DNA of 64,000 nt from Hexactinellida sp. DTS-2022 (lineage: Eukaryota; Porifera; Hexactinellida), in NCBI GenBank assembly GCA_028753945.1, contig JAPNXP010000005.1:4464001-4528000 (forward strand). Reading direction: 5' to 3'. Positions 1 through 64,000 of the stretch are shown here, piece by piece (the stretch's first letter is position 1; every line of letters starts with the position of its first letter). Below the pieces are notes generated by a model, which saw only the letters and a list, made by a program, of their open reading frames with translations, was not told the DNA's origin and did not search any database. The translations under genes and the position numbers were made by a program.

Positions 1-411
1 AAATATGTTGGTTTACTTGGTTAACTAGATACTGATATATGTTAAAATTTCTTAGAGCTTCGTTTATTACTTATTCTGAAACAATCCAAGCAAGTGCAAA
101 AAACACCCATTTGAGCTATTGAGGTTCAAAATTTTTTAATTGTTTAACTATTCATTAAAAAATGTATCGATGACATCCTTTAATAGTTAATTATATTAAA
201 TGGATAATTCGCTTCGAAAATATTAAAAAATACATAATCAAGAAACTTGATGATTAAGGTTGTTGCTAGATGCTTGTCGTGAAAATAAAATTCGAAAATA
301 TGATTATAATGAAATAAAGTGCTACTATAATATCATGGAATTGTCTGGGAAGTCTAAAATTTCGAAAATCTATTCTGTATTGACTCCTGGATCCATTTTT
401 ACTGACGTCAT
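1..411. other. Gene-free flank
   Basis: AT-rich sequence with no open frame or repeat that I recognise. It ends at the TCAT target duplication of the Ty3/gypsy element that follows. Confidence 0.5.
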
Positions 412-561
412 TGTTGAGAACTTGTAAACAAATGAATAATAAGTTGATTAATAGAAATACAAATAAATAAAGACATTAGTGAAGTCTAACTAAACACACA
501 ATAACTAGTGCGAGCTAAGAGCAACTACTAAGGTTGGTTAACAATCGACTAAACTATAACA
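412..561 (-). repeat. 3' LTR of element A
   Basis: A 150-bp direct repeat of 4949-5098 with TG...CA ends, differing at about two positions. The short purine-rich tract adjoins it on the inner side. Confidence 0.92.
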
Positions 562-3500
562 TCACCCCCTTTCGGAAATCTCACTTTGTCTGAGGGGGAT
601 ATTCGCGTTGTGGTGCTTCGTCCCATGTCACGTAATCTCCAAGATACTGTGGACGTCTCCGATCTCTTATTGGGTAACGTCTCGTTCCCATTTCTCCTCC
701 ACGATCCTCTGGGATCGTATCTAGTTCCTCGTAGTCTCCACTCACTGTACTATCAACTGTACCTGCTCTATCACCTTCATTTTGAGTATAACTGTTAGGG
801 GGGTCAGAGTTCTCTTCTCCTTGACCCATCAACGCCTGGGGTTCTGTCGTTTGGGTTTCAGGAGTTTGGAACGTAATTGGGATGGTTCCTTCGTATTGCT
901 TGCAGTGATCCAAGTGTACCCACTTATCCCGGTGGATCAGTCTGAGTTTCACGTCAGCTTCTCTCCGCGCGAGTACTTGATATGGTCCGTCGAACCTGGG
1001 AACTAGTGAATCCTCTCTAGCATTCCTCCTGAGAAGGACCAGATCTCCACTTGAGACCTGTGATTCAGATTTTCCTTTGTTACACCTCTCCCTCGCTTTC
1101 CTGAGGTTTTGATCAGAATACTCCTTCGCAATCGAGTTGAGCTCTGCTTGCTTGCGTCTTAAGGATTCCAAGTATTCGCTGTGTGTATTACTTTCGCATT
1201 CCTGTAACTCATTGCACCATGCGTCGAGAGGGCTCAGAGGTTCACGACCATACGTTAACATGTGTGGAGAGACTCGAGTCGTACTATTCACCATTGCATT
1301 GCAGTGGAATGAAACTTCGGAGAGCAAGGATGGCCAAGAACCTCTATCTAATTGCCTGTCCTGCTGCAGGCAACGAATGACTTGCTTGACCATTCCGATA
1401 TTTCTCTCTGACATCCCATCTGACTGAGGTCGGTAGGGTGTCGTTCTCCTCTTGTTTACACCGAGTGCATGGCAGAACGTTCTGAATGTTTCGCCGTCTA
1501 CGTTCGGCACCTGGTCACTCTATACCACCTTTGGGACACCATGTCCTTTGTAAACCCAGGCTTCTTCAAAAGCTTTCACGATTGTCGCTGCTCGTTGGTC
1601 TTTCATCGGCTGGACCTCTATGTGTCTGCTGAACAGGTCAACTATCAACAGAAAGTAGCGATATCCATCCTCTGACCAGGGAAGCGTCCCGATATCGATG
1701 CCCACTGCGTACCCAGGTCTCCCTTCGTATCCACACATTTCGCGAATCGGTTCTTTGCCCTTATTGGAAGGTTTTGATTTGTGGCAAACTAAGCAATTCC
1801 GGCAGGACTTCTCTACGTCCCTAGCCATCCCGACCCAGAAAAAATTCTTCCGCAGTGATTGTAATGTGCCGGCTTTTCCGAAATGGTGCTGTGAGTGTAC
1901 CTGTTCAATTACCTCGCATTTTATCTGTTTCGGTACCACTATCCTGTCCTGGAAGAAGAGTTTCCCTTGTACCACTTTAAGACGTTCTCCTACTTTCCTG
2001 AGACCCCCAGTTATTACCCTTTCACTTGATCTCAGTTGTCTGAGTGCGTCCTCGATAACTGGATCCCTTGATTGTCCTTCTGCAATCTTGGCCGGGAGAC
2101 TTTGTGTGGATTCCGTCACGTAGATTTTGTCCTCAAAGGCATCTTCTGAATTAACCTCCTCATCGAATTTGGCTTCTAGATTCCGACTGAGGTAGTCTGC
2201 CACGATGTTTTCCCTCCCAGGGCGTACGGCAATCTCTAGGGGTATTCCTTGAAGCTCCATTAACCACCTGGCAAATGTAGGCTTGGGGTCTTTTTGATTT
2301 TGGAGCCATCTCAAGGGAGAATGATCGGTGTGCACTACTACCCTCTCAGCACCTTTCAAATAAACACTCCATTTGCGAGTTGCCGCAATTACTGCCCACG
2401 TCTCTAGTTGCCCGGCCGAATAATTCTTCTGGCTGGGGCTAAGTTCGGATGAGTAGTACTCGAGGGGTCTCACTTTCTGAGTTGCTTCGTCCATCTGTCC
2501 AAGCACTGCTCCTATTCCCGTTCCACAAGCGTCTGTTTCAATATGGAAAGCCTGTCTCCAGTCTGGGAAGGCCAATGTGACCGGGTCCCCAGATAACACC
2601 CGGCGTAGATGTTGGAATGCCTCCTCGCATCCAGCGTCCCAATCCCATTTTACCCCTTTACGCGTGAGAGAATATAACGGCCCAGCTATACTAGCAATGT
2701 TCTGGATGTAGCAACGATAGTAGTTCACCGTGCCGAGGAAGCGTTGCAATTGGGAAACTGTTTGCGGCCTAGAGAAGTTTCGCACTCTTTCTACATAGCC
2801 ATTCAGTGGGCTTCCCCCCCCTCGTGATAGCCAGTGCCCTAGGAATTCAACGGATTCGAAGCCTAGCTGGCACTTGTCCATCCTCAGTTGCAGCCCCGCC
2901 TCGTCCAACCTCTCGAACACCCGAGTAAGGTGGTCAAGATGTTCCGTAAATGTTTGTGAATACACCAAAATGTCATCCACGTAACTCTCTACGTTGTTAA
3001 GCCCGTTTAATGCTTGGTCCATTACCCTCTGAAAAGTAGCCTGGCTGTTGCAAAGTCCAAATGGCATAGCCAACATCTCGAACAACCCACGTGGTGTGTG
3101 GAACGCTGTCTTTTCTGTGTCTTTTGGGCGAATTGGAATAGTCCAGTAAGCAGAAGCTATATCCAACTTGGAGAAATAGTGACTCCCGCGAAGCTTATCA
3201 AATATGCTTTGTGGATTCGGTAAGCTGTATTCATCCCTTTTAGTAATCTTATTCAGACGTCTGTAATCCACTGCGAACCGCAGGCTACCGTCCTTCTTTC
3301 TAACAAGGACCACGTCTGAAGCCCAAGGCGACGAGCTGGGTTTCACTATCGGTGGGCGAGCTGCTAGCATATCCTCTAATTGTCTGTTTATCTCCTCTTC
3401 CCACTTCGGGGGAACTCTTCTCGGGCGGCTCTTCTGAGGTAACGCGTCCCCAGTCACAATAGCGTGATAAGTTGATAGCTTGGTACGTGACGGTTTCTTG

Positions 3501-4948
3501 TGATTCAGTGCAAATCCATGATGGAACTTCTCGATAATTTTCTCGAGCTTAGAGTGTTCCTCACGCGGTAACTTTTGATTAATCAGATTGGGATGCTTTC
3601 TTCTGCTAGGATTTTCAACTTCTTCGTCTTGCTTTGCTACTTGAGCCCTGGCCAGCCGAGTTCCGCCACATATCTCTGTCTCATAGGACTCCCAAGTATC
3701 CCCAATCTTGATCCTGCTATTCTGAAAGTCGAATGAAACCGTACCCAGCTTTTGCATTAGCTGACGGCCGAGAAGTACCGTGGGTTCTTCAGTGTCGAGT
3801 ACCTGTATTTTCTGCACTACCGGTCTGTGCGAACCAACTTTTACCTTGGCCATCATGTACCCCAAGACCTGCACGGGACTGTTGCACAGCCCATACACCT
3901 TACTAGGCTCGTGTTCTATTATTTGAGTTAGGTTCAGTCTCTCTACTGTACCCCTGTCAATTACACAAGGTGTTGCTCCAGTATCCAACATTGCTGCTAC
4001 TTCCTTACCTTGGATTCGTACTATGAGCGTGACTGCGTTCTCACTAGTTGACACTTGGTAAACGTTTCCCCTGTCTATCACCGACTTCTTTCCGTAGCTT
4101 AAATTCCTCTTGGATGGACAGTAGCTGGTGCGGTGTCCGCTCTGCTTGCATACTGCGCATCTTTTGTGTGGACATTCACGTATGAAATGGCCAGGTTGAC
4201 CGCAGCCGAAGCACTTCCGTTCTGAGGGCGTTGCCTTCTTACTCTTCGGAAACCTAGTATCTGATCCGCGTACGCGAACCGTTTGGACCGTATCCTCATC
4301 ATCTTCGCTTGACACTGCGCTCTGGTCAGCGCCCGACGTTACTTCGATAGTCTTCGCGTAACACACCTTGGGGGAGTTCACACCGCGCCATCCTTTGTCG
4401 AGAGGTATCCCTTTACTCTGCAGCACTTGCCGAATCTCCGCTGCGAATTTGACAGCCCCATCCTCAGAGAGGTCTGCTATTTGCGGAGTTACCCATTCTT
4501 TGAGTTTCGGCTGCACTTCTTGAGGAAGTTGAGTTACCATAAATCTGCAAGCTTGTTTGGGGGTGATCTGTGCTATCTTTTCCTCTTCTAAGTACCTCGC
4601 GAAGAAATCCATAGCGGTTTCACCAGGTGGCCACGTCATGAGTCGGAATCTCTCAGTGGCAGCAAATTCGTCTGCTTTGGGGTCTAGTCGCTCTATTAGG
4701 TATTCGAACGCGGCTTGGAGTGATTCTGTTTCTAGTGCACCTATTACCACTTTGCACTCCATTTTCCCTCGATTGATATAAGCTGGCAGTAGTCTGATCG
4801 CTGCTTTGGCACCTCCTTCCCCCTGTATTATGGTGGATACCGCCGCTTCGAAATGTGGTCGCCACGAGGTAATTGTCTGTCCTTCACGCAACGGTGGAAT
4901 TCCAATGGAGATCGGCGTTGCCATTTTGTCTGATAGTATTTGTATTTA

Positions 4949-5098
4949 TGTTGAGAACTTGTAAACAAATGAATAATAAGTTGATTAATAGAAATACAAA
5001 TAAATATAGCCATTAGTGAAGTCTAACTAAACACACAATAACTAGTGCGAGCTAAGAGCAACTACTAAGGTTGGTTAACAATCGACTAAACTATAACA
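4949..5098 (-). repeat. 5' LTR of element A
   Basis: A 150-bp copy of 412-561 with TG...CA ends, followed by the TCAT duplication. An LTR this short is unusual for Ty3/gypsy. Confidence 0.92.
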
Positions 5099-6345
5099 TC
5101 ATTCTGATTATTTAGCTAATTAAGTGAACATACCTCACTTTTATATTCCTCTATTTGATTTCTATTAGTTCATATATATATGTTGCAGGCCATATGCGTT
5201 TCCAGGCGAAACGCGTTTCGCCTAGGCCAAACGCGTTTCGCCTGAGAAAAGACGCCAAACGCGTTTCGCCTAGGCCAAACGCGTTTCCATTTTAATATAA
5301 TCCTCATGGGTGTCTATTATTAGATATTGAAATCACTATATGCTATTTATCGTTGATGTGGTAATTAGAGGCTATTATTAAGCAGTTAATTAAGATCATC
5401 CAAGCTCTTCCTTTTCATTCATACACGTATTTAATTATTATTTATTTATACGAATTAACCTAACCTTAGTTATAGTATAGTATTTTATTATTATATTCAT
5501 TATTAATTAAGGATCAATACAATTTACACAAATTCTAATACTGAGTAGCGAATTTTTATATCTAAGTGGCCGATGTGACTTATTTGACTTACCGTATGTA
5601 GCATTACTATTACATACTGACAACTAATTTTAAGTGTTGCATATCATCCCAATATTATACATTTCCATCACTTTAGTCTTAGTTTAGTAACTATGTTTTT
5701 CCTCCATCAAAAATGCCACGGAAAATGGACTTAGAGAGATGGCATAAGGTGATGCTAGTGAAATAGATTTGTAAGTAATATATGTAGTTATTGTAGCGAT
5801 TCTATAGTTTTCAACATGATACTGTGCAGGCTTTCATCCAGGAAAATATTACCCCGCTCCTAGATTTTGTAGAGCTCGTTCAGTTTTCATTTTGTATTCC
5901 TAGATTAGTCAACTTGTATTAAGTATATGGGAGGAACTCTCGATATTGTAGGCCTAGAATCGATTTTGTACGCCTAGATAAAAATCCTGCCAAATTACGC
6001 TCTTTTAGGCGCGCCCAGCACGCCTGGATAACACCCTGATACTGTGTCAGCTGTTAGGATATGGGATAATTGCTGTCGGGAGGACATCTGTGTTTGTTAT
6101 TCGCATTGTATCAAAGCGTTAGGAGAATAGAAACCGAATTTATATTGGAGATATAACTAACTTCCAAAAGTTAAATAAGGTAAACAAGTACAGTCAGCGG
6201 CAGTATACACTAAGATCGGTATTCACTAAGATTTAAGTTCGAACTTAAGACCGAACTTAAGCAACTTAGGGAGGTGCCTTAAGTATTGTATTTGATTCGA
6301 TTTTCACTAATTACTTCATAAACGTTGTTCAAACGTACTTCTATC

Positions 6346-6810
6346 CAGGGTTGTTAATCCAATCCAATCCAATCCAATCGACAATCCAATCCAATCGAGC
6401 CAAATTTGGAAAATCGGCAATCCAAATTTCGACAATCGATTATTCGGATGATAATCCAATCGCAATCGACAATCCAAAATATCATCGATTCTTTTGGATT
6501 GTTTCTCCGATTTTTTCGATCGTTTACTCCTCAGTATTATATCAAAAAGAGTTATGTTTCATCATATGTTCAAACTTAAAACATATATCATTGCATTGGG
6601 TTTAATTGACGAGCAATTGAGCATTTTAAATTTTGGCATTATTTAGATATTGAAAAAACAAACAATCGAAAAAATCGATGAAAATTCATCGATTGCAATC
6701 CAATCGATAAAAATCGAAGCAATCAAATCAACAATCCAATCGATGAAAAATGCAGCAATCGGCAATCGAAATCTTCTCGATTGGATTGGATTGGCAAGTT
6801 GGCAACCCTG
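6346..6810. mobile_element. hAT-type MITE (CAGGGTTG...CAACCCTG)
   Basis: The 465-bp element is flanked by a perfect 8-bp duplication CTTCTATC (6338-6345 and 6811-6818). Its ends are inverted, and its interior is a low-complexity run of AATCC/GATTG motifs. No coding capacity. Confidence 0.88.
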
Positions 6811-7438
6811 CTTCTATCGAACATTTAATCTACCTTGATTGATATTAGACTTCAAATAAACTTTAAATATTTCTTCTTTGTTCCTAATAATTTGACATTA
6901 ATTGCGCTCAAAAATAAAAAAATAGAATTATATATTTTTACTAGATCAATAATAAATAAACAATAACTAAATTATACATTAGTTTTGTATTTAATTAGGA
7001 TAATGCTGTATTCTAATCATATTTACTTTAACGTTATTTTCTTAAGACTTAAGATCGACCTTAAGACTTAATATCGATCTGAAGACTTAAATCAACTTAG
7101 TAAATATATATTGTCGCCTGAAACGAATTCTGAGGCGGTTTCCTATTTATGAGACAGCCCGTAACTTATACAACATAATGCTATCATAGATTACACCAAA
7201 CAATCTATATTTTGCACATGCTATTATAAACGAAGACAGGAGGAATATTCTGGGCTAGCCCAGTTTAACCCCTGGGGTACAAACTAGGCTAGGGCCGCCG
7301 CTAGGCTAGTTATACACCGGGTATATTCTGGTGGGGGGTATAATCTGGGCTGCTACACAGGGCGATGATCCGCTTTGAATCATGGTTGCGTTAGTTGTGT
7401 ATCCAGAACACAGCTATTAGATAGGTCTCATAGTACAC

Positions 7439-7644
7439 CAGTGGCGTAGCCAGACCTTGAGGTCAACCTGGGCACACACATGGGGCACTCACCCATGCGA
7501 ATCCAGAAGAAAATCTAGGGGGTCAAAATTTTATCCCAGCGAGCGTAGCGAGCGATCTAGAGTGGGCTTGCCCCGTAAAATCTTTCACAGAGTTTATGTG
7601 AAAAACCAGGGCATTATTGTTCTTGCTGCTACTAGTCACACAAT

Positions 7645-7691
<47 letters not shown>

Positions 7692-8844
7692 GGGGATACG
7701 GCATCCCATACAACAAAGTATTTTTAACTATAATATTATATAATACTAGCGTACAACGCTTGCTCGGTCGCTTCGACACCTCTAATTTCCACAGAACAAC
7801 CGCTTCACGGTTGTTCTGTGGTACTAATCTCAACAATTCTCGTAGATAGTGTGCATTGTTCTAGATACATTAATTTCCTTCCATTATTAAGCACAATCTC
7901 ATACAGGCTCATAGCAAGGAAATTATTATTGGTGCGGCGAAGTGACGTCGAGTTATTGATCTCAGTTTGACTCAAAATGGTACCCGAATATTGATGCGGC
8001 TTTCTAAAATATTGTTGCGGTCAAGGCCACACCTGCCGCACCTGCTCCTGCAGGCAAGGCTGGATTCGGTTAACGGTTAGAGATTTTATTAACCAGTTAG
8101 CCGGTCAGTTGAATATCAGCAGAGTTATTGGAAAATTAATGTATAAAGTATTAAATCTTTTTGAATTTTATCAGAATATGTAGTCCAAAATCTATTTCTC
8201 ATCACCACTTATAAATTTTCTTAGAAAACATTGATTTAAATTTACCTAAAGCACGAAATGTATCAGTTATTATACTTATGCGGTTATACTATATACAGCT
8301 GAGCCTGAGCTGAGTCTTATTCTGTAGTATAATCAAAATTTATAAAGGATTTATAGTATTGAGTAGGATGGGCGGTTAACCAGTTAACCGTGGCGAGAAA
8401 TCGAATTGTAACCGTAGCCTCATCGGTTAATCAACCCCACCCTTGTGCGAGCCTTTAGCTAATTGTATGATTTAATTCGACAGCAAATCTATAATTAAAA
8501 TTCAGAATTTATCGGCGGCGTACGAATACTTTTGGTAGGGCACTGTACATAGTTCGGATAATAGAGGTTGCACACTTTTGAAAAGAAAAGCTCGAGAAAG
8601 TATGAGAGTAATTAGATTTTGAACGAGAGTATTTGGTTTGAACAATAATAGGACAGTAAAGTAACGGTATCGACGAAGAATATGTTTGCTCCCCATCCTT
8701 GTCCTAGATGCGCCTTTGCAGCAGGCCCTGACTATGTATTTCAGCAGGGTCCCTGGGTTGAAATCCTGAGCCGGTCGGGCCCCAAGCCTCAGCCGCGCTA
8801 ACCGGGGCCTGGCCCCGTCTGGCTCCTCCCTGGCTACGCCACTG
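7439..8844. mobile_element. hAT-type element (CAGTGGCGTAGCC ends)
   Basis: The inverted ends CAGTGGCGTAGCCAG and CTGGCTACGCCACTG enclose 1.4 kb and are flanked by TAGTACAC and TTGTACAC (7 of 8 bases match). These ends are typical of hAT elements. The inside holds a TAA microsatellite and GTTAACCAGTTAACC-type repeats but no transposase. The open frames here are accidental. Confidence 0.8.
7646..7691. repeat. (TAA)n microsatellite
   Basis: Fifteen or so tandem TAA units inside the hAT-type element. Confidence 0.95.
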
Positions 8845-9558
8845 TTGTACACACATTAAATGTCATACTGTTGACAAAGAAATTACTTGAGGAGACACCT
8901 TACAATAAATATTCCTACAATTAGTTTTTAACTTAGTCACTTTAAATTTGTGCCACCTGTGCCACAAGTGGAACATGGTAGGAATATGCAGGCCACTTTT
9001 GAAATGTCGACAGCCCCAATTGCCCCAAACATTTACTTAGCATAACAAGCAATCAACCAAACTTGGAAAATTAATAAGTTAATAAGTCACATAAGATACT
9101 AATCACAAAATCGGCCACTTAGATATAAAAATTCGCTACTCACAGTACTCAGTATTAGAATTTGTGTAAATTGTATTGATCCTTAATTAATAATGAATAA
9201 TAATAATAAAATACTATACTATAACTAAGGTTAGGTTAATTCGTATAAATGAATAATAATTAAATACGTGTATGAATGAAAAGGAAGAGCTTGGATGATC
9301 TTAATTAACTGCTTAATAATAGCCTCTAATTACCACATCAACGATAAATAGCATATAGTGATTTCAATATCTAATAATAGACACCCATGAGGATTATATT
9401 AAAATGGAAACGCGTTTGGCCTAGGCGAAACGCGTTTGGCGTCTTTTCTCAGGCGAAACGCGTTTGGCCTAGGCGAAACGCGTTTCGCCTGGAAACGCAT
9501 TTGGCCTGCAACATATACTATATATATATATTAGATTATCTATTACTAATATGTATTG

Positions 9559-9626
9559 ACAGCGCAGTGGGCAGTTTACGGAGACTGCAAGCTACAGGTA
9601 ATGGGTTCGATATCCCGGTGTGACCA
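9559..9626 (+). repeat. tRNA-like SINE head or tRNA relic
   Basis: The stretch resembles a tRNA gene: a box-A-like GCGCAGTGGGCAG and a box-B-like GGGTTCGATATCCC with paired flanks. It has no clean acceptor stem. It is followed by a duplicated unit (ACTGTGCCGACTATnCTATAGTATAGTGG) near 9635-9730. This suggests the head of a tRNA-derived SINE rather than a working tRNA. Confidence 0.55.
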
Positions 9627-9837
9627 TGTTTTTACTGTGCCGACTATACTATAGTATAGTGGCCCAGTTCTAATCTTAGTGCCTTGGTTAGTTATAATAA
9701 CTGTGCCGACTATGCTATAGTATAGTGGCTAATCTTACTGCTTTGGTTACCGAATCCTCTCCACAGAACAGAGTTTTATTAACTAAGAACCCAAATTTCA
9801 GAGCAGGTGTCTAATGGGTTACAGATGTGCATGGTAA

Positions 9838-9908
9838 AAAAATTCTATCAAAAATCGTGACCCCAGGTACACAGTGCACCTGGGGTCACGATTTTTGATA
9901 GAATTTTT
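9838..9908. repeat. Perfect 31-bp-arm hairpin
   Basis: Arms 9838-9868 and 9878-9908 are exact reverse complements around a 9-base loop. The arms include GTGACCCCAGGT. Either a tiny foldback element or the junction of one. No gene nearby. Confidence 0.85.
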
Positions 9909-10229
9909 GAACACATTTTTGAACCTGTTTAATACGCTATCTCTTAATTTCCAATTGAAAGTGAAAGTAAATGAAATTGAATTGAATTGAAAGTGAAAAT
10001 GAAAGTGGTTTTTTTTCTATTTATACCTTGGACCCCAGGGCATCTATGTCATAATATTATTAATTAAGTTAATGTTAAAAAAGGAACAATAAATAGTACC
10101 CGAATATTCAATTTATATGCATTCGATAGAGAATTGAATTCTACACCCTTTCACAGTGCACGAATTTTCAAATTGGATTTAGTTTGTGCCACAATTGAGT
10201 TGCAAATTTCCTTTGTTTACTAACACTTG

Positions 10230-10525
10230 AGTTCATTTGAAAGTGATAAATCTAACTCTATTGTTTCAACTTGTAATAATAATATTAATTCCACTTGTGA
10301 GATCGAGTAGGCTTCTATTTTCGAATCGAAAACTAGATTTTACATTTCATAACAACGACAGATTATGTGATTATATTTCCTTTCTGCAAGAATACTCTTG
10401 CACTGTTAATATACTGACATAATTAATTAATATTAATTCAGTCTTTATTTGACTTATACTTATAGATACTTCCAATTTGTTTATTAGTGGTCATCGAGTG
10501 TGCGGAATTGAAATTTGGTATCCAA
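10230..10525. repeat. Dispersed repeat (copy 1)
   Basis: The part from 10325 onward recurs in direct orientation at 13735-13925. The motif TCTATTGTTTCAACTTGTAA also recurs near 21555 and 24410. AT-rich and non-coding; ends not defined. Confidence 0.65.
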
Positions 10526-10796
10526 ATTTATTTTATTTACTCTTTATGACCAGGGATGGAAATAGCCAAGCTGTTAATAGGCAAATTGTAACAGCCACTG
10601 GCTGTTAACAGCAAATTAAAATCGAAGCTAGATGCTGACCAATGCAATAATTGAAATACGTATTATTATATAATCATTTAGTTTCAAATTTCACTGTTAT
10701 GTAAATACGATATACAATTCGAATTTAAAAAAATTTAGTATAACTTTCTTTGCTTGTCCCTTTTTCCTTAATTTTTACTGATACAATTATTGAATT

Positions 10797-10951
10797 TGAA
10801 CAGCTAGAATTGGCTGTTAACAGCTTAAATTGGGCTGTTAACAGCTAGAATTGGCTGTTAACAGCTCAAAATTGGCTGTTAACAGCTTGAATTGGCTGCT
10901 AACAGCTTAAATTGGGCTGTTAACAGCTAGAATTGGTTGTTAACAGCTCGT
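10797..10951. repeat. GCTGTTAACAGC tandem array
   Basis: Seven or eight copies of a unit of about 22 bases, each holding the palindrome GCTGTTAACAGC spaced by AATTG or TTAAATTG. A related outlier lies at 10600. The array may be the subterminal part of a MITE starting near CAGGGATGG (10552). Confidence 0.85.
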
Positions 10952-11233
10952 TCAGCTACATTAAAAAATTAGCTCGTCAGCACAAATAAACACTCATATA
11001 TTAAAATTGTAATTTAAACGTGTGGCTAGTAAATTATATGTAATTCATTCATTCAGTTAACAAAATATGAATAAAATAATTACGAAGTAGGTATTTTTAG
11101 CTCTCATAATGGAAAAATACTCATTGCATAGCTTGGAAAGGAGTTAAATTGTATACTTAATCCAGATGATTAAAACTCGATTGCTGTGTGTTTGTGTGTT
11201 TGTAAGTCCGGATAGTATTAAATTGGTAGGTGA

Positions 11234-11302
11234 ATAGAAACCGCATTTATAATTGCTATAGAAACTATTAGTTTATATAGCAATTATAAATGCGGTTTCT
11301 AT
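11234..11302. repeat. Perfect 27-bp-arm hairpin
   Basis: Arms 11234-11260 and 11276-11302 are exact reverse complements (ATAGAAACCGCATTTATAAT outward) around a 15-base loop. A similar arm fragment, AATAGAAACCGAATTTAT, lies near 6128, so the sequence is dispersed. Confidence 0.85.
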
Positions 11303-12787
11303 ACTTAGATAAGTATGCTGAACAAAATAGCTAAACAATTATTGAAAATTAAAATGAATCAAGAGAATAGCTTCGAACAAGATCATAAGTCCCCAAGATG
11401 TGATTCCGAATTTCGCTATTATAACTTTCATTATGAATATACTTTAGTATGATGTCTTTGTGACAAAATAGGTAACCAAGCTGTGATTATTGTCGGTATA
11501 TAATTATATAGAAAATTAATTGACAAAATTAGTCCAATAGATAAATGATTCAATAAGTAGATTTCGAATAATGAATGAATAATTTTCGAATATATATATA
11601 GTAGTTATTTAAAAGAATACTTTTTATATGAATGATCTGTAAGAAGCAACCAGAATACACATTTGTTATGTAACCTAAGAATGTCAGAGTATGTAATAGT
11701 TTATATGGTAATAACTGGAAATCTAGGGAATATTTCTTGGTTAATTATGTCAGCAAACAGAAATGGGGATATTCAAATAGTTTGAATAGTATTTAATTAC
11801 AGTTAACAATAATTTTTACTATTATTAAATACAATACGTTATATGAAATAGAGATGAATTCGACAGCTTAGAGAGCGAGATATTTCCCTGCGATTGTAAT
11901 ATAGCACCTCAGGGATGGTCAATTTGAGTTTCGAGGCCAAATCTCTAACGTCAAAATAATCACCCGGACCAAGCAAGCAGAGTAGAAATGCATAATTATA
12001 GATGAGTCTAATTTATTAATAAGTACGTGAAAATTCCGGGCCAACTTTAACGAATGTGTCACTAGTTTAGTTGCCGCTAGTTCATTGGGGAAAGGGTGTC
12101 ATAATATTAAGGAATTCCGAATTCCTTCATAATATGACTAGTCGAATTATGTAAGTTCTACTGTATGTTAAATTAGTGGATGAAGGTACAAATGCATATG
12201 GGCCAGAGATTTACCATTTCTAAATATGTTGGAATAAATTGTATTTGCAAATAGATTGGAAATTTCCAATAGTTTTTTTAAAGGATTGAATACTAATACT
12301 AATATTTTAATTTTGATGTGATTCAAATGTATACATCCACGTACGCGAAAAAAGTACTCAAGACACACAAATACTTGTATTTATCAAATGTATCTGACCA
12401 TAGACTTGCCTCATGGATGGTCAGAGGGCAATCCTGCTAGATCTCTGCGCCAAAATGAATTTATGGTCCATTTTTGTCATTTAGGTTAATGCGAAATTAT
12501 ATAATGTATGTTCTATTTCCCTGCTACTTATTATGTACAAGGAGAATAGAGATATTCTTAGTCGATTTGTCCATAATGGCCCCAAAATATGATTTTCATA
12601 ATGGATGATGCGAAAAGATTCGCCATCACGAGTATAATAATTTTGGATAAATGTTCACAACTTCGAACGCCGGGCCCTTCCGATGAAGGTAAATGTATTC
12701 GTCCTATTGAAGTGACCTTTGCGTGGAATTGTAATACACTCAAACCTCTGAGATTCGGGCACCTCCCTCAATCGGGTACCCTATAGG
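11303..12787. other. Gene-free AT-rich stretch
   Basis: No convincing coding frame, RNA or repeat structure seen on either strand. Confidence 0.5.
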
Positions 12788-13723
12788 CAGGCTTGCCGTG
12801 GATATGGATATCCATGAAAATATCCATGGATGGATATCGAGTTTTTGTCATATCCATGGATATTGTGGATATCCATTAGAAAATTCAACTTATAAAAATA
12901 TTTCAAACCAGGGTTCTAAAAAATGAGGTGAAAATTAAGTAGACTCAGTTTATTTTGTCCTACCCCAATTTGTTTACTCGCCTTTATTTTACTTGACCCA
13001 TCTTTTACACGCCTAATTTATTTAAAGTATTAAAATTATTTACTAGCCTTATTATTCTAAAAGAATATAATTTGACCTTTAGTGACGTAAAAATAGTAAC
13101 CGGATCGAATTTTTCTTTCACATTTGGAAACCTTGCATGTCAAAGTATATTTGGAAATGCTAATACAAGAAATGTGGACTTCTTCATATTTCCTATAACA
13201 AAGTCCACTACTCCTTAATTTTTTTTCATCACTCCTGAATATTTACTTGCCTGACTTTTTATTTTGGCTTTCTAGTTTATCTACTTTCTATACTATTTAG
13301 CTCATTAATTAATGGAATTAGGCATGTATGATGAGTTTGGGATTGTAATTAGTCGAGAAGAATGCCTTATCCATGTACAAAATAGAATAAGGATGTATCT
13401 TTGCGAAGAACTATAAGATTTTATAGCTACTAATAAAACACTAATGGATCACGAGTTGAATAATGTAAAGAAAGAAGCGAAAAAGAAAAAATACTTATGA
13501 ATTATAAAGAGTCCCATAAAGAGATGTTTTGAGGCTGATACCGATATTGACGAACTTTGATTATATAATACAACATTCAGTTGATAATATACATAAATTT
13601 TAGAACCTAAATATTCTGGATGTTTTGTTGATATTAGGTGTTATAAATCTATCAACATCCAATGAATATCCGCAAAAAATTGTCTGGATATGGATGCGAT
13701 TTTTCATCTCCACGGCAAGCCTG
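12788..13723. mobile_element. TIR element (CAGGCTTGCCGTGG ends)
   Basis: The inverted ends CAGGCTTGCCGTGG and CCACGGCAAGCCTG enclose 936 bp. Both ends continue into clustered ATATCCATGGATATG motifs. No coding frame and no clear target duplication. The CAGG terminus suggests hAT, but this is an inference. Confidence 0.7.
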
Positions 13724-13734
13724 CGATTTTCTAA

Positions 13735-13925
13735 TAAAAAATTTAGATTATATAATCCATAATAACGACAAATTATGTGATTATATTTCCTTCTGCAAGA
13801 ATACTCTTAAACAATATTAATATACTGACGTAATTAATTATAATTACCTCAGTCTATATTTGACATATTATATAGATGCTTCCAATTTGTTTATTAGGGG
13901 TCATCGAGTGTGCAGAATTGAAATT
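13735..13925. repeat. Dispersed repeat (copy 2)
   Basis: A direct copy of about 10330-10525, sharing TATGTGATTATATTTCC, TGCAAGAATACTCTT and GGTCATCGAGTGTGC with scattered changes. Confidence 0.7.
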
Positions 13926-14317
13926 TGATTCCAAGTTAATTTAAATTACAATTTTTGAAAAATAATTAAAATTCAAGTTGACATTGAAATCACGTAACAC
14001 CACTATAAATGGGTCTTGACACCTTGAGGTGATTATGACATCGTCAAAAAATGTGTTTTAACAAGTTTGTGAATTATATACTTTGAATGGGTTGGCTGGC
14101 GGAGGGAGACATTTGTGTACAGAGACATTTGTGTACATAGCTAGTGCGACGTTTGTGTACAACTAGTGCGACGTTTGTGTACCTCTTGAAGTCCTTAAAC
14201 CTCGTTAGTTTTGTGCATTATTTGGGCTATTCTATTGTCCGGCTTACTATATACGAGTACTGGAGTAGGTATATTATAGGCTAATTTGTGAAACTTCATA
14301 GTCTAGGGAGCAAGTTA

Positions 14318-14432
14318 CAGTAAACTCCCGTTATAACGAACTCGGTTATATCGAATTCCCTTATATCGAAGTCCGGTTATATGGAGTAATTAACTGGGTC
14401 CCTTCGACTTCGATATAAGGGAAGTTGACTAG
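14318..14432. mobile_element. Tc1/mariner-type MITE
   Basis: It starts CAGTAAACTCCCGTTATAAC after TA and folds back through TTCCCTTATATCGAAGT and ACTTCGATATAAGGGAA. Ends of this style are typical of pogo/Tigger relatives. The right edge is approximate. Confidence 0.55.
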
Positions 14433-15340
14433 TTTAATTTTAATATATGAGTCACAACTACAATAAAGAGATATCAGTTGTGTAACAAGCAGAGAGTGGG
14501 TGATTTACACCAAATAGGTAAACAAGAAAACAATCAACTACAAAATCATCCCGGGGTATTTATTGGTAAATATAATAATTGCTTAACGTTTACGAGAAGA
14601 TTTATTGAATGCACAGGTAAAAAGTTCAGATATTTAAGTTGTTTAGATATGTTCTTAGCCTATCATGTAGTAATTACTACGAAAAGTTTCAAAATATTAA
14701 GTACTAGAATTTTATCATACACATTAAAACTCAATGAAATTTGGTCCAGAATTGAATTTTGAACTGGGGGAATAGCCTATATAGAAACAAGTTTAAATGT
14801 ATAAGGAAAATAACAACATTTGTTTATTATTTTTTCTATAGGATTGTAGTAGAGAGACATGGAACTATATTGCATATTAATAGGAGATTCTAAATGACTT
14901 ACAACGACTATTAAGCGAATATTATTAACAAGCATGGTTAATATTATGACTTTAATGTACGTATAGAAAAAGATAAACAAAATCCAACATTATGTTGCGG
15001 TTTGGTTTAAACGGATTTATAGAGTAAATTAGTGTGATTAAGATGATTTGAATAGATGTGGCGCACAAAGGGCGTCTTTTTCGGAAGCAAGGTGTCCACA
15101 GCCGCGCAGCCCAAGCAATCAAAGCGTGCTTGTTATAATAATATTCAAACACCAAATTAGATCAAATTCTCCAATTACGAATGTATTGGAAACATACGAG
15201 ATCTGTGTACAATTTATCTCTGTGTATAAAGGTGGTAGATATAATTAATGATTTGATTGTTCTATAATATAATTAATACACTATAAGCATATAATTACGC
15301 ATAAAATTACTAAATTTACGGATAAAGTTGCGAGATTTGC

Positions 15341-15793
15341 TAGTGCTGTTGTATGACGGTTTACTTACCATGACAGTTACTTACCTCTATTACTATGACA
15401 ATAATTAAACATGGATACTTTCTATCCATGACGGTTTACTTACCGTCTTTGCTATGGCTTCGCACTTTATACTTCCTATTACACATCTACACTTAGAAGG
15501 ATTCACACCTCAAATTCTAATTAAAATTTCATACTTTGACATTGCATCAACATAGCATTTAATAAATTCCATATTAGCAATAGATATTTTGGGCCATAAT
15601 GACATTTTCCAATTAGAATTTGAGATGTGAATCCTTATAAGTGCAGATGCGTAATAGGAAGTATAAAGTGTGAAGCCATTGCAAAGACGGTAAGTAAACC
15701 GTCATGGATAGAAAGTATCCATGGTTAATTATTGTCATAGTAATAGAGGTAAGTAAACTGTCATGGTAAGTAAACCGTCATACAACAGTGCTA
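15341..15793. mobile_element. Foldback MITE with about 170-bp arms
   Basis: The left arm, with GTTGTATGACGGTTTACTTA, and the right arm, with its reverse complement, run about 170 bp each to CTCAAATTCTAATT, around a short AT-rich centre. It begins and ends in TA, consistent with a TA duplication. It abuts the 3' end of the MULE transposase frame exactly. Confidence 0.78.
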
Positions 15794-17749
15794 CTAAAGA
15801 GACACCTTAAAAGCAATGCTTTTATGGTAGGTGAGAATAGGTCTAGTGTAGTAATTCATTACCAAGCTAACCATCGTGAATTCCTTTTCCAATGATGTTC
15901 TGGATTTAGTCGGGGGCTTTCCAGAATAATATTGAGCTTGCCTAAGTTCTACACTAGATTGCTCAATCTTAAGTGCATCACAAAATTTCCAAAAGGTAGG
16001 GTGATGTGATGCGACTGTTGTCGAAAAGGCGCGGTGCCAGGCTTCTACTGAATTCGTAGTGGTAGGTATTCCGTAAGCCACTAAATAAAAATTGTTCCAC
16101 ATTTCAATTGGAAATAAAGGTGGATGGTAAACCCCAAATTCATCAATTTCTCCAACATAAATATCTCGAAAGTAATTATATACACCTAGTGCTTCAGGCG
16201 GAAGTTGACTTTTTAGGGTTTCAAAAGCTGTTAAAACAAATTGGGAAGGTAGATAAGCCAAAGCTGGTAACATTCTAACATTGATTGAGAATTCTGTATT
16301 ATTAGAATAGATTGTTTTCAATCCTAGATCCTGGACTTTTCGATAAACGGATTGTGATAGATGGAAGAAGCAACCTTTAATGTTTGCCCTTGGTCAAACT
16401 TCTGCAAATGTGTTGATTGCGGCTTTTTCGAAATCAACTAAAGGAAATTGTGGATTAGAACCTGGACACAACTGTTGAATAATGTGCCACATTTTGCGAT
16501 AATAGGAAGAGCTCTTTCCAGGCAGTAATATGTAAATAGAAGGAAGCAAATGTCCATCTCTGAAAGGGTAAGTTCCTCCAACTAGCGCATGGACCGTGTA
16601 AAGTTGTACGAATAGGCTAGGGACAACTTTAAATGTTCTGTCTGCCATCCATATTGTAGAATAGGATAGAATTTTCTTGTTTTCTTCAGTGGAAAACATG
16701 ATAATTCTGTCTAATCCTGGTCCAGAATCATAGGCTAAAAAGTTATTTCCACCTAAAGTTTGGATATTTTCATCAAAGTGGAGATCAAAAAGAGTGGTAG
16801 GATTTGTTGGCGCAGGTCTAATTCTTTGACAAATCTTTTTTAAACTTTTTTCACGTGGTAGAAGTGTTTAGCATGTTAGAAAGTTGTCCTGACGCTTCTG
16901 CAATAATGCGATGAGGGTTATCATGCGATTCTAGGGCACGTCTCTTTACTCTTGCACGAAATTCCAAAACTTCTTTTTACCAATCTCTTCGCCATGGCAA
17001 TGTTGGCCTATTAGTTTTATGACAGTTGTCGCAGTTGTGTGAATACGGCCTTTGCAATTCTTCACCTGACAGCGCCATTGTTGTTTAGCCTTTGTTGCAC
17101 GCTGAAAATTGTAGATATAGCCACAATATGATAATTTATCCCGCGATCTGGATGACTTTATCAATTTAAAATCTAGATCTTGTGCATGTGCAGATAGATC
17201 TCCAATTGCTTCGCTAGAATGGTCTAATGTTGAGTTGGTATCTTCTTGTAGTGGGTCAATCTCAGATAAAAAGATAGAACTATCCGTGGGCGCCGTGAGT
17301 ACATCATCCATATCAGCTAATGCACTTTGCAATTGTATTGCGTTCTCTGTAGCCTCTCTGTTTAACGATTCCATCTGTTGCTGTCTACCATGGCAATAAT
17401 TGTGGAAATCTGAAAGCTTCGCAAATACTTCGGAACTATTGATGAAAGTGATGTCATCTTCATTTGTACCTGTCCAAGTTAAGAGTCCGCTAAATTCTTG
17501 AGTATCTCCCCAATTCATCACTGCCACCTTTAAACTTTGAGTAATCAGTTTTACTTTGTATGCAACTTTCAAATTAGGTTTTCCCAGAGTAACAAACGTA
17601 TCATCTAGTCCTAGTGACATTTGTCTGAAAGTATCCTCGGGATTTCGAAATGGAAAAACAATGGCTATCAACACTTCTATTGGTATATCTATGAGCTCTG
17701 ATACCACGTTAAAACTGTTATTAAGAGATTTCGCGAGTGCAATTCCCAT
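15794..17749 (-). pseudogene. MULE transposase relic with FLYWCH finger
   Basis: Read on the minus strand, the first large piece (17749-16946) ends in a FLYWCH-type zinc finger: F..L..Y..W.C...C.GR.H followed by H.H, at about residues 195-255. The next piece (16699-16394) carries the MULE DDE core, with MADRTFKVVP (first Asp) and PLVDFEKAA (second Asp). The last (16321-15794) has TTNSVEAWHRAF, supplying the Glu. Pieces lie in different frames with stops between them, so the gene is dead. The N-terminal part continues at about 20842-20990 on the far side of the inserted THAP transposon, where the frame reads PLHGIALAKSLNN across the junction. The protein would have cut and pasted the surrounding element. 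A related relic lies at 24.7-25.9 kb. Confidence 0.82.
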
Positions 17750-20700
17750 GGCCTACTAAATACACGGCCTGCTAAGTTCCCGAAATGAAACATAAAATAG
17801 CAGGCCATTATCTTATGCAACCATAATCTGTTTTTATGTTAAGTATATATACTTTTTTAAGTCTGAATCAATTATTATACATGTATATATTGATTTTTGT
17901 ATGCATTCTATTCCATTGCACTGCGCGGGGCGGGTTATTAGCATATGCGGGGGATTGGGACCGAATTTCGACCAGCGCAGACCTCTAATATAATCATACT
18001 TCTTTCTTTTACCTATAATTATTTTTTCTCTATTTAGCATATGCCTGAAAAGTGCTCAGTGGTTGGATGTAAATCTGGTTACCTAAATGGTCCTACAAGT
18101 CCACGCTTTAGATTTCCTTCTACATCGCTAAATGAGCTTCGTACCAAATGGATTTTATTCTTAAATCGGCCAGATTATGAAATAACTGCTAATTCGCGGG
18201 TTTGTGCTGATCACTTTGAGGCCCAATACATTAAAGTAAACGAAACTAGAACCCGATTAGTTCCCTTTTCTCTAAATCCTATTCCAACGATCCACCCAAT
18301 CTCAATCCCTAAAAGCCAGGCAGTAGTTCCCATCCAACCACGCGCGCGCAAGCCACCAAAAGTGCGTGTTTTCCAATTAGATCAACTTGTTCCTTATATG
18401 GAAAAGAACACCATCAAGAATTTTGATGATGTCATTAGGTTCCTGACGAAGAGCCCGGAATATCAAGACTACTTTTCACTCAACAGAGGACTCAATTACT
18501 GCTTACCATCTAGTAATCGATGCTGGAATCGCACGTATCAAAGAATGTATTTCTATCGACAAAGCCTTTCATGTTACACAAAGTTTTGAAGGTTCTCAAA
18601 TTCCTCTCCCTGAATACATCGATAGAGCTACAGGATCTAAGCTTACTCATTTGTATCTACTTGAAAACCTCCCTAATTATTGCAGGAACGTAACTTCAAA
18701 TTTCGACATTCAGGTGATTAAGGAGTTACTAAATTTTTGTTACATTAGACCTCGTGGTAGACCTAAGTATACAGCAAACATTTTGAAGTTTGCACTTCTT
18801 CTTCGGTACACATCTAATTCTGCCTACCAACTTTTGAAGAAATACATTCCATTGCCTAGTCTATCTCTACTTCGATCGTTGAAGTCACCTACAATCGATA
18901 ATTGTAAAGCACTTTCAGCTCTCCGTGACAACGATTTAATCGGAAACGATATGATCCTACTCCTAGATGAAATGTACCTCCAACCTCAAGTGAATTTTGA
19001 CCGTAAAACTTTAATTGGATGTGATCAAGATCTTGATCTATTCAAGAGTATCCTTTGTTTTATGGTTATTTCGCTAACTAAGTCAATACCATTTATAGTG
19101 TCAGCAATACCTATCGTGAGAATCTCCGGGGATATAGTACATTCTAGCTTAGAGAAATGCATATCTCTTCTGACTAAAGCACAGTTTAACCTTCGTGCGA
19201 TAATCGCAGACAATCATCCTACCAACGTCAGTGCTTATAAACAACTCAGACACCTACATGGAATTCGTGATAGTGATCATGTTATTTACAATCCTTATGA
19301 CTCTGAAAAGACAATTTACCTACAATTTGATACTGTGCATTTACTAAAGAATATTCGCAATAACCTACTAGCCGTAAAATGTTTTAACCTTCCTGAGTTT
19401 AAGTTCTCATCTCCTAATATTAGTCTTACGATTTCTGCTGGTTTAGTTACTTGGTCATCTTTTCATAAGATTCATGAACAAGATCTTCGTCTAGCTGCAC
19501 ACCTTCGAGCTGCACCAAAAATTAACTATTCAGTACTACACCCGGGAAACAAAAAACAGTCAGTTCCTCTCGCACTAGCTATCTTTGAAGAAACAACTGC
19601 ATCTGCTTTTAGACTCTATCTACCCGAAGATAATACAACACCCAGCTTTTTAGATCTAATTCACACATGGTGGTTGGTCGTTAATTCTAAAGAACCTTAC
19701 CATCCCAACATAAGAGGAAATGCATTAGTTTTCGGTGATTGTAGGCCTGAATTTTTAAGAGCTATGAACTCATGGTTAACCAAATGGGAGACCTCAACAA
19801 CATTTGGTTTATCAAGACAAACTTTCTCTGCTTTCAGACAAACTAATAATGTCATAGCAGATCTATCTTCTGATTTACTTTCTGATGGATACAAATTCGT
19901 TTTAACGGGAAGAATGCAAACTGACTGCTTAGAAAGAAGATTTTCACATTATCGTCAAATGAGCGGAGGACGTTTTCTTGTTAGCCTCAGTGAAGTAATT
20001 AGTTCAGAATCTATAATCAAGATGAAAACACTACTTCAACATAAACTCGAAATTAGTGCATTGACAAAGGAATCAAACCAAGAATATGATGAAAACCTTC
20101 TTGAAGAACAAGTTTTAAAGCTACAATTTATCAATTATGAAAATCTTCTTTTATCCGAGAAATCACACCAAGTTGTAGCATATATCTCTGGATTTATTTC
20201 ATATATTTTACTCAAAGATGCTTCATGCATAGAATGTATAAACCTTTTGCAGCAAGATCCTATAGTGACTCAATACCTCAAAGATTTGGATAGAGGGGGT
20301 CTTACTTTACCGTCTTATTCCCTTAATCATTATGTGGAATCTGCATTTTGTGTCCTTGAAGCTAGTGAAACTGAAATTGTCCAAACTGCATTTCCCTGGA
20401 AAACACTAAGCTTGAGATTATTACAGGAAGTCTCACAAACCTGGGATAGCGGTTTTGCATGCATCTTACATACACAACAAGTCCGAAAAACTGTCAACAG
20501 AATTATTGCCAACATTTATTACAACAACTTGCGGAAAGCCATCAATGAGAGCGTACGGAAAGACCAAGTAGCAGCGTTCAAATCGGTAAAGCGTCAAAAA
20601 GTTACTTAATATCAATTATTAATATTCTAGTAGTTATTCGATTTTAGTTAGTCTATAATATTATGTATTGATTAATACAGCAGTTCAACACATCTTCAAT

Positions 20701-20841
20701 ATCAATCGATATTTAATTCATTAACGTTGAGTTAAAAACTTTTCTAAGTTTAAATAAGTAATTTAATAAAGTAAATAAAGTGGCCTGCTATTTTATAGTC
20801 CATTTCGGGAACTTAGCAGGCCGTGTATTTAGTAGGCCATG
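17747..20841 (+). mobile_element. THAP/P-type DNA transposon, nearly whole
   Basis: A 3.1-kb element with 61-bp inverted ends (17747-17807 and 20781-20841; CATGGCCTACTAAATACACG outermost, a few mismatches). It is flanked by the identical 9-bp duplication TGCAATTCC (17738-17746 and 20842-20850). The inverted end itself contains the inverted pair GGCCTGCTA and TAGCAGGCC. It sits in the N-terminal coding part of the MULE and so is younger than it. P elements usually duplicate about 8 bp, so 9 bp is slightly off, perhaps by a shared terminal base. It encodes one transposase, described separately. Confidence 0.88.
18041..20609 (+). CDS. P-element-type THAP transposase (one frame change)
   Basis: The N-terminus (18041-18250) is a THAP C2CH zinc finger: C at residues 5 and 10, then VCADHF, with a conserved Pro-rich end. 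It binds the transposon ends. The main frame (18651-20609, open further upstream to about 18490) is the RNase-H-like P transposase core. It contains LLLDEMYLQ (first Asp) and IADNHPTN (second Asp). It also has FDTVHLLKNIRNNLL, typical of the GTP-binding insertion of P/THAP9 proteins, and TDCLERRFSHYRQMSGG near the catalytic Glu. The two frames overlap around 18.48-18.50 kb, where the reading frame changes once. A recent one-base indel or a tiny intron would explain this. Total length near 850 residues fits THAP9-like transposases. Confidence 0.85.
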
Positions 20842-20995
20842 TGCAATTCCATGAAGAGGGATCCATTTGTTCTCCAAAAATAAGTTCCATGATATAGACA
20901 AATAATCCATTATTGACAACAAACGATGCGAAAGAATTTACTTATGACAGATTATTTATGTACTATTCTTAATTAAAGCTAATTTATGAATATTA

Positions 20996-21139
20996 TTTGT
21001 ACACAAACGTCGCATTAGTTGTACACAAACGTCGCATTAGTTGTACACAACCGTCGCATTAGTTGTACACAAACATCGCATTAGTTGTACACAAACGTCG
21101 CACTAGCTATGTACACAAATGTCTCTGTACACAAATGTC
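20996..21139. repeat. MULE subterminal tandem repeats
   Basis: Five units of GTACACAAACGTCGCATTAGTT-type sequence, ending in two shorter GTACACAAATGTC units. The mirror set with fewer units is at 14108-14182. Confidence 0.88.
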
Positions 21140-21579
21140 ATACTCCCGGGAAATGCTTCGGCACAGCTGCAATTTTCGATTTTCTTTGTCCGTATCCGCT
21201 CTACAGGCCAGAGTTAGATTGGCCCGGAGCGTAAATTTTTAGCATAGGTGTCCCATATGTTACAGATGTGCATCTCGAAGCCAAATTTTTGATAAACCAT
21301 TTTTTGTACCACCTTTACACCTTTGAAAATTTGTCTTGTCCATAACTCAAAGAATGTCATACTAAACCCGAAATTTTTATTTCACCATTGGATTCACCAT
21401 AGAATTCTACGTCCGATGGGAACAGAACATGCTATAAAATTATAAATGGATATGAAATCACTTTTTACTCACACTTCAGTTTCATTAATAGTATTAATCT
21501 AATTCTAACGTTTCAACTTGTAATAATTAGATTGATTTAACTTGTTAAATATTACTCTATTGTTTCAACTTGTAATAAT
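21140..21579. other. Intergenic, dispersed-repeat debris
   Basis: No gene. The stretch GTTACAGATGTGCAT near 21260 and TCTATTGTTTCAACTTGTAA near 21555 are shared with the 9.8-10.3 kb and 24.4 kb regions. Confidence 0.5.
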
Positions 21580-21661
21580 TACGAGCCCCTACGTTATCGG
21601 TCGCTTCGCGGCCTTACCCTCCTCAAAATATCACTCATATTCAATATGTTTAACCTGTGAC

Positions 21662-21858
21662 CATGGGCGTAGCCAACAAAAATTTTGGGGGGGCCGGAAA
21701 AATTTTTTGGGGGGCCACTATTCAGATGAGTCATTACAATACAGTGAGCGAACGCTCAATCTATCCTTATTCAAAGTTATTGTAGAAAATTTGTGGGGGC
21801 CCAGGTAAAATTTTGGGGGGGCCAGGCCCCCCCAGGCCCCCCCATGGCTACGCCCATG
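21662..21858. mobile_element. hAT-type MITE (CATGGGCGTAGCC ends)
   Basis: A 197-bp element with inverted ends CATGGGCGTAGCCA and TGGCTACGCCCATG and a perfect 8-bp duplication CCTGTGAC on both sides. The interior is G/C homopolymer-rich. Confidence 0.9.
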
Positions 21859-22788
21859 CCTGTGACTTGTAAGTTACACGTACTCAATTCAGTATGCTGC
21901 TATTTGGGACGCAAGTATTTCAACTAATTAATTAATGAATGCTATTTACTAACCCAGGATTTAAGCTCCTGCTTATTAGTAAATTGTTTCATTATTAATA
22001 ATTCGCTGCATCACCAATATGTTATTTATTATGCAGAAGATATAGGTAGTAAATATGTTGAATAACTTTGATACTAGTAATATTATGCATTACTTATATG
22101 ATGACGTAAGCTAATAATACATCACGAATAGAAGTAAACTGATGGAAGCCAATCTGGATTAATCAAGTATACAATTTCGGAATAAATGTAGGTGAAGATT
22201 AAATCATCAAACTTCAATATGTGCAATGACGCAGCAATTAGTGGTTACATTTTTGTTAATGCCTGGCACAGATTAAATGCGGAATTTATAAAAATTAGTA
22301 GACACATGCAATACAATATATTTTAGAATGTGACAAAATTCTTTGTCAATCGAATCCAAATTAGTTCCTACGTGACGTCACAATCCCCTAAATCGGTATA
22401 CTTGTGTCTCATTGTATGTTGTGTTATCATCTGAAATTGTGGGCGAATCGGATATAAACTGAAAGAGTTATTCCCAAATATGTGCCTTTATGACGTCATA
22501 ATCCCGTTATTTCGTTTAGAAAACCAATAGATCGTTGTCAGCTTGTAAAATTATCCCTGCATGCAAATTTTCAGATCTCTTGAGAGTGTGGTCTTTCCTA
22601 AAAATTCTAGACACACACACACACACACCCAGATTATGTCCTTATATCAGTGATACAGGGACGTTTTTGTCCTTATATCCAAAAAGTGTCCCTATATCCT
22701 AAAAGTGTCCTTATATCCAAAGGTTTTTGTCCCTATATGGGGGATATAGGGACAGTTTTGTCTTTATATCGACATCGACATCGACATG

Positions 22789-22789
<1 letters not shown>

Positions 22790-22879
<90 letters not shown>
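22790..22879. repeat. (CA)n microsatellite
   Basis: About 45 CA units. Nearby blocks repeat GTCCTTATATCC and GTCCCTATATC in both orientations (22640-22770, 22890-22975), so the CA tract is embedded in a small satellite. Confidence 0.95.
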
Positions 22880-22882
<3 letters not shown>

Positions 22883-23023
22883 GGTAAATGTCCTCATATC
22901 CGGTTTTTGTCCTCATATCAAAATTTTTGTCCTCACATCTATAGATACGAGGACAAGTTTTTGCGATATGAGGACATCCTCCTGCACACACACACACACA
23001 AACATACAACAATTGCGCTTTTA

Positions 23024-23066
<43 letters not shown>

Positions 23067-24347
23067 AATGGGAAAATTCCAAAAATACTCAAGTTTTTTA
23101 AAAATTTCCAAATATACTCAACAATACTCAACTAATTGTAAATATTCTCAAGTTTTTCAAAATATACTCAAGTTTTACCGGATTATTCCAAATATACTCA
23201 AGTTTTATTGGATTATTCCAAATATACTCAAGTTTTATTCGATTATTCCAAATATACTCAAGTTTTATTGGATTATTCCAAAATAGTTTTATTGGATTAT
23301 TGAAACTAGTATGGAGATCCCCAACCACAAAAAATATTATTAATACAATCTCTTCGTCTGCTCTACGCGCGTCCTTACAACTTGTACTCGGGCCTACGGC
23401 CCTCGCTTGTATTTAAAGCATCTCCTTTTCAAATTAAATGTCGTTCTTGATGAGTGGCCGCTAGCTGTCTATTTATATCCGTGGATCCTAGCTACAGGTT
23501 TCTATAAGGACAGATTAAATAATTTGGATATTTATGCAAATTTGAACAGATAATTTTCTAGATATATAAGCTTGTCCGTGTATAATAATATACCAATTCC
23601 AAATAAAAAATTAAATATCAGTACCAGTAAGAAATTGTACCAGTGGACCCCTAACTTTGGGATGTGGAGAAGTTATTGTACTGATTGATAATAATTTGAT
23701 ATCAAATAACACAATGGTTATAAATGTATGGCTAGACAGACAGAACACAAATAACTGATTAGATGCCTGAACTTCCTCTCGATCAATTAGATTTACTGTC
23801 TCAGTAATCCATATTGCACGCTTAACATTTGACAGACACTAAAGCATTCAATTATACTAATTGAATGCTAGCTGCTAATCTATACTGGAACAACCCTCGA
23901 ATTTAATTGGCTAAAGGTTTTGACACCTTTTGTGATGGAAGATGTGAATATCTTTTTAGATATTGAACTTGTTTGTACATACAGTATTCCCCACCCCACT
24001 GCCAAATCTTAGGTCAATAGCTTTTACAAAACCTCAATCAATTCTGAACAAACACACAAACAAACAAACACAAAAACATTGTGATTTAATATATAAGATA
24101 GACTAAATATAGCCTTTCTAAACATGAGTAGATCTGTGAATTTACTGAAAAGTTGAGTAGATTTGGAATTTATTGAAAAAACTTGAGCAGAATTGGAATT
24201 ATTCTGAAAAGCTTGAGTAGAATTGGAATTATTTTGAAAAACTTGAGTAGATTCGGAAAGATCTAGTTTTATATTTGAGTATCAGTAAAAAGTTGAGTAT
24301 ATTTGGAATTTTTTAAAAAACTTGAGTATTTTTGGAATTTTCCCATA
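23067..24347. mobile_element. TIR element inserted in a GATA microsatellite
   Basis: Left end TGGGAAAATTCCAAAAATAC and right end with its reverse complement enclose 1.28 kb. Both flanks are (GATA)n runs (23024-23066 and 24347-24370), so it interrupted one microsatellite. Each end carries tandem units of about 35 bases with ACTCAAGTTTTATTGGATTA (23158-23300) or the mirrored ACTTGAGTAGAATTGGAATT (24130-24300). No coding frame. Confidence 0.75.
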
Positions 24348-25238
24348 GATAAATAGATAGATAGATAGATTATATACGTAGATATTGATTTAACTTGATA
24401 AATCTTACTCTATTGTTTCAACTTGCAATAATTATATTGATTTAACTTGTGAATCCGAGCTGGTTTTTATTTAATTATAGCAACACTATACAATGGATTA
24501 TAGCAAATATAATATATTAATGAATTTGTTGACTTAATTCTACTCACCGTGGATAAGTTTTCTAAATAAATAACTATATTTATATAATTTATTACTATAT
24601 ATTGAATGAATGGCATTAAACTCAAGATGGTTTAAGATAGAAACATAGAATTCTTGTCTATGTCAAGCATCTGGCTAGCCGATGGAACATTTAAAACAGT
24701 CCCTAACATTTAAAACAGTCCCTACCTTCCTAACAAATCGCTTTCAACGTATACCAAGATGTGGAATAGTATTCGTGAAGCATGCTCAAATTCTCAACCA
24801 CGCTCCTCTTTGTAGACTTTGAGCAAGCCGCGATTAATTCTTTCAATTTAATTTGGCCGATTACTCAAGTAAAAGCTTGCTTTTTCCATCTCTCGCAGTC
24901 TGTGTATAGGAAACTTCAGTCTCTTGGCCTACAGTCAGAATATCGCAATGATTCGGACTTTGCATTGACCATGCGTATACTACCTGCTCTAGCTTTCGTT
25001 CAACCCGATATCGTCGGAAGGTCTTTCCAGCACTTGCTATTGCTTTCCCAGAAAATGCCTACCATCTTTGTAAATATTTTGAGGAAAATTTATAGGACTT
25101 CTGAACGTAAATGGGGAAAGAAATACTCCTCTCTATCACATATGTCTTTTGAACAATTTTAATCTGGTTCCACAAAGATTGCCGAGAACGACCAATTTGG
25201 TAGAATCATGGCATCGTGGATTCAAAGTACATGTGGGC

Positions 25239-25771
25239 CAGTGGCGGCGCGAGACCAAAATGAGCGATGGGGCTGGCCGGGGCAAGGGACATTTGAGATG
25301 GGGCAAAATGTTTAACTATAAAACCACTATCAAAAAATAGAGGTAGACAACAGGCACGTAGCTACGGGGGGGCGAGGGGGGGCGAGGGGGGGCGACCGCC
25401 CCCCAAAAAGTACTTCTCGCCCCCCCTCCCAAGAGAATTAGGAAGTGTTCGTTATAGTAAATAGAGTGATTCGTCCCCCACTTGCCCCCCCGACTCCCTG
25501 CACTTGCCCCCCCAACATAAAACTTGCCCCCTGAATTACATACTCTAGCTATGTGCCTGGTAGACACACAATAGTGGGATGGGGGAATTTCATGGTAAGA
25601 CTAACAGTAACAACAAGGTTCAAAACCTGAAAACCAATTCAAACGTAATCCATGCTACAAAATTGGGTTCAAAAAGCGTCCTATTAAGAAGACGAGCGAA
25701 AAAAACTTCAAAAGCGCCCAAATAAATTATAAGCTATTGATAAGGCTTGCCCCAGCGTGGCGCCGCCTCTG
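25239..25771. mobile_element. hAT-type MITE (CAGTGGCGGCGC ends)
   Basis: CAGTGGCGGCGCG on the left pairs with CGCCGCCTCTG on the right. The flanks ATGTGGGC and ATGTGGGT resemble an 8-bp duplication, though the right copy is set off by four bases. It splits the MULE relic and is host to the next element. Confidence 0.68.
25351..25559. mobile_element. hAT-type MITE (CAGGCACGTAGC ends), copy 1
   Basis: A 209-bp element with ends CAGGCACGTAGCTACG and CTAGCTATGTGCCTG. Flanks are GTAGACAA and GTAGACAC (7 of 8). It is nested in the preceding MITE. A near-identical sister lies at 62588-62799. Confidence 0.88.
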
Positions 25772-26119
25772 CATGATGTGGGTGTCAATGTCATCATCCT
25801 ACAATCTGGAAATTCATAGATTTCTTGAAAACAGAGCAAGGAAATGTCGAGTTAAACAGTCTAAATTTACCTTTGGTGAAGAACCAAAAGAATCGAAAAA
25901 ATCTATAGATAATGAAAAAGCGATTTAATCTTAGTAAGATCATTTCATAACAGAACCATAGTAGTATTTTTAAGAGGCATTGCTTTTAGAACCATTTTTT
26001 GATTACCCTTATATCAATTGTCTTTGTTCTTATTATTTTAATCATTAAATTTTATTACCTTTTCCAAATTATTTACACAGAGTTAGAGTAAAGGTTGACT
26101 ACATATAGTTTAATATATA

Positions 26120-26205
26120 AATAATATATTGTACGCAAGTGTGATGTACGCAACTGTGAAAGATAAGCCTTGTACGCAAATGAGATGTACGCAAACGTGC
26201 TAGAC
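26120..26205. repeat. MULE-like terminal repeats
   Basis: Spaced units TGTACGCAAGTG, TGTACGCAACTG, TGTACGCAAATG and TGTACGCAAACGTG resemble the GTACACAAACG units of the other MULE. They probably mark the end of the second relic. Confidence 0.6.
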
Positions 26206-26256
26206 TCACATTTACGAGATAACAGTATTCTTGGTTCCCTTTTTGTTGTAAAATGT

Positions 26257-26403
26257 CAGGGCCGGCGGAAGAGGGGCGGTTGGGGCGGCCTGGGCCGCCC
26301 CACTTTTTCTGTGATTCTTTTGGTACTTTGAAATTTCGCGGGAGTGGTTTGGAATACTATTATACAAGGCCGCCCCACCTCTCACGAGCTTCCGCCGGCC
26401 CTG
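26257..26403. mobile_element. hAT-type MITE (CAGGGCCGGCGG ends)
   Basis: A 147-bp GC-rich element with inverted ends CAGGGCCGGCGGAAG and CTTCCGCCGGCCCTG. The target duplication is weak. Confidence 0.75.
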
Positions 26404-26499
26404 TACATAATATCAAAGGAATCCTTTGAGCATGCACTAGCCATATCACTGACCAGAGAAATATTTTTTGATTAATTCACTTTTATTAATACTACCGCG

Positions 26500-26959
26500 C
26501 TTCGCTTGCTAGGTCGCTTCGCGGCTGAACTCCACCACACACCAACCGCTTGGCGGTTGATGTGTAGTTTATATACTTCCAACATTGATTATGAAGCGTA
26601 AATTGGCCTAAAATGTCAAATTTAACAATGTAAATTTTTGTGATTACGTCATTATGCGACAATGAGTAAGCATATTGGCAATCTGGTGTGACCAACGTGT
26701 CCTCATCATTAATGTAAATGTTCTTTTATATTTTCAGATTTTAGCTCTTAGAGGGCGGGAATTATGTGCGATTAAGTGACTTTTCATGCTTCTCGAAATG
26801 TGACAATGACGTCATAACTTGTCGAGGTGTGAGAAATTTTGAGTGGAAACCTCAACTTGTTGACGGGTGCCAAAAGTTACCCACATATGCAAAAATATCA
26901 CATTTGGAAACCGTCCACTTTCTTAAATCAACTCGGAACATACAAACAAATATATATTA
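26500..26959. repeat. Dispersed repeat with CGCTTCGCGGC hairpin motif, copy 1
   Basis: It matches 49490-49845 in the same orientation: GCTTGCTAGGTCGCTTCGCG, CACACACCAACCGCTT, GCGACAATGAGTAAGCATAT and CTCGGAACATAC. Non-coding. Its right end is cut by a MITE at 26960. Confidence 0.7.
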
Positions 26960-27233
26960 CATACTTGCCAACCGTCCCGCTTTTTGGCAAAGATTCCCCC
27001 GTAATATTGACGAGACGTCTCGTTTTATGCAATTGGAGCAAGGTTCCTTCCATTGAGATAATCAAATTATTACATTACTAGGACTATTTTGAATTCTAAT
27101 TATAGAATATATAGTATATGAATTATTATTAACTAGTAATAGTATTACTACTTCACTTATTTATGTAGTAATGTTCTTGTCCCGCCATCTTCCTTATGTC
27201 CCGCCAAAGACTTGCTATAGTTTGGCAAGTATG
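26960..27233. mobile_element. MITE (CATACTTGCCAAC ends)
   Basis: Inverted ends CATACTTGCCAA and TTTGGCAAGTATG, with GTCCCGCnnnTTTGGC subterminal motifs, enclose 274 bp. A relative with CATACCTGCCAA ends lies at 53484-53830. Confidence 0.7.
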
Positions 27234-27461
27234 ATATACACACACCATAGCATTCTATACACAAGGCAATGGTGCTGACAGATGGACTTGGACCAGGGAT
27301 TGGTTAAGTCTGTAAAATTAAATTTTGCGTAAAGCTTATTTACTGCTGGCATTTAGCATTGTACACCCTAAACTAACCATTAAATTCATTCTACACCAAT
27401 TTGCATCAAACAGGGTACATAGTGTTCTGGTCCAAATGGTCTTCCCTGGATATTTGGTCCG

Positions 27462-27511
27462 GGGGGACCATTTCGCCCAAATTTCTATATTTTTGGGCCA
27501 AATGGTCCCCC
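27462..27511. repeat. 20-bp-arm hairpin (GGTCC-rich)
   Basis: Arms GGGGGACCATTTCGCCCAAA and its near-perfect complement flank a 10-base loop. The adjoining 80 bases (CAACGTTTTCAGTTCCATTA) recur in reverse at about 38560-38626. Confidence 0.75.
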
Positions 27512-27949
27512 TTCTAATAATGCAACGTTTTCAGTTCCATTACTGTATGTTTTCATATTTCGATAGGGCTTCGTTTAATTCGTTGATTACTGGGGTATAA
27601 ATCTAAATCACAACACTCTTTGGTTGTAAACAATATTCCTAAATTATATATTTTTCTGATACTACTTTTTGCCATTTTCTCTTTAAAATCAATTTTGAAA
27701 GGCAAGTTTATGGAAACTTCGCAATATCAACGTGTTTATCAATACCTTTTAAACGGTTCCTATTCTGGTCTAACTGATAAAAATTCCAAGCGTGTCTTGC
27801 GTAAAACTTCAAAGAAATACAATATCATAAAAGAGAAACTGTATTTGGAGAAAGTCCTAAGCCAATGGTTGTTCAGGAACATGAATTACTCGATATCATG
27901 AAGGACATGCATGACAACTTAGGTCATCAGTGTGCAAACTATACTTACG

Positions 27950-28851
27950 CGTGACCTACGTTATATAAGGCCTATGCACCAACTTTGTGAAACTGGACCA
28001 TGGATTAAAGGAAGGCTATTGATAAATAGGTTATTTATCGTTATCTAAATAACTAGTTGTGATAGACCTCATAAATGTTCTATAACTATATAGGAACATG
28101 ATATCAAGGTATACATAGCATCCTTCAGAATTGAGCTATGTCATCATTTGATTACGTAATCGCTATTTTTGGTGGGTATTATCGTGTTTTTATAGCCTGC
28201 TTTTAACATAGTTAGACGCGTTATAAATGTTCAAAATTGGAACATGATGATGCCCATAACTAGTTAGATGAAATATATCAAAATTATTAATGGAATGTTG
28301 ACACATTCCTGGGTTGCCAAGGAAATGATTATTTCCTAAAATGAGCCATAACTCAAAAACTATCTATTTTATGTAAACTAGGCTAGTGCTGATCTATCCG
28401 CAATAGGTAACTTCCTATTCATTAATAATACATTTTCTAGGCCTAACTACAATACTTTTGAGATAATGAGTGTCATTTCCTTGGCAACCCAGGAATGTGT
28501 CAATATTCCATTAATAATTTTGATATATTTCATCTAACTAGTTATGGGCATCATCATGTTCCAATTTTGAACATTTATAACGCGTCTAACTATGTTAAAA
28601 GCAGGCTATAAAAACACGATAATACCCACCAAAAATAGCGATTACGTAATCAAATGATGACATAGCTCAATTCTGAAGGATGCTATGTATACCTTGATAT
28701 CATGTTCCTATATAGTTATAGAACATTTATGAGGTCTATCACAACTAGTTATTTAGATAACGATAAATAACCTATTTATCAATAGCCTTCCTTTAATCCA
28801 TGGTCCAGTTTCACAAAGTTGGTACATAGGCCTTATATAACGTAGGTCACG
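27950..28851. mobile_element. Foldback element with about 400-bp arms
   Basis: Its two halves are near-perfect reverse complements (CGTGACCTACGTTATATAAG outermost) meeting around 28380-28430. It is flanked by the identical 7-bp ACTTACG (27943-27949 and 28852-28858). It lies inside the zinc-finger codons of the Ginger-like gene. High arm identity suggests recent insertion. The 7-bp duplication fits P-type or similar transposases. It contains no gene. Confidence 0.9.
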
Positions 28852-30617
28852 ACTTACGATATTACAAAAGAACGTTTCTTTTGGCCTAAATGTCAAGATA
28901 CAATCCGTGAGTATGTAAACAATTGTGATCGCTGTAAGCGTAATGCATTTTCACTTACCAGACCAATGGAACCTCTTAAGCCTCTGCCAGTGATTGCAAG
29001 ACCATGGTATCAAGTTGGAATGGACTTGACAGGACCTTTGGTCCAACCGAATAGCTACCAATATATTTTTACTATGGTAGACCATTTTACGAGGTGGGTC
29101 GAAACCAGAGCATTAAGAAATAAAGAAACAACTGAGGTAGCAAGAGCTGTTTTTTCAGTATATTGTAGTAAAGGAGCACCAGTTCAGATCATAACTGACA
29201 ATGGAAAAGAATTTACGAGCAAGTTAATGGCTGAACTACACGAGACTTACAAATGCAGGTTAATTTTTTCTGCACCTTATCATCCGCAAACTAACGGCCT
29301 CACATAATCTTACCACAAAGGGATTAAAAGATATCTCAGCAAAACTTTAATGGTAAAGAAAGAACAATGGTCTGACTACCTGGAACAAATAACATTTTCT
29401 CTAAACATTCGACCCCGTTCAGATTCCATCGGGGTTTCACCATTTGAATTCATGCATGGATTCCGAAAACCTCTTCTTCCAAATAATTTAGAGGATGATT
29501 TACAAACGAGAGATCTAAATGAAATATAATTTTGTGGGAATGATGCGCTACTTGAATATCGTCATGAAATTGGCATCTTAAGAGATATTATCTATGAGAA
29601 AGCTTCTGCAAAACTACTCGATTCAAAACAAAAAATGAAAGAAAAATACGATAAGAGAATCAATCCTAGATCCAAGTTCACATTTACAGTAGGTGACAAA
29701 GTGCTCATACCAAACAGGAAGAGAAAGAAAGGTGAACTACAAGATCTATGGGATGGGCCCTATCCTGTAAAAAAGATCAATCGCGGAACTCTTATTGTTG
29801 ACGAAGGAAAGACTATACAACGTTTCAGATTTGCTCAGGTATCTTAACTTGACATCCATTACTAAATACATATTTGTATTTTAAATCCTGCACACCCCGC
29901 TTAAATGTAAACGAATCGAAAAAACTGCCACAATACTTCAAGGCAATTTAGGAATTATTTCTATGCACTACCCGGCCAAAGTACTTGGACAACAATAATT
30001 TGTATTAATATATTCAAGCTTATAGTAGCATAATAATATTTGTAGATGCTTCAATATGGATGATTACTTGAAACGATATGTTAATTGTAATAAAATAGCA
30101 AAATTTTGGAATTTGAGTGTAATTTGAGTTTTCTGAAGGTGTTAAACTCATTAACTATATAATGAGATAATTAAATATATAATTCCTATTCATTGAGGCG
30201 TTTAGAATATACAAATTCAGATTTCAGATTTGAATTCCACGTGTTTGAACTACTCAAGGTTTACTTTCAAATTATTACGAGTAGTTTCTACTGAGATACA
30301 GCCAATTCCCATGTGTGCCACAAGTGCCACGTGCCAGAGACACATGCCACTTCATGTATATTGGTTAAAATGACATGAAATCATAATATAATTTAATTAG
30401 AGTAAGATATTTATAGTAATTTCAGAGTAATTTAAACATCCGTTAATAAGTTACTAGATGAATTGAATATTGTGTCTGCATTAATGTTCCTATTAATCAA
30501 ATACTTTTCTGGTTAGTATAATGACATCTACAATTTTGACTCGATTTGTATAAACTTAAGATAGAAATATGAATCAAAAGTAAACCTTACTTTAGTGCAT
30601 ACCCTGTTAATCAATGC

Positions 30618-31138
30618 TGGGCACTAGTCCGTTAATCCGTTAATCGTTAATTAACGGACTTAAATTTTCATTAACGATTTAACTTTTAAGTTAAATTTAA
30701 GATCATTAACGGAAGTTATTAACTTCCGTTACATTTTCTAAATTCCGTTACTAGTCCGTTAACGCTAGGACACTCGTACTTTTTACAATTTTGACCATAT
30801 ATGGGCATATAAATTGCCAACTTTTGATGACGGTGCATATTTTCCCCTTCCGATAAATAATTTATTATCTTTATTATTCGCTGATTATACGATATCAAGC
30901 TGATACTTTAGCTTAATGACCCAACAAAGGCTCATCTATACATAGAGCACTTTTGAGGTGTTTTATAGCAAAAAATACTGATTTTGTTGTTGTTTGTATA
31001 ATATAAATTTACTTTAACGGTTTAACGTTAACTTCTGTTAAATTTTTAACGAATTAACGGATTAACTGTTAACGAAGTTAACTTTTTGATTAACGGATTA
31101 ACGATTAACGAAGTTAACTTTTTGATTAACTGTGCCCA
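30618..31138. mobile_element. MITE with GTTAACG repeats, in the putative Ginger intron
   Basis: The ends CTGGGCAC and GTGCCCACC enclose runs of CCGTTAATCC/GGATTAACGA and AAGTTAACTTTTTGATTAAC, largely inverted to each other. It lies between the presumed splice donor (29841) and acceptor (31260). Confidence 0.6.
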
Positions 31139-32160
31139 CCTTTGCTGTTAATTAATTAATAAAATAATACTAATTAAGTACATGTTCATTCTTACTTTTG
31201 GGACGATACATTTAAACTTGTAATATTTAATACATTTTGTTTATATGCTAATTTTTAGGTAAAGCTAAGTGATAGAACAATTTCAGTTGGAAAAGACTTA
31301 TATTCAGGTGATAACGTAATAGTGGATCAGACAAATAACACAATGGATGATCAATTATTCTCAACTTCAAACTTTATCCAAGAAGAAGTGATACCATATA
31401 GAAACAACGAAGATTAAGTTGCAGATAATGACTTTGTCTTAAGAACACTAAATTTAATGAAACCTTCAATCTCAATAGCATTTCCTCAGGAGCCTATCTC
31501 TCAGATCTACATTCAGAACTTGCTAAGAGATTGGATCTTAAACCTAAACAACTCCTAGAATGGAGACAGAACTTCTTCCCATTAGCCCGAAGTCTTTCTT
31601 GCGATTCTTATAACATAATTGAAACACTTATCCAGTGGTATAAAGAGGCAATGAATGCAAATGTGAAATATTGGCTTACAACTGATGAAGATAGGGCATA
31701 TGCGGCTTATTGGGATAAAAAAGCGATGGACTATGCTACGAAAATCCTTTATCCAGTTATAATTGATATTTTTGTTCCTATGTTGGAAACAAAATCTGAT
31801 ACCCCCATCCTTAGAACCGAGTCACAAGCGAAAACCTCTTATCTAGCTGAATTAGAGAAGATGTGTCCAAATTGGGGAGGACACTGTAAATCATTTCGAT
31901 TTACTAATACCTGCTCAATTGATAACTTGATGGCATTAATTAGCATAAATATGGTGGATATTCAAAATCTCATTGATAGAAATGTTAAAATTCTAACAGA
32001 AGAATGCTCCGAATTCTTACAATTATTAAAATCCGGTGATTTCAATGCAACTAAACTCTGGCTAGCTTACAAACTCAAAGTCACCAAACAAAATGATGAT
32101 ACTTAGGATTTTTTCGGTTCTGAAGGGCCCCTTCTAGGATTTCTTGAGGCTGCTACAGTT

Positions 32161-32582
32161 CAGAGTGGACCATGGGTCGATAGGTCATGGGTCATGGGTC
32201 AGATGGGTCACCTAAATCGATGGGTCAGATGGGTCATGGGTCACGGCTCCGTGACCCATGACCCATGACCCATTTGGAATTTCAATGTATTCTTCAGTTA
32301 AAATACGAATCACTCATCATCATCATTATTAATATAACATTGATGTGCATTGAAATACTAAACATATTCGACATTGCAACAAGTATGTTTGTTGAGGTAA
32401 TTTATACTGTTATTCTGTTATTCTGTTAATGTTACAGTATAGTATATAGATATTTAAAATTGTGTGATGGGTCAATGGGTCACTCGATGGGTCATGGGTC
32501 AATGGGTCAATGGGTCATGGGTCAGAAATGGGATGGGTCAGATGGGTCATGGGTCACCAATGTTGACCCATGGTCCACTCTG
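32161..32582. mobile_element. hAT-type MITE carrying a GGGTCAT minisatellite
   Basis: The ends CAGAGTGGACCATGGGTC and GACCCATGGTCCACTCTG are exact complements. The flanks CTACAGTT and CTACAGGT match at 7 of 8. The interior carries ATGGGTC/GGGTCAT tandems (32180-32275, 32463-32570). It interrupts the peptidase tail of the Ginger-like gene. A fragment of the same end lies near 63370. Confidence 0.85.
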
Positions 32583-33059
32583 CTACAGGTTCAGATAAAT
32601 ATTAAGTTTCATTTCAGTGTTGGAACTGTTTTGCAATATCTGAGAGGATCCTACTTATCATCGGTGTATAAGTTTGTTGAGAATTGTCAAATATCTATTG
32701 ACAGTCAAATAAAAACACCCAAATGCCTAAAGTGTCGCGATCGTACAGCTATTCTAGAGAACATAGATTGCCAATTTATGGAAAATCCATTGCTCTTTTT
32801 CATGGAAGTTAGTCACTTATCTCTAGATGATGCTAGAGGCATAAACTCGTCACTTTTCATTCGCCATAAAGATATACCTATCACATTTTCTTTACTAGGC
32901 TATACAGTATATAGTTCAAACCACTTTTACCTAAGATTCATTGAAAACAACGAATGGTACTACTACGATGGAATTAGAAGGCCCAAAGTTTCCAAACTCG
33001 AATATACTCCCCTAGAATCTTATGAAATTATTAGTTCAATTGTGTACATAGCGAAATAG

Positions 33060-33737
33060 TAATATATTAGATATTTACTATATGACAAAGCTATTTTGTA
33101 GACGTTATTAGTAATTAGTACACTTTAGATTTAACTTTACTAGAGCAAGAGTAATACAATTAACTGGCTAACCTCCCATACTACTTATCACAAAGTCTTA
33201 TAGAACATTTTGCTTTTCATACTTTATAATACTCAGCTATTTTAAATGTCAGCCCATAAGTACATTGGCGGACACAATTCGTAATTTGGATAATTTAGAA
33301 ACAATGTTACCCATAATTTACTTGTTATAGGATATATTCCATTCTAAGAAAATTAACATAATTTTAATCTTTTATACACGAATTATCCAATTACACTACT
33401 AATATTTAACAGACTGGTTAACTGGCCAATAAAATATGTAGCCTTTAACCAATATTAGCAGCGGTTAAACTGTTAGCCGGAAAACTGAATTCAGTCCTGA
33501 CTAGTGGTATTGTCAAGCCTAATATGGTTCCCCTACGGTTGGTCCGAATGGACCACTTATGGCGGCGGACCATCTACGGCGTGACACGATTACTAATTTA
33601 TGTTCGATAACTTGACAGCTGTTTATCAGAATCGAATTCCTAAAATTGCAATAAACTAGTTTGATATACTAGCCAGATTTGAAGAGGAGTTACTAGTAGG
33701 TATTTAATAGAAAACAACCGAATATAGTGTTCCAAAG
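33060..33737. other. Gene-free stretch after the Ginger-like gene
   Basis: No open frame of note. TTAACTGGCC and GCGGTTAAACTG near 33420-33480 recall repeats at 8.05-8.4 kb. GGTCCGAATGGACC near 33540 is a short palindrome. Confidence 0.5.
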
Positions 33738-33886
33738 TGTGACGATTGTATAAGTTTAATCAGATAATATAAAAACAATTAAGTGAAGTGCATAACAAAC
33801 TAACTACTTGTGTGGTATACTACTTTATATACTATGAGTATATGATGTTATAGAACTAAGAACTATGGATTAACATATCTGTTACA
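33738..33886 (-). repeat. 3' LTR of element B
   Basis: A 149-bp repeat of 38273-38423 with TGTGACG...TTACA ends. Confidence 0.9.
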
Positions 33887-36800
33887 TCACCTCCCTTTAG
33901 AAGAAGTCTTGCATTTGACAATCCCTACTTCCCTGGACCCTTGTAATGTACTCTTTGTACTCTTTAGGTTTTCTGTCCCTTAGTGGGTACCTCCGTGTAA
34001 CTTCAGTGCAAGGAGTGTCATCTATTTCTTGGAAGTGTTCCTCTGACGGATTCTCAACATCTTTTCCACTCCCCTCTGACATGTTTGTTTCATCTCTGGA
34101 GGGATTTGTGAACTCCAGGGTTTCATCTTCTACCTCGTTACTTGTCTCACTTAACTTTTCTAAACTAGTGTGAGCCGTATCCCTGTTGTTCATTTCTCCT
34201 GACATTTGAGAGTTGGGTAACATAAAGTCGCTACTTCTACTTCCTTTGTACAGTTTACACCGGCTCAGGTGGATCCACTTTGGTCCCCTACCGCGATCAA
34301 TCTTGACGTCCGCCTCTCTCCGTCCGATTACCCTATAAGGTCCATTGAACCTTGGATCGAGAGAATCTGTACGTCTCTCATTTCGTTCGAATACATAATC
34401 GACTGGGAAAGTTTCCGTCCTCCGTGTACCTCTGTCATATTTTTGTTGCATATTTCGCTTACTGATCCGATCATTCTCTGCTGCCTGCTCCAGGAGCTCG
34501 GCCTTTAGCTTCACCAATCGCTCGACGTGATGTTGATGTGTCTCGTCAGGACCCTCCTTGTGAGCAGCAATCCAGGCATCAATAGGAGATGTAGGCTGTC
34601 TACCCGTGCTGAGTACATGGGCAGAGAATTTGGTTGATGAATTCTCGATGTTATTTATTACAATAAAATGTAACTTCAGTCAAAATACTGGGCCATGCGT
34701 CCTTGTCTAGATTTCTTTCGATAGTTAAGCACCTTGCAACTTGCTTTACGAGTCCGATACTCCGTTCTGCAAGTCCGTCTGCTTGAGGGTGGTACGGGGA
34801 TGTATGCCGCTTTTCAATACCAAATTTATCGCACATTTCTCTAACCTCAGTACCGTCGACATTGTGAGCCTGATCGGTAAGTATACCTTTAGGCACCCCG
34901 TGACCCCGGAAAAACTCAGCCGTTCTCGAACTCCTTAACGATTGAGGAGGCCTTTTGATCCTTTAACGGAATAGCCTCTATATAGCGCGTGAAGACATCT
35001 ACAATACACAAAAAGTATCTATAGTTCTCATCAGACCATGGAAGTGTAGCTATATCCATAGCAATCAGGTCACCAGGTCCAATTCCACTAATATCAAACT
35101 CTTCAATCGGTTGCCTAGGACTATTGGAGGGCTTAGCTCGTTGACAAGTAATACAATCATTACAGAATACCTTCACGCTTCGAGCCATCCCCTTCCAAAA
35201 GAAATTCCGCTTCAGTAATTGTAAGGTTCTAGCCTTCCCAAAGTGCCCAGCTGCGTGAACCTCTGAAATTACTCTTGTTTGGGTATTCTTTGGAATAACC
35301 AGACGCTCATCAAAATATAATAATCCGTTCCTAAGTTCAAGATGCGTCGTCATATACTTAAGCTTCCCTGTCCTTACGCAACCTTCCCTAATAAGCTGCT
35401 CAGTTGCGCTAGACACCACCGGGTCGTCCTCCTGATCTTTCTTTATGTCTACCATTCTTTGGCAAATCGGCTCAGCAACAAATATTTTTTCTTCAAACTT
35501 AGTTTCGTCTTGCATCAAAGCGTCGATCGGTTTGCCTGGAACCCGACTGAGGTAGTCGGGTAACAAATTCTGGGCCCCTGGTCTATAGATGATTTCATAA
35601 TCATACTCTTCCAGTTCTAATATCCAGCGCGCAAATGTATGGCGCGGATCACGCTGGTTGCGGAGCCACAGTAAGGGGTTATGATCTGTTATTAGCTCAA
35701 TCTTCTCCGACCCCCGTAAATAAACGTTCCATTTCCTACAGGCCGCCACTAGCGCCAAGGTCTCCAGTTGTCCGGCAGAGTAGTTTCTCTGCGCTGGACT
35801 GAGAGATGAGAAGTAATCAATCGGTCTGAGTTGACCCGTACGTTCATCTTTCTGAGATAATACCCCTGCAATACCATTAACGCTTGCGTCTGTTTCCACT
35901 GTAAAGTTTCTCTCCCAGTTTGGAAATGCCAACATCACCGGTTCCTTGACCAATTTGTCTCGTAACTTTCGAAATGTCCCTTCACTATCTACTGACCATT
36001 CCCAGGTAGCCCCCTTTTCTGTCAATCGGTACAGGGGTCCAGCCAACTCTGCCAAATTCGGGATATAGGATCTGTAAAAGTTCAGGCTCCCGAGGAATCG
36101 CTGTAGTTCTTTCACACTAGTAGGTCTGGGAAAGTTTGACAATTTCTCTGCCGCGCTGGTCAAGGGTCTCCTACCGTCTTCAGATACTGAGTGCCCAAGG
36201 AACTCAACTTTATCATAACCCAGTTGGCATTTTCTAAATTTAATATGAATATTCGCTTGCTTCATTCTTTCCAGGACTTCTTGCAAGTCCACCAGATGCT
36301 GTTCAAATGTCTGCGAAAAAATGATGCAGTCATCTATATAAGACTCCGTATGTTTCAAGCCTTTCAAGGTGCTATCCATCATTCGTTGGAATGTAGCTTG
36401 GGAGTTGACTAGACCAAAGGGCATCACTGTCATCTCATAAAGCCCTCTCGGGGTGTTGAACGCGGTCTTTTCCATGTCGTTATCTCTAACTGGTACGCAC
36501 CAATATGCAGAGGAGATATCTATAACGGAGAAGTATTTGTAACCATGTAGCTTATCGAGGATAGACTGGATTTGCGGGATACTGTATGCATCCTTTTTTG
36601 TTACTTCATTGAGTTTTCGGTAGTCAATTGCAAAACGTTGCTTCCCATCCTTTTTGGAGACCAAAACTACATTACTAGACCATGGTGAGTTTGACGGTCT
36701 ACATAGTCCCTGTTCTAATAACTCGTCCAGTTGCCGGTTTATTTCTTCCTCCCATCTGGGCGGGAGTCTACGTGGTCGATTCTTCACCGGCTGGGATTCC

Positions 36801-38272
36801 TCAGTATCAATCGCATGTTGACACACATTTGTCCGTCCTGGTCTCTCGTCGAAAATCCAATCATATTCTTCAACTAACCAGGTAAGTTTTCCCCATTGAT
36901 TGGGCGTGATTTTTGGATCAATGACTGGTTTACTTGTGCTTGTCGCTCGCTCTATGCTCAATACCTGTTTTGCTGTCTTTCCCCTTTCTAGGGGATCACC
37001 TCCGGTAGCTTTAGCAAAGATTGGTATTTTCGCTTTCCCAAGGCCGACTGTACCCCTAGACCAGTCAAACGTTACACAACCAAAAAGCTGCATAAACTTC
37101 GTCCCAGCAACAGTGCTTGTCCATCCCCTTCCAGTAATTGAATCCTTGACACCTTTGAACTCTCGTTAGTAATCTTGATAGGGGCGTCCACATACCCTAT
37201 TACTCGTACAGGCATATTGCACACTCCGAACACCTGACCCCTTGACGGCATTAACTTGTGTCCCAATTTTAGTTCTCGCATGGTACCTACGTCCATTACG
37301 TTCACTTTAGCTCCTGTATCGAGAAGAGCTCGAGTTGATATTCCATTAACCTTAACAGAAACAGTTGCAGATCGTTCGTCCCAATTTTCTTCGCCCTCCA
37401 CACAGAATACCTGTTTCGAACATATTCCCCATTTTAATTGAATCTGCATTGATAGGCGTTGTGACCACGACGGCCGCATTTGCTATAGGTTCTATCAAGA
37501 CAAAATCTCCACAGATGACCCACTTTACCACAGGTATAACACTTGCTAGCTTGTTTAGAGCTGGCTCTTTGAAAGGTTGTTCCCGATCGTTGTCTACCTT
37601 GTGACCTTACTTGATAGACCTCTTCTTCGATTCCTTTCCGATCTTCGTCCTTGACTTGCGCAGGAGGACTATAATCTTCAACTGTCCGTATATCGGCAAC
37701 AATATTAAGACGGGTTCCGTGTTCTAAACTCATGCCCTTTTTTAGAAGAGTAGCTTGAACTAGTGTAACAAATTCTCTAACTTCCTTTTCTGTACACTCC
37801 TCCTTCGTTTTGATCCATGCTTTGATCACTGACTGTGTTTCTTGTGGGAGTTCACCTACTAGAGCAGCACATGCTGCCCGTTTGCTCAACCCTGCCAGCA
37901 TCGCTTGCTTTAACAATTGATCGAAAAATACTTCTATTCGGACGCCTCTCGCTCATTGGGTTTTTCTAAATAGCGACAAAGCTCCAAATTCTTCAATAAG
38001 TTGATCAAGACTGTCGGACATCAGTTCGAAAGCTTCTTTGAGCGTATTCTCTCTAATAGCCTGTAGTGCAATTAATCTCTCATAATCATTGCGACACACA
38101 AAAGAGGGTAGCATTTGGATAGCTACCTTTTCAGTAGAGTTTGAAACTAGCGCGCTAGTCGCCGCCAGAAATAACGGCATCCAATCTTCTATCCTTTGAC
38201 CATCTACTAAGGGCGGTATGGAAATGTTCAAGGGTGATGCCATTCTGAGTAAGTGACACTAAATTGTTTTTA

Positions 38273-38423
38273 TGTGACGATTGTATAAGTTTAATCAGAT
38301 AATAAGAAAAACAATTTAAGTGAAGTGCATAACAAACTAACTACTTGTGTGGTATACTACTTTATATACTATGAGTATATGATGTTATAGAACTAAGAAC
38401 TATGGATCAACATATCTGTTACA
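38273..38423 (-). repeat. 5' LTR of element B
   Basis: A 151-bp copy of 33738-33886 with about four differences including small gaps. Confidence 0.9.
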
Positions 38424-40910
38424 AAAGGCATTGGAGGAGAACCACAGGGTCAACAATTTCCATAATACAGTAGTGTACATATTTACAAATTAATCCACAA
38501 TCAGCATAATAAAACACGAATCAAGTAGTATGACCATATGAGAAGTCAAAAGAAGCCCTATTGACTTTACGCAATATGAAACCATGCAGTAATGGAACTG
38601 AAAACGTTGCATAATTAGAAGGGGGGGTACAATTGCACTATCTTACACCCCCCTACTTTTTTAATGATGGCCAGAATCACTGTATGCCACGTGATAGAAC
38701 ACGTTGAGACATGAAGATTGAGCTAAAGATCACTAAAATCGGTCAAGAAACAAAAAAGTTAAATTTTTTTTAGCTCATAAGCCAAACTCTATGGGAAAAA
38801 TTGAAATCATCACTGAAGCCAAATATACTATAAAATAGTATTGTAGTAGCATAGTTATGTGCATACAAGCCAATTTACATGTCTAACACTTCTATTCGTT
38901 ATTAGGTGTCAGATTCATTTTATCAGATTCCTATTATATATTTCAAATCCTCAGTTTCAAATTATTCTACAAAATGCTAAGCGACATGATTCGATTCATT
39001 ATTTCAACTGGTATTAGATTCGTAATTGTAGAGGGTCAGTATGTAAATGATTGCCTTGGTTAGTTTATATTTTCAATCCCGATCCTTTTTCCTGATGTCT
39101 CTTACTTTTAACTAAGTCCCATAAATCCAGTCAGTCTTAACTAAATTACCAACAGTATGGCAATTTCGAGTTGTTAATTCCATCTACATTCTAATTAAAT
39201 AAGCTGAATATACATTTACAATCAAACGGAGTTATTTGTTGTTATTTCTATTATCTATTAACCAGTCCTTATTCACTAACATTTCTTTAACTTAGACTTA
39301 AACCTAGTCCAAACAAATGATTGCAAATATATGTATAATTCTGTTTGGTAATAACAGAAAACAGAACAATATTATTATAGGATCTACGTACTTCGAATTC
39401 CAGGAGGAAGCTAGTTTGTATTTGGGGAGCAGGAGCCGGCGCGGCACTCCAAATTATTAACGTTATTTTTTTATATTAATTATTACAAATCATTCAGGAA
39501 AATCACTCATGCCAATCTTAATTTAATTCAAAAAGAAGACTCCATCCAAAGTAATGATTCATGATTCAAAAGAATCTCTTAAATCATTGGTTAAGAAATT
39601 TTAAGAATTCAAGGAAATCAAGAATGGTGATAAATGCTATTAATTTGTGAAATCCATGTTTAATTGTACTAGATAATTTGGCAAAGCTCTTCGGAGTCTG
39701 TCGTTTCGCGATAGCACACTCATTAATATTGACTATTAAGCAGGATTTGTTACTTTGAGAAATAAATTCACAACATATTAAGATAATACATATTATTAAT
39801 TAATTAATTATAACCACTATTTAGGCTCAAGAAGTTGGTAGTAATAGTCGGTAAAAACAGATAGGATTTAATTTTTAATTATCCTCTGAGTAGCTAAAAG
39901 CAAATCCATATACACTACAATGACTACATGAAGTTTGTTTACTCTGTATGACATATAAATAATTGTATCAGTTGCATGGCTATAAATAAATGATTCTTTT
40001 CCAAAATCAAATAATTTGAAATATTTGATTTGATTTAATATCCTGATTGAAATGTTATAGAATTGTTTACTAGTGATGTAAATGATTTTATTTGATATGA
40101 AGAAATTGTGAATAAGTTTAAATTAATTAATGTGAATCTTCTCGAATTTTCGAAAATCCGCAAACGCTTCTCTAAATATTTCTAGACAAACTAATGTGTG
40201 GCTACCTCTTTGGGGATTTATCATAACAGACAACACTGCTTTAACTGATACCAAGCCGCATAGGATTCTGATTTTATTTCCATTTTAGTATTTATTAATA
40301 GGAATTTCAACACATGTAAGAATATTGTAGTAATCTGGGAGGAGCTTATTTACAAAATATTATGAATGTTGACAAATTTGATCTCCAAAATTACTATTGT
40401 AGGTGGTCATTTGGTCAAAACAGTATAATATTAACATGTATTATAAAACAGGCATTAAGCAATAAGCAACTAGTATATATTTGATTCTTTAGAACTCAGT
40501 CTCTTCAAAATGGGGATACAATCGAAATTCCGAAATACGGAGCACTCATATTTGACATTTTTTTGGAACAAAATTTCCATCAAATCTAAACAGAAGATAA
40601 TGAATAAGCACCTTTAAATAAATATACATTCAATTGAGTTTCTATAAATCTGTAAATCTGTTGCTACTAATATAACTTTCTTAAATAGATCAGTGTCGGA
40701 AAATTAGTTGATAATGAGAAAAGTTGCTAATAAGCAATGTTGAAACATATTAGTTCAATATTCGGGTTGATGCAGAATGTCAGTATTTGGTATTTGGTTG
40801 GCAACCAGATATATTCGGTTGACCAGATAGTACTTTTCAGTTGATTAGGTACATAATGAGGGGCAGAGGAAGCAATTTAAACTTGGTATGCCTAAATTAA
40901 ACGCATCGTC

Positions 40911-40975
40911 GTAGCTAGCTACACAGCATGGCGGTGCGCGTCTCGACTCTCAAGTTATCGGATTCAATTTTATAC
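40911..40975 (+). repeat. Possible tRNA-like SINE fragment
   Basis: ATGGCGGTGCGCGTCTCGA followed by a box-B-like GGATTCAAT resembles a tRNA-derived head. No acceptor stem or tail is evident. Confidence 0.3.
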
Positions 40976-40979
40976 AGAC

Positions 40980-41467
40980 CAGTGGTTCTAAAACTGTGGT
41001 ACGCGTACCACTGATGGTACGCGAGCTCCTTCTAGTGGTACGAGGAGGTATCTCATTTTACTTAATATATCAAAATTGAAATGTTATTAGACACAATGCA
41101 ATTGTACTTTATAGCACGTTATGCTGTACATCTTTTTCAGGGGTGTATATAAATCAGGGTTGAGTTCTATTATAATTGTAATTAATTCAATTACAATTAA
41201 TTACGTTTTTGAAATAATTGTAATTGTAATTGTAATTGAAAAACACAAATCCCTATAATTGTAATTATAATTGGAATTGGAAAGCAACAATCCCTATAAT
41301 TGTAATTGTAGTTGAAATTCTAAGGATAGCGTAATTGTAATTGTAAATTATAATTGAAAAATATAATTGAACCCAACCCTGATATAAATATCGGTCATTA
41401 TGGTGGAACGCGGAGAGACTAATATTTGCTGAAGTGGTCCGCGCTGTAAAAAGTTTGAGAACCACTA
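40980..41467. mobile_element. hAT-type MITE (CAGTGGTTCTAAAACT ends)
   Basis: The ends CAGTGGTTCTAAAACTGTGG and AAGTTTGAGAACCACTA are flanked by ATACAGAC and ATACGGAC (7 of 8). It holds a smaller foldback at 41153-41383. Confidence 0.85.
41153..41383. mobile_element. Small foldback (ATCAGGGTTGAGTTC) with AATTGTAATTG interior
   Basis: The inverted ends ATCAGGGTTGAGTTC and GAACCCAACCCTGAT enclose low-complexity (AATTGTA)n sequence. It is the third level of nesting here. The target site is TATAA-rich. Confidence 0.72.
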
Positions 41468-41983
41468 ATACGGACGAATAATTGAATAAGAATCTAATAC
41501 CAGTTGAAATAATGAATCGAATCATGTCGCTTAGCATTTTGTAGAATAATTTGAAACTGAGGATTTGAAATATATAATAGGAATCTGATAAAATGAATCT
41601 GACACCTAATAACGAATAGAGTGTTAGACATGTAAATTGGCTTGTATGCACATAACTATGCTACTACAATACTATTTTATAGTATATTTGGCTTCAGTGA
41701 TGATTTCAATTTTTCCCATAGAGTTTGGCTTATGAGCTAAAAAAAATTTAACTTTTTTGTTTCTTGACCGATTTTAGTGATCTTTAGCTCAATCTTCATG
41801 TCTCAACGTGTTCTATCACGTGGCATACAGTGATTCTGGCCATCATTAAAAAAGTAGGGGGGTGTAAGATAGTGCAATTGTACCTACGTATCAACTTCAA
41901 TTTTACGATTATGAAAACCAGGACGCATAATAATTAAAGTAAATTCATCAGGGTACCATAAGGACCGGCAATCAGGACCGATT

Positions 41984-42306
41984 GCCAGTCAACTTGTACT
42001 ACATACTAACTTGTCCCAAATACCAACTCGTCCTAAGTCAACTCGTCCCAAATATCAAATAGTTTCTAATTTCCAGGGTAATTTTTTGAAAGTGTAACTA
42101 TGTACAATAGAACAGGAAGTTTGGAAGGACATAACACCTTCAAAATCAACAAATTTGTGTCATTTATTAATTCCATTCATAGCTCAAAAACCATTGACAA
42201 GTTGGTATTTGGTACAAGATAAAATAGTACGAGCCGACTCAAAAAAATAGGTACGAGTCGACCAAAAAAATTGGTACAAGTTGGTTTTTGGGACGAGTTG
42301 ACTGGC
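41984..42306. mobile_element. MITE (GCCAGTCAACTTGT ends)
   Basis: Inverted ends with CCAGTCAACT and AGTTGACTGG and several internal AACTCGTCCC/GGGACGAGTT motifs in both orientations. No frame. The target duplication is not clear. Confidence 0.6.
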
Positions 42307-42865
42307 CCCCGTACAGCCAGGCACAACACAAGACATCGTATTCAGTCAGATAGATATTATACTGGTTGAGGTATGTATTTGGAATAAGTGAGAGTGGATT
42401 TGAATAGAATAGAAGGGGCAATTTAAAATTTTTTAGAATCCCATTAATATCCATCAATGTAAATTTTTACATTATGGGTGGATAAAAAAAGGTGGATAAA
42501 AACAAGATGTATAGGTGACACGCAATATCAGTTCAAATACAAGTATACTCAATATAGATTACTAATGAGTCAGGCATGCTTATTATGAATAAAATATAGT
42601 TAATTAATTGTTAATTTCTATTTATTATTAAAAGACTTATTAGTTATTTTCCCAATTAACAATTTAAATAGAAAATGGATTCGAGTTCGTATATTATTAA
42701 ATTTGTGTATAATGAACACAATCCATAATACACGAGGCTGATTGTAAGTATTCAATAAGGATTTTATTAAACTAATGTACAAAATAACGAAAAAGCATTT
42801 TGTCGAATTGAAGTACTTAACCAATCCCTGGTCCAAATTTTTTAGTGACCACCATTGCCTTAGTG

Positions 42866-43062
42866 CAGTGGTTCTCAACCGGGGGTGCGAGGTACGATTC
42901 TGGGGGGTGCGGGAAAAGAGTACAAGTTCTGTTTATAGTAAACAATCAACGATCTTACGTTTACCAGGGGGTGCGAGAGTTGATTTTGAAAGCTAGGGGG
43001 GTGCGGAAGTTGAATTTGAAAGCTGAAGGGGTGCGGAAGTTTAAAAAGGTTAAGAAACACTG
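42866..43062. mobile_element. hAT-type MITE (CAGTGGTTCTCAACC ends)
   Basis: A 197-bp element with ends CAGTGGTTCTCAACCGGGGG and AGGTTAAGAAACACTG and a perfect 8-bp duplication CCTTAGTG. Internal GGGGTGCGGAAGTT units repeat three times. Confidence 0.9.
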
Positions 43063-43698
43063 CCTTAGTGTATAGAATGCTATGAGTTAGGGTTCCGGTA
43101 TTTAAATTGTTAATTTAGGTACTTGAGCCGGGATAGATCAACTAAAGATTGATTAACCCTATAACAATATACTCAATCTATGCAAAACGCGGGGTTCCTA
43201 AATTGCACCCCTAGAACACAATAGGTTAGCTATTTCGGCCCTGGTCTCTAAACGCGCTTACACCGGTTTGTTTCAATTTATCTTGATAATTTAGCACATT
43301 GTACAAAATAGTATATCAGAATGCAAGACCAAATGTTGTTAAAGTCTATAATAACCAATACCTTGGGGGTCTATCCCGTTCCGTATTTTAGGTACTTAAA
43401 TTTCCCGGAATGGTACCGTTCCATACCGTATTACCGTTCCGTTCCGGAAATTAGGTATGTCCAAATAATTAAAGTAATGCCCTAAATACAAGACAAATTA
43501 AAAATTGATACATTAGGAGCATTTCACTCAAGTTTCTAGCTAATATCTGTTCGATTATGTTCATAAAATAATAATAAATTATAACCGGACGGGGGTAAAA
43601 ATTGGGACGGACGGGGATGATAAACAAATTATTTATTTTATATGGCCTAATTAATATTTATTTATTTATTTTTATTTTTCGATTAACTTAATAATTAG
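43063..43698. other. Upstream flank of the ROCO-caspase gene
   Basis: Non-coding. Bases 43457-43545 match the reverse complement of 57965-58045. The CCGGACGGGGG...GATGATAAACAA stretch near 43585-43625 resembles 58148-58200. A TAG codon lies directly before the gene's ATG in frame. No clear TATA box can be singled out in this AT-rich DNA. Confidence 0.6.
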
Positions 43699-46600
43699 AT
43701 GTCTAAATCTGCTAAATCAAGAGTAAATAAGATTTTTGGTAAAGCAGCAAAGGAATCTGAAAAACCTAAGTTTGATAGCCCTGAGCTCAAAAGTTCATAT
43801 TCTGGCAAAAAGAGAGACATTGGCTACGATCATTCTTGGAATCCAAAATCTGTAATTTCCTCACCTGATAAAGTTGAAAGCTATACGTCACATAATAAAG
43901 GGTATTTAAATCCATTAAAGGAAAAGAGACCCACAGCCTCTATATCGAATTTCCGCGGAAATGTAAAGAAAAAGGGGAAACAAGTGGACTATGATGACGA
44001 TGAGCTTACCGATCCACCAATTGAGCATTACGAATCGATATCAATGGAATCGGAGTTGTCAATGGAGCTAGCTTCATCTAAGTCGAGAAAGATGGTTAAA
44101 CAGATGTCTATTGACAATAATGAGATCTATCGAGACAAAGGTATACACAAAGTGAGGACTACTTCTATTGCAAAGAATCCCAAACAGAAATTCAACTTCC
44201 TAGATCGCATCGCGCCCTCTCAGAACATACCATACAACCTAGACTTGAATGAGACTAATCCAGTTAGGGGTCTGGCACACATTGTATCGCTACACTGGGC
44301 GGCACCAGATGTAGACGGAGAAATCAAATCTCTCAAGGATTCATTACGCGCTATGAAGTATGAAGTCGTTTGTACAAACGGAATAAGTCAAAAGGATCTC
44401 TTAGAAATGAAGGATGAATGGATACGACAGCTACAAACAATGATGTATCCGTCTTTCATTGCTATTCTAATCGGCTCGAGTGATATCGAACAGAACTTTG
44501 TGACGACAGATAACAAACTTCTCTCGCGAGACGAAATTCTCCAAGGTTTGGACCTCGGTTTCCCTCACGCTATCCCTAAACTGCTTTTCTTCAACTCCCT
44601 TGTTCCCTCTGCTTCTACCAATATAGCACAAGATATTCCGAAGAACACATTGTACATTCATACTTACCTGGACGCTCGTATACATGGAGTGCGAGCTGAT
44701 GTCACACATCCATTCCTTGACACGCTATATGACGTCATACGTACGAAGGGGAATCATGAAGAGTTCCAGGAAATGATCCGGCGCGCTAAACACAACTGTC
44801 TTTCTACATTTAAATTTTACGCTGAGCTAAAGATACGTCAGCACTCAACCCTACTGCGTCCTCTCTTCCTGATGCCTGAGTTTATACAAGAAAACTCTAA
44901 TAAACTGAAGAGTTATTTCTCTGTCGAACAAGCCTATCCTATCTCAAGCAGTCCCAAGCACGGGCTAGTTGTATTGGGGTTAATAGAAGACCCTTCTTGG
45001 TTTCAGACCGCTAAATATCAGAAACCCACAAGGTCCATTTATAACAACCTCAAGACCACATTGGAATTCTATAACCTGCGTGTATCCACATTCGAACTGC
45101 ACAGTAAGTTTGATTACAAGAATGAGCTTTTGAATGAGGTGCGTCGTTACCACGGCCAGTCTGATATGATTATGATTATAATGCTGGGGACCAGTGCGAA
45201 CGAAGGTTATTTCAAGTTTCGTAGCGGCGATAGACAACTCTCGGTAGGAGAAATCTTAGAAGATTTGCAGTTAATTGCTCCTGACCTTCCAAAGCTCCTG
45301 TTCATTAGCCAGCTGCTCCATCTCGACTCTAGGGAGAGCAGCTCTAAGCTATTGAAGCACAACTTATTGCAGCATGAAGAGAAAGCGCCGTATATACATA
45401 ATTCATTCATATTCCATGCGAAGAATACAGAAACTAATAGTATTGAAGGCACATTCTTAAATTCCCTTTCCAACGCTTTTCAGTCGAAATTCCGTAAATT
45501 GGAATTCACAAAGATAATAACCCGCGTGAGATTGGATTCGGGTGAGAAAAACTTATTACCTCACTTTTTGGAAATGAACAACTTAGAGCGACCTTTGTAC
45601 CTACTCCCAGAGGAACTTAAGATATCCGCCGAGTTAATGTCTCGAGGAGAGGAATTCGCCTCTCTCTACCAAGAGGCTTTGGACGATGGATTGGAACTGT
45701 TGCGGTTCTACAGACTAATGGTTGTAGGCCCTGAAGGAGTGGGAAAGACTTCTCTCCTGCGAGCTCTGACCGGGAAACCATTCCAGTCCAACCAAGCCAG
45801 CACTCCCTTCATTGACAAGTTCGATGTACAGATCCATAAGATCAGCAAGGATTGGCAACAGAACGAAGATCTCGACAGCTATGCTGACAAGCTATTAGAC
45901 ACAAAAGAACAAATGGCTGTTAACTATGTAGTGGGTAAGTTGAAGGAGAACCAACGCAGGGATTCATCCAGTACTATATTTAATATTAACACGTGTCCAT
46001 TGGATCTGTACAAGTTCTGTGTTGATGATCCTAGCGAATTCAGTGATACAGTAACAGAAGAATCAAATGCTACTAACACAGAGCGTACAGCGTTAGATAG
46101 TGTATCTAGTTCAACGACAGTGTTCTCTAAACAAGAAAGTTTTGATATAAATACAAGTTTCACTCCTATAGAAGAACACTCCACACAATCCATTCCTTTA
46201 GATACGAATCCCAATATTGGATTTGAAATCCCATTTGATGATATTACTCCTAAGTTAGAAGAAAATATTGAATACTTAACGACACTAAAAGAACCAATTC
46301 AAGATGTCCGCATTCCTCCCCCACCGCCCGATATACCAACAAAATTCCAACCTAAACTAAGGAAGACCTATCAAGAAGCGGATTATAGCGAATCGGAATT
46401 AGAAACCATGGATCTTAAAGAGAACCTAATCGATATTCCTATCAACAAGATATATTCCACACTCAATCAAGACTCTCAGTCTCAGAATGTAGAGCATCCA
46501 GATTTCCTTACTGCTTGGGATTTTGCTGGACAAAACTATCTATACTGTTTCCACTCGTTATTTCTATCTCCACGCGCTATATACCTGTTGCTAATTGACC

Positions 46601-49278
46601 TCAATGTTAAGGATCTGAATGATAAGATAGATATTCGCGAGGAGAGAAAAGACAGGTTATCTCAACGTTCCTATTCAGGCGTTCCAAAGACTTATCTTGA
46701 AGCTATTGAGTTTTGGTTGAATGCGATATACTCTGTAGCGCGTATGCCACACTCTGAGCACTATTCGCGGCATTCGAAGGTAGTGTTTGTGTTTTCTCGA
46801 GCTGACAAGTGTGATGAACCGACCGAGAGAGCAATTAAACACTTCCAAACAATACAAGATCATATGATAGGTAAAAGCAATGCATTCTCTATAGTGCATT
46901 TGAATATTAATAAACCAATAGTGATCAGCTGTAAACCAAATGATCCGTATCTTAAAAATATTGATCAGATTAAAGATTTGCTTGAGGAAATTTCTGATAC
47001 AGTAGCTTTCAGGCAGGAGATTCCAATTCGATGGCTTGAGTTAGCACGAGCCATTCTTCATGAAAGAAGTCCATTTATCAGTCACAGGCGTTTGGAACTA
47101 CTGTGTGAGAAACACGGTTGTACAAAGGATTTCGACCATCTCATCTCTCTGTTTCACGATATAGGATTCTTCTTCTATCAGAAGGGGATTGTGATACGAG
47201 ACATACAAACTTTCCTTAACATTATATACCATGTCATATCGCCGCAGTATGGAGATAAAATAATCGCGAAAGCGAAAGAATACGACAGAGCGTTTTTGAA
47301 ACAAGACCTGCTTGATTGTCAAAATGCTGGAAGGATAACGAATAAACTCCTCAACCACATTCTCCTATTAGACGATGACATTTCGCATGTACGGGAGGAA
47401 GTAGTTCAACTCCTGCTCACATACGGAGTTGTTATTGACTCCCAAGCTGAGGCGAAACACCCTTTCTACTATGTGCCGTATCTCTTGACTGGGAATCTAG
47501 AAGAACTGCTTGCATTGGACGAAGACATAAACTCTATTTATCTGTCTGTGGATGATAAGTCAAGTCAAACATTCTATCTGTATTTCCCAGACGGGTTCAT
47601 TCCTGCTGCGGTGTACTTTAGTCTTTTAAGCCAGTGTCTTAAATTCAATAAATCGAAAAAACAGCCACAACCATTGCTTGGATTTGATTGTGCGCGTTTT
47701 CAGTTGTCACACGACCATTCATTTATTCTCGATTTCTGTTCCAACAAAACCTACATTCGTATTCTATTCAACAGTTCTTCTACACATTCCTACCATCTAA
47801 CTGAACGTCTTAACTTCCTACACTTCATTCAAACTCACATTTCCGAGATACAGGGTAACATCATCCCGTGTGGAAATGCAGCTAAGATAGCTGTTGAGTG
47901 CAGGTGTAGGGAACTGTACCAGATGAAGAAACTTGTGCAACCGTGTGTGTTTCTAGATCAGCTGTTATCTACACCCACTGGACACCGAACTTCTTGGTGT
48001 CACACGTCCCAGAAATTCGAGGAATGGGACCATTTGTTTATCGATAAAGACTTCTGCTATGACATGTTACAGAGGGAATTTAATAGCGATGATTTAGCTG
48101 GGTATATTTTTGAGAATATAAACGTGTTTGAGGAACACTTGGATATAATGGTGCTGTCGAGACAGTTGTATTTTGGTGGTCTATTCACTGCTAACGACTT
48201 GTCAATGCTGTTGTCCAAAGAGAACAGTGAAATGACAGCTGAAAGCATACTCGCTCAGCTTTTGCATCAATCGAATAACTGGGCATTGAGATTCTATTTG
48301 TGTCTACAGCGAGAAACTACTCACTCGGGGCATTTGTTCTTAGTCCAATTCATTGATTCGTTCTTTTTTCAAAAGCGATCCGAACAATTGACAGCGGTGG
48401 GAAGCACAACCAGTGACAAGCGGAAGCGATACGCACACCTTGGTGGGAGCATTATGCCTTCAGATTGTGAAGAAGAGTTCGACCGTTATAAGATGAATTG
48501 CAATCCACATGGAGTAGCAATGATTATAAATATTGAAACATTCCAAGATGACCCTTCCATGACTAGGAAAGGCTCTCACCATGATTTTATCAAGCTACGT
48601 GAGACATTTGAGCAACTTCAGTATGTAGTGTTAGGTTTTGAAGATCTGACTAAACAACAGTTCAGAAAACAGCTGTTTAACGTGCGAAAAATGGACCATG
48701 ATAAATACGATTCTTTTATTTGTGTAATAATGTCCCACGGAGATGAGAGTGACAACGTCATCACTCATGATAAGAGAAGAATCAGCAAAGAAGAGATACT
48801 GAATGAGTTTAATCCTCAATACTGTTCTGGACTGATTAAAAAACCTAAAATATTTATCTTTCAAGCGTGTAGAGGATCGAAAAACGAAGGAGTTACACCG
48901 ACATTATTATTACAAGCGACAGATGAAGCGGAGCCAACTTACCCGGATGATGAGGGAGCAGAATTGAATCTGACAGATGAGCTATTCATAAACCGAGACC
49001 TCCCTTCGGTTTCTACATTTGATAAATCAATAACAGTCCATCACCAAAGCGATACTTTTATTGGGAATTCCACTGTACAGAACTACGTATCCTACAGGAA
49101 CCCATCTAAAGGTTCCATGTTTATTCAATCTTTTTGCAAAGTTGTACAGTACACTCGGTATGAAGAGTTTCAGCATATAATGAATGAGGTCCGTAGGCGT
49201 GTATCTATGCTCTCAAAAAAGTATGTACAGTGCACCGAGGATATCAACCATTTGACTGCTAAATTATACTTCTTCTAG
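43699..49278 (+). CDS. ROCO GTPase-CARD-caspase fusion protein
   Basis: An uninterrupted 1859-codon frame; an in-frame TAG precedes the ATG. Residues 1-190 are charged and low-complexity. About 195-395 and 421-640 are two caspase-fold domains lacking the catalytic pair (His box reads LIGSSD and MLGTSAN, Cys box FFNSLV and FISQLL). The Roc GTPase follows, with GPEGVGKTS (677-685), WDFAGQ (940-945) and FSRADKCD (1032-1039). About 255 residues separate the first two, so the switch I region holds a long Ser/Thr/Asp-rich insertion with a PPPPP run. COR spans about 1100-1445, starting IPIRWLELARAIL. A CARD (about 1450-1558) resembles that of initiator caspases. The C-terminal caspase (1600-1855) keeps MSHGD (His1680), QACRG (Cys1724) and YVSYRNPSKGS (Arg1800). 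Inferred role: GTP-controlled assembly activates the caspase for cell death or defence. The layout is not one I know. Confidence 0.9.
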   Translation: MSKSAKSRVNKIFGKAAKESEKPKFDSPELKSSYSGKKRDIGYDHSWNPKSVISSPDKVESYTSHNKGYLNPLKEKRPTASISNFRGNVKKKGKQVDYDDDELTDPPIEHYESISMESELSMELASSKSRKMVKQMSIDNNEIYRDKGIHKVRTTSIAKNPKQKFNFLDRIAPSQNIPYNLDLNETNPVRGLAHIVSLHWAAPDVDGEIKSLKDSLRAMKYEVVCTNGISQKDLLEMKDEWIRQLQTMMYPSFIAILIGSSDIEQNFVTTDNKLLSRDEILQGLDLGFPHAIPKLLFFNSLVPSASTNIAQDIPKNTLYIHTYLDARIHGVRADVTHPFLDTLYDVIRTKGNHEEFQEMIRRAKHNCLSTFKFYAELKIRQHSTLLRPLFLMPEFIQENSNKLKSYFSVEQAYPISSSPKHGLVVLGLIEDPSWFQTAKYQKPTRSIYNNLKTTLEFYNLRVSTFELHSKFDYKNELLNEVRRYHGQSDMIMIIMLGTSANEGYFKFRSGDRQLSVGEILEDLQLIAPDLPKLLFISQLLHLDSRESSSKLLKHNLLQHEEKAPYIHNSFIFHAKNTETNSIEGTFLNSLSNAFQSKFRKLEFTKIITRVRLDSGEKNLLPHFLEMNNLERPLYLLPEELKISAELMSRGEEFASLYQEALDDGLELLRFYRLMVVGPEGVGKTSLLRALTGKPFQSNQASTPFIDKFDVQIHKISKDWQQNEDLDSYADKLLDTKEQMAVNYVVGKLKENQRRDSSSTIFNINTCPLDLYKFCVDDPSEFSDTVTEESNATNTERTALDSVSSSTTVFSKQESFDINTSFTPIEEHSTQSIPLDTNPNIGFEIPFDDITPKLEENIEYLTTLKEPIQDVRIPPPPPDIPTKFQPKLRKTYQEADYSESELETMDLKENLIDIPINKIYSTLNQDSQSQNVEHPDFLTAWDFAGQNYLYCFHSLFLSPRAIYLLLIDLNVKDLNDKIDIREERKDRLSQRSYSGVPKTYLEAIEFWLNAIYSVARMPHSEHYSRHSKVVFVFSRADKCDEPTERAIKHFQTIQDHMIGKSNAFSIVHLNINKPIVISCKPNDPYLKNIDQIKDLLEEISDTVAFRQEIPIRWLELARAILHERSPFISHRRLELLCEKHGCTKDFDHLISLFHDIGFFFYQKGIVIRDIQTFLNIIYHVISPQYGDKIIAKAKEYDRAFLKQDLLDCQNAGRITNKLLNHILLLDDDISHVREEVVQLLLTYGVVIDSQAEAKHPFYYVPYLLTGNLEELLALDEDINSIYLSVDDKSSQTFYLYFPDGFIPAAVYFSLLSQCLKFNKSKKQPQPLLGFDCARFQLSHDHSFILDFCSNKTYIRILFNSSSTHSYHLTERLNFLHFIQTHISEIQGNIIPCGNAAKIAVECRCRELYQMKKLVQPCVFLDQLLSTPTGHRTSWCHTSQKFEEWDHLFIDKDFCYDMLQREFNSDDLAGYIFENINVFEEHLDIMVLSRQLYFGGLFTANDLSMLLSKENSEMTAESILAQLLHQSNNWALRFYLCLQRETTHSGHLFLVQFIDSFFFQKRSEQLTAVGSTTSDKRKRYAHLGGSIMPSDCEEEFDRYKMNCNPHGVAMIINIETFQDDPSMTRKGSHHDFIKLRETFEQLQYVVLGFEDLTKQQFRKQLFNVRKMDHDKYDSFICVIMSHGDESDNVITHDKRRISKEEILNEFNPQYCSGLIKKPKIFIFQACRGSKNEGVTPTLLLQATDEAEPTYPDDEGAELNLTDELFINRDLPSVSTFDKSITVHHQSDTFIGNSTVQNYVSYRNPSKGSMFIQSFCKVVQYTRYEEFQHIMNEVRRRVSMLSKKYVQCTEDINHLTAKLYFF

Positions 49279-49489
49279 ACGAGACTCAGTTATACTAGAA
49301 TATATAGATTTCGTATTCATTATTTAATTCAGAGTATTGTGTTTCTTTCAGTACTATATATCCCATTACTGATTGACAAGTATATGTAGTATATTTTGAG
49401 AATCTATTATTGTGTCTTTTGACGAAGAGTTTCTGCAGTATGGAATGTGTATTTGGATTTGGATTCTGGTATTATCATAATGACTAGCG

Positions 49490-49845
49490 CGGGATTCGCT
49501 TGCTAGGTCGCTTCGCGGCAGAACAGAACCACACACCAACCGCTTTGCTGTACTTCTAACATTGATTATACAGCGTAAATAGGCCTAAATAGTCAAATTT
49601 AACAATGTGAAATTTTAGTGATTACGTCATCATGCGACAATGAGTAAGCATATTGGCAATCTGCTGTACCACCGTGTCCGCATCATTAATGTACATGTTC
49701 TATTAAATTTTCAGATTTAAATCGCCATTAAATTGCCAAAAGTTACCCCTATACCTATATGCCAAAAATCAGATTTGGAAACCGTCCAGTTTCTTCAATC
49801 AACTCGGAACATACATACAAATATTAATATTTGTTGTTGTTGTCT
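49490..49845. repeat. Dispersed repeat with CGCTTCGCGGC motif, copy 2
   Basis: Same orientation and order of motifs as 26500-26959. Non-coding, 200 bases beyond the ROCO-caspase stop codon. Confidence 0.7.
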
Positions 49846-49984
49846 ACACAAATAGGTAAACAAATTAATGAAAATTCAAAATGAACCTAGAAGTTAGCTT
49901 TCAACGGGTATTATTGGTTATTGGTAAACAGTTAAAACTATGGAAAATGGTAGAAAGGGATGTATATAACATCCGCCATGGTAG

Positions 49985-50077
49985 AAGGGGTGAAAAGTAA
50001 GGCTGCATAGCGGCCGTTAACTTAAGGTGCGTAGCACCGATCTGTTGCAAAGCGACTGAGACCGAAGGGCTCATATA
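49985..50077 (+). mobile_element. Helitron-like 3' end, joined head to tail to the next copy
   Basis: GCGGCCGTTAACTT, GGTGCGTAGCACC and AAGCGACTGAGACCGAAGGG match the terminal block at 52260-52386. It ends in GCTCATATA immediately before the TCTATATATTAAAAG start of the next copy. Confidence 0.55.
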
Positions 50078-51343
50078 TCTATATATTAAAAGAGGAATTG
50101 TTGTGTGTGTGTTTGTTTGGATGTTTGTCCAGAATTAATTGGAAAGATTACGAGTCCCAGAAAGCTGAAAATTTGTATACAGAGGTCATTTTGTACTGCG
50201 ACAACGATCTATTGGTTTTTGAAACAAAATAACGGGATTATGACGTCACAGTTGCGAAAAACAGATATTTTGTACTAGCTTCCCAATTTTGCTCCGATCT
50301 GTAGAAAATTCAAATCATTAGACGTACACTAAATTTCTACACCTGATAGCAGTTCACGAATTCCCATTTTACTTCTGATTGTGACACAGTTAATTAATTA
50401 GTCCCTGCACTAATCAACCATAAATAGTGTATCGTACCAACACAGGTATAGCAAAGTGCAAGTGTGTGTTTGTGTGTTTGTGTGTCCAGAATTAATAGGA
50501 AAGACTACGAGTCCTAGAAAGCTGAAAATTGGCATGCAGGGGTAACTTTACACGCTGACAACGATCTATTGGTTTTCTAAGCTAAATAACGGGATTATGA
50601 CGTCATAAACGCACATATTTGAGAATAATTCATTCAGTTTTTATTCGATTCGCCCACAATTTTCGATAATAACACAACATGCAATGAGACACACGTATAC
50701 CAATTTATGGGAATGTGACGTCACGTAGGAACTAATTTGGATACAGCTCTTACACTTTTGTTTCAATCGACAAATAATTTTGTCACATTATAAAACAGAA
50801 TGTATTGCATGTCTCTAGAAATTTTTATAATTTTCGCTTTTACTCTGAGCCAGGCAATAACAAAAATGTAACCTCCAATTGCTGCATCATTGCATATATT
50901 GAGGTTTATGATTTAATCTTCACCTACAATATTTCCGAAATTGCATACTTGATTAATCCAGTTTGGCTTCCATCAGTTTGTTTCTATTCGTGATGTATTT
51001 AGATTACGTCAATGACATAAGTATGCATAATATTACTATCAATCTGATTTGTTTGTTAACAAGAATGCGCGCTTAGAGTCTCTAATGCATTGTTTATTTA
51101 TTACACCTATATTGGCTTCTACGTATAATAAGACTATCAATGGATTTCTACTAGAAATGAATTAAGTTAATTAAGTAATCTAAGATTTTGGTTCTGCTTA
51201 ACGATGAGATTTATTATGTTAATTATTCCTATCAATTAAATTAAATAATTCACTAACCCAGCTCCTACAAAATATATATAGTTATGGAGGATGTATAAAT
51301 GTTTATTACTATAAAATCAAATAGTTTGCAACCCTGAATGTAC

Positions 51344-51424
51344 CTCTGCATAATAATGGTTTAATGGTGAGAATAAGACCGCGAAGCGGTCTTATTCTCA
51401 TCTTTAAACCATTATTATGCAGAG
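51344..51424. repeat. 81-bp near-perfect palindrome
   Basis: The two halves, outermost CTCTGCATAATAATGGTTTA, are near-perfect complements, centred on AAGACCGCGAAGCGGTCTT. The centre is the same CGCGAAGCG hairpin that marks the Helitron-like ends. Confidence 0.88.
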
Positions 51425-51546
51425 ATTAAATCCAGAGTTGGTAAATTACTTTGCAATTTACTGAAATTAACTAATTGCGTATAATTTACCAACACATGTC
51501 TCAATTTATTTGAGCTAACAAGCTAACGTTTTAATATAGCTGAACG

Positions 51547-52076
51547 CAGAGTTGTGGATTTGATTTGATTTGGATTTGATTTGGATGGATTTGATGCATT
51601 TTAAAAGTAAATGATTTGATTTGATTTGGATTTGATTGACTATTATTTGATTTGTTTTGGATTTGAACTAATGTTTGAGTCAAATCCTTTTTAAAATTTA
51701 ATTTACGTACTATACAATATGTACTACATATGATATTGATGATATTGCACTAACAGTAGACTCTTAAATCCGAATTTTGGGTAATTCGAACAGATTTTGT
51801 TGGCTGGCATTCGTATTAATGTGAATAAATATCTGTATAATACAGTGTCAGTAGTATATATTATATTATATTATATCTAACTAAGTACGCATCTCAATTA
51901 ATTATCTCTGTAGTATTTGGATTTGATTTGGATTTGATTTGGATGGATTTCATTTCTATTTGGATGGATTTGATATGGATTGAATTAGATTTGGATTTGA
52001 TTTGGATGGATTTGATTTGGATTTGATTTGATTTGATTTGGATTTGAATGAAATATCAATCAAATCCACAACTCTG
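51547..52076. mobile_element. hAT-type MITE (CAGAGTTGTGGATTT ends)
   Basis: A 530-bp element with ends CAGAGTTGTGGATTTGATTT and its complement and a perfect 8-bp duplication GCTGAACG. The interior is built of GATTTGATTTGGAT units. Its design parallels the 6346-6810 element. Confidence 0.92.
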
Positions 52077-52259
52077 GCTGAACGAGCTACCCTTAAGAAT
52101 TATTGAGCTATTAATTAACTAATAATTATTAACTAATGAGCAATGAGAATAACTTACAAACATAATTTCCCAAAACAAATTACAGTAACTAATCAAAACC
52201 AAAAATGAATTTTAGGCACGGCACAGGTGAACTCATCATTAATATTATTGCTTTTGGGG

Positions 52260-52386
52260 AGGGAAAGGCCGCGAAGCGGCCGTTAATTGTATTGCGTAGT
52301 GCCTAAGACGAACGAACAAAAGTCGCGAAGCGACTTTTGTGAGAGAGTGATCCGTCGCGAAGCGACCGAGACCGAAGGGCTCGTAT
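52260..52386 (+). repeat. Triple CGCGAAGCG hairpin block
   Basis: Three hairpins in 110 bases: GGCCGCGAAGCGGCC, AAAGTCGCGAAGCGACTTT and GTCGCGAAGCGAC. They form the 3' terminus of the Helitron-like family. The reverse version is at 62177-62270. Confidence 0.82.
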
Positions 52387-53146
52387 TATAAATGTGTGTT
52401 GCTATTCGTATTACATAGTACGAATTTTAAATCCACAAAATTAAATTATTGTTAAAATATTGTTCCCATCTGTCTAATAGAAATATTGTTCTCCCAAACA
52501 GTATTTCCTAGGTAATATTGTTCACCAACAGTATTCACTAGCGAATTCTTTCCCCCCAAAACAAAATCAAACTATGGTTTGTAGAACGTGTAGAAAGTTT
52601 TGAATTACTTAGACATTCTTTCACTTTCACTTTGCTAGATACATAGTGTCATATCGGATATACGGTCGACTCCGCTTAATAGGGTCACTGGTTATTGGGA
52701 TCAACTGCTCAATTGGGGTCATTTTTCAAAGAACCAAATCATGCCAATAGTATCTAATACGCAATATTTCTGTTAATTGGGTAAAATTATTAATTTGAAT
52801 TTGGTTATTCTGGGCAAAATTTGGATTGATTCACTTGATTGACTCAATATTCGCTTAATTAATTAATTAATTAATTAATTTTTTTTTTTTTTTTTGGTTG
52901 AGTGATTATTTAATACGTTAATTAATTAATTAAAATCCAATATTTCAACTAACCGTGTCACTATTCTCCATGTGTCAAATTACATGTGAAAAAGTGTTTA
53001 TGTTGCAGTGTATATGCACTTTCGGTATACATGCATGTGCACCAGTGTACATGCATGTACAGTACTAATAAGTTTGTATACATGCATGTACACCAGTGTA
53101 TATGCACTTTATAAACTATATTGGCTACAAGTTATATACACTAGTA
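52387..53146. other. Gene-free stretch with mariner-like and ATGCATG repeats
   Basis: Bases 52665-52740 (GTCGACTCCGCTTAATAGGG) look like a mariner-type end, similar to 63628-63690. A TTAA/poly-T run sits at 52855-52940. Bases 53017-53105 repeat TATACATGCATGTACACCAG about three times. No coding frame. Confidence 0.5.
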
Positions 53147-53943
53147 CAGGGGTGGGCAAACTTTTTAGGCCGCGGGCCAAATTGGATAAATGTCATAGTG
53201 TTGCGGGCCTGAGAGTGAACATTTCCTATTTAACACATTTTTTATTTGATTTGCAGTAGCAATAATGGGAAATAAACTATGATACTGAGGAAGTACGTAT
53301 ACACTAATTTAATGACATATTAGGAAGTATAAAGCTTAAAGAACTAGTGGGAGTTGTGCAGTTGATCCTGCGTTTTAATAGTTTATCAAAATTTGGTTCT
53401 CTGGCTGAAGTAGCAATACACATAAGCTGAGAAAGGTATTCATCTGTCAATGCTGATCTTGACATATTTTTGATAAACTTTATCATACCTGCCAATCGTA
53501 CAGGGATCCCTGTAAAGTAAAATTTTTTAACTATTTTGGCCATTCTGTACAGGCGTACAGGGATATATTCCATTTATATAAGGATTTTTAATTTACTAAT
53601 TATGAGTAAATAATGCCTAAAAATGTCTACAGATGTGATAGTATATTCTGCATTGACTACATAAAGGCACAACGTTGTTTCTATATTTATTCAAGTGTAT
53701 AGTAATTCCCTGGACGAGCGAGCGCAGCGAGCGAGACATTTTTTGGGAGGTGTACAGGGATTTTGGCCAATGTACAGGGGGAAATTGGATCCCTGTACAG
53801 GGATATGATTCAAATAGGTTGGCAGGTATGCTTTATGTGGCCTAGACTACCAAAAATATGGACTTCTGTTGAGGTCAAGCGGGCCGTTTAAATATCGTAG
53901 GCGGGCCGGATCCGGCCCGCGGCCCGTAGTTTGCCCACCCCTG
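53147..53943. mobile_element. hAT-type element (CAGGGGTGGGCAAAC ends)
   Basis: CAGGGGTGGGCAAACTTTTT and AGTTTGCCCACCCCTG are the Charlie-style hAT ends known from many animals. Flanks are CACTAGTA and CACTAGTG (7 of 8). No transposase. It carries the nested element at 53484-53830. Confidence 0.9.
53484..53830. mobile_element. Nested MITE (CATACCTGCCAA ends)
   Basis: Ends CATACCTGCCAA and TTGGCAGGTATG are flanked by CTTTAT on both sides. Internal GTACAGGGAT units appear in both orientations, and GAGCGAGCGCAGCGAGCGAG lies at about 53718. Related to 26960-27233. Confidence 0.85.
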
Positions 53944-54643
53944 CACTAGTGTATACGCACTTTTATTCATTTTTAATGTCAAGTGGTGCTTATGAATTTT
54001 AACTAAGTATGTATTGTGAATTCCTGTGTATCTAGTTATGATACAGTCGCATGCGAAACCGTCTTTATCTAAATAACTATTTATTCTAAATGTGTAAGAA
54101 ATTCCAATTTTGTTTCATTTTCAATCGGTTTATCCTAACTATTTCATTTTCTTACTTTATTTCCATGCAAAGAATTGGTTAGAAATAACCGGTTTCGACT
54201 GTATGATATTTGATTTTAAATTGATAAGATACAATTTTTAATCATGCAATGCGTTTCAAAGAATTCACATGTTCATGACTTTCTAGTACACCTATTTAAT
54301 TTACTGCTTACTTTCTCAATACCCTTAATCAAGCCACCTATGATGCGATCAGAAATGTATATACGTATTATAACTTTGAGCACGGTTTACAAACACTGAT
54401 CGTATTGCTGCATATTATATTCCTAGAAATATTACATATCTTAAATTATCCACGACCCGTTAACGACTGTTTTGTTTTATTTTTGAATGAATCTAGAAAA
54501 TATGGATTAGACACTTGGGATTGCACATGTACTAGCCATTGTAATTCAAAGATCCGGGTAAATTCCAAGTTATGGGCAGCCTCCGGACGACAGTGCCCGG
54601 ATAAGGGAGGTTTGGATGTATATATATGTATAAAAATCGAGTT
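53944..54643. other. Gene-free stretch
   Basis: No family recognised. A short open frame (54405-54647, +) encodes an unremarkable 80-residue peptide with no motif I can place. Confidence 0.45.
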
Positions 54644-54880
54644 CTAACTAAGAATACCAAAATGGCTATACCTTATATAATTATCACTGGACAGACGATC
54701 CATCCTTACGAAATTTATATAATTGGTGCTGGCAAATGAAGAAATTTCTTTCATCAATTGATGAAATGCACCTCCTCGATTTTTAATCCAATCCTTAACC
54801 CAGGAAATTCTCCTTTTGCGATGACTAATCAATGCAATTTCCTCCGCCGAAGTATAATAATTTTGAATGCGGAAACGACA
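54644..54880 (-). pseudogene. PIF/Harbinger nuclease fragment
   Basis: The minus-strand frame reads RKRRISWVKDWIKNRGGAFH followed by QLMKEISSF and YINFVRMD. This matches the N-terminal start of Harbinger nucleases (RRxWVxPWxxxRxxxGAYHxLxxEL...FxNFxRM). Only about 60 codons survive; the DDE core is absent nearby. The conserved WV, R, GAFH and RM positions carry the call. Confidence 0.6.
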
Positions 54881-55310
54881 ACGTGTGTTATATCCATAAT
54901 ATTGAATTGGAAAATAACAAATCCTTTGGGATTATACTAGGTATACATAGTACTGATTTAATATAATATTTTTAACCATGTGTAATAAAGTAATTTCCAT
55001 GCAACAATGTGCACGAAAATAAATGTTGGATGCAGCATATTGCCTGCTACATTGTTGCACCATGTATGCTACCTTGTTGCATCAACTTTGTCGCGTGCAA
55101 CAGTTAGATCGTGTATGGTGGGCTTAATAATAAAACCTGAAATTTAAATAGGTATGAGTCATTAGTAAGAGGATAAACAATCAACCAAAGTTAACCTACC
55201 GGTTGTTTGCGTGATTTATATTTTCGAGAAAGATGGATATGTAATTTTGTTACTTTGCTGTTGAGATCTTCTCGAGAGGTGGCTTGGTGTTTGTATTCAC
55301 TTAGAGCTAA

Positions 55311-57970
55311 TTGCTGTTTTGTATATACACGAATATCAATGTGTTTGATGCGTTTAAACTTTGCATGAATAATAGAAATAACTTCACTTCTTACATTTCG
55401 AATGTATTTAGGAAAATCCCATCTTCTTCTTTTGCATTCTTATGGGTAGGATTATTTAGTTGGAGAGAACTCTTTCTTAAAATTCCCATAACTCTTAAAA
55501 CTCTACCGAATGTACCTATCAGTTTCGATGCTAACTATCTTTTCGAAACATTCAACAACTGTTGGCTACTAGAGCTGGCCCATATGGAGATTGGACAAAT
55601 ACCTAGTCTTTGGAAAGTTCTTATGAAAACACTCGTTGTATTCTGTTTTATTTAAGTGTCGTCACTCGTCAGTTTACTATTTTTTTCTCTCTACCTAACC
55701 TCAATATTTTTTAATTCTTATATGGCTGATAAGTGCAATTGAGAATGTACAGCACTATAGCAAGCTGAATTTGGTCTGCATTGCAATTCATTTAGCAATC
55801 TCTGCTGTGTTCCAAAGCATATTACGTAACACTATGGAATACGGGTTATTGACAACAGCTATATATCAAAGGGTACTCTCCATGTCCCTTACACAAATAC
55901 AGAGCTTATCGGTTGGTAATATTCTGACAATAATAACTTCCGATCTTTATAAATTTGATATATTCTTCAATAACGTTCCGTATATATTCATAAATCATAA
56001 CTCCCATTGGTATACAGTGGACTCTCCGAATAACGGACACGTTGGGGAAATGGCTTCTGTCCGTTGTAGAGAGTTGTCCGCTTCTCGGAGACTGGTCCAT
56101 AATTATTACATGTATGGTAATTTAATTTCGTTCCAAGAGGCTTGTCCGTTATAGAGGGGTTGTCCGCTTCTAGGAGTGTCCGTTTTGGGAGACTCCACTG
56201 TACTCTTAATCACTGGACTATCAAGCATTGAATTTGGTTGGTTATCCATCCTCATAATCTTATTCTTTATTATTCACTTTATGGCTCAGTTAGGGCTTGG
56301 GTGTGTATATTGTATCCCATTTACCAACGAGCTTTGAGGTACTGTGACCAAAGGAACAAATGCATGCGCGAATTTATTGAAGGATTTCGAATTATAAAAT
56401 GCTTCGCTTGGCAGTATGCTGTTGTCAATGCAATAATATATATCAGGAAGAAAGAATTTTTCACAATTCTAGCACATTTGTTTTTCAAATCTCTATTAAA
56501 TTCTCTGTCCGTTTCAATTCCACTCCTCTATACTTTCTCATTTTGTTTGAGTGCATACGTACTATCAGGTGGGGTCTTAACTTCCAATAGAGTATTTGGC
56601 TTCCTTGCCTTTATGAGGTTGTACCAGAGTTGTTTCACGAGCTCAACGTTTGGAATTTCAGTTCTCAGTGAATTATGTGTGAGTGTAAATCGCGTTAGAG
56701 ATGTATTATTGCTTCCTATTAGGAAGAGTGCTTGCTTAGCGAAGAAACAAGAGTTCCGATTTGAAACTGAGATACCCATAGAAGTTGCTAGTCTAACAGC
56801 TGGACGAATGAAGAAGGATCAACAAGTTGAAACTTGTATTCACAATATTTCTATTAACTTATGGAAAGGACAAAGTATGTCTGTTATTGGAAAAGTGGGA
56901 GCTGCAAAATCCTCTCACTTGCTAGCACTGATGAACGAACTAGATATAGTGAGTGGGATAATTGAACTGTTTGGGTCTTGTGTGTATGTTCCTCAAAATC
57001 ATGGATTCTCTCTATTTCAATTCGTGACAATATAACCTATGGCAGGGAATGGGATGAAGACTGGTGTAAACAAGTGGTGTCTTCCTGCTGTTTGGAAGTT
57101 GATTTCCGACAAATGAAGGATGGAGACCTTACAATAGTTGGTGAGAGAGGCATCACGCTTAGTGGCGGTCAGAAAGCCAGAATAAGTCTAGCAGAGCTTT
57201 CTATTACAACTCTGATATCTATCTACTGGATGATCCTCTGAGCTCTGTCGATCCAGAAGTAGCGAGGCGTCTGTTCTCTGTGTTCAGGGAGGGAATACTC
57301 TCAAAAAAAACAGTAATCCTAGCTACGCACCAACTTCAGTTCGCAATTCAGATTGACCAAATACTCCTCTTAGAATCTGGGAAACAGGTAGCGTATGGAA
57401 AATATTCTGACATACGATAGCGATATAACCCTTCATTCAAAGAATACTGGCAAGTTTTGTGGAATACTTCAACAAGCATGATAAACAAAGAAATCAATCA
57501 AACCATCAGTGAACCACAAAGTGTACATTATTCGAAAACAACAGAACCAGTATTAAACGAGACACAGATTCGACTGAAAAAGTCACCCACTATAATGGAA
57601 TATCTCTATTTATATATGCAAAATATATCTGGACAGGCGGTAAGTACCTCGGCGTAGTATCTCTCTTGTTCTTTTCATTGGTACCATATTTTCCTATTGT
57701 AAAAGGCACCAGCTATTGCCTAGTTTGGTGGATTATTGCTCAAGAATCCAATTTCACCTCATCATCTATTAATAACACAGTACAATATTTTAATCCTCTC
57801 ATTCTCCTCTCTATACTTCAACAAGTGATACTTTTGTTGGTATTTGTTTGTTGATCAGTGTGCTTATGTTGTCCGCAGCTCTAACTTTTTCTTGAATTCC
57901 AGCATTTTCTTCTTATCGACTACACATAACTCTGTTATGGAGAGTCCTCTGTACGTTCTACTATAAGCTT
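55311..57970 (+). pseudogene. ABCC/MRP-type ABC transporter, decayed and truncated
   Basis: Pieces in order: FDANYLFETFNNCW and PSLWKVLMKT (the ABCC lead-in to the first membrane domain, about 55.5-55.65 kb), AIYQRVLSMSL, YCDQRNKCMREFIEGFRIIK (the ABCC coupling helix) and several membrane helices to about 56.7 kb. Then comes nucleotide-binding domain 1, with a Walker-A-like GKVGAAKSS (Ala for the usual Gly), the VPQN Q-loop, the LSGGQKARISLA signature, LLDDPLSSVD and an ATHQLQFA His loop. The start of the second membrane domain ends near 57970 at a dispersed repeat. Domain 2 ATPase is absent. The frame shifts near 57.0, 57.2 and 57.65 kb, and a TAG follows the first ATPase domain. A mariner MITE (56015-56200) interrupts the first membrane domain. 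No introns are evident. It would have been a membrane exporter; now a relic. Confidence 0.82.
56015..56200. mobile_element. Tc1/mariner-type MITE in the ABC gene
   Basis: A 186-bp element with inverted ends CAGTGGACTCTCC and GGGAGACTCCACTG and TA on both sides. Internal GTCCGTT/AACGGAC and GTCCGCTTCT repeats. Confidence 0.88.
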
Positions 57971-58215
57971 GAGTGAAATGCTCCTAATGTATCAATTTTT
58001 AATTTGCCTTGTATTTAGGGCATTACTTTAATTATTTGGGCATTGTCATGTGATTTTCTAATTTAATAAACTATTAATATTTATTGTCTGGCATAGGATA
58101 ATGTAATGTGCACATTAATGGAAATAAAAAATAAAAATACAATTCCGTCCGCCGTCCGTATTTTCTGAAAAAATCCGGATGATAAACAATTTATTTATTT
58201 AACCTGGCCTAAGTC
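57965..58215. repeat. Dispersed repeat truncating the ABC gene
   Basis: CTTGAGTGAAATGCTCCTAA through AATTATTTGG matches the reverse complement of 43457-43545. The CCGTCCG...GATGATAAACAA part resembles 43585-43625. It begins where the transporter reading stops. Confidence 0.7.
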
Positions 58216-58649
58216 ATTAAGTAATATGTTTGTGAATACTCAGTGAGATAATTCAAATGCTCCTCAGATACTAAATAGTAGATTGACATGTAAACATGAT
58301 GAGAGATAGCTTGAAAAACATAGGTCAATGGTTAATAATAATTTCAGCTTACAATAATTGAGAAAATACATTGATACAATAGCTCCGGCTATTAATAATT
58401 TTGGATAGAAGAGAGATACTCCTTTTGGATCCATTCCAATGTCTATAATATGTGAAGAGAATGCTACCATTGCTTCATGACCTCCTAACTCCTTCAATAA
58501 TGCTATGACGATCACTTATAAGAGAGGTTTAATCCCACTCCATCTCTTGAAGGCTCTCATACCCCCTCTGCCCACTGGGGCGGCGCCAGCACAACTCCCT
58601 TTGGGGGGCGAAAGGGATAGGACCAATGCACTGGAGGGGCAAACCCAAT

Positions 58650-58718
58650 ACAGGTAAACCTCCCAAAGCGGCACAAAATCATTCTCCCGATGGGTGCCGC
58701 TTTGGGAGGTTTACCTGT
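58650..58718. repeat. Perfect 25-bp-arm hairpin
   Basis: Arms 58650-58674 and 58694-58718 (ACAGGTAAACCTCCCAAAGC outward) are exact complements around a 19-base loop. Confidence 0.88.
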
Positions 58719-59129
58719 AGTTGTACACATCCAAAAATTCACATTCAAACCAAAATCAATTTTTTTAAATGACAAACTTAGTTAAATAATCTGTCCTATA
58801 ATAGTATGCGGGGGGCATCTCAGCAAAACGGCTAATTATGGACTCCCTGTCTAGGGCGTGTAGCATTTCCGCATTAAGTACTCCTATATCAGACAAGCGA
58901 GTTCCCGCCTCCCCCCTCGCGCCCAGCTAATCTTATTGCTCAGTGGCTCAGTTCTTTAGTACTTTTGCATCAGTATCAATGGCATTATCGTGTAGGTAGT
59001 GTAAAGTTCTCTTGGCTCTGACTTATAAACCTTCACGAATATACCACACGGGTGAGGAAGGATTAAATTGGAAAAAGAGCAAAACAAAATGTTTAAATAA
59101 ATCCAATTATTGCCAACCATCTAAATGAT
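58719..59129. other. Gene-free stretch
   Basis: No recognisable gene or repeat. The GC-rich patch GCCTCCCCCCTCGCGCCCAG is at about 58906-58926. Confidence 0.45.
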
Positions 59130-59399
59130 AACCAATTCCTAATAAATATACGATAAACAATCCAATCCTAGCAAAGAACTCATATCTCCTTGTCGTCACC
59201 CGTCTCTGGCTATCTAAAGTTATCTTAGGAATGTAGTTGAGAACACAAACTGTTATAATTCCATTATTAAAGCCGATTAATGCCACTCCAATGATTATGC
59301 AGGCTGTTGAACTAGCTATTATGATTAATATATTGTATACCCTAATCCCCTAGCACACAACTTACTGTTGTATAGAGTTGATATTGATAATATGAGTCC

Positions 59400-59680
59400 C
59401 CTAGTGCCTCCTGAGTCCTGAGTACCGTCCTTGGGAAAGACGGTAGGTGGCAATACGGAGGAAGCTAGGAAGTCAGACCCGGCAGTCCGCTGGTAAGCAT
59501 GTGGAAGGACATATGGACAGTACGCATGGTGGTCGAGGGTTACCCTCCTGATGAGTCCCTGCAATGGGACGAAACCACTCAACATAACATCCCTATGGGT
59601 TTGGGGTCGGATATAGCGACTAGTCTTCATACTAGATCGTGACCTCAGCTCATAACATATTAAGTAAACCTGCATAAGGG
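59400..59680 (+). repeat. GC-richer repeat carrying a hammerhead ribozyme
   Basis: A 280-base block of distinctly higher GC than its surroundings. It contains the hairpin CCGTCCTTGGGAAAGACGG (59427-59445) and the ribozyme at 59528-59579, and ends near CTCAGCTCATAACATATT. Blocks like this occur in ribozyme-bearing retroelements and retrozymes, but no reverse transcriptase is nearby and only one ribozyme copy is in the window. A Helitron-like tail remnant (CTGAGACCGTAGGGTTCGTA) follows at about 59700. Confidence 0.55.
59528..59579 (+). ncRNA. Hammerhead ribozyme (stem-III-open, type III topology)
   Basis: The core is complete and in the right order. Stem III strand GGTGGT (59528-59533), then C17 of the GTC cleavage triplet (59534). 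Stem I is GAGGG/CCCTC closed by TTA (59535-59547), followed by CTGATGA (59548-59554). Stem II is GTCCC/GGGAC with loop TGCAAT (59555-59570), then GAA and the returning stem III strand ACCACT (59574-59579; one G-U pair). Predicted self-cleavage is after 59534. All invariant core bases of the family are present. Loops I and II are small, so activity may depend on Mg2+ or dimerisation. Confidence 0.85.
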
Positions 59681-59779
59681 GCTAATCCGTCGCGAATTAA
59701 CTGAGACCGTAGGGTTCGTAATAAATAAAGATTCGATAACTATAATACAAAACATATGAGAATATGTTGAATATTAAAG

Positions 59780-62006
59780 CTACAAATATAATAGTATGTA
59801 GAGAGAATCATCTAATATGATCTCTAAGAGAGTACTGTCTTTGAAAGGAGTCTCGCTTCCTTCCAGTTGAAACCTAACAATCATTTGTTCTAGGTCACTC
59901 AACTTGATTTTGCTACAAATAATCGCCATCCTTTTATTCTTCACAATTTCGAATAATCTGAGTGTCCAAGCAGATGGATTCATCACACGATCCAGTAACG
60001 TAACCAATACAAAATCGCATTGAGGAATTTCGTTAGCCAACGAAGTAAACTGCTTGAATTCCAAATTTTCAATTTTTGTGTTGTTCCCTATTTGAAATCC
60101 CTCAAATGTCTCATGTTCTTTCCCATTCTTAACATTCAGACAGAAATTTATCAGCCTACCTGAATAGTCTATCCCTAACACAGAATTAAATTCACTGGAT
60201 AATTCGAAGCAAAGCATACCAAAGCCACATCCAATGTGTATAAAGGAACCTGATCCATGATCCAGTTTACGTATATACTCAATGATAACATTGTTATAGG
60301 CAAGGGAGGAAGTAATTTCTTGGTTAAAACCATCATCAAGCTCAATTGTCAATTGTTTATTAGAACTCGGAATAAAACTTTTTTAATTCAAACCAAATAC
60401 AGAAGGTTTGCTGTGTACAAACCCATAATCAACTACAAATGGTTGAGAGCTGCAGAGACGAACTGGAGTGTCGTCTTTGTTGATGGCTTCCACCAGACGG
60501 AATCCAGCATGCTGAAAGAAATGACGCCTAAAAGCATTGCGACAATAACGTGAAGCAAAACTACCACTGGACATAAAGGATCCACCTAACATCAAGTTGT
60601 GTCTACCGTCAAACAATGAAGTAGAATAGTCATCGTAAAGGTTATGAGTCTCAAAACCTTTGAGACCATTAAAATGACATTCAGTCCATTACCATACATT
60701 CCCATATGTATCATAGAAACCAGCATCAGATGGAGGGAACAAATTGACAGGCGTAGAAGAGCAGAATTGTAGATTAGAGTTTAAGTTGGGTTTGTCGTTG
60801 AATGCTGGATCAGAACAATTTCCTGATTCGGCAGGTAGTTCTCTGCCCCGCATGAGGTGATGTTCAGCTTCAGTAGGGAGTCTGGTGTAATTACCTGTCC
60901 AATTGCAGAAAGCTTTAGCTTCATGGTAGTCGACATTAACAGGCCAGCTCCAAGGCATCTCAATAACGTCAAACATGGCTCTGTAAAGGTAATTATCTCC
61001 TTGATTAAGCGATTTAAAATTTGCAGATGAAGTGGCTGTATGTTCACTACTGGTATTCAAATTTGTTTCTGGTTTGCAGTGCGAATAATTATTGAGGTTC
61101 CCTCCACAGATGGACACACATCCATGTTGACACACCCATAAATGTGGGTGTAAAGGTTTAGCAAATACAACCCATTCCCATCCCTCTTCTGTCCAAAATT
61201 CCTTCGTTTTGTAACCACCAGTTTCTACAAATTTAATAAACTGTTCATTCGTGACGAGATACTGTGAAGCTCTGAATGCAGGAGTTTCTACAAATTCACT
61301 GCCAAATTCGTTATCCCAGCCGTAAGCTGGAAAATCCTTTGGTTTTCCTAGTTCAACAGTTCCCATAGGAACTTCAATGAAATGGTTCTGCGTGATTTAA
61401 ACTTTTGGTTTTGTTGGTCCATAACTCCAAGCTGAAGGCTTTTGTACTAAATCAACAGGCAGCTCACGCAGCATCACTGAAGAAAGCTCGATGTGAATAC
61501 GAGTGTGATCCATACAAAGCATCAGAGACCACCAAGTGCTGTTTCATGTGATCGGGAGAAATAAAGGAGTTGAATCTATCGTCTTCAAGGATTAATTCAC
61601 GGACTCTACGACGGTAATCCACTATTCTATTGAATTGGGGCCAGTTCAAGGCACCTCCCATCCGAAAATTACAAGTATCATCCCAAGAATTCTCATCAAC
61701 ACCTGTTCAAAGATTTTCTCAAATTCGAAGTCAACTCTCTTTTTGATGAAACCAAGAATTAAACAATTTATTAACAAATACAACAGCTGTATGACCGTAA
61801 TAGAATATGATCGGTAAACGTAATTGATTTGGGGATATGAGGATACTTGATGTATCTTTGAAGCATAAGAACAGCTTTTCATCGAGATCGTATGTTTCCT
61901 CGAAGTAAGTCTTGATTTGAAGTTTAGTACATGTTGCTAGATCAAGCGGCTTCATTGACTGGAACCTCATCTCTTGCCCTGCCTTGCCGGTTAGTAATTG
62001 CCTCAT
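59780..62006 (-). pseudogene. ovoA: Ovothiol synthase OvoA, full-length but broken
   Basis: OvoA joins cysteine and histidine oxidatively (iron-dependent) and can methylate the thiohistidine product. Pieces in order: LRLPIIFYYGHTAVVFVNKL (DinB-like part), GVDENSWDD, HTRIHIELSSVMLRELP (two iron-binding His), then the FGE-sulfatase-like domain (YGWDNEFG, GGYKTKEFWTEEGW, WPVNVDYHEAKAFCNW, RLPTEAEH, DGRHNLMLGGSF, FFQHAGFR). Last comes a SAM methyltransferase domain (IHIGCGFGMLCFEL, GIDYS). The span of about 740 codons equals a whole OvoA without introns. Frame changes near 61.76, 61.70 and 61.52 kb and in-frame TAA codons near 61.38, 60.69 and 60.38 kb show it is not functional as it stands. Either a dead paralogue or a retrocopy; ovothiol synthesis would need another copy. 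Confidence 0.85.
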
Positions 62007-62089
62007 GATTTTGAGTCGAATATTTAGTTTGTTAATTAAAACAAATCAAGGATGGTAGTTTGATAGACTTTAAAAGTTTAGTAACACGT

Positions 62090-62153
62090 GTTGCAGTGTA
62101 TTAGAGAACTTAGTGAGTCCTCGTACACACTAAGTTCTCTAATACACTGCAAC
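62090..62153. repeat. Perfect 26-bp-arm hairpin
   Basis: Arms 62090-62115 and 62128-62153 (GTTGCAGTGTATTAGAGAAC outward) around a 12-base loop, next to a TATA run. Minimal foldback element. Its GTTGCAG ends recall the GTTGCAGG ends of the 5181-9513 element. Confidence 0.85.
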
Positions 62154-62176
62154 ATATATACGTATATATATATATA

Positions 62177-63331
62177 GGAATCCTTCGGTCTCGGTCGCTT
62201 CGCGACCTTTGTTCGTTCGTGTTAGACACTACGCAACACAATTAACGGCCGCTTCGCGGCCTTTCCCCTCAAAATATCACTCATTATAAATAAGTTAAAC
62301 TTGTGGCTTGTAAATTAATGTAGTTGATCCAGTTCAGTTTGTTGTTATTTTGGAACCAAGCCAAGGTTTGTGAACTAATTAATTTATTAATGCTATTTAT
62401 AAGCCCAATTTTACCTTCTGCATAATAAATTGTTTGGTTAATTCGCTACATTACTCTCATTCTATATGTCATTTATTATTCAGAAAAAAGATAGTAAATT
62501 GTTGAATAGCTTGATAGTAATATTATGCATACTTATGTGATTGACGTAAGCAAATAAAACATCACCAATAGAGTAAACTGATGGAAACAGGCACGCAGCT
62601 ACGGGGGGAGGACGAGGGGGGGCGACTGCCCCCCCAAAGTACTTCTCGCCCCCCCTCCCAAGAGAATTTAGGAAGTGTTCGTTATAGTAAATAGAGTGAT
62701 TCGTCCCCCCCTTGCCCCCCCGACTTCCTGCACTTGCCCCCCCCAAGGCCCCAACATAAAACTTGCCCCCCTGAATTATATACTCTAGCTACGTGCCTGG
62801 ATGGAAAGCCAAACAGGATTACTCAAAGTAAGCAATTTCGGAAATAATGTAGGTGAAGATTAAAAATCACCAAACCTCAATATGTGCAATGAGGCAGCAA
62901 TAGGAGGTTACATTTTTGTTAATACGTGTACCTGGCACATATTAAATGTGAAATTAAAAAAATTGTAGAGACGCAATACAATATGTTTTAGAATGTGACA
63001 AAATTTGATGTCCACTGAATCAAGATTGTAATAGCTGAATCCCAATTAGTTCCCATGTGACGTCACAATCTCATAAATCGGTATATATGTGTCTCATTGT
63101 ATGTAGTGTTATCATCTAAAATGTGGACGAATCGGATAAAAACTGAGTTATTCCCAAATATGTGCTTTTTGACTTCATAATCCGTTATTTCATTTAGAAA
63201 ACCAATAAATCGTTGTCAGCGTGAAAAATTACCACTTCATGCAAATTCTCAGATTTCTAGAGCATATGGCCTTTCCTATTTATTCTGGACAAACACACAA
63301 ACACACAACAATTGTGCTTTTAATATATAGA
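62177..63331 (-). mobile_element. Helitron-like non-autonomous copy 3
   Basis: Read on the minus strand it begins TCTATATATTAAAAGCACAA at 63331. It passes the shared CCAATAAATCG...GACGTCAC body and ends with GGCCGCGAAGCGGCC and GGTCGCGAAGCGACC, then CGAGACCGAAGGATTCCTA near 62177. A hAT-type MITE (62588-62799) is inserted. No gene. It is the shortest of the three and closest to a consensus length. Confidence 0.65.
62588..62799. mobile_element. hAT-type MITE (CAGGCACGCAGC ends), copy 2
   Basis: A 212-bp sister of 25351-25559 with a perfect 8-bp duplication GATGGAAA. The interior is runs of G or C and the shared AGGAAGTGTTCGTTATAGTA. Confidence 0.92.
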
Positions 63332-64000
63332 TAATATTTCGGTTTAGTATAGTGTAATTACAATCAGAGTGGATCATGGCCTGGTCCATGGGTCAAAAAA
63401 GTCATAAACTGAGGGAGGGCTCGAAACTTAAATCTTTTTGTAAACAACAATGTATAATCGTTGCTAAGAATAATATTATTTGCAGTACTTTTCTTGAAAT
63501 AATAACCGGGAAGATAATTGATTTTCTGAGGACATTGACCTTCATAGGATACAGTGAGCTATAAATGGTGAATACAGTAAGATATAAATGCTGAAAAATT
63601 CATAAAATAATAAAAGATATAAACAGTCTATTCCGCTTAATTGGGATACGTTTGTTTCAGGCCTCTTGTCCCAATTAAGCGGACTTCCCATTAACCGAAA
63701 TTTTTATATAAAGTAGCGATCTACTAGCGATTTACAACAATTTCAGTTTTAAACCTGTTGTAACAATTCCTCCACTGCCTGCAGATCATTGAGGCTACTC
63801 ACACCCATAGTATGAACCTTAATATTTTGTGGACCGTTTGGAACTGTCCGTGAACTACAAGGTCATGATGTCTGGTAAATTGCGATTTTACGGAAATCAA
63901 TAAGAAATAGATCCTATTTAGATATTTTGTTATAACATTATCAGAATTTATCAAGATTATTATAATTTGTTCTGATCAATATGAATTTTCTACTGAGCGA
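63332..64000. other. Gene-free right flank
   Basis: A fragment of the CAGAGTGGACC/GGTCCATGGGTC element lies at about 63365-63397. Bases 63628-63690 fold back (TCCGCTTAATTGGGA and TCCCAATTAAGCGGA) like a mariner-type MITE. The rest shows nothing. Confidence 0.5.

Follow-up and report, generated by a model that had tools for sequence, protein, structure and literature searches.

A single open reading frame on the forward strand of the glass sponge DNA analyzed here (a stretch of 64,000 nucleotides, termed the window) encodes a protein of 1859 amino acids that very probably carries, on one chain, two pseudo-caspases followed by a Roc-COR module, a CARD-like domain, and a caspase. The frame is intronless and runs from ATG to stop at positions 43699 to 49278, as described in an initial annotation, and the motifs named there (P-loop GPEGVGKT, DFAGQ, SRAD, SHG, QACRG, and YVSYRNPSKGS) are all present. 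Profile matches, predicted folds, and homologs in which the arrangement is conserved all support the order Roc-COR-CARD-caspase given in that annotation, but the two pseudo-caspases in front had been missed. A chance frame is ruled out: at the window's stop-codon frequency of 0.0632, 1859 given codons would be free of stops with a probability of about 2e-53. An assembly or gene-model chimera is also ruled out, because seven other sequences (P0002 to P0008) align with the window protein over its full length, with 49 to 84% identity and the same KLYFF ending, and intact paralogs lie at other places in the genome. Glass sponges have many genes made of a single exon, with 19,578 genes and 12,409 single-exon transcripts given for Aphrocallistes vastus in the available text of its report (PMC10282587). 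The window protein (P0001) yielded 12 Pfam matches at E values up to 1. NCBIfam returned a single irrelevant weak match, and PADLOC returned none. Structure prediction, suggested as a check by the initial annotation, returned a Roc fold match, pseudo-caspase folds, and helices in the CARD-like segment; the packing between domains in the large model is uninformative, because its mean pLDDT is 65.2 and its pTM is 0.57. All parts of the gene lie on the forward strand, beginning with an N-terminal extension (residues 1 to 185; 43699 to 44253) that is poorly conserved in an alignment of eight orthologs.

The C-terminal caspase domain (residues 1596 to 1859; 48484 to 49275) was matched by Pfam Peptidase_C14 at residues 1605 to 1857 (E = 3.3e-49; 168.1 bits; cut-off, 21.4), and its active site is complete, as had been claimed. 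In the family alignment (27 rows with 28 to 84% identity to the window protein), catalytic His1680 of SHG (48736 to 48738), catalytic Cys1724 of QACRG (48868 to 48870), and Arg1623, which we take to be the S1-pocket arginine for a P1 aspartate, are each kept in 26 rows; the remaining row, P0027, is without the domain. The exact QACRG motif occurs in 25 of the 27 rows, and P0013 has QSCRG. The caspase fold, the His-Cys dyad, and QACxG, which are features of the caspase family, are all found, and proteolysis after aspartate is predicted. The p20/p10 linker (residues 1731 to 1784; 48889 to 49050) contains a candidate processing site, Asp1760, which is invariant in eight of eight orthologs. The sequence at this site, LTD-E, places an acidic residue at P1', where such residues are usually disfavored in caspase cleavage.

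Upstream, an insert-split Roc GTPase domain spans residues 670 to 1103 (45706 to 47007). Pfam Roc matched it in two stretches (E = 2.8e-11; 44.1 bits; cut-off, 27), and the modeled region matched the folds of Roco2 RocCOR, LRRK1, and LRRK2. The G1 P-loop GPEGVGKT (residues 677 to 684; 45727 to 45750), G3 DFAGQ (residues 941 to 945; 46519 to 46533), and G4 SRAD (residues 1033 to 1036; 46795 to 46806) conform to GxxxxGK[ST], DFxGQ, and [SNT][RK]xD, respectively, patterns that hold in all 27 alignment rows. Between G1 and G3 lies a variable low-complexity insert (residues 756 to 905; 45964 to 46413), which ranges from 39 to 320 amino acids across the 27 rows; pLDDT is below 50 over residues 97 to 252 of the large model. 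A retained intron is disfavored, and the insert was taken as coding, because it stays open in frame and has counterparts in every row. COR follows directly (residues 1104 to 1440; 47008 to 48018), so that both hallmarks of the Roco family, Roc with its G1, G3, and G4 motifs and COR immediately behind it, are present. The Pfam COR-A match at residues 1109 to 1187 (E = 6e-5; 23.4 bits) falls under the cut-off of 35.3. A STAND ATPase identity is ruled out, as the P-loop lies inside Roc and the 12 Pfam matches (E up to 1) include neither NACHT nor NB-ARC. The Roc-COR module is predicted to bind GTP and to oligomerize in a nucleotide-dependent manner.

The segment between COR and the caspase, a CARD-like helical bundle at residues 1452 to 1578 (48052 to 48432), was not called by Pfam CARD in the window copy, whose sequence gives weak evidence by itself, but one paralog passes that profile at the corresponding place with 36.8 bits (cut-off, 23.9). 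CARD matches at E values up to 0.1 (best, 0.0011) came from 4 of the 27 family members, and P0023 alone, among five members inspected, shows it between COR and the caspase. When compared with five CARDs, the family segment scored 28.8 at a probability of 53%, with scores of at most 15.4 in 50 shuffles, and a caspase-free profile built from six family members matched APAF-1 CARD chains at an E value of about 0.02. The region was modeled as a helix bundle; no fold match covered the segment by itself. The whole genome contains five Pfam CARD matches at E values up to 0.1, three of them above cut-off; two of the five, one above cut-off and one below, fall between COR and the caspase of ROCO-caspase paralogs. 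Pfam Death was unmatched in P0001 at E values up to 1, and the death-fold-like segment fits CARD. Support for a CARD-like identity is good but not complete. Among the four profiles proposed in the initial annotation as a check, Roc and Peptidase_C14 score above cut-off, COR-A scores below, and CARD is uncalled in the window copy.

Much of the N-terminal third consists of tandem pseudo-caspases at residues 186 to 405 (44254 to 44913) and 412 to 640 (44932 to 45618). In hhalign comparisons with the family's own caspase domain, the first copy gave a probability of 96 and a score of 66 (at most 20 in 30 column shuffles), and the second gave a probability of 97 to 98.6 and a score of about 80 (at most 22 in 30 shuffles). 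In the window protein, the catalytic His and Cys are lost from both copies, which show the c-FLIP-like pseudo-caspase combination of a caspase fold, here predicted, without the catalytic dyad. In the structure model, the two copies are paired in a swapped arrangement, with residues 308 to 543 matching a circularly permuted caspase-2 and most ordinary caspases matching over a range of about 178 to 638; the predicted swap may be an artefact of the mutual similarity of the copies. c-FLIP carries DEDs and is a separate protein, whereas the sponge chain has no DED match in P0001 (Pfam; E up to 1) and, in contrast to c-FLIP-L, has two pseudo-caspases fused to the protease.

The ROCO-caspase is a gene family and not an isolated gene. 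A length-limited protein search with the window protein gave 26 homologs at E values up to 1e-3 among 5623 candidates (relatives sharing few words with the query escape detection in it), with 35 to 88% identity by best local alignment and 54 to 88% for P0002 to P0008. Two of the 26 were named in the search, P0006 and P0009, both from the hexactinellid Oopsacas minuta; they are Roc and C14 relatives deposited as "caspase-3," a name that hides their architecture. From these named homologs, the family is probably restricted to glass sponges. The caspase-free profile added further relatives; among the members scanned with Pfam, Roc occurs without C14 in P0027, P0028, and P0031, and C14 occurs without Roc in P0030. 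Either the fusion is perhaps not universal or these four are partial gene models; most of the caspase small subunit is missing from P0015. P0008 and P0013 come from contigs of 5705 and 5746 bases, barely above the coding frame and transcript-like in size. In the host genome, the window protein matches 36 places. Six intact frames, with P-loop, COR region, and caspase dyad, were found (the window gene, L009, L010, L011, L012, and L014), L013 is without the G3 stretch and has its N-terminal part in another frame, L027 is broken by a stop, and contigs C12 and C15 carry remnants.

A midpoint-rooted tree of the G3-to-COR stretch was built from 41 rows (36 family members and 5 other ROCOs; P0027, P0030, P0031, and P0034 were left out; P0032, P0033, and P0035 have long branches). 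A fully supported branch separates the other ROCOs from the family, within which four groups were distinguished. Group A contains the window gene and P0002 to P0008 (support, 100/100); group B contains L010, P0009 to P0012, P0014, and P0015 (95/92); group C contains L009 and P0033 (100/100) and, less surely, P0013 (95/65); and group D, with weak support (81/88), contains L011 to L014, P0016 to P0026, P0028, and P0029. P0032 stands apart from all four. End branches measure 0.012 to 0.063 in seven group A rows, P0008 being the exception; group D is multi-copy in the host genome and has longer branches. The dN/dS ratios of three recent group D copies, 0.52 to 0.61, point to weak constraint and are not decisive.

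The caspase-free profile matched at least 89 proteins at E values up to 0.01 (7997 scored; length-limited), comprising family members followed by ROCOs of bivalves, a crinoid, a flatworm, and others, along with bacterial LRR-Roc-COR proteins; Peptidase_C14 is unlisted from P0035 onward among these matches. The caspase domain alone, searched against proteins of 1022 to 3253 amino acids, gave 20 matches among 249 candidates, all 20 with Roc and C14. In these length-limited searches, which miss relatives that share few words with the query, no protein with both Roc and Peptidase_C14 was found outside the family; the initial annotation had suggested a search for the same domain order. Three Sinanodonta woodiana proteins (P0037, P0051, and P0052) carry Roc, COR-A, and CARD in order. 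These bivalve ROCO-CARD proteins resemble the sponge protein in that order and in a wide gap between two Roc stretches, but they are without a caspase and share 22 to 24% identity over 47 to 55% of the query. Other ROCOs scanned carry Macro and Death (P0036), Death (P0054), or BIR (P0066). Across P0036 to P0079, many bivalve ROCOs are fused to CARD, Death, Macro, BIR, TIR, or PF18738, which looks like an immune-type ROCO expansion. P0092 and P0101 are LRR-Roc-COR proteins without CARD that end in CHAT (28.9 and 45.5 bits; cut-off, 24), a member of the caspase clan.

The closest published precedent is bacterial. As far as the accessible text of that study goes, the C-terminal position of bacterial LRR-Roc(AP-GTPase)-COR proteins is held by at least 24 domains, caspase included, and these AP-GTPase conflict systems resemble the sponge protein in having a Roc-COR switch and a caspase-type effector at the C terminus of the same chain (PMC8195603). 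That text, together with P0092 and P0101, shows that the separation of NTPase, CARD adaptor, and caspase into different chains, which the initial annotation ascribed to known systems, does not hold in bacteria. The initial annotation also knew of no described protein with this order; we found no description of an animal Roc-COR-CARD-caspase protein among the open-licence papers listed. The bacterial proteins are LRR-fronted, whereas the sponge protein has two pseudo-caspases instead, no LRR match in P0001 (Pfam; E up to 1), an animal-type caspase with QACRG, and a CARD-like domain between COR and caspase.

Among animal Rocos, the DAPK1 group is comparable in layout. In the sections available to us, a Roco review distinguishes three groups and places DAPK1, which has Roc-COR, a C-terminal death domain, no LRRs, and a link to cell death, in the third (PMC6337361). 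The sponge protein resembles it in having Roc-COR with a death-fold-like segment behind and no LRR match. The N terminus of DAPK1 is a calmodulin-dependent kinase and its C-terminal domain is of the Death type, whereas the sponge protein has pseudo-caspases in front and a CARD-like domain and active-site-complete caspase behind; the 12 Pfam matches of P0001 (E up to 1) include no kinase. LRRK1 and LRRK2 have repeats in front and a kinase and WD40 behind, and the LRRK-group arrangement of LRRs before Roc and a kinase after COR is not seen in P0001 (Pfam; E up to 1). The host genome has 10 COR-A loci above cut-off; all four scanned are LRR plus kinase, and two of the four have ankyrin. Animals usually keep the GTPase or NTPase switch, CARD adaptor, and caspase on separate proteins: APAF-1 with caspase-9 and NLRs with caspase-1 bring together a nucleotide-dependent platform, a CARD, and a caspase. 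Those platforms use separate chains and an NB-ARC or NACHT ATPase, in contrast to the one chain and Roc GTPase of the sponge protein.

CARDs assemble, and initiator caspases fire by proximity. Rocos, in the portions of the review at hand, cycle between monomer and dimer (PMC6337361). Judged from sequence, the GTP-gated death or immune switch proposed in the initial annotation is plausible, and we see an even prospect that the protein as a whole joins a nucleotide-binding Roc-COR module, an assembly domain of the CARD type, and a caspase zymogen, the pseudo-caspase pair serving as a built-in regulator. In the resting protein, the pair and the Roc-COR state would keep the caspase domains inactive or away from one another. 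An incoming signal, perhaps received through the variable N terminus or the Roc insert, would alter the nucleotide state and oligomerization of Roc-COR; the CARDs would then self-assemble, and the caspase domains would come together and be activated by induced proximity, possibly once the linker has been cleaved near Asp1760. By analogy with the pairing of c-FLIP-L and caspase-8, the pseudo-caspases might associate with the active domain and so restrain or boost the protease. CARD assembly, proximity firing, and Roco cycling would in this way be coupled within one chain, with a presumed role in cell death or immunity.

It is rather unlikely that the protein is instead a non-lethal signaling protease that acts locally, for example, in remodeling or wound isolation in syncytial tissue, and not in whole-cell death. 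Glass sponges do have syncytial tissues, according to the consulted part of PMC10280926, and the slow evolution of the window's ortholog group, seen in its short branches, suits a constitutive role; group D, however, is multi-copy, faster-evolving, and immune-like in appearance. The retention of the catalytic His and Cys in all 26 rows having a caspase domain makes improbable a scaffold first and a protease second, in which Roc-COR, CARD, and pseudo-caspases form an NLR/CARMA-like immune scaffold where the caspase merely processes partners, even though bivalve ROCOs pair Roc-COR with CARD, Death, TIR, or BIR without C14, P0027, P0028, and P0031 are without C14, and the host genome has a CARD/coiled-coil-like/PDZ-like frame, a CARD-only frame, and a MALT1-like Ig-caspase frame. 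More improbable still is a Roc-COR that no longer switches nucleotides and merely dimerizes the caspase, as the large G1-G3 insert (39 to 320 amino acids), the sub-cut-off COR-A, and the genomic copy without G3 could suggest, since G1, G3, and G4 are kept in 27 of 27 rows and mussel ROCO-CARD proteins have a similar gap between two Roc stretches.

A broader view, just short of an even prospect, is that ROCO-caspases are a further structural Roco group evolved in glass sponges, a one-gene "apoptosome on one chain" with a FLIP-like pair. No earlier animal counterpart of the Roc-COR-caspase conflict proteins of bacteria would precede them, and they would form at least four paralog lines, one slow and one expanding and immune-like, in syncytial bodies where cell death may be contained differently. 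Animal caspase platforms are described as multi-protein assemblies on NB-ARC or NACHT ATPases, and a single-chain family would be a different design. With an LRRK2/DAPK1-type GTPase as its switch, the family would connect cell death in animals with the bacterial Roc-COR-effector conflict proteins. The one-chain layout offers a simple system for asking whether an enzyme attached to Roc-COR is controlled, through proximity, by the nucleotide state of that module, and ROCO-caspases give molecular access to how syncytial glass sponges handle cell death and immunity.

The host genome (112 Mb in 18 contigs) has at least 64 C14 matches and at least 94 NACHT matches, both counted by exon, many of the latter in intronless frames of about 1100 amino acids. 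Given its other caspase frames and these NACHT matches, other platforms exist in this genome. NB-ARC gave no match among six candidates scored, but its genomic absence is not established, because the search went exon by exon and no animal genome was among the controls; a role of the family as an APAF-1 replacement was considered, and this search is insufficient to support it. Gasdermin gave no match in a search of the host genome without a positive control, Bcl-2 gave one weak match below cut-off, and BIR gave at least seven matches by exon. A demosponge NLR paper, in the part available, reports no bona fide NLR by domain criteria in A. vastus and shows CASc and COR among the domains in its NLR-architecture figure (PMC12909245). 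The word "caspase" is absent from the papers on the genomes of O. minuta and A. vastus, as is "apopto" from that on O. minuta. Besides the family, we noted a CARD frame (L033:3066-6761) with coiled-coil and PDZ-like parts by eye, a small CARD-only frame (L035:2661-3128), and a MALT1-like Ig-caspase frame (L023:612-3323), possibly parts of a CARMA-BCL10-MALT1 complex. Short frames with eight C14 matches in all form an array at C6:322813-336041 (L018 and L019); the N-terminal halves of the three frames scanned had no Pfam match at E values up to 0.01. Five BIR matches are clustered at C5:4489675-4500492. Around the window gene, retroelement-like frames (zinc knuckle, reverse transcriptase, and integrase-like) and a THAP-like transposon frame were recognized by eye at 581 to 4924 (−), 33897 to 37093 (−), and 18041 to 20609 (+), and fragments at 60689 to 61366 (−) and 56238 to 57035 (+) resemble, by eye, a sulfatase-modifying/ergothioneine-type enzyme and an exon of an ABC transporter.
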